Assembly (NCBI GenBank): GCA_026984045.1
Contig: JALSSV010000102.1
Coordinates: forward strand, 1-64,000
Direction: 5' to 3'
Length of the DNA stretch: 64,000 nt
From: Chromatiales bacterium
GTDB lineage: Bacteria > Pseudomonadota > Gammaproteobacteria > UBA6429 > Thiohalophilaceae
Position numbers and translations under genes: made by a program. This document shows positions 1 through 64,000 of this stretch, in pieces. Positions within the stretch are counted from its first letter, which is position 1. Every line of letters starts with the position of its first letter. The notes under the pieces are model-generated. The model searched no databases, was not told the DNA's origin, and was given only the letters and a program-made list of their open reading frames with translations.

Positions 1-150
1 CTTGGCCAGGGCGTCATCGATCTTCTTGGCCTTGAAGGCGCTCTTGGGCCAGGCGGCGAGCACGGCGCGCGGAGTCAGCAGGCCGGCGCCCACGGCCACG
101 GCCACGGCGGTGCCGGCCAGCGAGCCTTTCAGGAAAGTTCTGCGTTGCAT
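1..150 (-). CDS. soxY: SoxY, thiosulfate oxidation carrier protein (5' part only)
   Basis: Only the first 50 codons are present; the gene runs off the left edge. The product starts with a twin-arginine signal (RRTFLKG at residues 3-9), a hydrophobic Ala/Gly/Val stretch and a cleavage region ending near LAAWPK, the usual N-terminus of SoxY. SoxY, paired with SoxZ, carries sulfur intermediates on a C-terminal Cys in the periplasmic Sox cycle; that part lies outside the window. The ATG at 150 is chosen because AAGGAGG lies about 8 bases upstream and the Tat signal begins there. Further upstream in-frame starts would add a basic extension without export features. A sigma-54 promoter and a palindrome lie directly upstream. 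Identity rests on the N-terminus alone. Confidence 0.8.
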   Translation of the reverse strand, partial: MQRRTFLKGSLAGTAVAVAVGAGLLTPRAVLAAWPKSAFKAKKIDDALAK

Positions 151-184
151 GTGAGTTCCTCCTTAACGGTTGTCCCGCTTGCAT

Positions 185-200
185 GGCAAGGAACGGGCCA
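185..200 (-). promoter_or_regulatory. Sigma-54 (-24/-12) promoter for soxY
   Basis: On the minus strand the sequence reads TGGCCCGTTCCTTGCC. This fits the RpoN consensus TGGCACG-N4-TTGCW, with the invariant GG and GC exactly 10 bases apart. Transcription would start near 174, giving a leader of about 24 bases before the soxY ATG. The nearby NtrC-type activator gene and the palindrome about 100 bp upstream support the call. Confidence 0.7.
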
Positions 201-260
201 GTTGGGAGGAGATGAAAAATCAATGACTTGTAGTTGATTGAGAACACACGAAATCAGAAC

Positions 261-290
261 CATCGTGCATTTTGCACGATGTATCGTGCA
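261..290. promoter_or_regulatory. Palindromic operator, candidate enhancer for soxY
   Basis: A perfect 9-bp inverted repeat with a 3-base centre (CATCGTGCA-TTT-TGCACGATG, 261-281) is followed at 283-290 by a third copy of ATCGTGCA. It sits 85-115 bp upstream of the predicted sigma-54 start, where activator dimers normally bind. A terminator for the upstream coiled-coil gene is the alternative, but no T-run follows on the minus strand. Confidence 0.55.
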
Positions 291-299
291 AAACGGGAA

Positions 300-563
300 T
301 CACTTGAGGTCGTCGCGGATCCGCTTGAAGCCCTTGAGGAGGGCCTCGCCGGCCTCGGCCAGCGAATCCAGCGCTTCCTTGCCGGCTTCGGCGGCGTCCC
401 TTGCGGCACTTTCGAGGCGCGGCTGGAGCTTTTCCCACTGCGTTTCCAGTTCCTCGAATTCGTCGCGCAGCTCGGCCCTGGCCAGGTGCATCTGTACCCG
501 CAGCTCGTCCCGGTATTGCCTCAGATCGTTGAGCAGGGATTCCAGCTTTTCGTCGAGTTCCAT
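300..563 (-). CDS. Small coiled-coil protein of unknown function
   Basis: An 87-residue soluble protein without signal peptide or membrane segment. Almost the whole chain is charged heptad-like helix rich in Glu, Leu, Arg and Ala, so a coiled coil is likely. I do not recognise a named family. The start at 563 is chosen because AGGAGG precedes it at good spacing; an earlier in-frame start would add a poorly structured 19-residue extension. It lies between the ClC gene and soxY on the same strand, 70 bp from the former, and the soxY promoter region begins just after its stop. No role can be assigned. Confidence 0.6.
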   Translation of the reverse strand: MELDEKLESLLNDLRQYRDELRVQMHLARAELRDEFEELETQWEKLQPRLESAARDAAEAGKEALDSLAEAGEALLKGFKRIRDDLK

Positions 564-632
564 GAGCAATCCTCCTCTGATGGGTATTCCGGTAGTGGGG
601 TTGGCCGGGGCCGATTGCAAGCCGTGGGCGGC

Positions 633-2375
633 TCACAGGCGGTAGGCGCGCTCGATGTCGTCGCGGGAGAGGGTGCCGTAGACCCGCGGCACGCCGGGCA
701 CGGTCTGGCTCACCACGTAGAGCCGTTCGGCGCCGGTCTCGTCGAGCCGCTGTTGCGCCTCGAGCAGGCTGGCGCCCAGATCGATGGCGGCGCCCTGGAC
801 GCGCTCGGCGGGAATGGCCAGCAGATCGTAGCCTGCGGCGTCGGGCTGCTCCTTGCGGGCCCGGGCCAGATCCGCGGCCGGCAGGAGGGTGTTGGGTATC
901 TCCGCGTCGCGGATCAGGATCCACTGGGGTGTGTCGGCGAGCACCCGATCCACCGCTTCGGCGGTGGCTTCCCGGGGCAGCACCGCGACCCGGCGATCCA
1001 TGACGCTGGCCACCCCGACCCGGCGCAGCGACTGGCTGACGGGGTCGTTGCGGTAGTCCAGACCCCAGCTGCGCAGCAGGCCCATGAACAGGGATTCGCG
1101 GCGGCCCATGTGGCCGGCGGTGATGGTGGCGGTGACCACCGCCAGCATGCCGGGCAGGATGAAACTGGGGTTGCCGGTCAGTTCGAGGATGGCGATGAGG
1201 CCGGCCATGGGCGCCTGCAGGGTGCAGGCCATCATGGCACCCATGCCGATCATAGCGTACAGGCCGATGGAGGCGGCCTCGTTGAAGCCGAGGGCGGTGC
1301 CGATCACGCCGAACAGGGCGCCGAAGGTGGCGCCGATGAACAGGATGGGGCCGATGGCGCCGCCGGGCAGGCCGAGGCCGATGCCGCCGGTGGTGGCCAG
1401 GATCTTCAGCCCCAGCAGGGCCAGCAGCGAGGTCCACAGCAGGTTCTCGCCGTGCAGCAGCCGGTCCACCGTGTCGTCGCCGATGCCGAGTACCTCGGGC
1501 ATGGCCAGGCCGCACAGCCCCACCAGCGCGGCGCCGAGCAGCGGTCGCAGCCATTCGGGCAGGCGGCCGCCCTCGCGGGCCACGGCGCGGAACAGGGCGT
1601 TGAAGCCCGCGCCCACCAGCCCGGCGAGCAGACCGCCGAGGAAGATCCAGGGCAGCTCGGCGAGATGGCCCAGGGTCAGCGGCGGCACCTCGAAGGCCAG
1701 GGCGCTGCCGAACACCGCGCGGGTGAGGGTGGTGGCGCTGACCGTGGCCAGGATCACCGGCGCAAAGCCGGCTACCGTGTACTCCAGCAGCAGCACCTCC
1801 ATGGCGAAGGCCGCGCCGGCCAGGGGCGTGTTGAAGGAGGCGGCGATGCCGGCGGCGGCCCCGCAGGCGGCCAGCACCCGCAGGCTGTTGCTGGGCAGCG
1901 CCAGGGCCTGCGCGGGCAGGTTGGAGGAGGCGGCGCCGAGGTGGGCGCTCGGGCCCTCGCGGCCCACCGAGTGGCCAGTGATCATGCTGATTGCACCGCC
2001 CACGAACTGCACCAGGGCGTTACGCCAGGGCAGGCGGCCCTGGTGGTAGGCCAGCCGCTCGAGGATGTGGGTGACGCCGACCCGGTGACTGCCGCTCGGA
2101 GTGAGCCGGAACAGCAGGGCGATCAGCACCCCCCCGCCGAGGGGCACCAGCAGGCGCAGCAGCGGGTCGAGCTGTTCGTAGCGTTCCGGCGGCACGCCGG
2201 GGAGCAGCTGGCGCTGGCCCCATTCCACCAGCAGGCGCAGGGTGATGATGGTGGCGGCGGCCAGCACCCCGGCGATGACGCCGAGAATCGACAGGCTCAG
2301 CATGGCGTCGGGCCGCGACAGATGCAGCCGGAAATGGTGCAGGCGCCGGGCCAGGGCCGCACGCAGGACGTTCAT
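633..2375 (-). CDS. ClC-family chloride channel/transporter with C-terminal CBS region
   Basis: A 580-residue multi-pass membrane protein. The ClC signature GREGP is at residues 138-142 and supplies the gating glutamate E140. A later anion-site segment reads GGAIGP. The C-terminal ~120 residues look like CBS domains, a common regulatory tail. Where E. coli ClcA has the proton glutamate E203 (motif IIEE), this protein has AMEV, so that Glu is Val, as in many ClC channels; passive chloride flow rather than H+/Cl- exchange is therefore possible. It starts 3 bases after the response regulator stop and is probably co-transcribed with the two-component genes. Confidence 0.9.
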   Translation of the reverse strand: MNVLRAALARRLHHFRLHLSRPDAMLSLSILGVIAGVLAAATIITLRLLVEWGQRQLLPGVPPERYEQLDPLLRLLVPLGGGVLIALLFRLTPSGSHRVGVTHILERLAYHQGRLPWRNALVQFVGGAISMITGHSVGREGPSAHLGAASSNLPAQALALPSNSLRVLAACGAAAGIAASFNTPLAGAAFAMEVLLLEYTVAGFAPVILATVSATTLTRAVFGSALAFEVPPLTLGHLAELPWIFLGGLLAGLVGAGFNALFRAVAREGGRLPEWLRPLLGAALVGLCGLAMPEVLGIGDDTVDRLLHGENLLWTSLLALLGLKILATTGGIGLGLPGGAIGPILFIGATFGALFGVIGTALGFNEAASIGLYAMIGMGAMMACTLQAPMAGLIAILELTGNPSFILPGMLAVVTATITAGHMGRRESLFMGLLRSWGLDYRNDPVSQSLRRVGVASVMDRRVAVLPREATAEAVDRVLADTPQWILIRDAEIPNTLLPAADLARARKEQPDAAGYDLLAIPAERVQGAAIDLGASLLEAQQRLDETGAERLYVVSQTVPGVPRVYGTLSRDDIERAYRL

Positions 2376-2378
2376 GAC

Positions 2379-3742
<1,364 letters not shown>

Positions 3743-3746
<4 letters not shown>

Positions 3747-5683
3747 GGTGTCTTGCGGGCCAGTCGGGGCAGTTCCAGGCGGGCCTCGGTACCGCCTTCG
3801 GGGAGGTTGTCCAGGTGCAGGGTGCCGCCGTGGCGCTCGACGATCCCCAGGCTGATGGACAGGCCGAGACCGCTGCCCTCGCCCTCCGCCTTGGTGGTGA
3901 AGAAGGGATCGAAGATCCGATCCCGGTGTTCGGCCGGGATGCCTGCACCCCGATCCCGTACGCTGATTATAAGCCGCTCATCCCTTTCGCGGGCCGTCAC
4001 GTCGACCTGCCCGCCATCGTCGCTGGCCTGGATGGCGTTGAGCAGCAGGTTCACCAGGGCCTGCTGCAACTGGTGGGCGTCGCCCTCGAACGTGCCGGCA
4101 GTGCAGTCGAGGCGCAGTGCCACATGCCGGCTGCGCGCCGCCTGGCGCACCAGGGCCAGGGTCTTCTCCAGCCAGGGGCAGACCTCGATGGAGCCATAGG
4201 TGGGCGGCACCTGGCGGGCGAAGTTGAGGATCCCCTGCACGATCTGCGAGGCGCGCAGGGTCTCCTCACGCAGGGAGGCCAGGTCGGCCTGCAACTGGCG
4301 GCAGGTCTCGGCGTCGAGGCGGCCGTCGGCGCACTGCAGATCCCGTTCGATGAGCCGGGCATAGCTGAGGATGTTGTTGAGGGGGTTGTTCAGCTCGTGA
4401 CCGATGCCGGCGGCCATCTGGCCGATGCTGGCCAGCTTGTTGCTCTGCAGGGCCATGTGCCTTGCCCGGTCGCGTTCGGCCTCGGCCGCATCCAGGGTGT
4501 CGCTCAGGTAGTTGAAGGCCCGGGCCAGTTCGCGCACTTCGTCGATGGGCTGATCGGTGGCCACGTGCTGGCGGTGCTCGCCGTCGGCGAAGCGCTCGAT
4601 GCGCCCGGCCAGGGCGCGCAGGGGGCGGGCGATGCGCCGCGCGCCGAGAGCCGACAGCAGCAGGGTCAGCAGCAGGGCGGTGGCGGCGAAGGCGGCGATG
4701 CCGAGGCGGATGCGCTCGAAGGGCGCGGCCATCAGCGCCGCGTCGCTGCGCAGGGCCAGGTGCCATTCGGTGAGCTGGTTGGGCCAGGGCAGCCAGGTGG
4801 TGTAGTGCACCAGGTGCCCCGCGCCGTCGCGCCAGACTCCGTCCGGCCGGGCTTCCAGGCGGTCGAGCCAGGCGTCCTTCCAGGGGGCCTGGAAGTAGTC
4901 GATGCCGGTGCGCAACTGGGCGAAGCGCCGCTCGAGGGCGTCGCTGTAGAGCACCGTGGGGCCGTCGGGATGGCGATCCGGGTCCGATTCGATGAGCAGC
5001 AGTTCCCCATCGTAGAGCCGCGGCGTGTGATCGAGGATCTTGTCGAGCTGATCGCCGAGCAGGGTCAGGGCCACGGCGCCGACGAAGCGGCCCTGGTGAT
5101 GGAGGGGCACCACGGCGTCGCGCAGGCGGAAGGAATGGTTGAGTTCGTTGCGGTTGTGGGGCAGGTACAGGGCCGTGACTTCGTCGGGCGGGGCCTCGCG
5201 CAGGCCGCGCAGGAAGTCGGGATCGACGATCTCCTGCTCCACGTAGCGCAGGCCGCCCAGGCTTTCGTAGAGCGGCCGGCCGGTGTGCTGGCGGGTGACC
5301 TTCACCAGGCTGTTGCCCTGGGCGTCGAGCAGGCGCAGGACGAACACGCCCGGAATGAGGGTGCGAAAGCCTTCGAAATCGCGGTTCAGGGCCGCGCGCC
5401 GGGGCGAGAGATCCGCCGGCGTGCGGCCATCGGCGAGCGCGCCGAGCAGCGGCAGGGCCTCCTGCACCGCCGGGGTGCGGGCGATGCCCAGGGCCAGTTC
5501 GCGGCCGGCGGCCAGTTGCCGGCTGAGGGTGCCCGAGAGGTGCTCGAGCTGGGTGAGGATCTCTCGATCCACGTCCCGCTGGTAGCTGGCCTGGCTGTAG
5601 TAGGTCATTCCCAGGGTCAGGGCCGTGAGCGGCAGGACGGTGGCCAGCAGGACCCAGAGGAAGATGTGGCTGCGGATGCGCAT
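3743..5683 (-). CDS. Sensor histidine kinase with periplasmic dCache-like domain
   Basis: 646 residues. An N-terminal membrane helix (about 8-28) and a second near 325-345 enclose a periplasmic region of roughly 290 residues resembling a double-Cache ligand sensor of the DctB type. A HAMP segment follows. The dimerisation/phosphoacceptor helix contains H429 in GIGHELNNP, and the ATPase domain shows the N box (LVNLLLNAIQA), DRGAGIP, FFTTK and GSGLGLSIS. It is the cognate kinase of the overlapping NtrC-type regulator. The ligand cannot be read from the sequence; small organic acids are typical for this sensor class, but a sulfur compound is conceivable beside soxY. Confidence 0.92.
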
Positions 5684-5722
5684 GGGCTCAGGATACCCGA
5701 TGCGCTGGGGCTTGCGGGCGCC

Positions 5723-6370
5723 TCACCAGCCGCGCAGCGCCGCCTCTGCCGCCGGGTTCTGCGGCCGGGCCACCAGGCCGCTCTGGGTCATGTGCACCGT
5801 GTAGATGGCGCCATGGGCCATGGGCAGATAGACGGCGTTGCCGTACACGGCGTCCACCCACGGGATCCAGCCGGGATGACGGCGGGCGAAGGCCCACAGA
5901 TCGAATCCGCCGGCGGGACGCAGATCGTGCACGTCGGGCGGCGCGCGGGCCGCTTGAGCCGGATCCCGCCAGCGGCCCTGCAGCCGTTCGAGCTGGAAAC
6001 CGGCATCCAGGCCGAACAGGTTGGCCAGGCCGTGCCACTTGAGCACCCGGGCGTCGAGCTGCCATTCGTCGCCGCGCAGGTCGAACAGGCGGGTGCGCCC
6101 GTCGGGGCTGGTGAGATAGGCGCGAAAGGCCTGCTCGCCGGTGCGCTCGAAGCGCAGGGTGGCCACCGCGGCTTCGTGGGTGAGGCGTTGCCAGGTGTGC
6201 AGGTTGGCCGCCACGGCGGCCAGGAGCATGGCCAGGGTGATCAGGACGATCCCCGCCCCGCCCGCCACGGCACCGGAGACCATGCGCCAGCGCCAGATGC
6301 GGCGGAGGCCGAAGCCGAACAGAATCAGGCCGGCGGCGGCAAGGAGCAGGGCGAGGAGATCGAGAGACAC
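5723..6370 (-). CDS. Conserved membrane protein of unknown function
   Basis: 215 residues with two N-terminal hydrophobic helices (about 3-22 and 32-56) followed by a ~155-residue soluble part, probably periplasmic, containing several Trp and His residues and an Arg-rich middle. No catalytic motif is recognised. Translation appears to start at GTG (6370) without a strong ribosome binding site, so the start is uncertain. It lies 39 bp upstream of the kinase gene on the same strand, so it may be the first gene of that operon, and it diverges from lptM-lysA. Confidence 0.7.
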   Translation of the reverse strand: MSLDLLALLLAAAGLILFGFGLRRIWRWRMVSGAVAGGAGIVLITLAMLLAAVAANLHTWQRLTHEAAVATLRFERTGEQAFRAYLTSPDGRTRLFDLRGDEWQLDARVLKWHGLANLFGLDAGFQLERLQGRWRDPAQAARAPPDVHDLRPAGGFDLWAFARRHPGWIPWVDAVYGNAVYLPMAHGAIYTVHMTQSGLVARPQNPAAEAALRGW

Positions 6371-6533
6371 GGAAACGCGATTTGTTTGGATGGTTTCGGG
6401 GCAATGGTGTTGGAACGGGGTATCCGGCGGAGTCTTGCACGTAGCCCGAGGGCGGACCGGCGACGGGTATCAAACAGGAACATCCGTTGCAATCAGTGTA
6501 GCGCATGCAAAGGCGTGTTGGCCGGTGCCGGGG

Positions 6534-6539
6534 TATAAT
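6534..6539 (+). promoter_or_regulatory. Candidate -10 element for lptM-lysA
   Basis: TATAAT lies 28 bp before the lptM start codon. No convincing -35 hexamer is present at 16-18 bp spacing, so this is a partial promoter call based on position and a perfect -10 box. Confidence 0.35.
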
Positions 6540-6566
6540 CGCCGCGTGTTCAACGGAGAAATTCCC

Positions 6567-6713
6567 ATGCGTCCCTGTCCGTCGTACCTGCTGTGGATCC
6601 TCGTGGTGGTCGTGCTCGGCACGGCCAGCCTGCTGGCTGGCTGTGGCAAGAAGGGGCCGCTTTATCTTCCCGACGGTCGGGCGGCCGTCGTCACCACGCA
6701 ACCGGATTCCTGA
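6567..6713 (+). CDS. lptM: LptM (YifL) small lipoprotein
   Basis: A 48-residue lipoprotein with a hydrophobic signal segment and lipobox LLAGC; the lipidated Cys is C26, followed by GKKGPLYLP, the hallmark of this family. LptM stabilises the LptD/E lipopolysaccharide translocon in the outer membrane of enterobacteria. It is found immediately upstream of lysA in many gammaproteobacteria, and here its stop is 3 bp before the lysA ATG. The start is the only ATG giving a normal signal peptide. Confidence 0.92.
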   Translation: MRPCPSYLLWILVVVVLGTASLLAGCGKKGPLYLPDGRAAVVTTQPDS

Positions 6714-6716
6714 GGC

Positions 6717-7961
6717 ATGGATCACTTCACTTACGTCAACGGCACCCTGCATGCCGAGAAGGTGCCGGTGGCCGACATCGCCACCCTCCACGGCACGCCC
6801 CTGTACGTCTATTCCCGCGCCACGCTCGAGCGCCATTTCCGGGCCTTCGACGAGGCCCTGGTGGGGCTCGATCATCTGATCTGCTATGCGGTGAAGGCCA
6901 ATTCCAACATGGCCGTGCTGCAGGTGATGGCGCGGCTCGGGGCCGGTTTCGACATCGTTTCGGTGGGCGAGCTGGAGCGGGTGCTGGCCGCCGGCGGCGA
7001 TCCGGCGAAGGTGGTGTTCTCGGGCGTGGGCAAGCGGGCCGACGAGATGCGCCGGGCGCTGGAAGTCGGCATCCATTGCTTCAACGTGGAGTCGGAGCCG
7101 GAGCTGGAGCGACTGGAACGGGTGGCGGCGGAGCTGGGCGTGACGGCGCCGGTGTCGATCCGCGTCAACCCCGACGTGGACGCCAAGACCCACCCCTACA
7201 TCTCCACCGGCCTCAAGGAGAACAAGTTCGGCATCGACATGGACACGGCAGAGGCGGTGTATGCCCGCGCGGCCGAAATGGATCACCTCGACATGCAGGG
7301 CATCGACTGCCACATCGGCTCCCAGCTCACCGAGCTGGCTCCCTTCCTCGACGCTCTCGACCGGGTGCTGGCATTGGTCGATCGCCTGGCGGCGAAGGGC
7401 ATCGCCATTCGCCATCTGGACCTGGGCGGCGGCCTGGGGATCCGCTACCAGGGAGAGGAACCGCCGGCGCCGGCCGACTACGCCGCCGCCCTGCGCGAAC
7501 GGCTGGGGGATCGGCAACTGCAGGTCATTCTCGAGCCCGGCCGGGCCATCGCCGGCAACGCCGGGATCCTGGTGGCCCGGGTGGAGTACCTGAAGCACAC
7601 TGCCCACAAGGATTTCGCCATCGTCGATGCCGGCATGAACGACCTCATGCGCCCGGCCCTCTACGACGCCTGGCAGGAGATCATCCCCGTCACCCCCCGC
7701 GCCGGCGAAGGCCGCCTCTACGACGTGGTGGGCCCCGTGTGCGAAACCGGCGACTTCCTGGGCAAGGAACGCCTGCTGAACCTCGAGCCGGCCGACCTGC
7801 TCGCCGTGCGCTCCGCCGGCGCCTACGGCTTCACCATGAGTTCCAACTACAACTCCCGCCCCCGCGCCGCCGAGGTGATGGTCGACGGCGACCGCATGCA
7901 CCTGGTGCGCCAGCGCGAAAGCCTCGAATCGCTGTTCGCGGGCGAGCAGTTGATCGACTGA
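6717..7961 (+). CDS. lysA: Diaminopimelate decarboxylase
   Basis: 414 residues, normal length for LysA. It is a PLP-dependent fold-type III enzyme that decarboxylates meso-diaminopimelate to L-lysine, the last lysine step. K60 in ICYAVKANSN is the PLP lysine; EPGRAI (phosphate binding) and GPVCETGD (substrate and catalytic Cys) are present. It lies in the conserved lptM-lysA-dapF-xerC order, although a 229-bp gap containing an inverted repeat separates it from dapF. Confidence 0.97.
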   Translation: MDHFTYVNGTLHAEKVPVADIATLHGTPLYVYSRATLERHFRAFDEALVGLDHLICYAVKANSNMAVLQVMARLGAGFDIVSVGELERVLAAGGDPAKVVFSGVGKRADEMRRALEVGIHCFNVESEPELERLERVAAELGVTAPVSIRVNPDVDAKTHPYISTGLKENKFGIDMDTAEAVYARAAEMDHLDMQGIDCHIGSQLTELAPFLDALDRVLALVDRLAAKGIAIRHLDLGGGLGIRYQGEEPPAPADYAAALRERLGDRQLQVILEPGRAIAGNAGILVARVEYLKHTAHKDFAIVDAGMNDLMRPALYDAWQEIIPVTPRAGEGRLYDVVGPVCETGDFLGKERLLNLEPADLLAVRSAGAYGFTMSSNYNSRPRAAEVMVDGDRMHLVRQRESLESLFAGEQLID

Positions 7962-7979
7962 ATGGGATGGGGTGGAAGA

Positions 7980-8139
7980 GAACACGGAGGGCACGGAGAT
8001 CACGGAGGTTTTCTTGAATGGCATGTGCCACGCGTGAAGACCAAGCCGATTGGGTTCGTCGCCCGGCGGTCGCTTTGCGCAGGCCCGACGGTTTGACAGC
8101 AAACACCCTCTTCTCTGTGTTCTCCGTGCCCTTCGTGTC
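7980..8139. repeat. Intergenic element with purine-rich / pyrimidine-rich inverted arms
   Basis: The left arm (7980-8008) repeats CACGGAG with 8-9-base spacing. The right arm (8113-8139) is its imperfect inverted copy, so the lysA-dapF gap can fold back on itself. It is a looser relative of the arms found between the his genes. No gene is seen in the gap. Confidence 0.55.
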
Positions 8140-8190
8140 CCATTCCGGTCAGCCTGTCGAAGTCCCCCAGGACGATGCTAGACTGACCCG

Positions 8191-9021
8191 ATGGAGCTGA
8201 CCTTCACCAAGATGCACGGCCTCGGCAACGATTTCGTGGTGATTGATGCCACGCGCAAGCCGGTTTCGCTGTCGCCGGCGCAGATCCGCTTCATCGCCGA
8301 TCGCCATTTCGGGGTCGGCTGCGATCAGTTGCTGCTGGTGGAACCGCCGCCCTCGCCGGCCTTCGATTTCACCTACCGGATCTTCAACGCCGATGGCGGC
8401 GAGGTGGAGCAGTGCGGCAACGGGGCGCGCTGTTTCGCGGTGTTCGTGCGCGAGAAGGGCCTGACCGACAGGGACGTGATCCGGGTGGCCACGGCGGGCG
8501 GGCCCATCGAGCTGCGGGTGGAATCCGACGGGCAGGTGACGGTGGACATGGGCACGCCCCGCTTCGAACCGGCGGAGATTCCCTTTGACGCACCGGCGCG
8601 CAGCGAAACCTATTCGCTGGAGGTGGACGGCGAGACGGTCGAAGTGAGCGTGCTGTCCATGGGCAACCCCCACGCGGTGCTGCGGGTGGAGAACGTGGAC
8701 ACGGCCCCGGTGACCGAGCTGGGGCCGGCCATCGAAAACCATCCGCGCTTTCCCGAGCGGGTCAACGTGGGCTTCATGGAGGTGGTGGATCGCGGCCGGC
8801 TCCGCCTGCGGGTCTGGGAGCGGGGCAGCGGCGAGACCCTGGCCTGCGGCACCGGCGCCTGCGCCGCGGTGGTCGCGGGTCGCCAGCGGGGGTGGCTGGA
8901 TGATAAGGTGACGGTGAGTCTGCCGGGTGGGGAGTTGCGGATCCGCTGGGCGGGCGAGGGCAAACCGGTGCTGATGACCGGCCCGGCGGTGAGCGTGTTC
9001 GAAGGCAGGATGAAGCTATGA
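8191..9021 (+). CDS. dapF: Diaminopimelate epimerase
   Basis: 276 residues. It interconverts LL- and meso-diaminopimelate, feeding both LysA and peptidoglycan synthesis. The two catalytic cysteines are visible: C75 in EQCGNGAR and C219 in LACGTGAC. The N-terminus [11 protein letters not shown] is the family signature. The stop overlaps the next gene by 4 bases (ATGA), indicating translational coupling with the DUF484 gene and xerC. Confidence 0.97.
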
Positions 9022-9734
9022 CCATGCAGGACAGTCGCGAGGCGCTGGCCGATTTCGAGCGGGAGGTGGTGCGCTATCTGCGCGATCATCCCGATTTTTT
9101 CGAGCGCCATCGTGATCTGCTGGCCGACATGATCCTGCCCCATGACACCGGCCCGGCCGTCTCTCTGGTGGAGCGCCAGGTCGCGGTGCTGCGCGCGCAG
9201 CGGGACGACGTGCGCGGCCAGCTCCGGCAGCTTGTACGCAACGCCCGGAAGAACGAGCAGCTCAACAATCATGTCAACGCCCTGGTGCTGGCCCTGCTGG
9301 ATGCCGCGTCGCTGGAAGAGGTGCTGCAGATCGTGCAGGGCCGCCTGGCGGCGGACTTCGACGCCGAGGCGGTGGTGGTGCGCCTGTTCCGCACCGATCA
9401 TCCGGCCATGGCCCGCCTGCCCGAGCTGGTGGACTGGAGCGAGCCGGTGCTCGGCGCCTTCGAGAAGGTGATCGCCGGGCGGCGCCCGGTGTGCGGCGCC
9501 CTCAAGCCGGGCCAGCTCGACGCCCTGTTCAGCGAGGCGGCCGACGACATCGCCTCCGCCGCCCTGATCCCGCTGGTGGAGAGCGCCAGCAGCCGCAAGT
9601 GCTACGGCCTGCTGGCCATCGGCAGCCAGGATCGCAACCGCTTCCGCGCCGACATGGGCACCGTGTTCCTCTCCCAGCTCGGCAAGATCCTCAGCCGTGT
9701 ACTGAAGAAACACCTGGAGCCGGCCGCCCCGTGA
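9018..9734 (+). CDS. DUF484 family protein (GAF-like)
   Basis: 238 residues. The start ([12 protein letters not shown]-like: [16 protein letters not shown]) and an N-terminal helix followed by a GAF-like alpha/beta domain are typical of DUF484, which almost always lies between dapF and xerC in gammaproteobacteria. Its biochemical function is not established. It overlaps dapF by 4 bases at its start and xerC by 4 at its end, so all three are probably translated from one message. Confidence 0.9.
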
Positions 9735-10642
9735 CCCCGCAGGCCCGGCGCCAGCTCGACGGCTTCCTGCGCGCCCTGCGTGACGAGCGCCACCTCTCGC
9801 CCCGCACCCTCGACGCCTACCGCCGGGATCTGGACCGGTTCACCGCCTTCTGCGAGGAGCACGGGATCGGCGACTGGCAGGCGGTGGATGCCGAGACCGT
9901 GCGCCGCCACGTGGCCCGGCGCCATCGCCGGGGCCTCGGCAGCCGCAGCCTGCAGCGGGAACTGTCGGCCCTGCGCAGCCTGTTCCGCCACCTGCTGCGC
10001 CAGGGCGTGGTGGATCACAATCCCGCGGCCGACGTGCAGGCGCCGAAGGCCGCCCGCCCCCTGCCCGGGACCCTGGACGTGGAGCAGGTGGCGCGCCTGG
10101 TGAGCTTCCCCGGCGACGGGCCGCTGGACGTGTGCGACCGCGCCATTCTCGAGCTGTTCTACTCTTCTGGCTTGCGTCTGGCGGAACTGCTGTCACTCGA
10201 CCAGGCGGCGGTGGCCGACATCCGCCAGGGACGGGTACGGGTCACCGGCAAGGGCAACAAGACCCGGGAGGTGCCGGTGGGCCGCAAGGCCGTCGTCGCG
10301 CTGGAGGCCTGGCTGCAGGCACGACCGGTGCTGGATCGGCGCGGCGAGCCGGCGCTGTTCCTGTCACGCGACGGGCGGCGCCTGTCGCCCCGGGCGGTCC
10401 AGCAGCGGCTGCGCCAGCGGGCCCGCCAGCAGGGCATCGAGGGCCGCGTCCATCCCCACATGCTGCGCCACTCCTTCGCCAGCCACCTGCTCGAATCCAG
10501 CGGCGATCTGCGCGCGGTGCAGGAACTGCTCGGCCACGCCGACATCGGCACCACCCAGATCTACACCCACCTCGACTTCCAGCACCTGGCGCAGGTCTAC
10601 GATCAGGCCCATCCCCGGGCCCGCAAGCGTTGCAAAGATTAG
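9731..10642 (+). CDS. xerC: Tyrosine recombinase XerC
   Basis: 303 residues from a GTG start at 9731 that overlaps the previous stop; longer in-frame readings run into the DUF484 gene. XerC with XerD resolves chromosome dimers at dif. The SAM-like DNA-binding domain (1-~95) is followed by the catalytic domain with R149, K174, H243, R246, H269 and nucleophile Y278. Length and context (dapF-DUF484-xerC) identify it as the housekeeping XerC, not an integrase of a mobile element. Confidence 0.95.
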
Positions 10643-10670
10643 CCCGGCGATTGCGAATCGTTTGTGAAAT

Positions 10671-11417
10671 TCATGACGTGCGCTTTCCCCGGAAGGCCAG
10701 GGGCGCGGCCAGCAGGGCCAGCACCCAGACGATCACCGGGCCGGCCGGCCAGTCGAACAGGGCCGAGAGCGCCAGGCCCAGGGCGTAGGCCACGGCACCC
10801 AGACTCCAGCCGACGAGCAGAGGCTGGCGGGACGACTGCCGCACGGCCAGGGCCGGGATGATCAGGCTGCTGAAGACCAGGTATACCCCCACGAGCTGAA
10901 CGCTGGCGGTGATGGTGACGGCGAACAGCGGATAGAACAGGCGCTGGCGCCAGGCCGGCGGGCTGCGCCACCAGAGCAGGAACACGGGCAGGCTGATGGC
11001 CGCCAGGGTGATCAGCTCGCGGCGGCCGACCCACAGGATCTGGCCCCGCAACAGATCGGTGACGTGCTCGGCGCCGTGGGGATTGCCCGCGATCAGGAGC
11101 AGCGACCCCGTGGCGGCCAGCACGAAGGTGCTGCCGATGATGGCTTCCTGGATGGCTGGATAGCGACGCTCGGTCCATTGCAGGAGCAGGGCGCCGAGCA
11201 GGGCGCTGCCGGTGGCCGTGAGCTGGATCTGCCAGGCGGCGCCCTCCGCCCAGAGGTTGCCGGCCAGGATCACGCCGCAGGCGGCGATCTGGGCGATGGC
11301 GATGTCGAGGAAGATGATCCCCCGGCCCAGGACCACACGCCCGAAGGGGACGTGGGTCAGGAGGACCAGCAGGCCGGCCAGCAGGGCCGGCGCGATGATG
11401 CCGGGCAGATCATTCAT
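10671..11417 (-). CDS. znuB: Metal (zinc) ABC transporter permease
   Basis: 248 residues with seven to eight hydrophobic helices, ABC-3 family. It forms the inner-membrane channel for zinc or manganese brought by the adjacent binding protein. The coding start overlaps the binding-protein stop by 8 bases. No ATPase (znuC) gene is found next to it, so the energy-coupling subunit must be encoded elsewhere or shared. Zinc is preferred over manganese because of the neighbouring outer-membrane and Cys-rich genes. Confidence 0.88.
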
Positions 11418-12309
11418 GGCTCAGGGTCTCGAGGCGGCTGAGCGTGTCGTCGAACAGTCCGAAGAGATCCCGGGCCTGGGGCGTGCCCCCGACGGTGAAG
11501 GGCAGGACCACCGCCGGCAGGCCGGTGCGTTCATGCAACCAGCGGGAGGGACGGGCCGGCTGGTAGGCCGCGCGGATGATGCCGGCAGCGGGCTGCCGTT
11601 TGAGGGTTTCCAGCACCTCGGCCAGGTGGGCGGTGCTGGGCGGGACCCCGGGCTTGGGTTCCAGCCGGGCCACGACCTGCCAGCCCAGCCAGTGCCCCAG
11701 ATAGGTCCAGCCCTTGTGATGGGTCACCACCTTCAGACCGCGCAGTTTGCGGGCGCGCGGATTCCAGCGTGCCAGCGCCGCCCGCCAGCGGCGCAGAAAA
11801 TCGGCCGTCCCTTTCCGGTAGTCCTCGGCCCGGGCCGGATCGAGCTGGGCCAGCCGTTCCCCCAGGGCGCGGGCGACGGGAAGGAAATTGCGGGGATCGG
11901 TCTGGATGTGCGGATTGCCGGCCGGGTGCAAATCACCCAGGGCGCGATCCACGCTGGCCGGCACGTCGAGCAGGGTGACGAAGCGGGTGGCCTCGAAATA
12001 GCCGGGCTTGCCGGGCTGGACGTGGGGATTGGCGGCGCGGCGCAACAGTACCGGCAACCAGCCGATCTCCAGATCGGCGCCGGTGCAGATCAGCAGATCG
12101 GCGCGCCGCAGGCGGGCGATCAGGCTCGGCCGGGCCTGGATGTGGTGGGGATCCTGTTGCGCCGTGGTGGCGGTGGTGAGGTGCAGGTGATCATGACCGA
12201 GTTCCCGGGCCAGGGCCGCCCATTCGGGTTCGCAGGCGAAAACCCGCAGGTCGGCGTGTGCGTTCAGGGTGAGGAGCAGGGTCGCAAGCAGGAGCAGAAA
12301 ACGTGACAT
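11410..12309 (-). CDS. znuA: Periplasmic zinc-binding protein of ABC transporter
   Basis: 299 residues with a Sec signal peptide (cleavage near AHA, residue 19). Family A-I solute-binding fold. Candidate metal ligands are the His pair in DPHHIQAR, His in NPHIQTDP and His in VVTHHKGW. The long His/Asp-rich loop seen in E. coli ZnuA is absent. It overlaps znuB and is preceded 13 bp upstream by the outer-membrane barrel gene, consistent with one zinc-acquisition transcript. Confidence 0.88.
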   Translation of the reverse strand: MSRFLLLLATLLLTLNAHADLRVFACEPEWAALARELGHDHLHLTTATTAQQDPHHIQARPSLIARLRRADLLICTGADLEIGWLPVLLRRAANPHVQPGKPGYFEATRFVTLLDVPASVDRALGDLHPAGNPHIQTDPRNFLPVARALGERLAQLDPARAEDYRKGTADFLRRWRAALARWNPRARKLRGLKVVTHHKGWTYLGHWLGWQVVARLEPKPGVPPSTAHLAEVLETLKRQPAAGIIRAAYQPARPSRWLHERTGLPAVVLPFTVGGTPQARDLFGLFDDTLSRLETLSHE

Positions 12310-12322
12310 GGGATTCTCCGGT

Positions 12323-13474
12323 TCAGAAACGGTGGGCGCCGTGGGCGCCGAGACTCATGGTGTATTGCACAGTCCACTGATCGTCGGGGCGGGGTCCGGA
12401 CTCGTCACGGTTGTATTGCAGGCGGATCCGGCTGAATTCGCTGTGGGCATAGTCCACCATCAGGCTCACGCGCCGCGGGGTGTGTCCGGCGGGATCCAGG
12501 GGGCTGCCGCGCAGCGCGCTGCCCGGATCGGGAACGCGCAGGGCATCGAGCCGCAGCCCGGTTCGCCAGCCGTGACGGAACTGGTACACCGCCTGCAGAT
12601 AGGCGCCCTGGCGCCGGGCATCGATGGGACCCGTGGCGCTCCCGCCGTAGCTTCCCCGTTCCCGGTTCTGCATGAAGGCGCCCTGCACGATCAGGTTGCG
12701 TTCGTAGGGATTGCCCCGGGGCGCCCACTTCCATACCCCATAGAGGGTCCACTGGCGAACGTCACCGGAGAAACGGAGGTTGCCACCGTCACTGAGCCGT
12801 TGTTCGGCACGGCTGTCGAACAGGCTGAGGCCGGCCTTCCAGCTCTGGCTGACATCGATGTCCCCGCCGCCGGTCACGAACAGCACCCGGGTTCCCGCGC
12901 CGCCACGGGATGCGCCGGCCGAGGGATAGGCCGCGCCGCGAAAGACTTCTGCACCGAGTTCGAGGAAGGTCTCGGTGGGGGCCAGCCAGCGCAGTTGCAG
13001 GCCGTCGTCTCCGTACTGGTTGCCGAGGAAGGCCCGGTAGGCCAGCGGTTGATCGACGAAATCCCACTGATGGGCGTGGCGGCTGTTCTGATAGCCCAGT
13101 TCCGAGTAGAACCGCCCTGCCTGGAGGGTGAGGCCGGCGGGCAGATCCAGCGTCTGGACGAAGGCCTCTTCCACGGCCAGCCCGCCTTCGGGCGCGATGG
13201 CACCGGTGAAGCGGCCATAGAAACGATCATCGGCATTGGCGCTGATCACCAGCTCCGATTCGGCCAGGGAGAGGCCGGCCGGCAGCAGTCCGGCTTCGTC
13301 GGCCAGGGGCAGGCCGGCGATCCGGTAACGATCCGGATCCTGGCGGTAGTGGGCGTACTGGCCCGAGAGAATCAGGGAAATCTCGGGATTGAAGGCATTC
13401 TGGGCCGCCGGCAGGGCGGCCGAGAACAGCAACAGGACAAGTGTCAGCTTGCCCCGCAGGGGAATGGCAGGCAT
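12323..13474 (-). CDS. Outer-membrane beta-barrel protein linked to zinc uptake
   Basis: 383 residues from the ATG at 13474, which has GGAGG upstream and opens a clear signal peptide (cleavage near ALPAA). The mature chain has alternating hydrophobic/polar strands rich in Tyr, Trp, Arg and Gly and ends in Phe (HRF), as outer-membrane barrels do. There is no TonB plug domain, so it is porin-like rather than a full TonB receptor. Position in the znu operon suggests it helps zinc cross the outer membrane; this is inferred. Confidence 0.75.
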   Translation of the reverse strand: MPAIPLRGKLTLVLLLFSAALPAAQNAFNPEISLILSGQYAHYRQDPDRYRIAGLPLADEAGLLPAGLSLAESELVISANADDRFYGRFTGAIAPEGGLAVEEAFVQTLDLPAGLTLQAGRFYSELGYQNSRHAHQWDFVDQPLAYRAFLGNQYGDDGLQLRWLAPTETFLELGAEVFRGAAYPSAGASRGGAGTRVLFVTGGGDIDVSQSWKAGLSLFDSRAEQRLSDGGNLRFSGDVRQWTLYGVWKWAPRGNPYERNLIVQGAFMQNRERGSYGGSATGPIDARRQGAYLQAVYQFRHGWRTGLRLDALRVPDPGSALRGSPLDPAGHTPRRVSLMVDYAHSEFSRIRLQYNRDESGPRPDDQWTVQYTMSLGAHGAHRF

Positions 13475-13529
13475 GCAGGAATCCTCCGTCGGGAATGGAC
13501 GTTCGATCCGCAAAGCGGATCCGGGCACA

Positions 13530-13829
13530 TCAGATGCAGACGAAGGCGAACGGCGGGGCGCGGGTGGTAGGGTCAAGGAAACGGGGCCGCGCGGCGAGCA
13601 CGGGCGATTCCCGGGTCGGCGCGTTGCCGGGGAGGAACTGCGGTTGTGGCGGAGGACTGATTTCCGGGCCCGGGCTGCTGCCGCCACTGGCCAGGAGACA
13701 GATGTCGCACTGGTCGGCCGTCTGCCCGAGGGTGTCCTGCAACTGATGCCAGATCAGTAGGCTCTGCCCCACAAAGAGGGTCAACAGAACCGGAAGGATC
13801 CAGCGGTGCAGCTGTCGGTGTCGGCGCAT
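13530..13829 (-). CDS. Small Cys-rich membrane-anchored protein, putative zinc chaperone
   Basis: 99 residues with one N-terminal helix (ILPVLLTLFVGQSLLIW), then a QCDICL motif and a proline-rich tail ending RAPPFAFVCI. Short proteins of this shape with a CxxC pair and a terminal R-x-PP block occur beside zinc ABC transporters and are annotated as zinc chaperones; no experimental role is known to me. The start at 13829 gives the best signal anchor. It is the first gene of the zinc operon, 55 bp before the barrel gene. Confidence 0.6.
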   Translation of the reverse strand: MRRHRQLHRWILPVLLTLFVGQSLLIWHQLQDTLGQTADQCDICLLASGGSSPGPEISPPPQPQFLPGNAPTRESPVLAARPRFLDPTTRAPPFAFVCI

Positions 13830-13855
13830 GCCCGTTCGTGCTGAGGAAAGGTTGG

Positions 13856-13871
13856 AGCGGATTATAACGCT
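13856..13871. promoter_or_regulatory. Candidate Zur operator
   Basis: AGCGGATTATAACGCT carries inverted AGCG/CGCT arms around an AT-rich TTATAA centre. It resembles the gammaproteobacterial Zur box core (TGTTATA..TATAACA) only in part. It lies 27 bp upstream of the first gene of the zinc locus. The call rests on position and symmetry. Confidence 0.35.
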
Positions 13872-13997
13872 GCTCGTGCCGCACAAGACAGGGGATGCCG
13901 GCGCGCATGCTGTCCGATCGTGAGTAGCGACACGATCGCGACTCCCGGCAGGGACCAGCCGGGCGGCTCCCGCAGGGACCCGCCGGCTGGAACGGCG

Positions 13998-14216
13998 TCA
14001 GCCGGCCGCCTGCTGTCCGCTGTCGTCCTTGCAGGACTTGCAGGTGTTGATGCCCAGAATGGCGTACAGCGGGCAGATCCCCACCAGGCCGGTGATGAGC
14101 GGAATCAGGCCGATCCAGCCCCAGGGCGTCTTGGGGCCGACGAAGACCAGGGCGATGAGCACGATGCCCACGATGATCCGCAGGGCACGGTCGATACCAC
14201 CTTCATTGATTTTCAT
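13998..14216 (-). CDS. DUF2892 membrane protein
   Basis: 72 residues with two hydrophobic helices and a C-terminal KSCKDD, matching the DUF2892 family, which also forms the membrane part of the rhodanese YgaP. The start follows AAGGAGG. The segment GICPLYAILGINTCKSCK contains three cysteines. It lies 89 bp downstream of a Crp/Fnr regulator gene; pairing of such regulators with DUF2892 genes is common in proteobacteria and suggests stress or sulfur-related control, not proven here. Confidence 0.85.
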   Translation of the reverse strand: MKINEGGIDRALRIIVGIVLIALVFVGPKTPWGWIGLIPLITGLVGICPLYAILGINTCKSCKDDSGQQAAG

Positions 14217-14305
14217 GGCATTGCCTCCTTCACTTGCAGTGGTTGGGCGGGATGATGCTGGGATCCCAGTCTGCCGGTATTGGTTCCGGCTTGTCGGTGA
14301 CCTTA

Positions 14306-14965
14306 TCACACATCCTGTTCGGCGAGTGTTTTCAGGCCGGCCGGGTCGTGCAGAAGGATGTGGCCACGGCCCAGGCGGATCAAGCCCTGCTGTTCCAGTT
14401 CCTTGAGCTGGCGGCTGACCACCTCCCGGGCGCTGCCCAGTTCGGTGGCCAGATCGGCGTGGGTGGTGTCGAGGCGGCCGTGGCGGGTGTATTCCAGCAG
14501 ATGGCGGGCCAAGCGGTTCTGAATGCTGCCGAATCGCAGTTCCTCCACCCGCCGGATGATCTCGGCCAGCCGCTGGCCGTAGGCGGAGAACACGAAGCGG
14601 CGGAAGGCGGGCGAGGCGTCCAGGCCGCGTTCGAAGGTGGCGGCCGGCAGGGCCAGGGCGCGCACATCCGTCTCGGCGATGCCTTCGGCCGGGTAACGGC
14701 CCTGGGAGAGCAGGCAGGCGGTGGTGAGCACGCAGGAGCCGCCGCGGCGCACCCGGTAGAGCACGATCTCCCGGCCCGATTCGCTGCGGGCGATGACCCG
14801 AATGCTGCCCTCCACCACCAGCAGATAGTGGCCACAGGCATCGCCCTGGCGAAAGGCCACGGCGCCTTCGGGGAGGGCGATCTCCCGCACGGCGCTGACG
14901 ATGGCGTGATCCGGATCCCCGGTTTCGGTGAAGTAGGGGAACAGTTCCCGCCAGTCCTCGCCCAT
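14306..14965 (-). CDS. Crp/Fnr family transcription regulator
   Basis: 219 residues: an N-terminal cyclic-nucleotide-binding fold (about 20-130) and a C-terminal winged helix with recognition helix region LGSAREVVSRQLKEL. The N-terminal 4Fe-4S cysteine cluster of FNR is absent, so it is not an oxygen sensor of that type. Cysteines C44, C78 and C84 (GGSCVLTTACLLS) could allow thiol-based sensing, which is speculation. The ATG at 14965 starts 4 bp after the DUF2797 stop, so the two are likely co-transcribed. Confidence 0.85.
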   Translation of the reverse strand: MGEDWRELFPYFTETGDPDHAIVSAVREIALPEGAVAFRQGDACGHYLLVVEGSIRVIARSESGREIVLYRVRRGGSCVLTTACLLSQGRYPAEGIAETDVRALALPAATFERGLDASPAFRRFVFSAYGQRLAEIIRRVEELRFGSIQNRLARHLLEYTRHGRLDTTHADLATELGSAREVVSRQLKELEQQGLIRLGRGHILLHDPAGLKTLAEQDV

Positions 14966-14969
14966 CGCC

Positions 14970-15791
14970 TCAGGCCGAAAGCGTGACGCGGTAGCCGGCG
15001 AACTTGCGCACGTTGAGCACGCCAGCATCGAGGATCAGGTACTGGCCCTTGATGCCGAGGAGGGTGCCGGTGACCGTTGGCGTCTTGTCGAAATTCAGGG
15101 AAGCGATCTTTTCTGGATATTCCTGAACCGGATAGGTGATGTCCACAACCCCGTCATCGTCGAGCGGCTGAATCCGCCCCGGACCTTCCTGGGCCTGCAG
15201 CTCGGCGATCTCGGCGGCGCAGGTGGCCAGCAGTTGGTCACGCCGGGCGGGCAGGTCGAGGGGCTCGGCCACGCCCCTGAGCATCTTGCGCCAGTCGGTG
15301 CGATCGGCCACGTGCTGCTTGAGGATCACCTCGAGCTTGCCGGACAGCAGGCGCTCGGCCACCCGGAACACCGGCAGGGCCTGGGTGGCGCCCTGATCGA
15401 TCCAGCGGGTGGGCACCTGGCTGGCGCGGGTGATGCCGACCTTCAGGCCCGAGGAGTTGGCCAGGTAGACGACGTGATCCTGCAGGCAGTGCTGCTCGCC
15501 CCAGGTCGGATCCCGGCAGGTGCCGGCGGCGTAGTGGCACTGTTCCGGCTTGACGATGCAGCTGTCGCATTCGGGCAGATCCCGGAAGCAGGGATAGCAG
15601 TAGCCCTGGTTGAAGCTTTTGTTCGTCTTGCGCCCGCAGGCGATGCAGTGGATCTCGCCTTCGTAGACCAGCTTGATTGGCTGCCCGATGAGCGGATTGA
15701 GCGGGATACCCGTCTCGTCCAGGGGCAGGTGATAGGTGACGGGGTCGTCGAGTGCGGTGCGCAGCTTGCGCAGGTGGCCGGTGTGCGTCAT
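14970..15791 (-). CDS. DUF2797 family protein
   Basis: 273 residues. The N-terminal third has a zinc-ribbon-like set of cysteines (IHCIACGRK, GYCYPCF, CDSC), followed by conserved HCLQDHVVYLANSSGLKVGIT, typical of DUF2797. No enzymatic function is established for the family. It is probably the first gene of a small operon with the Crp/Fnr regulator. No signal peptide is present, so it should be cytoplasmic. Confidence 0.85.
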   Translation of the reverse strand: MTHTGHLRKLRTALDDPVTYHLPLDETGIPLNPLIGQPIKLVYEGEIHCIACGRKTNKSFNQGYCYPCFRDLPECDSCIVKPEQCHYAAGTCRDPTWGEQHCLQDHVVYLANSSGLKVGITRASQVPTRWIDQGATQALPVFRVAERLLSGKLEVILKQHVADRTDWRKMLRGVAEPLDLPARRDQLLATCAAEIAELQAQEGPGRIQPLDDDGVVDITYPVQEYPEKIASLNFDKTPTVTGTLLGIKGQYLILDAGVLNVRKFAGYRVTLSA

Positions 15792-15865
15792 CCGGCGAGG
15801 ATACCGGATGTTTGCGGTGCGGCAAAGGGCGGACGACCGGGGGCAGAGCCGTCCGGTCGCGGGGA

Positions 15866-16165
15866 TCAGGCGGCGCGGGGATCGTCCTCGATGCGCAATT
15901 GCGTCTTGCCGAGCTGGACCACGTCGCCGGGGTGGATCAGGTGCTTCTTCACCCGCTTGCCGTTGATGAACACGCCGTTGGTGCTGCCCACGTCCTCGAT
16001 GTAGGAGGTGTCGAAGTAGGTGTAGATCCGGGCGTGGTGGGCGCTGAGGGTGATGTCGTCCAGGCGCACGTCGTTGTCGGGCGCACGGCCGATGGACACG
16101 GCGCCGGCGGCGAGCTGGATGGTCTCGATGGGCGCCGCTTCCTGAAAGACGGTGATTCTGGGCAT
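15866..16165 (-). CDS. FHA domain protein
   Basis: A 99-residue protein that is one forkhead-associated domain. Phosphothreonine-binding motifs are present: SIGRAPDND, LSAHHARI and STNGVFING. FHA domains dock phosphorylated partner proteins; no Ser/Thr kinase or phosphatase gene is seen nearby. The start follows AAGGAG. It is a stand-alone transcription unit next to a long repeat-bearing gap. Confidence 0.92.
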   Translation of the reverse strand: MPRITVFQEAAPIETIQLAAGAVSIGRAPDNDVRLDDITLSAHHARIYTYFDTSYIEDVGSTNGVFINGKRVKKHLIHPGDVVQLGKTQLRIEDDPRAA

Positions 16166-16686
16166 GGGATTCTCCTTGTGTCGTTCCTACCCGTCACGAA
16201 AGTGACGTTACATCCGGTTTTCCGTGTAGCGCAGGGAAAGATGCAATATGGGTGCCAGGTACGACGGCTGAATCCGGGGGCGAGAATCGGACCTGCGCTT
16301 GCCTTCGAGGCTACGCCACCGGCGGGGGAATGGCCATAGTCCAAAGGATGAACTTTGTAAAAAAGACCTTGATGAGAGTGAGGTGGCGGGCCTCCGGAAA
16401 AGGCTTCTCTGGATTTCCTTGTGGAATTGTTGTGCAACCAATCCAGAACGCCCTTGCGGCGGGAGAGGCGCTTCGTGACACGCCGTGAATACATCCTTGT
16501 AGGCTCGACGGCCGCATCCTGCGGCCGACGGTCACGAAGCGCCTCTCCCGCCGCAAGGGCTTCGTGCATGTTTCTGGCTGTTGTCCAGGTAGCGGGGAAA
16601 ACACGGTGTCGTTTCCGGCGCTCCGCCCCGGCAGTGATCGCGCCAGCAGGGTTTTCCGTGTTCCCGTTCAGCGCGCCGGAGGCCGG
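16166..16686. other. 521-bp gene-free gap carrying a long palindromic element
   Basis: No credible gene is seen. It holds the 30-bp-arm palindromic element (described separately) and, on either side, sequence without coding periodicity. Open frames crossing it read through the palindrome in both directions and give Arg-rich low-complexity products. Confidence 0.6.
16450..16560. repeat. Palindromic element, copy 1: perfect 30-bp arms around a conserved core
   Basis: The left arm (16450-16479, starting GCCCTTGCGG) and right arm (16531-16560) are exact reverse complements. The 51-base core contains CGTGAATACATCC and an internal hairpin GGCCGCA-TCC-TGCGGCC. A second copy at 39998-40109 shares the core, but its arms differ at five positions, every change matched in the partner arm. 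Confidence 0.9.
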
Positions 16687-17754
16687 TCACTCCCCGTGCC
16701 AGGGCGCGGAGAGTTCGTGCACGGCGTCGATGAAGGCGGCGGCGTGGTCGGGGTTCACGTGCTGGTGGATGCCATGGCCGAGGTTGAAGACGTGGCCTGA
16801 GCCCTTGCCGTAGCTTTCGAGGATGAAGGCCACTTCCTCGCGGATCCGCTCGGGGGAGGCGTAGAGCACGCAGGGGTCCATGTTGCCCTGCAGGGCCACC
16901 CGGTCGCCGACCCGGGCGCGGGCGCGGCCGATGTCCAGGGTCCAGTCCAGGCCCAGGGCGTCGGCGCCGCTGTCGGCCTGGGCCTCGAGCCACTGGCAGC
17001 CGCCCTTGCTGAAGAGGATCACCGGCACCCGGCGGCCTTCGTGTTCGCGGGTCAGGCCCTTGATGATGTGGCGCATGTAGGCCAGCGAGAAGGCTTCGTA
17101 GTCGCGGGTGGTGAGCACTCCGCCCCAGGTGTCGAAGATCATCACCGCCTGGGCGCCGGCGTCGATCTGGGCGTTGAGATAGTCGGTGACGGCCCGGGTG
17201 AGCACGTCGAGCAGCCGGTGCAGGGTCTCGGGCGCCTCGTAGAGCATGCCCTTGGCCCTGGCGAATTCCTTGGTGCTGCCGCCCTCGATCATGTAGGTGG
17301 CCAGGGTCCAGGGGCTGCCGGAGAAACCGATCAGCGGCACCCGTCCGCCCAGGGTCTGGCGGATCATGCGCACGGCGTCCATCACGTAACCCAGATCCTG
17401 CTGCATGTCGGGCACGCCCAGGCGGGCCACGTCGGCGGCGCTGCGCACCGGCGTTTCGAAGCGCGGGCCCTCGCCCTCGGCGAAGTACAGGCCCAGGCCC
17501 ATGGCGTCGGGAATGGTGAGGATGTCCGAGAACAGGATGGCGGCGTCGAGGGGAAAGCGCTCCAGGGGCTGGAGGGTAACCTCGGTGGCCAGCTCCGGGG
17601 TCTTGCACAGGGTGAGGAAGTCCCCGGCCTTCGCGCGGGTGGCGCGGTACTCGGGCAGATAACGCCCGGCCTGGCGCATCATCCACACGGGCGTCACGTC
17701 CACCGGCTCGCGGAGCAGGGCGCGCAGGAAACGATCGTTTTTCAGTTCGGTCAT
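16687..17754 (-). CDS. hemE: Uroporphyrinogen decarboxylase
   Basis: 355 residues. It decarboxylates uroporphyrinogen III to coproporphyrinogen III in heme synthesis. The N-terminal signature [22 protein letters not shown] and MIEGGSTK are intact. The ATG at 17754 (MTELKNDRF) is preferred to an upstream in-frame start because it matches family N-termini. It follows gltD by 18 bp, the same gltB-gltD-hemE order as in pseudomonads, so it is probably read from the glutamate synthase promoter. Confidence 0.97.
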
Positions 17755-17772
17755 GGTTTTTCCCGGGCGCAA

Positions 17773-19248
<1,476 letters not shown>

Positions 19249-19387
19249 TCAGGTTCTGCGCGGTCGTCTGCTGTGAGACAATGCGCAACTTTCACCAAAG
19301 CACGTTTTCGGCATGGTATGTCGGGTGGCTTGCTTCCCAGCCACCCGCTACCCGCCACCCGCCACGGCCGCGGGTTCCCGCGGCTAG

Positions 19388-23857
<4,470 letters not shown>

Positions 23858-23940
23858 TGTCAGTCGAACCGTCTTTTTTGCCTGCAAATGATTGATTTTG
23901 CTGGCCGAGCGCCAAAAAAGCCCGGGCAAAATGGTGTGGC

Positions 23941-23969
23941 AGTATACAGCCCGCGGCGGGCGGCTTCAA
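23941..23969 (-). promoter_or_regulatory. Sigma-70 promoter for gltB
   Basis: On the minus strand TTGAAG and TATACT are separated by exactly 17 bp. The predicted start lies about 75 bases upstream of the gltB GTG. It is the only good promoter in the gap between the histone-like gene and gltB. Confidence 0.6.
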
Positions 23970-24070
23970 TTCGATGCGCTCGGCGAGCACGCCGTGCAGG
24001 GCGTTTCCGTTCCGCGAGTGCGGGGAGGATGGGAGGATGCGGGGAACAGGTGGGGGCGCTGAAATGAAAG

Positions 24071-24090
24071 AACGGCCCCGCAGGGCCGTT
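24071..24090 (-). terminator. Rho-independent terminator of the histone H1-like gene
   Basis: An 8-bp stem (AACGGCCC/GGGCCGTT) with a 4-base loop is followed on the minus strand by CTTTCATTT. It lies 13 bp beyond the stop codon of the Lys-rich gene. Confidence 0.75.
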
Positions 24091-24102
24091 CCTGGTGATG
24101 GC

Positions 24103-24594
24103 TCAGGCCGTGGCCTTGCGGCGGCGCTTCTTCTTGCCGACCTTCTTCATGATGGCGGCGACCTGTTTCTTCTCCCAGCGCTCGACGGCGGCGGCAACGG
24201 CCTTGGCCTTCTTCTCGCCGAGTTTGAGCAGCGCCTGTTCGCGCTTGGCCAGGATGCCGAGTTGTTCCTTGAGGTTGGCGATCTCGGCCTTGGCGGCGTC
24301 CTGGGCCATGCGGATTTCCTCCTTGGCGGCGGCGCGGGCTTCGCGCAGTGCTTCCTTGGAGGCTTTCAGATCTTCCCGCAGCTTGGCGATCAGGGCACGA
24401 CGCTTGGCATCGAGTTCCTTGCGCTTGGCCGCGGCGGCCTTCTTGCGTGCAACCGCTTTCTTCTTGGCCGCGGTGGTCTTGCGCGCAACGGTCTTTTTCT
24501 TTGCGACCTTCTTGCGTGCGACTTTCTTCTTGGCCGTTTTCTTCTTGGCGGCGGTAGCGGTTTTGCGACGTGCGGTTTTCTTCTTTGCAGCCAT
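24103..24594 (-). CDS. Histone H1-like / AlgP-like Lys-Ala-rich protein
   Basis: 163 residues. The first ~60 are KK-T-A-type repeats (AAKKKTARRK, AKKKVARKK), the middle (60-125) is a long charged helix likely to form a coiled coil, and the end is again basic (KKVGKKKRRRK). Such proteins bind DNA without sequence specificity; AlgP in Pseudomonas is the best-known bacterial relative of the repeat part. The start has a purine-rich RBS. It has its own terminator. Confidence 0.8.
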   Translation of the reverse strand: MAAKKKTARRKTATAAKKKTAKKKVARKKVAKKKTVARKTTAAKKKAVARKKAAAAKRKELDAKRRALIAKLREDLKASKEALREARAAAKEEIRMAQDAAKAEIANLKEQLGILAKREQALLKLGEKKAKAVAAAVERWEKKQVAAIMKKVGKKKRRRKATA

Positions 24595-24695
24595 GGTGTT
24601 CCCCCTGAGCTTGTTCGGTAGTTTCGAGTATAGCGTCTAATTCATTATATGGAAACAAGGGCAAGTTGATTTGCAATGTGGGTGTGAAAGGATTT

Positions 24696-26846
24696 TCAGG
24701 TGGTTTCGAGTTCGGCATGGATGTCGGCGAAACGGCGCGGCCAGGGACGCAGTTTCTGCAAGGCGGCAGGCAGTTGTGTCGCCGCCTTGCGGGCCGCCTG
24801 TCGGTTCGGGTAATCGCCGTAGACGATCACGTAAACGGTTTTTCCGCTCCGTTGGGTGCGATAGTAGACAGCCTTGCCCAGCAGGTGATGCTGACGCAGA
24901 AATCGGCGGATGCCGGCTGCATCGCGCCCGGCGAGCAGTTGCAGGGCATAGTGACTGGGATCCCGGTTCCATAGCCATGACAGGTGATCATGACGATCGA
25001 GATTTGCCGGCGGTGGACGATGCAGTGGCAGAGTCCCGATCGGTGAGGTCGGTTTGTTGTCGAGGGCGGCCTGAATGCCGTCGAAGCGGCGGATCCAGGG
25101 TTCGCGTTTCTGCACGCTGGCGGGAAGTTGCCGGAAGGCGCGTTGGGCACTTTCCCGATCGGGAAAGCTGCCGACGATGAGCGTGTACCAGGTCTGCCCC
25201 TTGCGGCGGCTTGCGAAGGCCACCGCCAGGCCCTCGAGCCCGTGTTGCCGGACGAAACGTCGCACACTGTCGCGCTGGCGGGTGGCCAGCAATTGCAGCG
25301 TGTAATGCTTCGGAGGTTGTTGACGGATCCACTTCGTGTCCCAGAGGTGCCTGGGTGTCGGGGTTCTGGCCTTGGCGGGTTTGGCAGGCGCCGTGGCCGG
25401 GGTTGGCGGTGCGGTTTCTGCGCTCGGTGTGGGGGCGGCCTGGATCCGGAACGTGGCCGGAGGGGAGAGCCGATCGCCGGGGCCGTGTACCCGCACCTGC
25501 AGGGTGTCGGCGTCGACGCCCGGCACGAAGCTGATGCGGGCCGTGCGGGTGTCGATCCACGTGACACGATCACGGGGAAGGAATTTGTGGCCGTCCTTCC
25601 AAATCAGCTCGACACGGCTGTCGGCGGTGAAGCCTTCGCCATGCAGGATGAGGGTGACCGGTTCCCGCTGGCCCGGGATCGTCTCCGGTTCGATGCGCAG
25701 GATGCGCGGTGTGGGAAGAATCGCCGCCGGCGCGGTTCCGGGTTCCGCCGGCGAGGAGTGGGGCGGTTCGCCTGCGGCCGGCGGGTGGCGCGGGGGCGTC
25801 GTTTCGTCGCCGTCTTCGGCGACCGGCGGCGTCGTTGGTTCGGCGGGGGCGGGCAGGGAAGGTTCGGCGGCGGACGGCGTTGCCGTTTCGACCGGCGCAG
25901 GGGCCTCGAACAGGGCATTGATTCGATCCTGGTTGATCAGGATCGTGGCCAGAATCAGCACCACCGTGGCGGCGATGACGATTTGCCAGCGGTTGCGGAA
26001 CCTCGCTCGCGGTGCGGTTTCGTTTTCCGTTTCGGGTTCCCCGAAGGGGCTTGGCAGGTCGGCGCCGCCATCGCTGAGCCACAGGTGTGCCGCTTCGTTG
26101 ATGCGGGCAGGGTTGCCCTGGGAGGTACGCCAGATCTGATCGAGCGCCTTGTCGGTGAACGGGCTGGGGCCCTGGTGGCCGGCCACCGCCAGGCGGTGGG
26201 CCAGGTAGTCGGCGAGGGTGTCGCGATCGAAAGGGGGAACATCGATGCTGTGAGTGATCTGTTCGCGCAGGCTGGCGATGGCCGGATCCTCGAGCATGGT
26301 TTCAATCTGGGGTTCACAGGCGAGGATGCAGCGCAGCAGGTTGCCCTCGGCGGTTTCCGCATCGGCCAGGTGGAACACGGCGAGCAGCGCATCGCGGGGC
26401 AGCTCGTGGGCATCGTCGATGATCAGGATGGGGGTGCGATCCTGTTCGCGCAGTTTCAGCAGATGCTGAAACAGGGCTTCCTGCAGGGAAGCCGGATCGT
26501 GGGGCGGAGCCGCCAGGTCGAAGCCTTCGGCGATCGCGAGCAGGAGATGATCCGCATCCATCAGCGGATGGGCCTGAATTCGGCACAAGACCCATTCGGG
26601 ACGGGCCTCGGCGGTGAACCGGTCCAACAGGCTGGTCTTGCCGCTGCCGCGCTCGCCGATCAGCAGCAACAGGAGATTCGAATACTGGGTGAGGTGCTGC
26701 AGCATCTGCAGCCGCTGGCGGCGTTCGGCGTCGAGGAAGAGGAAGCGATCTTCGTGGGTGGGGGGGAAGGGGGCGGTGTTCAGACCGAGCCGCTCCTGAT
26801 AGGCGGGTTCGAGCCGGGCGAGCTGCGCGACATCGTATTCGGTCAT
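24696..26846 (-). CDS. damX: DamX-like ATPase with TIG-like domain and two SPOR domains
   Basis: 716 residues. An N-terminal AAA ATPase of the ExeA/DamX type has Walker A GERGSGKT (64-71) and Walker B ILIIDDAHE. One membrane helix follows (about 287-305), then a Pro/Ala/Glu linker. An IPT/TIG-like beta domain (about 375-465: LRIEPETIPG, LHGEGFTADSRVEL) and two SPOR repeats (about 510-590 and 625-705; HYTLQLLATRQ and HYALQLLAGRD) finish the chain. SPOR domains bind denuded septal peptidoglycan, so a division role is likely. Ordinary DamX has one SPOR domain and no TIG-like domain. The location downstream of aroK-aroB is the usual damX position. Confidence 0.85.
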   Translation of the reverse strand: MTEYDVAQLARLEPAYQERLGLNTAPFPPTHEDRFLFLDAERRQRLQMLQHLTQYSNLLLLLIGERGSGKTSLLDRFTAEARPEWVLCRIQAHPLMDADHLLLAIAEGFDLAAPPHDPASLQEALFQHLLKLREQDRTPILIIDDAHELPRDALLAVFHLADAETAEGNLLRCILACEPQIETMLEDPAIASLREQITHSIDVPPFDRDTLADYLAHRLAVAGHQGPSPFTDKALDQIWRTSQGNPARINEAAHLWLSDGGADLPSPFGEPETENETAPRARFRNRWQIVIAATVVLILATILINQDRINALFEAPAPVETATPSAAEPSLPAPAEPTTPPVAEDGDETTPPRHPPAAGEPPHSSPAEPGTAPAAILPTPRILRIEPETIPGQREPVTLILHGEGFTADSRVELIWKDGHKFLPRDRVTWIDTRTARISFVPGVDADTLQVRVHGPGDRLSPPATFRIQAAPTPSAETAPPTPATAPAKPAKARTPTPRHLWDTKWIRQQPPKHYTLQLLATRQRDSVRRFVRQHGLEGLAVAFASRRKGQTWYTLIVGSFPDRESAQRAFRQLPASVQKREPWIRRFDGIQAALDNKPTSPIGTLPLHRPPPANLDRHDHLSWLWNRDPSHYALQLLAGRDAAGIRRFLRQHHLLGKAVYYRTQRSGKTVYVIVYGDYPNRQAARKAATQLPAALQKLRPWPRRFADIHAELETT

Positions 26847-27097
26847 GGCGGCGCTTCCTGTCCCTGCATGAAGACCACTTTATAACCGCGTTTGAGCTGG
26901 GTGTCACGCACCCGCAGCAGGGCCTCGATGGCCGTGTCGTGATCGGCGAAGTGATCCTTCTTCACCCGCCCCGGCGATCCCTGCATGCCCCACTCCCGCA
27001 CCAGGCTCCAGCCACCGAGCAGATCCGGCTGCAGTGCCAGGTGATAGAAGCGTGGTGGCTTGCCGTCGAGGGCGGGGATCTGGAGGTAGATGCGCAT
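26843..27097 (-). CDS. Small WGR-domain protein
   Basis: 84 residues, almost entirely one WGR domain (GGWSLVREWGMQGSPGRV with the conserved W-G-R positions). In larger proteins (PARPs, MolR) WGR domains bind nucleic acid or act as protein contacts. Here the domain stands alone. The ATG at 27097 is chosen because the family begins with a short beta strand (MRIYLQIP). The gene overlaps the damX-like start by 4 bases, implying coupled translation; no link between WGR and DamX is known to me. Confidence 0.85.
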   Translation of the reverse strand: MRIYLQIPALDGKPPRFYHLALQPDLLGGWSLVREWGMQGSPGRVKKDHFADHDTAIEALLRVRDTQLKRGYKVVFMQGQEAPP

Positions 27098-27106
27098 TTT
27101 GAAATC

Positions 27107-27210
27107 AGAGGCAAGAGACAAGAGGCAGGTGCAAAGGATTCATCGTCAACCTGATGCCGCGAGTCTGGTACACGCTGTTTTCCTCTTTACTCTTGTCTCC
27201 TTCCTCTGCC
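27107..27210. repeat. Imperfect purine-rich / pyrimidine-rich inverted repeat
   Basis: A purine-rich arm with GAGACAAGAG (27107-27128) faces an inverted pyrimidine-rich arm (27181-27210), filling the dgt-WGR gap. It resembles the his-region elements in design but not in exact sequence. Confidence 0.4.
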
Positions 27211-27211
27211 T

Positions 27212-28363
27212 TCAAGTCAACTCCTCGACGGCGAAGATCCGCCGATGTTCGGCGATGGCGTAGCGGTCGGTCATGCCGGCGATGTAGTCGGCCACGGCGC
27301 GGGCGCGACCCGCTTCGCCGTCGCAGTCTTCCAGTTGACGGATCCGCGCCTGGTGCTCGGGCTTGAGCAGTTTCGGATCCTGGAAGAAGGCTTCGAAGAG
27401 CGACTGCAGGATGCGGCTGGCCTTGCGGGTCATGCGATGGACCCGGTAGTGCTGGTAGAGCTGTCGGCGCAGGAACTGCTTGAGCTCCTGATTGGCGGCG
27501 TGCATCGGTTCGCTGAAACGGATCAACGGTTCGGGGTGGGCGCGGACGGCGTCGACGTCGGCCGGTGCGGCGGCGGCGATGGCCTGCTGGCTGGTTTCCA
27601 CCAGATCGATGATCTGCAGGTTGATGAGACGGCGGATGATCTCGTGGATCAGTCGGCGTTGCGGCAGATCGGGATGGTGTGCGGTGACTTCCTCGTACTG
27701 TTCCCGGAACAGGGCGATGTCCAGCAGCTGGGACAGGCGGATCAGGCCCGAGCGCAGGCCGTCGTCCACGTCGTGGTTGTTGTAGGCGATTTGATCGGCC
27801 AGATTGACCAGTTGCGCTTCCAGGGTGGGTTGGGTCTTGTCGAGGAAGCGCCGGCCCACCTCGCCGAGGCTCTCGGCGTGGCGCGGCGAGCAGTGCTTGA
27901 GGATGCCTTCACGGGCCTCGAAGGTGAGGTTGAGGCCGGGAAAGTCGGCGTAGCGTTCCTCGAGGGTGTCGACCACGCGCAGGGATTGCAGGTTGTGCTC
28001 GAAGCCGCCGTATTCGCGCATGCAGGCGTTGAGGGCGTCCTGGCCGGCATGGCCGAAGGGGGTGTGGCCGAGATCGTGGGCCAGGGCGATGGTTTCCGCC
28101 AGATCCTCGTTCAGGTGCAGGATGCGGGCGATGGAGCGGCTGATCTGGGCCACCTCGATGGAGTGGGTGAGGCGGGTGCGGAACATGTCGCCTTCGTGGT
28201 TGACGAAGACCTGGGTCTTGTATTCCAGACGGCGGAAGGCGGCGGAGTGGACGATGCGATCCCGGTCGCGCTGGAACTCGCTGCGGTATTCGGGCGGCGC
28301 TTCGGGATACTGCCGCCCGCGGCTGCTTTCCGGTCTTGCGGCCCAGGGCGCCAGTTCAGGCAT
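27212..28363 (-). CDS. dgt: Deoxyguanosinetriphosphate triphosphohydrolase-like protein
   Basis: 383 residues of the HD superfamily, dGTPase type 2. Metal ligands are seen in [12 protein letters not shown] and [15 protein letters not shown], with a further Asp in [11 protein letters not shown]. It splits dNTPs to nucleosides plus triphosphate and so affects the dNTP pool. The ATG at 28363 overlaps the aroB end by 8 bases; the longer reading runs through aroB in another frame and is rejected. Co-transcribed with aroK-aroB. Confidence 0.93.
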
Positions 28364-29462
28364 GACGGCTGTCGGCGGGTTCCGCGGCACGCAGCGCCTC
28401 GATGGTGTCGCGCAGGTGCGCGGGATCGAACTGGTCGGTAACGAAGGCTTCGCCGAGGGCGCGCAGCAGCACCAGGTGGATGCGTCCGGCGCGGACCTTC
28501 TTGTCCACGGCCATGATTTCCAGGAAGCGGTCGTAGTCCATGAAGGCCGGGGCCCGGGTCGGCAGGCGCGCACTGGCGATCAGGCGCTCCACCCGCGCCA
28601 CGTCGGCCGGGCTCAGCCAGCCTTCGCGACAGGAGAGATCGGCGGCCATCAGCATGCCGGTTCCCACGGCCTCGCCGTGCAGCCAGTTGCCGTAGCCGGC
28701 GCCGGTCTCGATGGCGTGGCCGAAGGTGTGGCCGAGGTTGAGCAGGGCGCGCTGGCCGCTCTCCCGTTCGTCGGCGGCCACCACTTCGGCCTTGTGGCGG
28801 CATGAGGTTTCGATGGCCTCGGCGGTGGCCTGCGGATCCCGTTCGAGCAGGCGGCCCATGTTGGCTTCCAGCCAGGTGACGAAGGCCTCGTCGCGGATCA
28901 GGCCGTACTTGATGACCTCCGCCAGGCCCGCCGAGAGCTGGCGATCTTCGAGGGTGTCGAGGGTGTCGGTGTCGATGATCACGCAGCGGGGCTGGTGAAA
29001 GGCGCCGATCATGTTCTTGCCCAGAGGATGGTTGACACCGGTCTTGCCGCCCACCGAGGAGTCCACCTGGGCCAGCAGGGTGGTGGGGATCTGGATGAAA
29101 TCGACGCCGCGCTGATAGGTGGCGGCGGCGAAACCGGTCATGTCGCCCACCACGCCGCCACCGAGGGCCACCAGGGTGCAGTGGCGGTCGAAGCGGGCGC
29201 GCAACAGGGCATCGTAGATCCGATCCACCGTTTCCAGGGTCTTGTACTGCTCGCCGTCGGGCAGGATCACGCTTTCCACCTCGAAATCGGCGAAGGCCCG
29301 CTGTGCCCTTTCGAGGTACAGCGGGGCGACCGTCTCGTTGCTGACGATCAGCACCTGGGTGCCGCGCACGTGGGGGCGGATCGGATCGGCGCGGCCGAGC
29401 AGGCCCTGGCCGATGTGGATGGGATAGCTGCGATCGCCGAGTTCGACGGTGAGGGTCTTCAT
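28356..29462 (-). CDS. aroB: 3-dehydroquinate synthase
   Basis: 368 residues, normal length. It cyclises DAHP to 3-dehydroquinate, step two of the shikimate pathway. NAD-binding [13 protein letters not shown] and metal-site residues in [20 protein letters not shown] and HGEAVGTGM are present. It follows aroK by 48 bp, the standard arrangement, and overlaps the dgt start. Confidence 0.97.
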
Positions 29463-29510
29463 GATCTTGCCGCACGGTGGAAGCCGGTGGCTATTATATC
29501 GGCAATGGGC

Positions 29511-30029
29511 TCACTGCGCCTGCAGCTCGCGGAGCAGGGCCTGGACCGCCTGGCGAATGCCCCGCTGGCCGGTTTCGAAGACGATGTCGGCCACGTCGCG
29601 GTAGAGGGGCTCGCGCTCGCGCAGGAGGGCCTCCAGTCGGGCCCGGGGATCGGCCGTCTGCAGCAGAGGACGGTTGCGATCCTTGCGGGTGCGTGCCAGC
29701 AGCTCGTCGAGGCTGGCCTGCAGGTAGATGACGGTGCCGCGGGACTGCAGGTGGCGGCGGTTCTCCGGATCCAGCACCGCCCCGCCACCGGTGGCCAGCA
29801 CCAGGTTGGGGCGCCGGGTCAGCTCGTCGATCACGGCCTTTTCCCGCTTGCGGAAACCGGCCTCCCCTTCCACGTCGAAGATCCAGGGGATCGTGGCCCC
29901 GGTGCGGGCTTCGATTTCCTGATCCGAATCGATGAAATCCATGCCCAGGGCCTCGGCCAGCTTGCGGCCGATGGTGGTCTTGCCGGCGCCCATGGGCCCG
30001 ACGAGGAAGATGTTGGGTCGTGAGGCCAT
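29511..30029 (-). CDS. aroK: Shikimate kinase
   Basis: 172 residues. It phosphorylates shikimate at O-3 with ATP. The P-loop [12 protein letters not shown] is at residues 11-22; DSDQEIE (shikimate and Mg binding), FRKREK and GGGAVL are intact. It lies downstream of pilQ, as in many gammaproteobacteria, behind a GC-rich hairpin that may uncouple it from the pil operon. Confidence 0.97.
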
Positions 30030-30046
30030 GTTCAGGGAAAGTGAGA

Positions 30047-30072
30047 CCCATCCGGCGCCGGGGCCGGATGGG
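30047..30072 (-). terminator. GC-rich hairpin between pilQ and aroK
   Basis: A 10-bp stem CCCATCCGGC/GCCGGATGGG with a 6-base loop sits between the pilQ stop and the aroK start. Only a weak pyrimidine run (TCTCACTTT) follows, so it may attenuate rather than stop transcription. Confidence 0.5.
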
Positions 30073-30083
30073 CGTGGCGGAAC

Positions 30084-32186
30084 TCAGAGGGCGGTCTCTT
30101 CCTTGAGCAGCTTGGGCGAGATGAAGATCAGCAGTTCCGACTTGTCGTTCTTCTCGGAGCGGTTGCGGAACAGCCCGCCCACCAGCGGCAGATCGCCGAA
30201 GAAGGGCACCCGGTTGATGTTGTGGGTCTTGGTCTGTTCGTAGACGCCACCGAGGACGATGGTCTCGCCGTTGTCCACCAGCACCTGGCTGGTGACCTTG
30301 TTGGTGTCGATGGGCGGGACGCCGAGCACGGTGCGGGCAAAGTCGGGCTTGTCCTTGGTGACTTCCAGATCCATGATGATGCGTTCGTCCGGCGTGATTT
30401 GCGGGGTCACCTTGAGGCTCAGCACCGCCTTCTTGAAGGACACGGAAGTGGCGCCGCTGGAAGTGGCCTGCTGGTAGGGGATCTCGGTCCCCGTCTCGAT
30501 GGTCGCCTCCTGCTGGTTGGCGGTGATCACCCGCGGGCTGGAGATGGTTTCCGACTTGCCCTCGGCCTGGGCGGCGGACAGCTCCAGATCCAGCAGGGTG
30601 CCGAAGGGCAGTTTGGCGATGGCCAGGCCGATGCGGCCGGCGGTGGAGGCCGTTGCCGGGAGATTGACGTTCAGTCGCTGATCCAGCGCCGGGGTGGTGC
30701 CGAACTGGTTGAAGCTGTCGGCCGAGTTGAGGGAGCCCGAGGTGGTGATCTGGCCGTTGGCGGCCTTGGTGGTGGAGACCCCGAACTTCACCCCCAGCTC
30801 CTTGCTGAAGGTCGTGCCGGCCAGCACCACCCGCGATTCGATCAGCACCTGGCGGATGGGGATGTCCAGTTCCTTGACCAGGGCGATCACCTCGTCGATG
30901 TGGTCGGCCGTGTCGGTGACCAGCAGCTTGTTGGTGCGCTGATCCACGGTCACCGAGCCGCGCGCGGAAAGCATGCCCTGTTCCTTTGACTGGATGAGCT
31001 TGGCCAGTTCCTCGGCCTTGGCGTAGTTGACCTGAATGGTCTCGTTGACCAGCGGCGCCAGTTCCACCACCTGCTTGGCGGCTTCCAGTTCGAGTTTCTC
31101 CTGGGCGGCGATTTCCTCGGCCGGCGCAATCAGCATCACGTTGCCGGAGACCCGCTTGGCCAGGCCCTTGGTCTTGAGGATGATGTCCAGGGCCTGATCC
31201 CAGGGGACGTTCTTCAGGCGCAGGGTCAGGTTGCCGCTGACCGAATCGGAGACCACCATGTTCAGGCCGGTGAAGTCGGCGATCAGCTGCAGGACCGCGC
31301 GCACGTCGATGTTCTGGAAGTTCAGCGACAGGCGTTCACCCGTGTAGGGGAACTTGCGCTTCTCCTTGCCCACCAGTTCTTCCTTCTTGGGCTTGGGCTT
31401 GATGTCGATGGTCAGTTTTTCGTTGGCCTGGTAGGCGATGTGATCGAAATCGCTGATGGCCGAGATGACCAGACGCACGTCGTTGCCATGATTGAAGGCA
31501 TCCACGGTGCGCACCGGAGTGGCAAAGTCGGTGACATCCAGACGGCGCTCGAGTTTTTCCGGCAGTTTGCTGTTCTTGAGAGTGACGATGAGCTGCTTGC
31601 CCCGTTTCTTCATGTCGATGGGGGTGTTGGGATCCACGAGGGTGACCACGACCCGGCCCTCGCCCTTGAGACCGCGGCGGAAATCGATGTCGGCCACGTT
31701 GACGTCGGCCGCAGAGAGCGTGGGCGCCTGTGAACCCTTGGCGACCACGGCAGTGAAGCCGCCGTGGGCCGATTTGTCCGACAGGGTGAGGATGATCTCG
31801 TTGCCCTGCACCCGGGTTTCGTAACCGATGAGCTTGGCCAGATTGACCACCACCCGGGTGCGGCCGCCGGCCTCGACGGCGGTGATCCGCCGCGCCACGC
31901 CCACGTCGATGTCCTTGTAGCGCTGTTTCAGTCCCAGCTTCGTGTTGGGCAGATCCAGGGCGATGCGCGCCGGGTTGTCGATGGTGAAGGTGGACGGTTC
32001 CGGGGCCGGTTCGGCCAGTTTCAGCCGGATCTGGATCCGCTCGCCGGGCAGGGTGGTGAACTCGATGTCCTTCAGGGTATTGGCCCAGAGCACGGCCGGG
32101 AGGGTGAGCAGGAGCAGGCCAGGGATCAGACGGCGCAGCCAGGGGGTGAAGGGAGCGGTGTTTGTTCTCATTGTCTTGTTCTCCAT
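30084..32186 (-). CDS. pilQ: Type IV pilus secretin PilQ
   Basis: 700 residues. A signal peptide is followed by two AMIN domains (about 35-270) that anchor to peptidoglycan, a secretin/TonB short N-domain, an N1 domain and the C-terminal secretin pore (VPFFGDLPLVGGLFR signature near the end). It forms the outer-membrane channel for the pilus. Two starts are possible: ATG 32186 or ATG 32171; the latter has GGAG upstream and begins the signal peptide directly. It is the last pil gene of the operon. Confidence 0.95.
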   Translation of the reverse strand: MENKTMRTNTAPFTPWLRRLIPGLLLLTLPAVLWANTLKDIEFTTLPGERIQIRLKLAEPAPEPSTFTIDNPARIALDLPNTKLGLKQRYKDIDVGVARRITAVEAGGRTRVVVNLAKLIGYETRVQGNEIILTLSDKSAHGGFTAVVAKGSQAPTLSAADVNVADIDFRRGLKGEGRVVVTLVDPNTPIDMKKRGKQLIVTLKNSKLPEKLERRLDVTDFATPVRTVDAFNHGNDVRLVISAISDFDHIAYQANEKLTIDIKPKPKKEELVGKEKRKFPYTGERLSLNFQNIDVRAVLQLIADFTGLNMVVSDSVSGNLTLRLKNVPWDQALDIILKTKGLAKRVSGNVMLIAPAEEIAAQEKLELEAAKQVVELAPLVNETIQVNYAKAEELAKLIQSKEQGMLSARGSVTVDQRTNKLLVTDTADHIDEVIALVKELDIPIRQVLIESRVVLAGTTFSKELGVKFGVSTTKAANGQITTSGSLNSADSFNQFGTTPALDQRLNVNLPATASTAGRIGLAIAKLPFGTLLDLELSAAQAEGKSETISSPRVITANQQEATIETGTEIPYQQATSSGATSVSFKKAVLSLKVTPQITPDERIIMDLEVTKDKPDFARTVLGVPPIDTNKVTSQVLVDNGETIVLGGVYEQTKTHNINRVPFFGDLPLVGGLFRNRSEKNDKSELLIFISPKLLKEETAL

Positions 32187-32192
32187 CAGGTC

Positions 32193-32732
32193 CTACTCGG
32201 CCAGCGTGAGGGTCGCCTCGCGATCGACCCAGCCTCCGGTGGCACCGTTCGGGATGATTTCCTTGATCTTGATTTGGTTTTCGCTGATTTCGACGATCTC
32301 GCCGAAGTTCTTGCCCAGGTGGTTGCCCACCTGGACCCGATAGACGGTGTTGTCCGGGGCGGCGATCAATGCCCAGAGCTTGCCTTTCTTCTCCAGCGTG
32401 CCGACGTACTTGAGGCTGTCGAGGGGAAATTCCTCCAGCGCCTCACGCTTGCGGTTCATGTCGGGCCGCAGGCCCGGATTGGCCTCGGGCTGGCGCACCG
32501 CCTCGAAATAGGGCGAGAAGGGATCGCGCCGGTCGTCCTCCACGTAGACGAAGGTGTCATAGGGTTTGACCTCGGGGATGGGCTTGATCTTGCCTCCCGG
32601 CCGGGACTTGACCTTCTCCACCCAGGCCCGGAGATCGTCGTGCTCGGAGCCGCTGCAGGCGGCCACCAGAAGAAGCGGGGCGGCCAGCAGCAGGAGCCGG
32701 GTGAGCGGAATGCGGGTTCGATTGCCTGCCAT
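32193..32732 (-). CDS. pilP: Type IV pilus lipoprotein PilP
   Basis: 179 residues. The lipoprotein signal ends in LLLVAACSG, with the lipidated Cys near residue 26. The C-terminal beta domain (about 95-175) matches PilP, which joins the inner-membrane PilN/PilO complex to the PilQ secretin. It lies 17 bp after pilO and 6 bp before the first possible pilQ start. Confidence 0.94.
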   Translation of the reverse strand: MAGNRTRIPLTRLLLLAAPLLLVAACSGSEHDDLRAWVEKVKSRPGGKIKPIPEVKPYDTFVYVEDDRRDPFSPYFEAVRQPEANPGLRPDMNRKREALEEFPLDSLKYVGTLEKKGKLWALIAAPDNTVYRVQVGNHLGKNFGEIVEISENQIKIKEIIPNGATGGWVDREATLTLAE

Positions 32733-32749
32733 ATCAGTACTTTACCGGT

Positions 32750-33385
32750 TTATCTGCGTCTGCGGCCTTTGCGTTTCCTGGCCTTCTTCTTGCGGGCGGC
32801 GGCGATTTCCGCCTCGTCCATGTAACGGTAGGTCTTGGCCGTCACCTCCATTACCAGCTTGCCGTTCTTGTCACGCTTGATGTTGATGTCGTGCAGGGTG
32901 ACGATGCGCGGCAGCGCGGCGATGCCACTGACGAAGCGCCCGAACTGGTGATAGGTGCCGGTCATCTTCATCTTGATGGGCAGCTCGGCGTAGAACTCGA
33001 TCTGGCGCTCGGGGCCGGGCTGGAAGAGCTGGAATTCCACCCCGGCGGCCAGCCCGGTCTGGGAGATGTCCACCAGCAGATCCTCCACCTCGGTCTTGCT
33101 CGGCAGCTGGCGCAGCATGGCGCCGAAGGATTTCTTCATCTCCTCGAGCTGGGCCTTGTACTTGTCCAGGTTGGCGGCCTTGGCCTGCTTCTGCTCGAAT
33201 TCCTTCTTCAGGCGGGTTTCCTGGGCCCGGGCGCGTTCCAGGTCGTCGAGCTGGCCCTGGATGTCGAGAAAGTAGCCGGCCACCAGGATCAGGATGCAGA
33301 CCACCACGATCAGACCGGCCTTGACCGGCACCGGCCAGGCGCCCAGATTGCTGAAGTCCAGGTTGTTCAGGTCGATGTCTTTCAT
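32750..33385 (-). CDS. pilO: Type IV pilus assembly protein PilO
   Basis: 211 residues: one N-terminal membrane helix (about 22-42), a coiled coil (about 45-95) and a ferredoxin-like periplasmic domain. It pairs with PilN in the alignment complex. The last ~20 residues are an unusual run of Arg/Lys (ARKKKARKRKGRRRR), longer and more basic than I expect for PilO. It overlaps pilN by 4 bases. Confidence 0.94.
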   Translation of the reverse strand: MKDIDLNNLDFSNLGAWPVPVKAGLIVVVCILILVAGYFLDIQGQLDDLERARAQETRLKKEFEQKQAKAANLDKYKAQLEEMKKSFGAMLRQLPSKTEVEDLLVDISQTGLAAGVEFQLFQPGPERQIEFYAELPIKMKMTGTYHQFGRFVSGIAALPRIVTLHDINIKRDKNGKLVMEVTAKTYRYMDEAEIAAARKKKARKRKGRRRR

Positions 33386-33944
33386 GAGGCTTTCTTCTCT
33401 TCCGCCTGGCGGAGCTGGACGGCGCGCAGCACGAAGTTGCGTTCATCGCTGTCCGACTTGGAATCCTTCTTGATCACCTGCAGCTGCGGGTTGGCCAGCC
33501 AGGGCGAGGCCTCGATGTTGCGCATCAGCGCCGAGACCCGGGCGTTGGACTGGGCGCGCCCCTCGAGGATCAGGTTCTTGCCCTGTTGCTTGAGGCTGAC
33601 CAGGTAGGTGCCCTCGGGCATGATCTTGGCGATCTCGTCGAACAGGTGAACGATCTCCGGGCGGTTGCGCTGCAGTTGCTCGATGACTTCCATGCGTGCC
33701 AGCAGGCGCTTGCGCTCCTTGGCCAGGTTGTCGATTTCCTTGATCTGCTTTTCGACCTTGACGATCTCCTTCTTCAGGAAATCGTTGCGGGACTGCTGTT
33801 TCTGGATCTGGTTGGCGATCTGGATGTGCACCAGGGCGATGATCGCCACCATCAGCAGGGCCGACAGCCCCATGATGGTGAGAAACTGCCGGAGCTGTTC
33901 CTTGCGTTGCTCTTCGCGCCAGGGGAGCAGGTTGATACGGGCCA

Positions 33945-33945
<1 letters not shown>
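33382..33945 (-). CDS. pilN: Type IV pilus assembly protein PilN
   Basis: 187 residues. The N-terminus MARINLLPWREEQRK is the conserved PilM-binding peptide. A membrane helix (about 22-44), coiled coil and small periplasmic domain follow. It links cytoplasmic PilM to PilO and PilP. Its ATG overlaps the pilM stop by one base. Confidence 0.96.
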
Positions 33946-35039
<1,094 letters not shown>

Positions 35040-35053
35040 TTAGGTGAAATAGG

Positions 35054-35082
35054 TGTATAACTACTTTAGGTTTTAGAGTCAA
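35054..35082 (-). promoter_or_regulatory. Sigma-70 promoter for pilMNOPQ
   Basis: The minus strand reads TTGACT - 17 bp - TATACA, close to consensus, about 40-65 bp upstream of the pilM ATG, in a markedly AT-rich divergent intergenic region. A TATACT at 35144-35149 on the plus strand is a possible -10 for ponA, without a good -35. Confidence 0.65.
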
Positions 35083-35204
35083 CTATAGGTCAAGTAATGA
35101 ATAAATACAAATATCTCGTATAGTGTCGACTCGCTCTTGGCAGTATACTCACGATTCCTTCAGTATCGGAGCCCGCCACGCGGTTCTTTATCCAAAAGAC
35201 GTAA

Positions 35205-37811
35205 ATGAAGCCCATTTTCAAGAAACTGGTCACATTTTTCGTGGCCGCCACCCTCACCCTGGCCCTTCTGGGCGCCCTCGGCCTCCTCGGCGCCTGGCTC
35301 TATCTCACCCCCCGGCTGCCCGACATCGAATCGTTGCGGGACGTGAAGCTGCAGGTGCCCCTGCGGATCTATTCCCGCGACGGGGCGCTGATCGCCGAAT
35401 TCGGTGAAATGAAACGTACCCCCATGAAATACGAGGAATTCCCGCCGCGGCTGATCCAGGCCATCCTGGCCGCCGAGGACGATCGCTTCTTCGAGCACCC
35501 GGGCGTCGACTACCAGGGCCTGCTGCGGGCGGCCCTGAACCTGATCCGCACCGGGCGCAAGGGCCAGGGCGGCAGTACCATCACCATGCAGGTGGCGCGC
35601 AACTTCTTTCTGAGCCGCGAGAAGACCTACCTGCGCAAGCTCAACGAGATCCTGCTGGCCCTGAAGATCGAAGACGAACTCAGCAAGACCCAGATCCTCG
35701 AGCTGTACCTGAACAAGATCTACCTGGGCAAGCGGGCCTATGGCTTCGCCGCCGCCGCCCAGGTCTACTACGGCAAGCGCCCGGCGGAGCTGACCCTGCC
35801 GGAGATGGCCATGATCGCCGGTCTGCCCAAGGCGCCGTCCCGTTACAATCCGGTGGTCAATCCCGAGCGGGCGCGTCTGCGCCGGGACTACGTGCTGGGC
35901 CGCATGCGCAGCCTGGGCTTCATCAGCGAGGAGGAATACCGGGCGGCCCTGGCCGATCCGGTGCACGCCGAGGTGCACGGCCAGGAGGTGGATCTGGAAG
36001 CGCCCTACGTGGCCGAGATGGTGCGCACCGAGATGGTCCGCCGCTTCGGCAGCGCCGCCTACACCGAGGGCTACCAGGTCTATACCACCATCGACGCGGC
36101 CCGCCAGCGGGCCGCCAATGCCGCCCTGCGCAACGATCTGCTGGCCTACGATCGCCGCCACGGCTATCGCGGCGTCGAAGGCCACGTGGCGCCGCTGGCC
36201 GAGGCCGACAGCGACGACATGGCGCACTGGCAGGCGGCGCTGGCCGACTACCGGCCCAGCGGCAATCTCGAACCGGCGGTGATCTTCGCCCTGGAGGACC
36301 AGGCGGCCTGGGCCTGGACCGCCGACGGCCGGGTGGCCTGGCTGCCCTGGTCGAAGCTCTCCTGGGCCCGCCGCTACGTGGACGACAACCATCTCGGCCC
36401 GGAACCGGCGCGGGCCGACGAGATTCTGCGCGAGGGCGACATCGTCTACGTGGCCCGTGCCGGGCGCGGCTGCAGCTGGCTGGCCAAGAAACCCACCGTG
36501 GCCGGCGCCCTGATCTCCCTGGAGCCGCAGGACGGGCGCATCGACGCCCTGGTGGGCGGTTTCGACTACTATGACAGCAAGTTCAATCGGGTCACCCAGG
36601 CCCGGCGCCAGCCCGGATCGGCCTTCAAGCCTTTCATCTACACCGCGGCGCTGGACAAGGGCTACACGGCGGCCAGCATCATCAACGACGCCCCGGTGGT
36701 GTTCGAGGCGCCGGGGCTCGAAGACACCTGGCGGCCCGAGAACTACAGCGGCCACTTCTACGGCCCCACGCGTCTGCGCCAGGCCCTGATCAAGTCGCGC
36801 AACCTGGTCTCCATCCGTCTGCTGCGGGACATCGGGATCGGCTATGCGGTGCGCTACGTGCGCCGCTTCGGTTTCCGCAACGAGAGCCTGCGCCGGGATC
36901 TCTCCCTGGCCCTGGGCAGCGGCGAGCTGACACCGCTGGAGCTGGCCCGCGGCTATGCGGTGTTCGCCAACGGCGGCTACCGGATCACGCCCTGGCTCAT
37001 CGATCACGTGCTCGACAGCCAGGGCAAGGTGGTGATGCTGACCCGCCCGCGCACGGTCTGCGCGGCCTGCGCCGATGCCGAGGCGGAACGGGCCCGCAAG
37101 GCCGAGGAGGTCGCGCAGGCCCGGCGCGAGGCGGGCGAGCCCGAGCCCGAACCCTCGCCGGAGGAACTGGCCGCGCAAAAGGCCCGGGCCGAGGCCGACG
37201 CGGCCCGGCGCGAGGCGGCCGAGGCGCTGCTTGCGGCGATGCGCCCGGAAGAGCGGGAGCAGGTGCTGCAGGGGCCGCCGCAGCCCGAATACGCCCCGCG
37301 GGTGCTCTCGCCCCAGGTGGCCTTCATCATGAACACCATGCTGCGCGACGTGATCCGCTTCGGCACCGGGCGCCGGGCCCTGGTGCTGCGCCGTTCGGAT
37401 CTGGCCGGCAAGACCGGCACCACCAACGATCAGCGCGACGCCTGGTTCGCCGGCTTCAATCCGGCCCTGGTGACCATCGCCTGGGTTGGCTTCGACGATC
37501 CGCGCCCCCTGGGCAGCCACGAGACCGGAGCCCGCGCCGCGCTGCCCATGTGGATCGGTTACATGGGCGCCGCGCTGCGTGATACCCCGGAAATCCCGCT
37601 GGTGCAGCCGCCGGGCATCGTTTCGGTGCGTATCGACGCCCGCACCGGCGAGCTGGCCGGCGCCGACAGCTCCGCAACCCTGTTCGAGTATTTCCGCGCC
37701 GATCACGTGCCGACCCGCGAGGCGGAAGAGGAAGCGGCCCCCCCCATTGCCAGCGGCGCTGAGGGTGGCGATGGCGCGCCGGCCGGGGACATAACCGAGG
37801 AGCTGTTTTGA
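35205..37811 (+). CDS. ponA: Penicillin-binding protein 1A (bifunctional)
   Basis: 868 residues. An N-terminal membrane anchor (about 8-30) is followed by the GT51 glycosyltransferase (AAEDDRFFEHPGVD with catalytic Glu, GGSTITMQVARN), an OB-like linker, and the transpeptidase (SxxK within PGSAFKPF, KSRN, KTGTTND). A charged Ala/Glu/Arg insertion of about 75 residues (about 625-700) precedes the KTG box. It polymerises and cross-links peptidoglycan. It diverges from pilM, the standard pseudomonad order. Confidence 0.96.
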   Translation: MKPIFKKLVTFFVAATLTLALLGALGLLGAWLYLTPRLPDIESLRDVKLQVPLRIYSRDGALIAEFGEMKRTPMKYEEFPPRLIQAILAAEDDRFFEHPGVDYQGLLRAALNLIRTGRKGQGGSTITMQVARNFFLSREKTYLRKLNEILLALKIEDELSKTQILELYLNKIYLGKRAYGFAAAAQVYYGKRPAELTLPEMAMIAGLPKAPSRYNPVVNPERARLRRDYVLGRMRSLGFISEEEYRAALADPVHAEVHGQEVDLEAPYVAEMVRTEMVRRFGSAAYTEGYQVYTTIDAARQRAANAALRNDLLAYDRRHGYRGVEGHVAPLAEADSDDMAHWQAALADYRPSGNLEPAVIFALEDQAAWAWTADGRVAWLPWSKLSWARRYVDDNHLGPEPARADEILREGDIVYVARAGRGCSWLAKKPTVAGALISLEPQDGRIDALVGGFDYYDSKFNRVTQARRQPGSAFKPFIYTAALDKGYTAASIINDAPVVFEAPGLEDTWRPENYSGHFYGPTRLRQALIKSRNLVSIRLLRDIGIGYAVRYVRRFGFRNESLRRDLSLALGSGELTPLELARGYAVFANGGYRITPWLIDHVLDSQGKVVMLTRPRTVCAACADAEAERARKAEEVAQARREAGEPEPEPSPEELAAQKARAEADAARREAAEALLAAMRPEEREQVLQGPPQPEYAPRVLSPQVAFIMNTMLRDVIRFGTGRRALVLRRSDLAGKTGTTNDQRDAWFAGFNPALVTIAWVGFDDPRPLGSHETGARAALPMWIGYMGAALRDTPEIPLVQPPGIVSVRIDARTGELAGADSSATLFEYFRADHVPTREAEEEAAPPIASGAEGGDGAPAGDITEELF

Positions 37812-37837
37812 GGCTGCCAGCCGCTCCCGCAGACCCA

Positions 37838-37956
37838 TAGCCGGGATGGCGCGCGAGCGGAATCCGGGAACGACGGTTCCCCGGGTTCCGGCCCCGCGGG
37901 CCTGCATCCGGCTACACAATCCCCGCCTGCTGTGCCGAAATTTTGCAATGACCAGG
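37838..37956. repeat. Two-copy hairpin repeat (TAGCCGGGATGG type), copy 1
   Basis: An imperfect hairpin opens with TAGCCGGGATGG and closes with GCATCCGGCTACA, followed by a conserved tail TGCCGAAATTTTGCAATGAC. A second copy with the same order and tail is at 57419-57529. It fills most of the 176-bp gap between ponA and the next gene. Hairpins of this wording are widespread between genes of gammaproteobacteria. Confidence 0.75.
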
Positions 37957-37987
37957 CAAAGCCGGCAGTCCCGAGAGGAGTCCTGAA

Positions 37988-38605
37988 ATGAACGGAGCCC
38001 GCCACGGTCGCGAACGCCAGATGCGTGAACGTCTCGCCCAGGAGGCCGCGCGCATCCTGCTCGAGTCCGGCAGCCGCGACTTTTATGCCGCCAAGCGCAA
38101 GGCCGCCGAACGGCTCGGCGCGGTGGATACCCGCAACATGCCCAGCAATGCGGAGATCGAGCTGGCCCTGGTGACTCATCAGCGGATCTTCCGCGCCGAC
38201 AGTCAGCCCCGGGCCTTGCGCCACCTGCGCGAGGTGGCCCTGGAAGCCATGCGCTTCTTCAGCGCATTCCGGCCGCGGCTGGTGGGCAGCGTGCTGCGCG
38301 GCACGGCCGACGAGCATTCGGTGATCAGCCTGCATCTGTATGCGGGCACGCCCGAGGAGATCGATCTGTTCCTGCTCGATCGGGGCATCCCTTTCGAAAC
38401 CGGCGAGAAGCGCCTGCGCTTCGGCGCCGATCATTACCAGACCCTGCCGTTGTACCGCTTCCTGGCCGAGGACACGCCGCTGGAAGTGGTGGTCTTCCCC
38501 CTCGACGGTTCCCGTCAGCCGCCGCTCAGTCCCGTGGATGGCAAGCCCATGCGGCGGGCCGATCAAAAAGAAGTGGAAATTCTCCTGATGGCAGAGGAAA
38601 GCTGA
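37988..38605 (+). CDS. Conserved protein with nucleotidyltransferase-like region
   Basis: 205 residues, soluble. The N-terminal 70 residues are basic and helical; the segment RPRLVGSVLRGTADEHSV followed by EEIDLFLLDRG resembles the GS...D-x-D arrangement of minimal nucleotidyltransferases, though the catalytic Asp pair is not clearly conserved. I do not know a proven function. The start follows AGAGGAG. It converges with maeB, with only 39 bp between stops. Confidence 0.65.
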   Translation: MNGARHGRERQMRERLAQEAARILLESGSRDFYAAKRKAAERLGAVDTRNMPSNAEIELALVTHQRIFRADSQPRALRHLREVALEAMRFFSAFRPRLVGSVLRGTADEHSVISLHLYAGTPEEIDLFLLDRGIPFETGEKRLRFGADHYQTLPLYRFLAEDTPLEVVVFPLDGSRQPPLSPVDGKPMRRADQKEVEILLMAEES

Positions 38606-38644
38606 AAGGACGCAGCGGCAAGGAAGGCCCCGCCGTTTTCCTCT

Positions 38645-39889
38645 TTATTCTGGCCGCTTTTCTCTGAGACGGGCGACGCCCGTGTCCACGGCCGCCTCGG
38701 CCACGGCGCCGGCCACCTTCGCCTTCAGGCGAGGATCGAAGGGCTTGGGGATGAAGTAGTCGGGGCCGAAGGCCAGTTCCTCCAGGCCGTAGGCGGCCAG
38801 CACCTCGGGGGGAACCGGTTCGTGGGCCAGTTCGGCCAGGGCGTGCACTGCGGCGACCATCATGGCCATGTTGATGCAGGTGGCCTGCACGTCCAGCGCG
38901 CCCCGGAAGATGTAGGGGAAGCCCAGCACGTTGTTCACCTGGTTGGGGTGGTCCGAGCGCCCGGTGGCCAGGATCACGTCGTCGCGGGTGGCTTTGGCCA
39001 GGGCCGGATCGATCTCCGGATCGGGGTTGGAGAGGGCGAAGACGATGGGGCGCTCGGCCATGGTCTCGAGCATGGCGGGGGTGAGCAGGCCGGGGCCGGA
39101 GACGCCGATGAAGACGTCGGCGCCGCGCACCGCATCGGCCAGGGTCCGGCGCGGGGTCTCACGGGCGAATTCCTGCTTCCAGGGATTCACGTGGTCCCGT
39201 CCCTGATGAACCACGCCCCGGCGATCCACCAGATAGATGCGCCGCGCGCCCAGATGGCGGAGCATGCGCATGGCGGCGATGCCGGCGGCCCCGGCGCCGA
39301 CGCAGACGATGTGGACCGAGGCCAGATCCTTGCCGGCGATCTCCAGGGCGTTGAGCAGCCCGGCGGCGATGATGATGGCCGTGCCGTGCTGATCGTCGTG
39401 GAACACGGGGATGTCCAGTTGCTTGCTAAGGGTCTGCTCGATCTCGAAACAGGCGGGGGCGGCGATGTCTTCCAGGTTGATGCCGCCGAAGCCGGGCGCG
39501 ATACGCCGGACCGTGTCCACGAAGGCGGCGTCGTCCTCGGCGTCCACCTCGATGTCCACCGCGTCCACGTCGGCGAAACGCTTGAACAGCACGGCCTTGC
39601 CTTCCATCACCGGCTTGGCGGCCAGTGGGCCGGTATTGCCGAGGCCGAGCACGGCGGTGCCGTCGGTGACCACCATGACCAGATTGGACTTGTTGGTATA
39701 GCGCGCCGCGCTGGCGGGATCCGCGGTGATGGCCCGCACCGGCGCTGCCACGCCGGGGGTGTAGGCCAGGCTGAGATCGTCCTGGGTCTGGCAGGGCTTG
39801 GTCAGCAGGGTGCCGATCTTGCCCGGGACGGGTTCGGCGTGATAGCGCAGGGCGGCGTCTTCGAGGGTGGGTGGCTGGTCTTTGCTCAT
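38645..39889 (-). CDS. maeB: Malic enzyme (short form, no phosphotransacetylase domain)
   Basis: 414 residues. It decarboxylates malate to pyruvate with NAD(P)+. Tyr in [10 protein letters not shown], Lys in [10 protein letters not shown], the metal-site DDQHGTA and the Rossmann VGAGAAGIA are all present. It is the short type and lacks the C-terminal phosphotransacetylase-like domain of E. coli MaeB. Its position beside ponA is as in pseudomonads. The cofactor preference cannot be stated safely. Confidence 0.94.
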
Positions 39890-39997
39890 GGCAGGGTCCG
39901 TTTCGGGGCAGGCGGCGATTGTACCCGCTGCCGAGGTGTTGCACGAGGGGCGGACTGATCAGCCGCCCCGTCTGGCTACTGGTCAAGCCATTGGCAC

Positions 39998-40109
39998 GCC
40001 CTTGGGGTCGGTGAGGCGTTTCGTGACACGCCGTGAATACGTCCCTGTAGGCTCGACGGCCGCATCCCTGCGGCCGACGGTCACGAAACGCCTCACCGAC
40101 CCCAAGGGC
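39998..40109. repeat. Palindromic element, copy 2: perfect 30-bp arms around a conserved core
   Basis: Arms 39998-40027 (starting GCCCTTGGGG) and 40080-40109 are exact reverse complements; the 52-base core is nearly identical to copy 1 at 16450-16560. A partial GCTTTTTCAAC motif further right (40159-40169) also occurs, inverted, in the hairpin at 63613-63665. It occupies most of the gap between maeB and the nuclease gene. Confidence 0.9.
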
Positions 40110-40175
40110 TCTATACATGAATCCGACGCAGCAATTTTCAGCGGCTTGTCGAAAACGCGCTTTTTCAACAGCCAC

Positions 40176-40964
40176 TCAGTCGACGGCTTCGATCATGCGG
40201 GGGTGGTTGAGGTTCATGCGCAGTTCGCGGCGGTTTTTCACGTAATAGACCCAGCCGCGCACGGTGAGGCGGCGCCCGGCGAAGTCGCGGGGATGGCGGG
40301 CAAAATGATGCCGGTGTTTCTTCGGCAGGCGCAGGGCGAAGCCCGGTCCGAGGTTCAGCCAGAAGGCGGTGCGGCTCTCGCCCACCCGGGACACGGTGCC
40401 GGTGACGCGGCGGAAGCCGGTGTCGGCGGGTCCGAGGCGATCCGCCGGCACGGGCCGGAAGGCGGCCTCGCGCCAGACGCCGCGGCGGGCCTGCCGGGCC
40501 CGGGCCTCGGCTTCGGCATAGCAGTCGGCATGGCGCAGATTGGGTGGCACCACCACCTGGAAGCCCAGGCCGGCCTCGAGCAGCCGGGCCGTGACGTTGG
40601 TGCCGTCGGGCAGGAAGGGATGGGCCAGCAGACGGCCGTAGTGATCGGTCGGATCCCGGCCGATCTCCAGTTGCAGCCGCCCGTTCGCGAGCAGGCTGCG
40701 CAGGCGGGCGGTGGCGGCCTCGGCGAGCGGCTGGGCGGGGCGGCCGTCGCGGGCCCGCTCCGGGGTGTTGAGGCCGATGAAACGCACGTGCCGCCCGTCG
40801 GCCAGGCGGATGGTGTCGCCGTCGATGACCTCGGCCAGTTCGACCGGCCGGGCGTCGGCGGGCGTCGGGCAGTGACCGCGGCCCGTGCAGGCCGTGGTGG
40901 CCAGCAGCAGGCAAACGAAAAGGGGCGCCCGCAGCGCCCCTTTTCCGTCGATGCGCCAGGGCAT
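40176..40964 (-). CDS. Thermonuclease-like lipoprotein
   Basis: 262 residues. A short N-terminus leads to a lipobox (LLLATTAC, lipidated C26). The staphylococcal-nuclease fold follows: VIDGDTIRL, FIGLNTPERA and DHYGRLLA carry the Asp/Arg/Glu catalytic set. The C-terminal ~90 residues are a second OB-like domain (VTGTVSRVGES, LTVRGWVYY). It probably degrades DNA or RNA in the periplasm. A nuclease gene is also found between rpmE and maeB in pseudomonads. Its first codons contain the rpmE terminator, and it starts only 4 bp after the rpmE stop. Confidence 0.88.
   Translation of the reverse strand: MPWRIDGKGALRAPLFVCLLLATTACTGRGHCPTPADARPVELAEVIDGDTIRLADGRHVRFIGLNTPERARDGRPAQPLAEAATARLRSLLANGRLQLEIGRDPTDHYGRLLAHPFLPDGTNVTARLLEAGLGFQVVVPPNLRHADCYAEAEARARQARRGVWREAAFRPVPADRLGPADTGFRRVTGTVSRVGESRTAFWLNLGPGFALRLPKKHRHHFARHPRDFAGRRLTVRGWVYYVKNRRELRMNLNHPRMIEAVD
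40918..40944 (-). terminator. Strong terminator hairpin inside the 5' end of the nuclease gene
   Basis: AAAAGGGGCGC and GCGCCCCTTTT form an 11-bp stem around a 5-base loop; on the minus strand the stem ends in TTTT. It lies 25-50 bases after the rpmE stop, within codons 7-16 of the nuclease gene. Confidence 0.7.
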
Positions 40965-40968
40965 CGTC

Positions 40969-41175
40969 TTATTTCTTCATGCCGTACTTCTGGCGGAACT
41001 TGTCCACGCGGCCGGCGGTGTCCACCAGCTTCTGCTTGCCGGTGTAGAACGGATGGCACTGGGCGCAGACTTCGATGCTCAGATCGCGGCAGGCGGTGGA
41101 ACGGGTCTGGAAGGTGTTTCCGCAACTGCAGGTGACGGTGATCTCGCAGTAGTCGGGATGGATGTCGGCTTTCAT
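40969..41175 (-). CDS. rpmE: Ribosomal protein bL31 (zinc-binding form)
   Basis: 68 residues. It is the C+ form of bL31, holding zinc through cysteines in [10 protein letters not shown] and CAQCHPF. Motifs [13 protein letters not shown] and [11 protein letters not shown] are typical. It is a component of the 50S subunit. The zinc form is normally replaced by a Cys-free paralogue under zinc starvation; no paralogue is in this window. Confidence 0.97.
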
Positions 41176-41296
41176 GATGGCTCAGGTCTCCAAGGGGCGT
41201 GTCGCTCTCCCGGCCTCTCCGGGCACCACACGCTTGCAACAGGGCCGGCGATCATACGGAAATCGGCCGCAGGCGGCAAGGGCTTTCCGGCGCCGG

Positions 41297-41632
41297 TCAG
41301 GGTCGGCGGAAGGGCAGGATGCGCGCGCTGCGGCGGGGCGGGGCGGGGCGCTCTTCGGCCAGTTGCTGATAGGCTTCGCCGAGCTGGTGGAAGGTGGTCC
41401 ACATCATGTCGGAGATGGCCACGCAGGCGGCCATGGGGTTGCTGGCGGTGTCGCGCACCCGGTCGATGCGCCACTGCAGGCGGCGCAGGCGATCCTGGTG
41501 GCTGCGGGAGGCGCGGGCAATGCAGGCGTCCAGCAGGGCGCTGCGCTGGCGCTCGAAGGATTCGGGATCGCGCTTCGCCAGTTGCGACCACTGGTCGAAG
41601 TCGATGCGGCTGGCGGGCTTGGCCTGACTCAT
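41297..41632 (-). CDS. DUF3135 family protein
   Basis: 111 residues, soluble and basic. The start DFDQWSQLAKRDPESFERQR and the following DxxI-type helix match DUF3135, a small family of unknown function in gammaproteobacteria. There is no signal peptide or catalytic motif. It lies between rpmE and rho on the same strand as both, as a separate unit. Confidence 0.8.
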   Translation of the reverse strand: MSQAKPASRIDFDQWSQLAKRDPESFERQRSALLDACIARASRSHQDRLRRLQWRIDRVRDTASNPMAACVAISDMMWTTFHQLGEAYQQLAEERPAPPRRSARILPFRRP

Positions 41633-41760
41633 GGCGGATACCTCTCAAGGCGATATGGCGCACAAATCGCCACATTTCAATGATCCGCCGTTCCGGCCGG
41701 AAAGTCAAAACCCGGAAAGTTGTTGTAATTTGTTGATTGAAAAAGAAAATCCAACACAAA

Positions 41761-41860
41761 ATCGCGAAGACGCCAAGGGGGCAAAGATTTCATGGAACAG
41801 GAGCAATGACGCCTCGAAACGAAACACCCCTCCCCCTTGCGTCCTCGGGGCCTTCGCGTT
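41761..41860. repeat. Imperfect inverted element between rho and DUF3135 genes
   Basis: CGCGAAGACGCCAAGGGGG (41763-41781) faces an inverted copy containing CCCCCTTGCGTCC and CCTTCGCG (41831-41860). The layout is like the his-region elements, with purine-rich left arms and pyrimidine-rich right arms, but the sequence is only distantly similar. Confidence 0.45.
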
Positions 41861-41874
41861 GGATGGGGGTGGTT

Positions 41875-43131
<1,257 letters not shown>

Positions 43132-43308
43132 GGATGTGGGTCTTTTCGGAAAAGTGGGTAATGCCGGATTCGACGACGGCACAGCGGACGCTGCGCGGAC
43201 GATGACGACGGTAAGGAATGTTCGGGTCTGGGGTTGTCTGGAAGCGCGCCGGGAAGTCGGCGGGCCTGCCGGGAACTTTTGTGGTTGTAGTGGAAGAGTA
43301 ACAGCTCG

Positions 43309-43333
43309 CCGGGCGGGTGTCCAGCCCGCCCGG
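43309..43333 (-). terminator. GC-rich hairpin after trxA
   Basis: A 9-bp stem CCGGGCGGG/CCCGCCCGG with a 7-base loop lies 8 bp beyond the trxA stop. The following minus-strand sequence has only scattered Ts, so it is likely a weak or Rho-assisted terminator. Confidence 0.5.
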
Positions 43334-43340
43334 TGTGGGT

Positions 43341-43667
43341 TTACAGGTTGCTGTCGATGAAGGCGGCGAGCTGGGATTTGGACACGGCGCCCACCTTGGT
43401 GGCCTCCACGTTGCCGTTCTTGAACAGCATCAGGGTCGGAATGCCGCGGATGCCGAACTTGGGCGGCGTGTTGGGGTTCTCGTCGATGTTGAGCTTGGCG
43501 ACCTTCAGCTTGCCGGCGTATTCCTCGGCGATTTCGTCGAGGATCGGGGCAATCATCTTGCAGGGACCGCACCAGTCGGCCCAGTAGTCCACCAGGACGG
43601 GCATGTCGGCTTTGAGGACTTCTTCTTCGAAGGTGTCGTCGGTGACATGGACAATTTTATCGCTCAA
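43341..43667 (-). CDS. trxA: Thioredoxin 1
   Basis: 108 residues from a TTG start at 43667 preceded by GGGAGA; this gives the same length and N-terminus ([11 protein letters not shown]) as E. coli TrxA, while any longer reading adds a foreign 20-residue piece. The active site is WCGPC and the cis-Pro loop IPTLM is present. It is the general cytoplasmic disulfide reductase. It diverges from rhlB, the conserved rhlB/trxA-rho arrangement. Confidence 0.96.
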
Positions 43668-43765
43668 GGTTGTGTCTCCCACGTTGTGCCGGCCGACCAG
43701 GGGCCGCTTGCGCACATTTGAGCCCAACCGGGAAGGGATTGCAAGCCCATCGCCGACCGGGATTC

Positions 43766-43774
43766 TGCTATTCT
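43766..43774 (+). promoter_or_regulatory. Extended -10 promoter for rhlB
   Basis: TGC-TATTCT is an extended -10 element ending 8 bp before the rhlB ATG. Transcription from it would start almost at the ATG, leaving a very short leader, so the call is tentative. Confidence 0.3.
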
Positions 43775-43782
43775 AGACCGCC

Positions 43783-45096
43783 ATGAGCGATGCCCATCTG
43801 ACCGATACCCGTTTCTCCGATTTCGATCTTCCCGCCGAACTGTTGCAAGGCATTGAGTCCGCGGGTTTTTCCCGTTGCACGCCGATCCAGGCCGAAACCC
43901 TCCCCCTGGCCCTGGCCGGGCAGGACGTGAGCGGTCAGGCCCAGACCGGGACCGGCAAGACGGCGGCCTTCCTGATCGCCACCTACGCCCACCTGCTGCG
44001 GCATCCGGCCCCGGCCAACCGCCCGCCCACCTCGCCGCGGGCCATCATCCTTGCGCCCACCCGCGAGCTGGCGGTACAGATCCATCGGGATGCCGAAACC
44101 CTGGGCCGTTTCACCGGCCTGAAGCTGGGGCTGGTGTTCGGCGGCACCGGTTACGAGGCCCAGCGCGAGCAGCTCCAGGCCGGGGTGGACATCCTGATCG
44201 GCACCCCGGGGCGGCTCATCGACTACTTCAAGCAACGGATCTTCGATCTCAAGTGGATCCAGGTGATGGTGCTCGACGAGGCCGATCGCATGTTCGACCT
44301 GGGCTTCATCAAGGACATCCGCTATCTGCTGCGGCGCATGCCGAAGCCGGAGAAACGGCTCAACCTGCTCTTCTCGGCCACCCTCTCCCTGCGGGTGCAG
44401 GAGCTGGCCTACGAGCACATGAACAATCCCGTGGCGGTGAAGATCGAACCGGAGAAGGTCACCGCCGGGCAGATCGTCGAGCGCATGTACTATCCGGCCA
44501 AGGAGGAGAAGATCCCCCTGCTGCTGGGCCTGTTGCAGCGGGAGAAGGTGGAACGGGCGCTGATCTTCGTCAACACCAAGCGGGTGGCGGAGCGGCTGGA
44601 AGGCTACCTCAGGGGCAACGGCTACGGGGTGGCCCTGCTCTCGGGCGACGTGCCGCAGAAGAAGCGCCTGCGCCTGCTGCAGGCCTTCACCGACGGTGAG
44701 CTGAACATCATGGTGGCCACCGACGTGGCGGCCCGGGGCCTGCACATCCCGGCCGTCAGCCACGTGATCAACTTCGATCTGCCCCAGGATGCGGAAGACT
44801 ACGTGCACCGCATCGGCCGCACCGCCCGCGCCGGTGCCTCCGGTACCGCCATCAGTTTCGCCTGCGAGGAATACGTCTTCTCGCTGCCGGAGATCGAGGC
44901 GTACATTGGCCACAAGATCCCGGTGGAAGCCATCGATGCCGACCTGCTGGTGGAGCCCAGGCCACCCGTGTTCGAACCCCGCAGGCGCCGCGGCGGCCGC
45001 CGCGGCGCAGGGACGAGAGGCGAGGGACGAGGGACGAGGGAACGCCGCTGTTCTCGTTCAAGACGCAAGGCGGGGACGCAGGCCGGAAAGGGTTGA
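43783..45096 (+). CDS. rhlB: DEAD-box ATP-dependent RNA helicase RhlB
   Basis: 437 residues. Helicase motifs in order: [10 protein letters not shown] (Q), AQTGTGKT (I), PTRELA (Ia), LDEADRM (II), FSATLS (III), [13 protein letters not shown] (V) and [10 protein letters not shown] (VI). RhlB unwinds RNA for the RNA degradosome. The helicase core ends near residue 390; the last ~35 residues are an Arg/Gly tail encoded by a repetitive GGGACGAG stretch (about 45011-45042), which looks like an acquired or drifted C-terminus. Confidence 0.93.
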
Positions 45097-45188
45097 CCGC
45101 TTTTCCGCATTCCCTATTTCTCCGCGTTCCTCGGCTCTGGCATCCTGCTTCGCTCTACCTCCAACGTCCCTGTCGTCGTCCCTCGCCA

Positions 45189-46208
45189 CTACCGGCGGTG
45201 ATGCTGGCGCCAGGCCTGGAAGGTGGGAAACTGGGTGTAGCCCTTGTCGAGGATGTAGGTCAGCACGTTGTTGAGCCGATAGAACCATACCACCGAATCG
45301 ATGCGCATGATTTCCCTGCCTCGCTCGTCGAAGAAGATGAGGGTGGGGGCGTAGTCCAGTTCCAGCGCTTCGGCCCACTTCCGGGCGGTGGTGCGCTTGC
45401 CGGCGGGCGTGATGACCGGGGTATCACTGCGCATGTCCAGTTGCACGGCATCGAGCTGATCCAGCTGCTTGCGGATCCGCGGATCGGCCAGGGGGCCGGC
45501 GTGAAGCACGTCGCAGGCGTGACAGCGACGGCGTTCGAAGAACACCACCAGCGGACGCTGGCCGGGGAAGCGGCGGCGGTCCAGGTTGAAGGGCGGCGGC
45601 TGGAAGAAGTCCTCCTGGTTGAGGACGTCCTTGCCGTAGCTGAAGGCGCCTTCGGCGCGGGCCAGATAGTGGGCGAAGGATTCCTCGCGGTAGTGGCCAT
45701 CGGCCACGTATTCGAGGGCGGCACGGAACTGGTAGGGCGGCCGGTAGCCGCGCAGGCGCAGCACCATCTGACCGCGGCGGTCGATGAATACGATGGAGGG
45801 CGTGAAGTTGGTGTTGTACTTGATGGCGAATTCCTTCTCCGTGTACTCGTTGCCGTCCAGGCCGGTCACGGTTTTCTGGCCACGCACGTCGATGGCAATC
45901 ACGTCGAAATACTTGCGGGTGTAGTCGACGATGTCCTTCTGGCCCCAGTTGTTCTGCAGATGGGCCTTGCAATAGGGGCAGTGTTTCTGGCCGAAGTAGA
46001 GAATGATGCCGCGCTTGCCGGCGGCCACGGCCTCTTCCAGATCCTCCTGCAGATCCAGAAAGCTGACCTTGAACCAGTCCGGCAGGGTCAGGGGTTCTCG
46101 GAGCGGGGTGTCATCGAAGACAAGGTCGGAATCGGGGTTGCCGGTGGCGCTGACAGTTCCCACCAGGAGGAGGCCCAGCAGGGCGGCGAGCAGCGGGTGA
46201 GGATGCAT
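45189..46208 (-). CDS. Periplasmic protein with two thioredoxin-like domains
   Basis: 339 residues with a Sec signal peptide (cleavage near VSA). Domain one (about 45-165) has KHCPYCKAHL, the CxxC active site, and the cis-Pro loop FTPSIVF. Domain two (about 215-335) has RRRCHACDVL and the loop YAPTLIFF. Each is complete, so this is a tandem thioredoxin-like protein resembling SoxW or DsbD-domain proteins. A role in periplasmic thiol reduction or cytochrome/sulfur metabolism fits the genome but is inferred. Confidence 0.8.
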   Translation of the reverse strand: MHPHPLLAALLGLLLVGTVSATGNPDSDLVFDDTPLREPLTLPDWFKVSFLDLQEDLEEAVAAGKRGIILYFGQKHCPYCKAHLQNNWGQKDIVDYTRKYFDVIAIDVRGQKTVTGLDGNEYTEKEFAIKYNTNFTPSIVFIDRRGQMVLRLRGYRPPYQFRAALEYVADGHYREESFAHYLARAEGAFSYGKDVLNQEDFFQPPPFNLDRRRFPGQRPLVVFFERRRCHACDVLHAGPLADPRIRKQLDQLDAVQLDMRSDTPVITPAGKRTTARKWAEALELDYAPTLIFFDERGREIMRIDSVVWFYRLNNVLTYILDKGYTQFPTFQAWRQHHRR

Positions 46209-46281
46209 GATTGGCCTCCAGGGCGGGACGGCCGTTCTGCCAGAATGGCCGTCTCAGGGTGACGACGACAGGGCATTATAC

Positions 46282-46550
46282 ATGACCATCCAGGTTGCGA
46301 TTTCCTTTGGCGAATTCCTCGACAAGCTGACCATCCTCGAAATCAAGGCCGAGCGCATCGGCGACCCCGACAAGCGGGCCAACGTGGTCCGGGACGGGTC
46401 CAGGACTTCGGTACCAAATTCATCGAGCTGGCGAGAGCGGTCTATTACACCAATGATGAACGGGCCTTGGTCAAGCGCGAACTGAACCGCAAGCTCGGTT
46501 CGGAGCTGGTGGAGGAAAAATCCTACGCCGACTACTCGACCGAGGCGTGA
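46282..46550 (+). pseudogene. DUF6165 gene with internal deletion and frameshift
   Basis: The first ~35 codons read MTIQVAISFGEFLDKLTILE and continue to DPDKRANVV, the normal DUF6165 N-terminus. The normal C-terminus (DFGTKFIELARAVYYTND ... VEEKSYADYSTEA) follows directly but in another frame. The remnant is 269 bp, not a multiple of three, against about 375 bp for an intact gene, so roughly 100 bp were lost around 46386-46405, where GGTCC occurs twice. Function of the intact family is unknown. Confidence 0.85.
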
Positions 46551-46575
46551 ACCGGCCGCTGCTGCCGGCACCGGG

Positions 46576-46848
46576 TCAACCGGCCTCGGGGGTGCCGGCG
46601 GTGTGGCAGGGCTGCTGGAAATAGCAGGTCAGGGCGCTGGTGCTGGCGGTCAGCAGCCAGAAGGCGAAGAAGCCGAGGGTGTAACCGCCAAGATGGGAGA
46701 CCGGCGGCAGCCCGGCCATGTTGGCCAGCAGGACCGGATCGAACAGGGTGAAGAAGACGATGGTGGCCAGGGCCGAGGTCAGGAACGAAGGCCAGAGGAT
46801 GGCGATCACCGTCTGGATTCGGGGAATGCGTGCAGGGGAACGGGGCAT
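46576..46848 (-). CDS. Small two-helix membrane protein
   Basis: 90 residues with two hydrophobic helices (about 12-35 and 52-75). No named family is recognised. GGAG lies upstream of the ATG at 46848. It is downstream of fixH on the same strand, 215 bp away, the place where cbb3 accessory genes often lie, but it resembles neither CcoS nor CcoI. The gap before it holds no gene. Confidence 0.6.
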   Translation of the reverse strand: MPRSPARIPRIQTVIAILWPSFLTSALATIVFFTLFDPVLLANMAGLPPVSHLGGYTLGFFAFWLLTASTSALTCYFQQPCHTAGTPEAG

Positions 46849-47063
46849 TGGGCATCTCCATGACTTGGCGTGGGCGGGTTCCCTTCCGGGAGGAGGGATC
46901 TGCCATTGTTGTTGTTCGTCGGTGTCGGCAGAGGGCCGCTGCACGCTGTGCCGGTGCATGGGCGACTCGTCTCCGACGGCGGATCCCGGGCCGCACCTGC
47001 ATGTCAGGCATGGAAAACGGCCGGGATTCGCAACGACGTCCTGAAAGTTATAGCAGCCCAGAC

Positions 47064-47558
47064 TCAGGGTGCAAGCCGCCAGGCGGTCATCTCGGGTAGC
47101 CGGGCCCGACCGCTCAGTCGCCAGGTGGCGTCGAGGGGCTCCAGACGCAGGTGCCAGTTGCCGGGGGGCGGGCGGCGGGCGAGCAGACCCCGGTAATGGC
47201 CGTCGGCCTGGCGCAGGAGGGGAACCTCCTCGTCGAAGCCGGCCCGGGTGGGGTGCACGAGGCGCAGCCGCAGGCGCTCGGGGAAAGGCCCCTGGCCATG
47301 CAGCACCACCGTCAGCGAGGCGTCTTCCCGGTTCCAGAGCACCCGGGCCTGCAGCCCGAGACGGGCGGCCTGGTCGGAGCGGGCCAGCACCTTGTTGATG
47401 GCCAGTCCCGCCTGATAGTAGTCGTCGTCCACCAGCCCGTCCGGGTTCCTGACGGCGATGACCACGGTGGCAATGCCGGCGACGACGGCGCTGGCGGGGA
47501 AGGCCATGATGAACCAGGGCCAGAACTGGCGGTACCAGGGGGAACGGGCTTGCTGCAT
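47064..47558 (-). CDS. fixH: FixH family protein (cbb3 oxidase accessory)
   Basis: 164 residues. One N-terminal membrane helix (about 12-36) and a periplasmic beta-rich domain with DDDYYQAGLAIN, the FixH signature. FixH (CcoH) is needed for assembly or stability of cbb3 oxidase. It starts 13 bp after ccoG. No ccoI copper ATPase or ccoS follows, unlike the usual ccoGHIS order. Confidence 0.9.
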   Translation of the reverse strand: MQQARSPWYRQFWPWFIMAFPASAVVAGIATVVIAVRNPDGLVDDDYYQAGLAINKVLARSDQAARLGLQARVLWNREDASLTVVLHGQGPFPERLRLRLVHPTRAGFDEEVPLLRQADGHYRGLLARRPPPGNWHLRLEPLDATWRLSGRARLPEMTAWRLAP

Positions 47559-47571
47559 GGCTTCTCCTGCC

Positions 47572-48978
47572 TCAATGGCTCATCGGTCCCAGGAAACGAC
47601 CGGTCTCGACGATGGAAAGTTCCGGATCGTCCACCGCCTGCAGGTGGAAGCGGATTTCGGAGCTGGGTTTCTTCAGGTTGACCGGATCCACCCGCACCCG
47701 CACGGGGATGGTGATCACCTTGCCGCTCGGGGCGGTGATTTCGGCCTCCCGCATCACCAGCTGCAGGCCTTCGATCCCGTCCACGCTCAGATGGTAGACA
47801 TGGGGCTTCTCGTCCATGTTGATGATTTTGAGCATGTAGGTGTTCTCCACCAGCCCTTCCGTGGTTTCCTGATACAGCACGTTGCGGTCGCGGATGATGT
47901 CCATGCGCAGCGGCGTGCGGGTGGCCATGCTGTAGAACAGCAGACTGGTCAGAAAGGCCAGCAGCAGTCCGTAGATGATCACCCTCGGCCGCAGGATGTG
48001 GGTCGGCTTGCCCTCCAGGGCGTTCTCCGTGGTGTAACGGATCAGGCCCTTGGGGTAGTTCATCTTTTCCATTACCTGATCGCAGATGTCGATGCAGGCG
48101 GCGCAGCCGATGCACTGGTATTGCAGGCCGTTGCGGATGTCGATGCCGGTGGGACAGACCTGCACGCAGAGGGTGCAGTCCACGCAGTCACCCAGCCCCA
48201 GTTCCCGGGGGTTCACGCCCTTGCGCCGGGGGCCCCGGGGTTCGCCCCGTTTCTCGTCGTAGGAGATGATCAGGGTGTCGCGGTCGAACATGGCGCTCTG
48301 GAAACGGGCGTAGGGACACATGTAGATGCACACCTGCTCGCGCAGGAAGCCGGCGTTGCCCCAAGTGGCGAAGCCATAGAAGAGGATCCAGAAGGTTTCC
48401 CAGGGGCCGAGGGCGAAAGTCGACAGTTCCTGCCAGAGGGTGGTGATGGGCGTGAAATAGCCGACGAAGGTGAAGCCGGTCCAGCCGGCGAACAGGAACC
48501 ACAACAGGTGCTTGGTGGCCTTGATGCGAATCTTGCGGGCGGTCCACGGACTCTTGTCGAGTTTGATCTGCTTGTTGCGATCCCCTTCGATCCATTGTTC
48601 GATCCACAGGAAGACCTCGGTCCACACGGTCTGGGGACAGGCGTAGCCGCACCACAGGCGGCCCGCGAGGGTGGTGAAGAAGAACAATGCCAGCGCGGCG
48701 ATGATCAGCAGCAGGGCCAGGTAGAAGAAGTCCTGGGGCCAGAACACCAGGCCGAAAATGTAGAACTTGCGGGCCGGCAGATCGAACAGCACGGCCTGGT
48801 GGCCTTCATACTGAAACCAGGGGACCAGATAGTACAGGCCCAGCAGCACCACCACGCCCAGGATGCGCAGGCTGGCGAACAGGCCGGTCACCTTGCGCGG
48901 ATAGATTTTCTGGTGCTTGGCGTAGAACTCGATGGTTTCTTCGCTGGTGGCGGCATCGGACTTGGCGGGTCGGTTCAT
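47572..48978 (-). CDS. ccoG: CcoG (RdxA/FixG) ferredoxin-like cbb3 assembly protein
   Basis: 468 residues with about five membrane helices, two 4Fe-4S motifs (CVDCTLCVQVCPTG and CIGCAACIDICD) and a C-terminal immunoglobulin-like FixG domain (about 350-465). It acts in copper reduction and delivery during cbb3 oxidase assembly. A strong hairpin terminator upstream separates it from ccoNOQP, so it may have its own promoter. Confidence 0.95.
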   Translation of the reverse strand: MNRPAKSDAATSEETIEFYAKHQKIYPRKVTGLFASLRILGVVVLLGLYYLVPWFQYEGHQAVLFDLPARKFYIFGLVFWPQDFFYLALLLIIAALALFFFTTLAGRLWCGYACPQTVWTEVFLWIEQWIEGDRNKQIKLDKSPWTARKIRIKATKHLLWFLFAGWTGFTFVGYFTPITTLWQELSTFALGPWETFWILFYGFATWGNAGFLREQVCIYMCPYARFQSAMFDRDTLIISYDEKRGEPRGPRRKGVNPRELGLGDCVDCTLCVQVCPTGIDIRNGLQYQCIGCAACIDICDQVMEKMNYPKGLIRYTTENALEGKPTHILRPRVIIYGLLLAFLTSLLFYSMATRTPLRMDIIRDRNVLYQETTEGLVENTYMLKIINMDEKPHVYHLSVDGIEGLQLVMREAEITAPSGKVITIPVRVRVDPVNLKKPSSEIRFHLQAVDDPELSIVETGRFLGPMSH

Positions 48979-49044
48979 GATCGTCCTATTCTTCGGTACT
49001 TCTCGAAGGTTGTCAGAAGTGTCGCACAGACGTGCTGTCGGTAC

Positions 49045-49074
49045 GAAAACGCCACCCCGGCGGGTGGCGTTTTC
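49045..49074 (-). terminator. Rho-independent terminator after ccoNOQP-DUF3149
   Basis: A perfect 13-bp stem GAAAACGCCACCC/GGGTGGCGTTTTC with a 4-base loop; the TTTTC end lies within the stem on the minus strand. It is 38 bp beyond the DUF3149 stop and 67 bp before ccoG. Confidence 0.75.
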
Positions 49075-49111
49075 GCAGGCGGTGCCGTGGCCGGGATGGC
49101 CGAAGCCTGCC

Positions 49112-49234
49112 TCAATCCCTGGGCGGTCTGATGAAGAAAATATAAAACAATACGATCAGCATGCCCAGCATGAAAAGCCCGATGCCAAAGGTGAGAATCC
49201 CGGCCCAGCTCTTGAAAATCATGTCGAAAAACAT
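49112..49234 (-). CDS. DUF3149 small membrane protein
   Basis: A 40-residue protein, mostly one hydrophobic helix (LTFGIGLFMLGMLIVLFYIF), ending FIRPPRD. AAGGAG precedes the ATG at 49234. Tiny DUF3149 proteins occur at the end of cbb3 oxidase operons in beta- and gammaproteobacteria; their role is unknown. It lies 59 bp after ccoP and before the terminator, so it belongs to the oxidase transcript. Confidence 0.82.
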   Translation of the reverse strand: MFFDMIFKSWAGILTFGIGLFMLGMLIVLFYIFFIRPPRD

Positions 49235-49293
49235 GGTGATGACTCCTTGCGGCGGGTGCGGCGGCCACCAGCCAAGCGGCCGCCGCCGCCGGA

Positions 49294-50184
49294 TCAGCGA
49301 TGTGACAGACTGTAGACGTAGGCGGCCAGCACGTGCACCTTGTTTTCCCCGAGGAATTGGCGGTGCGCGGGCATGTGGCCGTTGCGGCCATGGGTGATGG
49401 TCTGCCGGATGGTACCGGGCGAGCCGCCATACAGCCAGACGTTGTCGGTCAGGTTGGGCGCGCCCAGCGCCGGATTGCCCTTGCCGTCGGGGCCGTGACA
49501 GGCAACACAGTTGGTCTGGAAGATCGCCTTGCCTTCGGCCGCCTTTTCGGCATCATGGGATCGGCCGCTGAGACTGAGCACGTACTCGGCCACCTTGTCC
49601 ACCTTGTCGGGGCCCAGGATTTCGCCCCAGGCGGGCATGGCACCGGAACGACCATCGAGGATGGTGGTCTTGATGGTCTGGGGATCCCCGCCCCACAGCC
49701 AGTCGTTGTCGGTCAGGTTGGGGAAACCGGGTGCGCCCGTGGCCGTGGAGCCATGACAGTTGGCGCAGTAGTTGAGGAACAGCCGTTCACCCACCTTCAG
49801 GGCGGCCGGATCCTGCGCCAGGTCCGGAATGGGCTTGCTGGCGAAGGCGGCGAAAATGGGATCGTACTTGGCCTTGGCCTGTTCCATTTCCTTTTCATAC
49901 TGGCCGTGCGACGTCCAGCCCAGATAGCCTTTCCAGTTGCCAAGCCCCGGATAGAGATACAGGTAGACCAGTCCGAAGAGGATGGTGGCGTAGAACATCC
50001 ACAGCCACCAGCGTGGCAGGGGATTGTTGTATTCCTCCAGGGTTTCGTCCCATTTGTGGCCGGTGACGTCACCGGTGGCGGCCTCACCCGGCTGGGGCTT
50101 GCTGGCCCACTTGATCAGCCAGTAGCAGGCCAGGATGTTGCCGACCGCGATGATGGTAATCCACCAGCTCCAGAAGCTACTCAT
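49294..50184 (-). CDS. ccoP: cbb3-type cytochrome c oxidase subunit III (diheme)
   Basis: 296 residues. An N-terminal helix and second helix (LWMFYATILFGLVYLYLYPG) anchor the protein. Two c-type heme motifs, CANCHG and CVACHG, are in tandem cytochrome domains, each with a distal Met (GAMPAWG, GHMPAHR). It receives electrons from soluble cytochromes. The ATG at 50184 has AAAGGAG upstream and overlaps the end of ccoQ. Confidence 0.96.
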   Translation of the reverse strand: MSSFWSWWITIIAVGNILACYWLIKWASKPQPGEAATGDVTGHKWDETLEEYNNPLPRWWLWMFYATILFGLVYLYLYPGLGNWKGYLGWTSHGQYEKEMEQAKAKYDPIFAAFASKPIPDLAQDPAALKVGERLFLNYCANCHGSTATGAPGFPNLTDNDWLWGGDPQTIKTTILDGRSGAMPAWGEILGPDKVDKVAEYVLSLSGRSHDAEKAAEGKAIFQTNCVACHGPDGKGNPALGAPNLTDNVWLYGGSPGTIRQTITHGRNGHMPAHRQFLGENKVHVLAAYVYSLSHR

Positions 50185-50356
50185 GATGGTCTCCTTTGTT
50201 CTTGTCAGGGCGGGGGGCATCGGGCTCTTCGAGGGGCAGGCGCGCCGCTTCTTCGAAGCGGGCCTTGCGTTTGCCGCTCCAGGCCCAGGCCCAGATGCCG
50301 ATGAAAGTCACGAACAGCACCACGGTGTACCAGGCGCGAATGTCATTCAGATCCAT
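50177..50356 (-). CDS. ccoQ: cbb3-type oxidase subunit CcoQ
   Basis: 59 residues: MDLNDIRAWYTVV leads into one helix (VLFVTFIGIWAWAW), then a charged tail with the conserved FEEAARLPLEE. CcoQ stabilises the cbb3 complex. It starts 3 bp after ccoO and overlaps ccoP by 8 bases. Its own 3' end carries the ccoP ribosome binding site. Confidence 0.93.
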   Translation of the reverse strand: MDLNDIRAWYTVVLFVTFIGIWAWAWSGKRKARFEEAARLPLEEPDAPRPDKNKGDHHE

Positions 50357-50359
50357 GGA

Positions 50360-50986
50360 TCATTTCCCCTTGAGTTCGGTGCCCAGGCCCTGCAGATAGG
50401 CGATCAGGGCATCCAGTTCGGTCTTGCCCCGGACCGCATCGGCGGCCTTGGCGATTTCCTCCTCGCTGTACAGCTCGCAACCGTTGCAGGTGGCGCTGAT
50501 GAGGGTGTTCATGACCTGCATCTTCTTCGCCGTGAGCTTGCCATCCAGCTTGTTCTCGGCCAGCCAGGGGAAGCCGGGCATGATGGATTCGGGCACCACG
50601 TCACGGGGGTTGATCAAATGCACCCGGTGCCAGTCGTCCGAATAGCGACCGCCCACGCGGGCCAGATCCGGACCGGTCCGCTTGGAACCCCACTGGAAGG
50701 GATGGTCGTAGACGAATTCGCCCGCCACCGAATAGTGGCCGTAACGTTCGGTTTCGGCCCGGAACGGCCGGATCATCTGCGAGTGGCAGACGTAGCAGCC
50801 CTCGCGAACGTAGATGTCCCGCCCTTCCAGGCGCAGGGCCGAGTAGGGCTTGAGCCCCTCCACCGGCTGGGTGGTGTCCTTCATGAAGAACAGGGGCACG
50901 ATTTCCACCAGCCCGCCGAAGCTGATCACCAAGACGATGAACAGGATCAGGAGGCCGGTGTTCTTTTCGACAGCTTCATGACTCAT
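50360..50986 (-). CDS. ccoO: cbb3-type cytochrome c oxidase subunit II (monoheme)
   Basis: 208 residues from the ATG at 50986 (GGGAGG upstream). One N-terminal helix (about 9-30), then a c-type domain with heme motif CYVCHS and axial Met in [13 protein letters not shown] motif near the C-terminus is additional and lacks the heme His. It passes electrons from CcoP to CcoN. Confidence 0.96.
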
Positions 50987-50999
50987 GGTGATTCCTCCC

Positions 51000-52415
51000 T
51001 CAGGCGCTCTGGTTGGCGGTGGCGGTGGCAGGGGTGGCGCCACTGATGGTTTTCACGGCGTTCCAGGCCATGATCAGCATGCCCGAGAGGAACAGGGTGC
51101 CGCCCAGGAAGCGCACGAAGTAGTAAGGATGCATGGCCTTGACGGTTTCCACGAAACTGTAGGTGAGGGTGCCGTCGTCGTTCACGGCGCGCCACATCAG
51201 GCCCTGCATCACGCCCGAGATCCACATGGAAGCGATGTACAGCACGATGCCCACGGTGGCGATCCAGAAATGAACCTCCATGGCCTTCACCGAATACATC
51301 CGTTCCTTGCCGAACAGTTTCGGAATCAGGAAGTAGATGGAGCCGATGGAAACCAGGCCCACCCAGCCCAGGGCGCCCGAGTGAACGTGACCGATGGTCC
51401 AGTCGGTGTAGTGAGACAGGGAGTTGACCGTCTTGATCGACATCATCGGCCCTTCGAAGGTGGACATGCCGTAGAAGGACAGGGAGACGATCAGGAACTT
51501 GAGGATGGGATCGTCACGCAGTTTGTGCCAGGCGCCCGAGAGGGTCATCATGCCGTTGATCATGCCGCCCCAGGAGGGCGCCAGCAGGATCAGGGAGAAG
51601 ACCATGCCCAGCGACTGGGCCCAGTCGGGCAGGGCGGTGTAGTGCAGATGGTGCGGGCCGGCCCAGATGTAGGTGGAGATCAGGGCCCAGAAGTGCACCA
51701 CCGACAGGCGGTAGGAGTACACCGGCCGTTGGGCCTGCTTGGGGATGAAGTAGTACATCATGCCCAGGAAGCCGGCGGTCAGGAAGAAGCCCACCGCGTT
51801 GTGGCCGTACCACCACTGAACCATGGCGTCGATGGCCCCGGGATAGATGGAGTAGGACTTGGTCAGGGAGACCGGGTATTCCAGGTTGTTGAAGATGTGC
51901 AGCACGGCGATGGTCAGGATGAAGGCACCGTAGAACCAGTTGGCCACGTAGATGTGGCTGACCTTGCGCTTGACGATGGTGCCGAAGAAGACGATGGCGT
52001 AGGCCACCCAGACCACGGCGATCAGCAGATCGATGGGCCATTCCAGCTCGGCATACTCCTTGGAGGAGGTGATGCCCAGCGGCAGGCTCACGGCGGCCAG
52101 CACGATGATCAGCTGCCAGCCCCAGAAGGTGAAGGTGGCCAGGCCGTCGGAGAACAGCCGGGTCTGACAGGTCCGCTGGACCACGTAATAGGAGGTGGCG
52201 AACAGCGCCGAGCCGCCGAAGGCGAAGATCACCGCATTGGTATGCAGTGGCCGCAGGCGGCTGAAGGTCAGCCACGGAACGTCGAGATTGAGTTGAGGCC
52301 AGACCAGTTCCGCCGCGATGTATACGCCGACGAGCATGCCGACGATACCCCAGACGATCGTCATGACGGCGAACTGGCGAACGACCTTGTAATTGTAGGT
52401 GTCTGCAGTGTCCAT
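51000..52415 (-). CDS. ccoN: cbb3-type cytochrome c oxidase subunit I
   Basis: 471 residues with about twelve membrane helices. Metal and heme ligands are visible: [12 protein letters not shown] (low-spin heme), [13 protein letters not shown] (CuB His), GPHHLHYT (CuB His pair) and [11 protein letters not shown] (heme b3/b). This is the catalytic subunit of the high-affinity oxygen reductase. Upstream lies an FNR box, so expression should rise at low oxygen. Confidence 0.97.
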
Positions 52416-52507
52416 AGACCATCCTTTCCGGTTTGTTATTGGGAGGGTGAGGGAGATTTAACGGCCATACACTACCGGCTCGACCTGGACTAACTCTAGT
52501 CGCTGGT

Positions 52508-52521
52508 TTGATCCAGATCAA
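52508..52521. promoter_or_regulatory. FNR/ANR binding site upstream of ccoN
   Basis: TTGATCCAGATCAA is a perfect TTGAT-N4-ATCAA palindrome centred about 100 bp upstream of the ccoN ATG. An FNR-type gene is immediately upstream on the same strand. It most likely activates ccoNOQP under oxygen limitation. Confidence 0.9.
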
Positions 52522-52650
52522 AGATCGGCGGAGTATTTTTTGGCGGTCCGGAACTTTTGGCCGGAAGGCATATACGGCAGGCGGGATGGCGCCAACAGCG
52601 GCGCGGAGGGACGGGCGGACAAGGGGGCCCCCGGTCCGGGCGCGGGCCGG

Positions 52651-53424
52651 TCAGTTTTCCTGACGGTTGAGCGCCGATTCGCCGCGGATGTCCGGGTTGC
52701 AGCGGTTGGCCAGGGCCTGGAGGGCCGGCAGATCGCGGATCAGCACGTGCTTGCGTTCCACCTGCAACAGGCCCTGGTCCTGGAACTGGCTGAACAGGCG
52801 GCTGATGGTCTCCACCGCCATGCCCAGCAGGTTGGCGATGTCGTTGCGGGACATGCTCAGGTTGAAATCGGTGGCCGAGTAGCCGCGGGCCCGGAAGCGA
52901 TCAGAGAGCTGGCACAGGAAGCTGGCCAGGCGGGATTCCACCGGGGCCCGGGCCAGGACCGCCAGGTGGCAGTGCTCGTGCTGCAGCTCCTCGCTCATCA
53001 GGCTCAGCAGGTGGCGCTGCAGGCCGGGGATCTGCAGGCTCAGTTCCTCGAGGCGCTCGAAGGGCAGCTCGCAGACGCTGACCGTCTCCAGGGCCTTGGC
53101 CGACGTGACATGCACCCGGCCGGCGATGGCATCGAGGCCGAGCAGCTCCCCGGGCAGGTGAAAGCCGATGATTTGCTCATGGCCTTCGTGATTGGTGGTG
53201 AAGGTCTTCAGCGAGCCGGCGCGCAGGGCATAGACCGACTGGAAGGGATCGCCGAGCCGGTACAGGTATTCGCCCTTTTCCACCGGCCGGCGGCGATGGA
53301 TGATGCGGTCCAGCCGCTCCAGATCCCCCTGTTCCAGGCCCATGGGCATGCACAACCGGTAGAGACTGCATTTCTGGCAGTGGGCGCGGAGTTCATCCAG
53401 ATTGACGACGCGGGACTTGGTCAT
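52651..53424 (-). CDS. fnr: FNR/ANR-type oxygen-sensing regulator
   Basis: 257 residues. Cysteines in HCQKCSLYRLCMP (C-x2-C-x5-C) plus one in SVCELPFERL are the four ligands of the oxygen-labile 4Fe-4S cluster. A cyclic-nucleotide-like domain, dimer helix and winged helix follow; the recognition helix contains VETISRLFSQF with the E-xx-S-R that reads TTGAT. It is positioned to control the neighbouring ccoNOQP. An inverted GTCAA-N11-TTGAC at 53481-53501 upstream has the wrong spacing for an FNR site. Confidence 0.95.
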   Translation of the reverse strand: MTKSRVVNLDELRAHCQKCSLYRLCMPMGLEQGDLERLDRIIHRRRPVEKGEYLYRLGDPFQSVYALRAGSLKTFTTNHEGHEQIIGFHLPGELLGLDAIAGRVHVTSAKALETVSVCELPFERLEELSLQIPGLQRHLLSLMSEELQHEHCHLAVLARAPVESRLASFLCQLSDRFRARGYSATDFNLSMSRNDIANLLGMAVETISRLFSQFQDQGLLQVERKHVLIRDLPALQALANRCNPDIRGESALNRQEN

Positions 53425-53613
53425 GCAACGGCCTTTTCGATTCGTTCCGTCCGGGGGATGAGGGACGACGGCGATACCCTGTCAACTATACGTGATTTGA
53501 CCGGGTAAAAACAGAATAATCCGTTCGCCTGATCGGTGTCAGGGCAAGCCCCTGCCGAGGAGGGGAAAATGGCGGGGTTTTGCCCGAAGCGGCGTGCGTC
53601 CGGTCTTTTGGGC

Positions 53614-53619
53614 TATAAT
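53614..53619 (+). promoter_or_regulatory. Candidate -10 element for the his operon
   Basis: TATAAT lies 84 bp upstream of hisB. No good -35 is found at standard spacing. The interval from fnr to hisB (53425-53702) otherwise shows no gene. Confidence 0.35.
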
Positions 53620-53702
53620 GACCCGTCTGCCGGATCGGCCCGATGCCCCTGATCATCGTCCGGTTACGGCCTTTCCGTCCATCCGCCAACCGGAGAACCC
53701 CC

Positions 53703-54296
53703 ATGGCTGAGCGCACGGCCACGGTCCAGCGCGAAACCCTCGAAACCCGGGTCGAGGTCACCCTCAACCTCGACGGGCTGGGCCAGTGCGAATTCAACAC
53801 CGGCGTGCCCTTTCTCGAGCACATGCTCGAGCAGGTGGCCAGGCACGGCCTGATCGATCTCTGGATCCAGGCCACGGGCGACCTGCACATCGACGCCCAC
53901 CACACGGTGGAGGACATCGGCATCACCCTGGGCCAGGCCGTCGCCGAGGCCGTGGGCGAGAAGCGCGGCATCACCCGCTACGGCCACGCCTACGTGCCCC
54001 TGGACGAGGCCCTCTCGCGGGTGGTGCTCGACTTCTCCGGGCGGCCCGGCCTGGTGTTCAACGTGGATTTCCCTCGGGCCCGGATCGGTGATTTCGACGT
54101 GGATCTGTTCGCCGAGTTCTTCCAGGGCTTCGTCAACCATGCCCGGGTGACCCTGCACATCGACACCCTGCGGGGCCGCAACGCCCATCACGTGGCCGAA
54201 ACGGTGTTCAAGGCCTTCGGCCGGGCGCTGCGCATGGCCCTGGCGCCCGATCCGCGCATGGGCGAGATGACCCCGTCCACCAAGGGCAGCCTCTGA
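53703..54296 (+). CDS. hisB: Imidazoleglycerol-phosphate dehydratase
   Basis: 197 residues, monofunctional (no phosphatase domain). His/Glu manganese ligands are seen in [11 protein letters not shown] and [10 protein letters not shown], with a second pair in FLEHML. It converts imidazoleglycerol phosphate to imidazoleacetol phosphate. The ATG at 53703 is chosen over an upstream reading lacking similarity. It is the first gene of the hisBHAFIE cluster. Confidence 0.96.
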
Positions 54297-54309
54297 TCCG
54301 AGCCCCGGC

Positions 54310-54960
54310 ATGAGCACGGTCGCAGTCATTGATTACGGCATGGGCAACCTGCACTCGGTCGCCAAGGCCCTGGAGCACACCGGGATCGCGGCGCAGGTGC
54401 GGGTGACTGCCGATCACGCCGCCATCCGTGCCGCCAGCCACGTGGTGTTGCCGGGCGTGGGCGCGATCCGCGATTGCATGGCCGAGATCCGCCGCCTGGG
54501 CCTCGACGAAACGGTGCGCCAGGTGGCGGCCGCCGGCACTCCCCTGCTGGGGGTCTGCGTGGGCATGCAGGCCATGCTCGAGTGGAGCGCCGAGAACGAG
54601 GGTACCGACTGCCTGGGCCTGTTGCCGGGCAAGGTGTTGCCCTTCGCCACCGACATGCGGGATCCGGCCACGGGCGAGCGGCTCAAGATTCCGCACATGG
54701 GCTGGAACCAGGTCCACCAGACCCGGTCTCATCCCCTGTGGACCGACATTCCCCAGGACGCCCGCTTCTATTTCGTGCACAGCTATTACGCCGAACCCGC
54801 CGATCCGGCCCTGGTGGCCGCCACCACCGAATATGGCCAGCCCTTCGCCTCGGCCCTGGCGCGGGGCAACGTGTTCGCCGTGCAGTTTCACCCGGAGAAG
54901 AGCCAGCAGGCAGGTCTGCAACTGTATGCCAACTTCCTGCGCTGGAACGGCACGATCTGA
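54310..54960 (+). CDS. hisH: Imidazole glycerol phosphate synthase, glutaminase subunit
   Basis: 216 residues. Class I amidotransferase with nucleophile C83 (LLGVCVGMQ) and catalytic His and Glu in VQFHPEKSQ. With HisF it forms imidazole glycerol phosphate and AICAR. It lies 13 bp after hisB. Confidence 0.97.
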
Positions 54961-54985
54961 TTCCGCACAACCGAAGAGACATGCC

Positions 54986-55729
54986 ATGCTTCTGATCCCC
55001 GCCATCGACCTCAAGGACGGCAAGTGCGTGCGCCTGCGCCAGGGGCGCATGGAGGAGGCCACGGTCTTCTCCGACGACCCGGTGGCCATGGCCGGGCAGT
55101 GGAAGGCGGCGGGTGCCCGGCGCCTGCACATCGTCGATCTCAACGGCGCCTTCGAGGGCCGACCGGTCAATGCCGAGGTGGTTCGGGCCATCGCCGAGGC
55201 CCATCCGGATCTGCCCATCCAGCTCGGCGGCGGGATCCGCGACGAGGACACGGTGCAGGCCTATCTGGATGCCGGCGTGCAATACGTGATCATCGGCACC
55301 AAGGCCGTCAGCGCGCCCCACTTCATCAACGATCTGTGTCTGGAGTTTCCCGGCCACATCATCGTCGGTCTCGATGCGAAGGACGGCAAGGTGGCCATCG
55401 ACGGCTGGTCCAAGCTCTCCCGGCACGACGTCATCGACATGGCGAAGCGCTTCGAGGACGACGGCGTGGAAGCCATCATCTATACCGACATTGGTCGTGA
55501 CGGCATGATGAGCGGCGTCAACGTGGCGGCCACCGTCAAGCTCGCCCAGGCCATCCACATCCCGGTCATCGCCTCCGGCGGCATCACCAACCTCGACGAC
55601 ATCCGCGCCCTGTGCGCCGTGGCCGACGAGGGCATCATGGGCGCCATCACGGGGCGGGCCATCTACGAGGGCACCCTGGATTTCGCCGAAGGCCAGAAAC
55701 TGGCCGACGAGTTGACTGGCAATGATTGA
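54986..55729 (+). CDS. hisA: ProFAR isomerase
   Basis: 247 residues, a (beta/alpha)8 barrel. Catalytic Asp in [13 protein letters not shown] and the second Asp in [10 protein letters not shown]; the phosphate loops QLGGGIRD and IASGGI are intact. It catalyses the Amadori rearrangement of ProFAR. The start (MLLIPAIDL) is the internal ATG at 54986. Confidence 0.97.
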
Positions 55730-55742
55730 GCGCACTGGAAAA

Positions 55743-55862
55743 AACGCAGAGGGCGCAGAGACGCAGAGAACACAGAGGTTTTTTGAAGTGGATATGGCGG
55801 CACCGAATGACCGGAACAGAGGGTTCCCCTCACAATACTCGGCGTCCTCTGCGCCTCTGCGT
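55743..55862. repeat. his-region inverted element A (hisA-hisF gap)
   Basis: The purine-rich left arm 55743-55777 begins AACGCAGAGGGCGCAGAG and the inverted right arm 55842-55862 reads GCGTCCTCTGCGCCTCTGCG. It fills most of the 161-bp hisA-hisF gap. The left arm matches element C (57246) at 34 of 35 positions. Confidence 0.85.
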
Positions 55863-55890
55863 TATTTGCAGATGGCCGGGTAAACGGATC

Positions 55891-56658
<768 letters not shown>

Positions 56659-56687
56659 GGGTGGCCTTGATTGGCGATCGTGGAAGG

Positions 56688-56823
56688 AACGCAGAGGGCG
56701 CAGAGACGCAGAGGGCATGGCGGCTTCTGGATAATCAGAACGGTACGGGACAAACCGCAGGGAACATGCCAATACCCGAAAAATCACCCTCCGCGTCCTC
56801 TGCGCCTCTGCGCCCTCTGCGTT
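56688..56823. repeat. his-region inverted element B (hisF-hisI gap)
   Basis: The left arm 56688-56714 begins AACGCAGAGGGCGCAGAG; the right arm 56791-56823 contains CTCTGCGCCCTCTGCGTT, its reverse complement. It occupies most of the 184-bp hisF-hisI gap. Confidence 0.88.
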
Positions 56824-56842
56824 CTTTACAGCGGAGTCCGTG

Positions 56843-57229
56843 ATGAGCGACAACTGGCTGGATGCAATCAAGTGGACCGAGGACGGCCTGGTGCCGGTGA
56901 TTGCCCAGGAGGCGTCCACCGGGCAGGTGCTGATGCTGGCCTGGATGAACCGCGAGGCGCTGGCGCTGAGCGTGCAGGAAGGCCGGGCCATCTACTGGTC
57001 GCGCTCGCGGCAGAAGCTGTGGCGCAAGGGCGAGGAGTCGGGCCATGTGCAGATCCTCAAGGACATCCGCCTCGACTGCGACAACGATGTGGTATTGTTG
57101 CAGGTCGAGCAGCAGGGCGGCATCGCCTGCCACACCGGCCGCCACCACTGCTTCTACAAGCAGCTCCAGGGCGACCGCTGGGTCGAAGTGGACCCGGTGC
57201 TGCGCGATCCAAAGGAGATTTACAAGTAA
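56843..57229 (+). CDS. hisI: Phosphoribosyl-AMP cyclohydrolase
   Basis: 128 residues, HisI only (no fused HisE). Zinc and magnesium sites are visible in DCDNDVV, and [10 protein letters not shown]. It opens the purine ring of PR-AMP. The ATG at 56843 is preferred to the adjacent GTG at 56840. Confidence 0.96.
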
Positions 57230-57245
57230 GGGGTCTGGTGGAAAG

Positions 57246-57612
57246 AACGCAGAGGGCGCAGAGACGCAGAGAACGCAGAGAATGTTGATAGTGAGCCTGA
57301 CAGTTGCATAAATTTGGCATCATTCCCTGCTGAAACAGCCTATATGCAGGACGAAATGCAGTGTGCGTCGCGATTACCGGATTTCACCACATGTGAAATC
57401 CAAAAACGGTCAGATACGTAGCCCGGATGGAGCGCCAGCGTAATCCGGGAACGGTGTTTCCCCGGATTCCGGTCCTGCGGACCTGCATCCGGGCTACACG
57501 ATGGCTGCCGAATTTATGCAATGATCAGGTTAGGATTCAGTGAAATGAAACGGGTGGCCACAGACGAAACGAAAAACCTCTGTGCCCTCTGCGTCTCTGC
57601 GCCCTCTGCGTT
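57246..57612. repeat. his-region inverted element C (hisI-hisE gap), containing a nested hairpin repeat
   Basis: The outer arms 57246-57280 and 57578-57612 are 35 bases each, 32 of 35 complementary. They bracket about 300 bp with no gene, which include the TAGCCCGG hairpin repeat at 57419-57529. The hisI-hisE gap is 419 bp, very large for this gene pair. Confidence 0.9.
57419..57529. repeat. Two-copy hairpin repeat (TAGCCCGGATGG type), copy 2
   Basis: It opens with TAGCCCGGATGGAGCG, closes with GCATCCGGGCTACA and is followed by TGCCGAATTTATGCAATGAT, the same tail as copy 1 at 37838-37956. The whole unit, hairpin plus tail, is therefore the repeated sequence. Confidence 0.8.
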
Positions 57613-57648
57613 CTTTGCAGTGGCGCCGGCAAGGAGGATCGTCGGCCC

Positions 57649-57969
57649 ATGAATGACGTCCTGACCCAGCTGGCCGCCGTGCTCGAAGAGCGCAAGAGTG
57701 CCGATCCCGACAGTTCCTACGTGGCGAAGCTGTATGCAAAGGGGCTGGATGCGATTTTGAAGAAGATCGGCGAAGAGGCCACGGAGACGGTGATGGCGGC
57801 CAAGGATGGAGAACCGCGGCAGATCGTCTACGAGGTGGCCGATCTGTGGTTTCACACCCTGGTGCTGCTGGCCCGCGAAGGCCTGGGGCCGGACGACGTG
57901 CTGGCCGAGCTGCAGCGCCGCTTCGGGCTCTCGGGGCTGGAAGAGAAAGCCCGAAGGAGCAAGCCATGA
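57649..57969 (+). CDS. hisE: Phosphoribosyl-ATP pyrophosphatase
   Basis: 106 residues, an all-helical MazG-like fold. The metal-site [14 protein letters not shown] and [13 protein letters not shown] are conserved. It hydrolyses PR-ATP to PR-AMP, the step before HisI. The start follows AAGGAGG. It overlaps hinT by 4 bases. Confidence 0.96.
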
Positions 57970-58304
57970 GCGATTGCCTGTTCTGCCGGATCGCCGCCGG
58001 CGAGGTCCCGGCCGACATCGTCTACGAAGACGAGAAGGTGGTGGTGTTCAAGGACATCAACCCCAAGGCGGCGGTGCACCTGCTGCTGATTCCCCGCCTC
58101 CATGTGGCCAGCCTGCGGGAGGTCACGCCGGAACAGGATGAACTGCTGGGCTACATGCTGCGCCTGACGGCGAAGCTGGCCGCGGATCAGGGGCTGGACG
58201 AGGGCTATCGCACCATCATCAATACCGGTCCCGGCGGGGGGCAGGTGATCTTTCATCTGCACGTGCATCTGCTCGGCGGCGAAGGGCTGCCGGGTTTTGG
58301 TTGA
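57966..58304 (+). CDS. hinT: HIT-family purine nucleoside phosphoramidase
   Basis: 112 residues. N-terminal [10 protein letters not shown] and the histidine triad [10 protein letters not shown] are complete. HinT hydrolyses aminoacyl-AMP and nucleotide phosphoramidates. Its position between hisE and tatA is common in gammaproteobacteria. Coupled to hisE by an ATGA overlap. Confidence 0.95.
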
Positions 58305-58339
58305 ACGACAAGCGGAAACATCCGCTGGAGGAGAGAAAC

Positions 58340-58561
58340 ATGGGTGGTATCAGCATCTGGCAGTTGTTGATCATTCTGGTCATCGTGTTGCTGCTGTTCG
58401 GCGCCAAGCGCCTGCGTAACGTGGGTTCCGACCTGGGCGCCGCCGTGAAGGGCTTCAAGAAGGCCGTCAAGGAGGAGGAAGAAGCCGAGCCGGAGAAGCT
58501 GGAGAAGGCCGAGAAGGTCATCGAGGGCGAGGCCCGGGTCAAGCAGGAAGACAAGTCCTGA
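58340..58561 (+). CDS. tatA: Sec-independent translocase subunit TatA
   Basis: 73 residues. A short N-terminus, one helix ([19 protein letters not shown]), the FGxKRL hinge and an amphipathic helix ([12 protein letters not shown]), then an acidic tail. TatA polymerises to form the Tat pore. GGAGG precedes the ATG at 58340. Confidence 0.96.
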
Positions 58562-58603
58562 AGCGCCCTGCCTGGCGCTACCGCCTGAACCGCGAGCCGG
58601 ATC

Positions 58604-59119
58604 GTGTTTGACATCGGTTTCTGGGAACTGGCCCTGATTGCCGTGGTGGCCCTGCTGGTGATCGGTCCCGAGCGCCTGCCGGAAGTGGCGCGCAAGGCCG
58701 GCATGTGGGTGGGGCGCATGCGGCGTTTCGTCAGCAACGTGAAGGCCGATATCGATCGCGAGCTGCGCCAGGAAGAGCTGCGCAAGGCCCTGGAGCGCAA
58801 CGCCGGGCTCGACGAAATCAAGCAGATCATGAACACCGATGCCTTCGTGCTCGAGGAAGAGGATCGTCCCAAGCCGGCGGCGGCCGCATCCGCTGCCCCG
58901 GGCGCAGGGGAAAACGAAACCGATCCGGTGGCCCTGGCCGAGCGCATTCAGACGCGCGAGACGGCGCCGACAGAGAACGACGAAGAGGAAGGTTTCGACA
59001 ACGATTCCGGCCATGCCGATCTGGCCGAGACCCCCTTCGAGCCGACGCCGCCCGCCTTCGAGAGCGGCGAGAGCGACGACAGCACGAGCCTGAAGGACGA
59101 TGAACGCAAGCCGTCCTGA
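58604..59119 (+). CDS. tatB: Sec-independent translocase subunit TatB
   Basis: 171 residues from GTG at 58604. Membrane helix [21 protein letters not shown] with the conserved GPERLP hinge, a long amphipathic helix and an acidic, proline-rich tail. With TatC it recognises twin-arginine signals. It overlaps tatC by 20 bases. Confidence 0.95.
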
Positions 59120-59972
59120 TCCCGAGACCTCCGCAGCCGAAACCGAACAGGAGCAGCCGTTTCTCGCCCACCTGGTGGAGTTGCGAGACCGATTGCTGCG
59201 TTCGGTGATGGTGGTGCTGGTGATTTTCCTGGCCCTGTTCAGCTTTGCCAACGACATCTATCACCTGCTGGCCGCGCCGCTGTTGGCGCGTTTGCCCGAA
59301 GGACAGACCATGATCGCCACCGGCGTGATGTCCCCTTTCCTCACGCCGTTCAAGCTCACCCTGGTGGTGTCGATCTTTCTGGGCATGCCGTTCATTCTCT
59401 ATCAGATCTGGGCCTTCATCGCGCCCGGCCTGTACCGTCACGAAAAGCGCATCGCCTTTCCCCTGCTGGTATCGAGCATCATTCTGTTCTATCTGGGGAT
59501 GGTGTTCGCCTACTACGTGGTCTTTCCGCTGGTGTTTGGATTCATGGCCTCGACCACGCCGGAGGGCGTGGCGCTGACTCCCGACATCAGCCAGTATCTG
59601 GATTTCGCCCTCAAGCTGTTCTTCGCCTTCGGCGTGGCCTTCGAAGTGCCCATCGCCACCATCCTGCTGGTGCTGGCCGGGATCACCACGCCCGAGAGCC
59701 TGACCGCCAAACGGCCCTACATCATCGTGGCCGCCTTCGTAATCGGCATGCTGCTGACGCCGCCCGACATCATCTCCCAGACCCTCCTGGCGGTGCCCAT
59801 GTGGCTGCTGTTCGAGATCGGCGTGTTCTTCTCGCGGCTGCTGTTGCGCCGCCGCGAACAGGATGCCGCCGAGCGGGAGCTGACCGAGGCGCAGATGGAA
59901 GACGAGCTGGACAAGGCCATCGCGGACGAAGAGCGCCTCGACGTGATCGACAAGCCCGGCAAGCCGGAGTGA
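59100..59972 (+). CDS. tatC: Sec-independent translocase subunit TatC
   Basis: 290 residues with six membrane helices. Conserved [13 protein letters not shown], FxLPE-type cytoplasmic loop and the periplasmic PFLTPFKL segment are present. TatC binds the RR signal peptide. It would export SoxY and other cofactor proteins. The C-terminal 50 residues are highly charged. Confidence 0.96.
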
Positions 59973-60033
59973 CGCCCTGGGTCGACGGCGTTCGCGCCGG
60001 GACTCGAGCAGCGCATCGAACTTGAACACGGCC

Positions 60034-60059
60034 GGGCGAAGGCGGAGGCGCCGTCGCCC
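60034..60059. terminator. Convergent hairpin between tatC and the TPR gene
   Basis: An 11-bp stem GGGCGAAGGCG/CGCCGTCGCCC with one mismatch and a 4-base loop lies between the two convergent stops. No T-run follows on either strand. Confidence 0.35.
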
Positions 60060-60073
60060 CTCGTCCCTCGTCC

Positions 60074-61399
60074 TCAGAAGGCGTGCTGAACCGCGACCAT
60101 GGCCAGGTTGCGGGTGTAGTCGTAGTCGATGGTGCCACCGCCCGGTGACGGCAGGCTGATGGGGCCGACATTGGACGAGTTGTCGGTGTAGGTGTAGCTG
60201 TACACGAGATCGGTGCCGGGGCTCAGCTTGCGGGTGAGTTCGGCCATGGCTCGCAGGCGGTTGTCTTGCCGACGCACATGCCGGTTGGACAGGAAGTAGT
60301 AGACGTTGTCCTGCTTGTACAGGCTCAGGCGGTATTCCGCGCCCAGGCGCAGTTTCCAGTGGACTGACAGCCTTTGCCGCCAGTCGACTCGCAGCCGGTG
60401 CCGCTGTGGGGAGACACTGTGGAAGTAGTTGCTGGTGCGCAGATCGTTGCGGTCGTTGTCCTGAAACTGGTAGTAGGCCCGAACCGTGCTCGAACTGCCA
60501 GCCCGCCAGCGGGCGCCGAGACGCAGATCGTAGCTGCTGCCGGAAAGGTAGTCGTAACGGTTGTCGATGGCGCTGAGACTGCGCGCACGGAAGCGCAGTT
60601 GCAATCGGGTGGTGCGGGACAGGCTGCGCCTGCCCCGCAGTTCCAGGCCGACGATTTGCAGATAGCCGTTGCCGCCGTAACTGGAACGAGAGAGGCGCAG
60701 CCCCCCTTCGGTCGTCCACTTGCCCAGGGGCAGGCTCTTGTAGATCCCGGCGAACAGGTCGGTGTAGTTGTAGTCACCCAGGCTGGCGTAGAAGTCACCG
60801 AAGGCACCGGCGCGCAGGAGCACGCCATCACGCAGTCGGCCACTGAGAATCCCCCGGGTCTGGGCATACAGTTCCAGGAAGCCGTCAGAGGAACCGGTGG
60901 GCACGGTGATGACATCCGAGGTGAGGGTGATGTTGTCGTCGTAGCCGAGGCCGGCATAGGCGAAGCTGCGCCAGCGGCTGCGGGTGGCGGCCAGTTGCCG
61001 GGCGGCCAGGGCCCGCAGCCTGGGATCGTCGGTGTTGTCGCGGGCCTTGCGGAACCAGTGGGCGGCGTCCTTGGAATCGCCCTGCTTGCGCTTGACAAGG
61101 CCCAGGTTGTACCAGGCCAGCGCGGCGATCTGCTTGAAACGGGCAGCCTGCAGGAAGGCGGCTTCGGCCTGGTCGTAGTGACCCAGTTTGTAATGGGTGA
61201 CGCCGAGATTGTAGAAGATGGCCGCATCGCGCATCCCGGCCTGCCGGGCCTTTTCGAACCCGTCGAGCGCCCGCCTATAGTCGCCCTTCCTGAAGGCCTG
61301 TTGTCCGTTGCGGAAATCGGTCTGGGCATCGGCCAGGGCACTGGTGATGCCAAGGCACAGCAGCAGGGCGAACAGGCTGCCTTGGAGCAGTCGTCTCAT
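60074..61399 (-). CDS. TPR protein with outer-membrane beta-barrel domain
   Basis: 441 residues with a signal peptide (cleavage near ALADA). TPR repeats cover about 25-150 (RNGQQAFRKGDYRRAL, AIFYNLGVTHYKLGHYDQAE, AWYNLGLVKRKQGD). The rest (about 165-441) is a beta-barrel rich in Arg, Tyr and Gly that ends in Phe (VQHAF). This fold order resembles Slam/PgaA-like secretion barrels. Substrate unknown; I would not assign one. Confidence 0.75.
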   Translation of the reverse strand: MRRLLQGSLFALLLCLGITSALADAQTDFRNGQQAFRKGDYRRALDGFEKARQAGMRDAAIFYNLGVTHYKLGHYDQAEAAFLQAARFKQIAALAWYNLGLVKRKQGDSKDAAHWFRKARDNTDDPRLRALAARQLAATRSRWRSFAYAGLGYDDNITLTSDVITVPTGSSDGFLELYAQTRGILSGRLRDGVLLRAGAFGDFYASLGDYNYTDLFAGIYKSLPLGKWTTEGGLRLSRSSYGGNGYLQIVGLELRGRRSLSRTTRLQLRFRARSLSAIDNRYDYLSGSSYDLRLGARWRAGSSSTVRAYYQFQDNDRNDLRTSNYFHSVSPQRHRLRVDWRQRLSVHWKLRLGAEYRLSLYKQDNVYYFLSNRHVRRQDNRLRAMAELTRKLSPGTDLVYSYTYTDNSSNVGPISLPSPGGGTIDYDYTRNLAMVAVQHAF

Positions 61400-61778
61400 C
61401 TTGATTCCTCCACTATCTCAAGGATGTTTCCTGTCATTCGGCTTGTGGTCAGGTCAGACACGCCGGCACGGCCGGGACCGAACGAACATGAAAATTTGAC
61501 CCGTTACCGCAAGCCGGCGAGCCTTTGCAGGCCCGGGAATGGCGTGTCCCGTTTTGCGGCTGTTGCAGGGCTGGGAACGCTTCTTTCCCACGAGCCACCG
61601 GTTGATGCAGGGCATCATCGGCGGGCAAAAACGGCGTTCCAGGCCTTCTGAAACCGTGTTTGCATGGATTCCTTGCAAGCACAAAAGGCCCCCGCATGAA
61701 ATGCGGGGGCCTTTATCTTACGGCATCGGGCCGGTCAGGCCCATGCCTGCATCACGTTTCAACCGCCTGTGAAACGGA
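61400..61778. other. 379-bp gene-free interval
   Basis: No credible gene or RNA gene is seen. It holds one strong hairpin terminator (61684-61714). Short frames here lack coding periodicity and known motifs. Confidence 0.55.
61684..61714 (-). terminator. Strong terminator after the acidic repeat gene
   Basis: A perfect 14-bp stem AAAGGCCCCCGCAT/ATGCGGGGGCCTTT with a 3-base loop lies 64 bp beyond the stop of the acidic repeat gene. On the minus strand it ends in TTTTGT. Confidence 0.8.
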
Positions 61779-62216
61779 TCAGAGGTCGTCAGGACGACGG
61801 TTGTCGTTCATTTCGTCCTTGCTGTTTTGCATCTCGTCCTGGCTCTCGTCCTTGCTGTCCTCCATTTCGTCCTTGCTCTCGTCCTTGCTGTCTTCCATTT
61901 CGTCCTTGCTCTCATCCTTGCTGTCTTCCATTTCGTCTTTGTTCTCGTCCTTGCCTTCATCCATGTCGCCGTGATCCTCGCGATCGTCATCGGCTTCGTG
62001 TTCGTCATCCTTGCGATGGTCGGCATCCTGTGCATGCTCTTTCGAGGTGTCACTGCGGTGCGCCTCGTCGCGCATTTCGATTTGCCGGGTGACGTCACTG
62101 ACCGTGTCGTTGGAATCGATGACCTCCATGGTCACGTCGTCAGGGGAGGCGCTGGCCGTGCCGGCCATCAGGGTGCCGAAGACGATGGCGGAAAAGAGTG
62201 TGAGGGGCTTGTTCAT
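61779..62216 (-). CDS. Exported acidic tandem-repeat protein
   Basis: 145 residues with a Sec signal (MNKPLTLFSAIVFGTLMAGTA, cleaved near ASA). The mature part is extremely acidic and ends in about four 11-residue units of the type SKDESKDEMED. The DNA shows three near-identical 33-bp units at 61842-61940. I do not recognise a family; binding of divalent cations or a periplasmic spacer role are possible. It follows the anti-sigma gene by 49 bp and is likely in the same operon. Confidence 0.75.
   Translation of the reverse strand: MNKPLTLFSAIVFGTLMAGTASASPDDVTMEVIDSNDTVSDVTRQIEMRDEAHRSDTSKEHAQDADHRKDDEHEADDDREDHGDMDEGKDENKDEMEDSKDESKDEMEDSKDESKDEMEDSKDESQDEMQNSKDEMNDNRRPDDL
61842..61940. repeat. 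Three tandem 33-bp repeats within the acidic protein gene
   Basis: Units 61842-61874, 61875-61907 and 61908-61940 differ by one to a few bases and each encodes 11 residues. Flanking sequence on both sides is a diverged version of the same unit, pointing to recent expansion. Confidence 0.85.
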
Positions 62217-62265
62217 GGTCGTTCTCCTGTGCTTTGCGGTGTGGGGTGGTGAGGGGCTTGTCCGC

Positions 62266-62934
62266 TCAGACCGGGGTGGCAGCGCGGCTGGCCGAGCCGC
62301 CACCGGTGCTGACGCGGACGGGGATCCGGAAGACTTTTTTCACGCCCTGCACTTCGATCTGGGCAATCAGCTCGCCCTGGGCATCGGTGTGGGCAACCAG
62401 CGGCAGGCGCAGCAGATTGCGACCGGGTTCCAGCCGATCGGTCCAGGCAATTTCCCTGGCCTCGGGACGGTTGGCCAGGGAAACACCGGGCGGCAGCTGG
62501 ATGCGAAAGCGGACCTGCTCGTAACGATCCTGCGCCGGGACGTTGAAGGCCAGGCTGACGGTGCGGGTTTTTTGTACCTGCAGGGTGATGGCCTGGGCAG
62601 GGGGGAGGGCGTTTTCTTCGCCCGGTTGCCAGAAGCCGACGGCGACCCACAGGGCCACGCCGGCGGCCACGGCACTGCCAAATCCGGTCAGGAAACCACG
62701 GGTGCGCTGGGCATGTCGCTCACGGATGCGATGCACGGCGCGCGCGGCAAAACCGGGCGCCGCTTCCTCCAGGGGCAGTTTGCGCAGCCGTGCCAGCAGC
62801 GCCCGGCGCTCGGCCAGCTCGCGCCGGCAGTCCGCGCAGTTTGCCAGATGCGCCGCCAGGGCGTCGCCGTGCGGTTGGTCCAGCAGGCCGTCCAGGTAAT
62901 CGTCGAGCAGGTTGTGGGCTTCGGTGCAGTGCAT
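62266..62934 (-). CDS. Membrane-bound zinc-finger anti-sigma factor
   Basis: 222 residues from the ATG at 62934, which has AGAGGAG upstream. The zinc-binding HLANCADCRREL (H-x3-C-x2-C) is in the first 45 residues, a membrane helix lies near 85-105, and a periplasmic beta domain follows. Such ZAS proteins hold an ECF sigma factor inactive until a signal releases it. It starts 14 bp after the sigma gene stop. Confidence 0.88.
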   Translation of the reverse strand: MHCTEAHNLLDDYLDGLLDQPHGDALAAHLANCADCRRELAERRALLARLRKLPLEEAAPGFAARAVHRIRERHAQRTRGFLTGFGSAVAAGVALWVAVGFWQPGEENALPPAQAITLQVQKTRTVSLAFNVPAQDRYEQVRFRIQLPPGVSLANRPEAREIAWTDRLEPGRNLLRLPLVAHTDAQGELIAQIEVQGVKKVFRIPVRVSTGGGSASRAATPV

Positions 62935-62948
62935 GGTTTCGTCTCCTC

Positions 62949-63518
62949 TCACCCGTTAACACGACGGTGGGAGGCAAAAGGTTCCACTGCTTTTTCCCGC
63001 AGCAGTTCCCGCAGGCGGGCCCGGGCGCGGTGCAGGCGGGACTTGAGGGTGCCGATGGGCTGGGCGAGGATCTGGCTCAGCTCCGGCAGGGTATAGCCTT
63101 CCACGTCATGAAAGAGGATGAGGCTGCGCTGGTTCTCGTTGAGCCGCTCGAGCGCCGCCTGCAGGGGAGCGTCGAGGTCGTCATATTCGGGGTTGTGGGT
63201 GTCCGGCAGGTGTTCCAGCCGGGTTTCGCTTTCGCCATCGAGGCTGGCGAAGGGGGTGCGGCGGTGGGCGCGCAGGGTGTCGATGTAGAGGTTGTAGAGA
63301 CTGCGGGCCAGCCAGGGACGGAGTTCGGCGATTTCGCGCAGTTTCCGGCGGCGGTCGAACAGCCGCAGCAGCAGTTCCTGCACCAGATCCTCGGCATCGT
63401 GACGGTTGCCGGTGAGCCGGTAGGCCAGGCGGTAGAGATCGTCCACGTGAGGGCCCACGCGCTGCTCGAAGTCGTCGGCATCACGGCGGCGGAAGGGAAA
63501 CAGGTTGTTGGCAGCCAT
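62949..63518 (-). CDS. ECF-type RNA polymerase sigma factor
   Basis: 189 residues (ATG 63518; a GTG at 63530 is an alternative). Region 2 (LYRLAYRLTGNRHDAEDLVQE) and region 4 (ERLNENQRSLILFHDVEGYTLPEL, IGTLKSRLHRARARL) are intact, with no region 1 or 3. It belongs to the RpoE-like group with a cognate anti-sigma downstream. Target promoters cannot be defined here. Confidence 0.9.
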   Translation of the reverse strand: MAANNLFPFRRRDADDFEQRVGPHVDDLYRLAYRLTGNRHDAEDLVQELLLRLFDRRRKLREIAELRPWLARSLYNLYIDTLRAHRRTPFASLDGESETRLEHLPDTHNPEYDDLDAPLQAALERLNENQRSLILFHDVEGYTLPELSQILAQPIGTLKSRLHRARARLRELLREKAVEPFASHRRVNG

Positions 63519-63612
63519 ATCCTCTGACACGCTTGGGGGCGGGAAAAGGTTCCCCCATTATGCGCGGATGGCGGGAAAATGCGCCAAACCGTGAGACAAT
63601 TCACAAAACGGT

Positions 63613-63665
63613 CTGGCAGGCCGTTGAAAAAGCCCGAGGGAAGGGCGCTTTCAACGGCCTGCCAG
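63613..63665. repeat. Long hairpin in the leader of the DUF255 gene
   Basis: CTGGCAGGCCGTTGAAA (63613-63629) and its exact complement (63649-63665) form a 17-bp stem, with an inner GCCC/GGGC pairing. It lies between the divergent sigma factor and DUF255 genes and ends 19 bp before the latter's ATG. Confidence 0.75.
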
Positions 63666-63683
63666 GGGAGACAGGCACCTGTG

Positions 63684-64000
63684 ATGGACAAACGGCCAAC
63701 GCATCTCCGCCGCCGGCTGCCCCTTCTGGGGCTGGTCTGGCTGATGGCCGGACTGGTCGGATCCCTGTGGGCCGACGTTCCGCTGCGCAACCGGCTGGCC
63801 GATCACCCTTCGCCCTATCTGGCCATGCATGGCCACGATCCGGTGCACTGGCAGGTCTGGGGTCCGGAAGCCTGGCAGGCGGCGAAGCGGCAGAACAAGC
63901 TGCTGTTCGTCTCCAGCGGGTATTTCTCCTGTCACTGGTGCCACGTCATGCAGCGCGAGAGTTATCGCGATCCGGAAATCGCGGCGCTGCTGAACCGCTA
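63684..64000 (+). CDS. DUF255 thioredoxin-like protein (5' part only)
   Basis: 105 complete codons, cut by the right edge. A signal peptide or anchor (LLGLVWLMAGLVGSLWA) precedes NRLADHPSPYLAMHGHDPVHW and GYFSCHWCHVM, the SSP411/YyaL (DUF255) thioredoxin-like signature with a CxxC. Members are usually cytoplasmic; the signal suggests a periplasmic one here. Function unknown. It diverges from the sigma factor gene. Confidence 0.82.
   Translation, partial: MDKRPTHLRRRLPLLGLVWLMAGLVGSLWADVPLRNRLADHPSPYLAMHGHDPVHWQVWGPEAWQAAKRQNKLLFVSSGYFSCHWCHVMQRESYRDPEIAALLNR

Follow-up and report, generated by a model that had tools for sequence, protein, structure and literature searches.

The window analysed here is a stretch of 64,000 nucleotides from a Chromatiales bacterium of the family Thiohalophilaceae, and its first position is the edge of a contig (G000:C102:1). 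The features considered are the following.

1-150, minus strand: soxY, first 50 codons with a Tat signal, ATG at 150-148, truncated by the contig edge
185-200, minus strand: -24/-12 sigma-54 promoter element TGGCCCGTTCCTTGCC (TGGCCCG-TTCC-TTGCC), 34 bp before the soxY ATG
218-230, plus strand: IHF-type core AATCAATGACTTG (WATCARNNNNTTR), a perfect core, 30 bp before TGGC
261-281, no strand: perfect UAS palindrome CATCGTGCATTTTGCACGATG, composed of CATCGTGCA-TTT-TGCACGATG, 111-131 bp upstream of the soxY ATG
270-293, no strand: second perfect palindrome TTTTGCACGATGTATCGTGCAAAA, made with the third half-site and overlapping the first
300-620, minus strand: small protein of 106 aa with a weak sll1863-type match
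633-2375, minus strand: ClC-type chloride channel or antiporter
2379-3746, minus strand: NtrC-type response regulator, the proposed activator (REC, sigma-54 AAA+ with GAFTGA, HTH_8)
3743-5683, minus strand: sensor histidine kinase, the proposed partner of the regulator (periplasmic domain probably dCache, HAMP, HisKA, HATPase)

The genes encoding SoxY, the 106-aa protein, the ClC channel, the regulator and the kinase are thus all on the same strand. Since the contig begins where the window begins, just 50 codons of soxY are present. The 50 residues encoded are identical to the N-terminal 50 residues of the full SoxY encoded on contig C11 of the same genome; the match of the fragment to TIGR04488 is weak because the fragment is short. 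Misassembly at the contig edge was considered and ruled out, since regulator and soxY are arranged in this way within long contigs of G055, G008, G014 and G036. The ClC channel and the sll1863-like protein (300-2375) separate the regulator from soxY only in the host genus and a few relatives, most relatives having no channel at this position. The 106-aa sll1863-like protein also adjoins the regulator or the channel in L068, L070 and L072.

The near-consensus -24/-12 promoter reported in the first-pass annotation was confirmed at 200-185, 34 bp from the ATG where 35 bp had been given. The GG and GC of the element are 10 nt apart, the spacing required of sigma-54 -24/-12 elements, and the usual 12-nt distance predicts a soxY transcript start near position 174. 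The perfect palindrome reported about 100 bp upstream of soxY was located at 261-281, and its 17-bp core (TCGTGCA-N3-TGCACGA) begins 79 bp before TGGC. The third half-site was also present as described and completes the second perfect palindrome at 270-293; the two palindromes have one arm in common, the distal arm of the first. The IHF core at 218-230, absent from the first-pass annotation, lies between the sigma-54 element and the palindromes. Perfect inverted repeats in the window with arms of at least 9 and a spacer of no more than 10 amounted to 28 listings, nested ones counted and representing about a dozen distinct places, compared with 3-13 in five shuffles. Perfect inverted repeats are therefore not rare in the window and the palindrome by itself is weak evidence; it is conservation across genomes that argues decisively for its non-randomness. 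Elsewhere in the host genome, an exact match to the core was found only on contig C79, in what looks like coding sequence.

The leaders of 28 soxY copies of the window type were compared, drawn from well over a dozen genera with several genomes per genus, so that the counts are not independent. The UAS was found within 2 mismatches in 23 of the 28 leaders (0.03 in shuffles), those missing it being L075, L079, L090, L092 and L094, mostly from more distant genomes. The sigma-54 core TGGC-N7-TTGC was exact in 20 of the 28 (0.21 in shuffles), and every leader had it when one mismatch was allowed (4.0 in shuffles). The IHF core with at most one mismatch was detected in 22 of the 28 leaders (7.6 in shuffles); its typical position is 30-32 bp ahead of TGGC. 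The TGCA half-site distal to the promoter was kept in most leaders. The UAS lay 60-90 bp from the promoter in 21 of the 28 leaders, with 0 in shuffles. The distance from UAS to TGGC was mostly 67-70 or 78-81 bp, two classes that are one helical turn apart, and this phasing is as would be expected for an enhancer acting via DNA looping. When the UAS was searched for with at most one mismatch in 37 genomes of the family, 32 sites were obtained, 22 of which precede a soxY or soxY-like gene (manual count); the same search with the pattern reversed as a control yielded a total of 9. About 75 kb separate the regulator gene from soxY in G002 and G019, yet the UAS and promoter remain at soxY, and the comparison shows at the level of sequence that the motif follows soxY. 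The occurrence of both elements in orthologous leaders supports the earlier proposal that soxY is under sigma-54 control with a palindromic enhancer.

The regulator contains a receiver, a sigma-54 AAA+ domain with GAFTGA and a Fis-type HTH, and the gene for the paired kinase is alongside, in agreement with the complete NtrC-type activator previously described. The first-pass annotation also named a dCache kinase; Pfam calls no Cache domain in the kinase of the window. The periplasmic part comprises about 300 aa and dCache_1 matches 6 of 16 kinase orthologues, results suggesting that the sensor is probably a double Cache. A phmmer search of the sensor domain against the PDB returned no match, and a single-sequence fold (pLDDT 38) was of no use. 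The host genome encodes one copy of rpoN. Most genomes of the host's family, which consists of sulfur-oxidising bacteria, encode an orthologue of the regulator, and orthologues also occur in some other families of the same class. These proteins are 57-85% identical to the window regulator and form one supported clade, and their genes in most cases immediately precede soxYZ. A scan of named genomes identified relatives just 37-48% identical, nearly all from other groups. The comparative evidence supports the link from kinase and regulator to soxY that had been drawn from proximity.

The host genome encodes about ten other NtrC-type regulators, one of them a soxYZ-linked sister, so cross-regulation is possible. 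The sister two-component system is on contig C61 (L097:5750-10860; G000:C61:41750-46860), where the regulator is 53% identical to that of the window and the system has as neighbours a divergent soxYZ, the third soxYZ of the genome, and a gene of the DsrE family. A strong sigma-54 element is present in the leader of the sister-linked soxY, and TGGTGCA-N3-TGCACCA precedes the kinase of the sister system.

The second soxY of the host genome is part of a soxX-soxY-soxZ-soxA operon on contig C11 (G000:C11:2046-2510, L098) and differs from the window soxY at one position within the first 150 bases. Neither the UAS nor the exact sigma-54 core was found in the soxY leaders of 14 soxX-operon copies, and neither element was found in the 300 bases before soxX. 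The first-pass expectation of RpoN-dependent thiosulfate oxidation consequently reaches too far, the second soxY being in an operon without the elements. The absence of the elements from the soxX operon and their presence before the extra soxYZ indicate that sigma-54 most likely controls an inducible dosage of SoxYZ and not the whole Sox pathway. The two soxY copies within one genome were 96-99% identical in 4 of 6 genomes and 79% and 85% identical in the others; soxY of different genera is 67-80% identical. Near-identical soxYZ pairs with different promoters were observed in the host genome and also in G008, G002, G019 and G026. The simplest reading is that gene conversion keeps the soxYZ products alike while the promoters stay separate. 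Many assemblies, including the contig of the window, end 120-160 bases into soxY, and gene conversion of twin soxYZ copies would explain why assemblies break inside the gene. Homogenised twins would also explain why the switch is easily missed.

Taken together, we consider it very probable that the extra SoxYZ copy has a dedicated sigma-54 switch run by the neighbouring kinase and regulator. The signal detected in the periplasm by the kinase (3743-5683) would presumably be thiosulfate or a different reduced sulfur compound, and the kinase would in response phosphorylate the NtrC-type regulator (2379-3746). The regulator would then bind the enhancer of three half-sites at 261-293 (core TCGTGCA-N3-TGCACGA) and, with the DNA bent by IHF at 218-230, its AAA+ domain would open the RpoN polymerase complex at 185-200, with the result that soxY and presumably soxZ are transcribed. 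The proposal provides a sharp and testable predicted binding site, and suggests that it is the dosage of the carrier SoxYZ that is controlled. It may also be, although we advance this tentatively and with somewhat less than even expectation, that sigma-54 systems have been recruited to sox more than once and that the one described here drives a gene-converted second soxYZ under a separate promoter. If that is true, two promoters would serve one protein, and carrier supply could be increased without a matching rise in the other Sox components.

Sigma-54 control of sox genes is not unprecedented, as the first-pass annotation had implied. The TspS/TspR-sigma-54 system of Acidithiobacillus caldus controls the sox-II cluster (sox-I in earlier papers) and the TspR UAS is TGTCCCAAATGGGACA (TGTCCCA-N2-TGGGACA) (PMC6335251, citing Li et al. 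2017; PMC12194929). Both systems have a kinase and an NtrC-type regulator upstream of sox genes, an inverted-repeat UAS and a -24/-12 promoter. They differ in the UAS (TGTCCCAAATGGGACA for TspR versus TCGTGCA-N3-TGCACGA in the window), the sensor (the single Cache, sCache, of TspS versus the probable double Cache) and the target (soxXYZA-hyp-soxB versus the extra soxYZ). No exact TGTCCCA-N2-TGGGACA site was found in the host genome, and loci of the TspSR design were found in two genomes of another family (G207 and G062). The title of Li et al. 2017 is said to cover other chemolithotrophs, and part of the present description may already be contained there. What differs from TspS/TspR is the UAS code, the probable sensor type and the duplicated soxYZ target, the general design of the switch being already known. 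The results suggest that sigma-54 control of sulfur-oxidation genes is likely a family-wide trait outside Acidithiobacillus.

The two systems share their logic and run in one order from kinase through regulator, UAS and promoter to the sox genes, so that the window system could be considered a genuine TspS/TspR orthologue whose UAS has drifted. A common clade of TspR and the window regulator was not rejected by the AU test (p = 0.41), and a strict independent origin from TspR was dropped for this reason. The tree, however, places TspR outside the clade formed by the window regulator and its sister (100/99), and the best match of TspR in the host genome is another regulator (44%) and not that of the window (41%). 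In addition, TspS is a protein of 501 aa with a single Cache whereas the window kinase has 646 aa, and the UAS of TspR is unrelated to that of the window. We give orthology a fairly low probability. A lower probability still is given to the sigma-54 promoter being real and served by another NtrC-type protein, most likely the C61 sister, or to both sisters acting on both soxYZ copies. The sister clade is itself linked to soxYZ, the soxY leaders of sister type contain a related TGCA-N3-TGCA core together with sigma-54 and IHF-like elements, and the TGGTGCA-N3-TGCACCA site lies ahead of the sister kinase. Nevertheless, the flanks of the core differ between the sites of the two regulators (TCG...CGA in the window versus other bases), and it is soxY copies of the window type that the exact window motif accompanies. 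The palindrome might instead be a repressor operator or the remnant of a terminator of the upstream gene, unconnected with sigma-54, as the frequency of perfect inverted repeats in the window would allow. That explanation appears highly improbable since the distance from palindrome to sigma-54 element is helically phased, the palindrome is kept even where the upstream gene differs, there is no terminator-type T-run, and the palindrome sits far upstream of the promoter.

The dedicated switch, as proposed for the extra soxYZ, resembles classical NtrC-type sigma-54 systems with IHF, such as those of NtrC and NifA, in the dimeric palindromic enhancer, the IHF site between enhancer and promoter, the -24/-12 promoter and the GAFTGA activator. 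It is unlike them in that the target is a sulfur-carrier gene with a motif specific to it. Other regulators described for sox genes are SoxR, a repressor of the ArsR type (PMC12423496), and TTHA1953, of the CsoR type (PMC10318464). The window system would be like these in placing sox genes under the governance of sulfur status; however, neither is a sigma-54 system, and SoxR represses whereas the window regulator is a proposed activator. In addition to soxY, G006 carries a divergent soxY-like gene (L203:3600-4160; G006:C12:77600-78160) that likewise has a UAS, an IHF-like site and a sigma-54 element, which suggests that the regulon can include further SoxY-like proteins.
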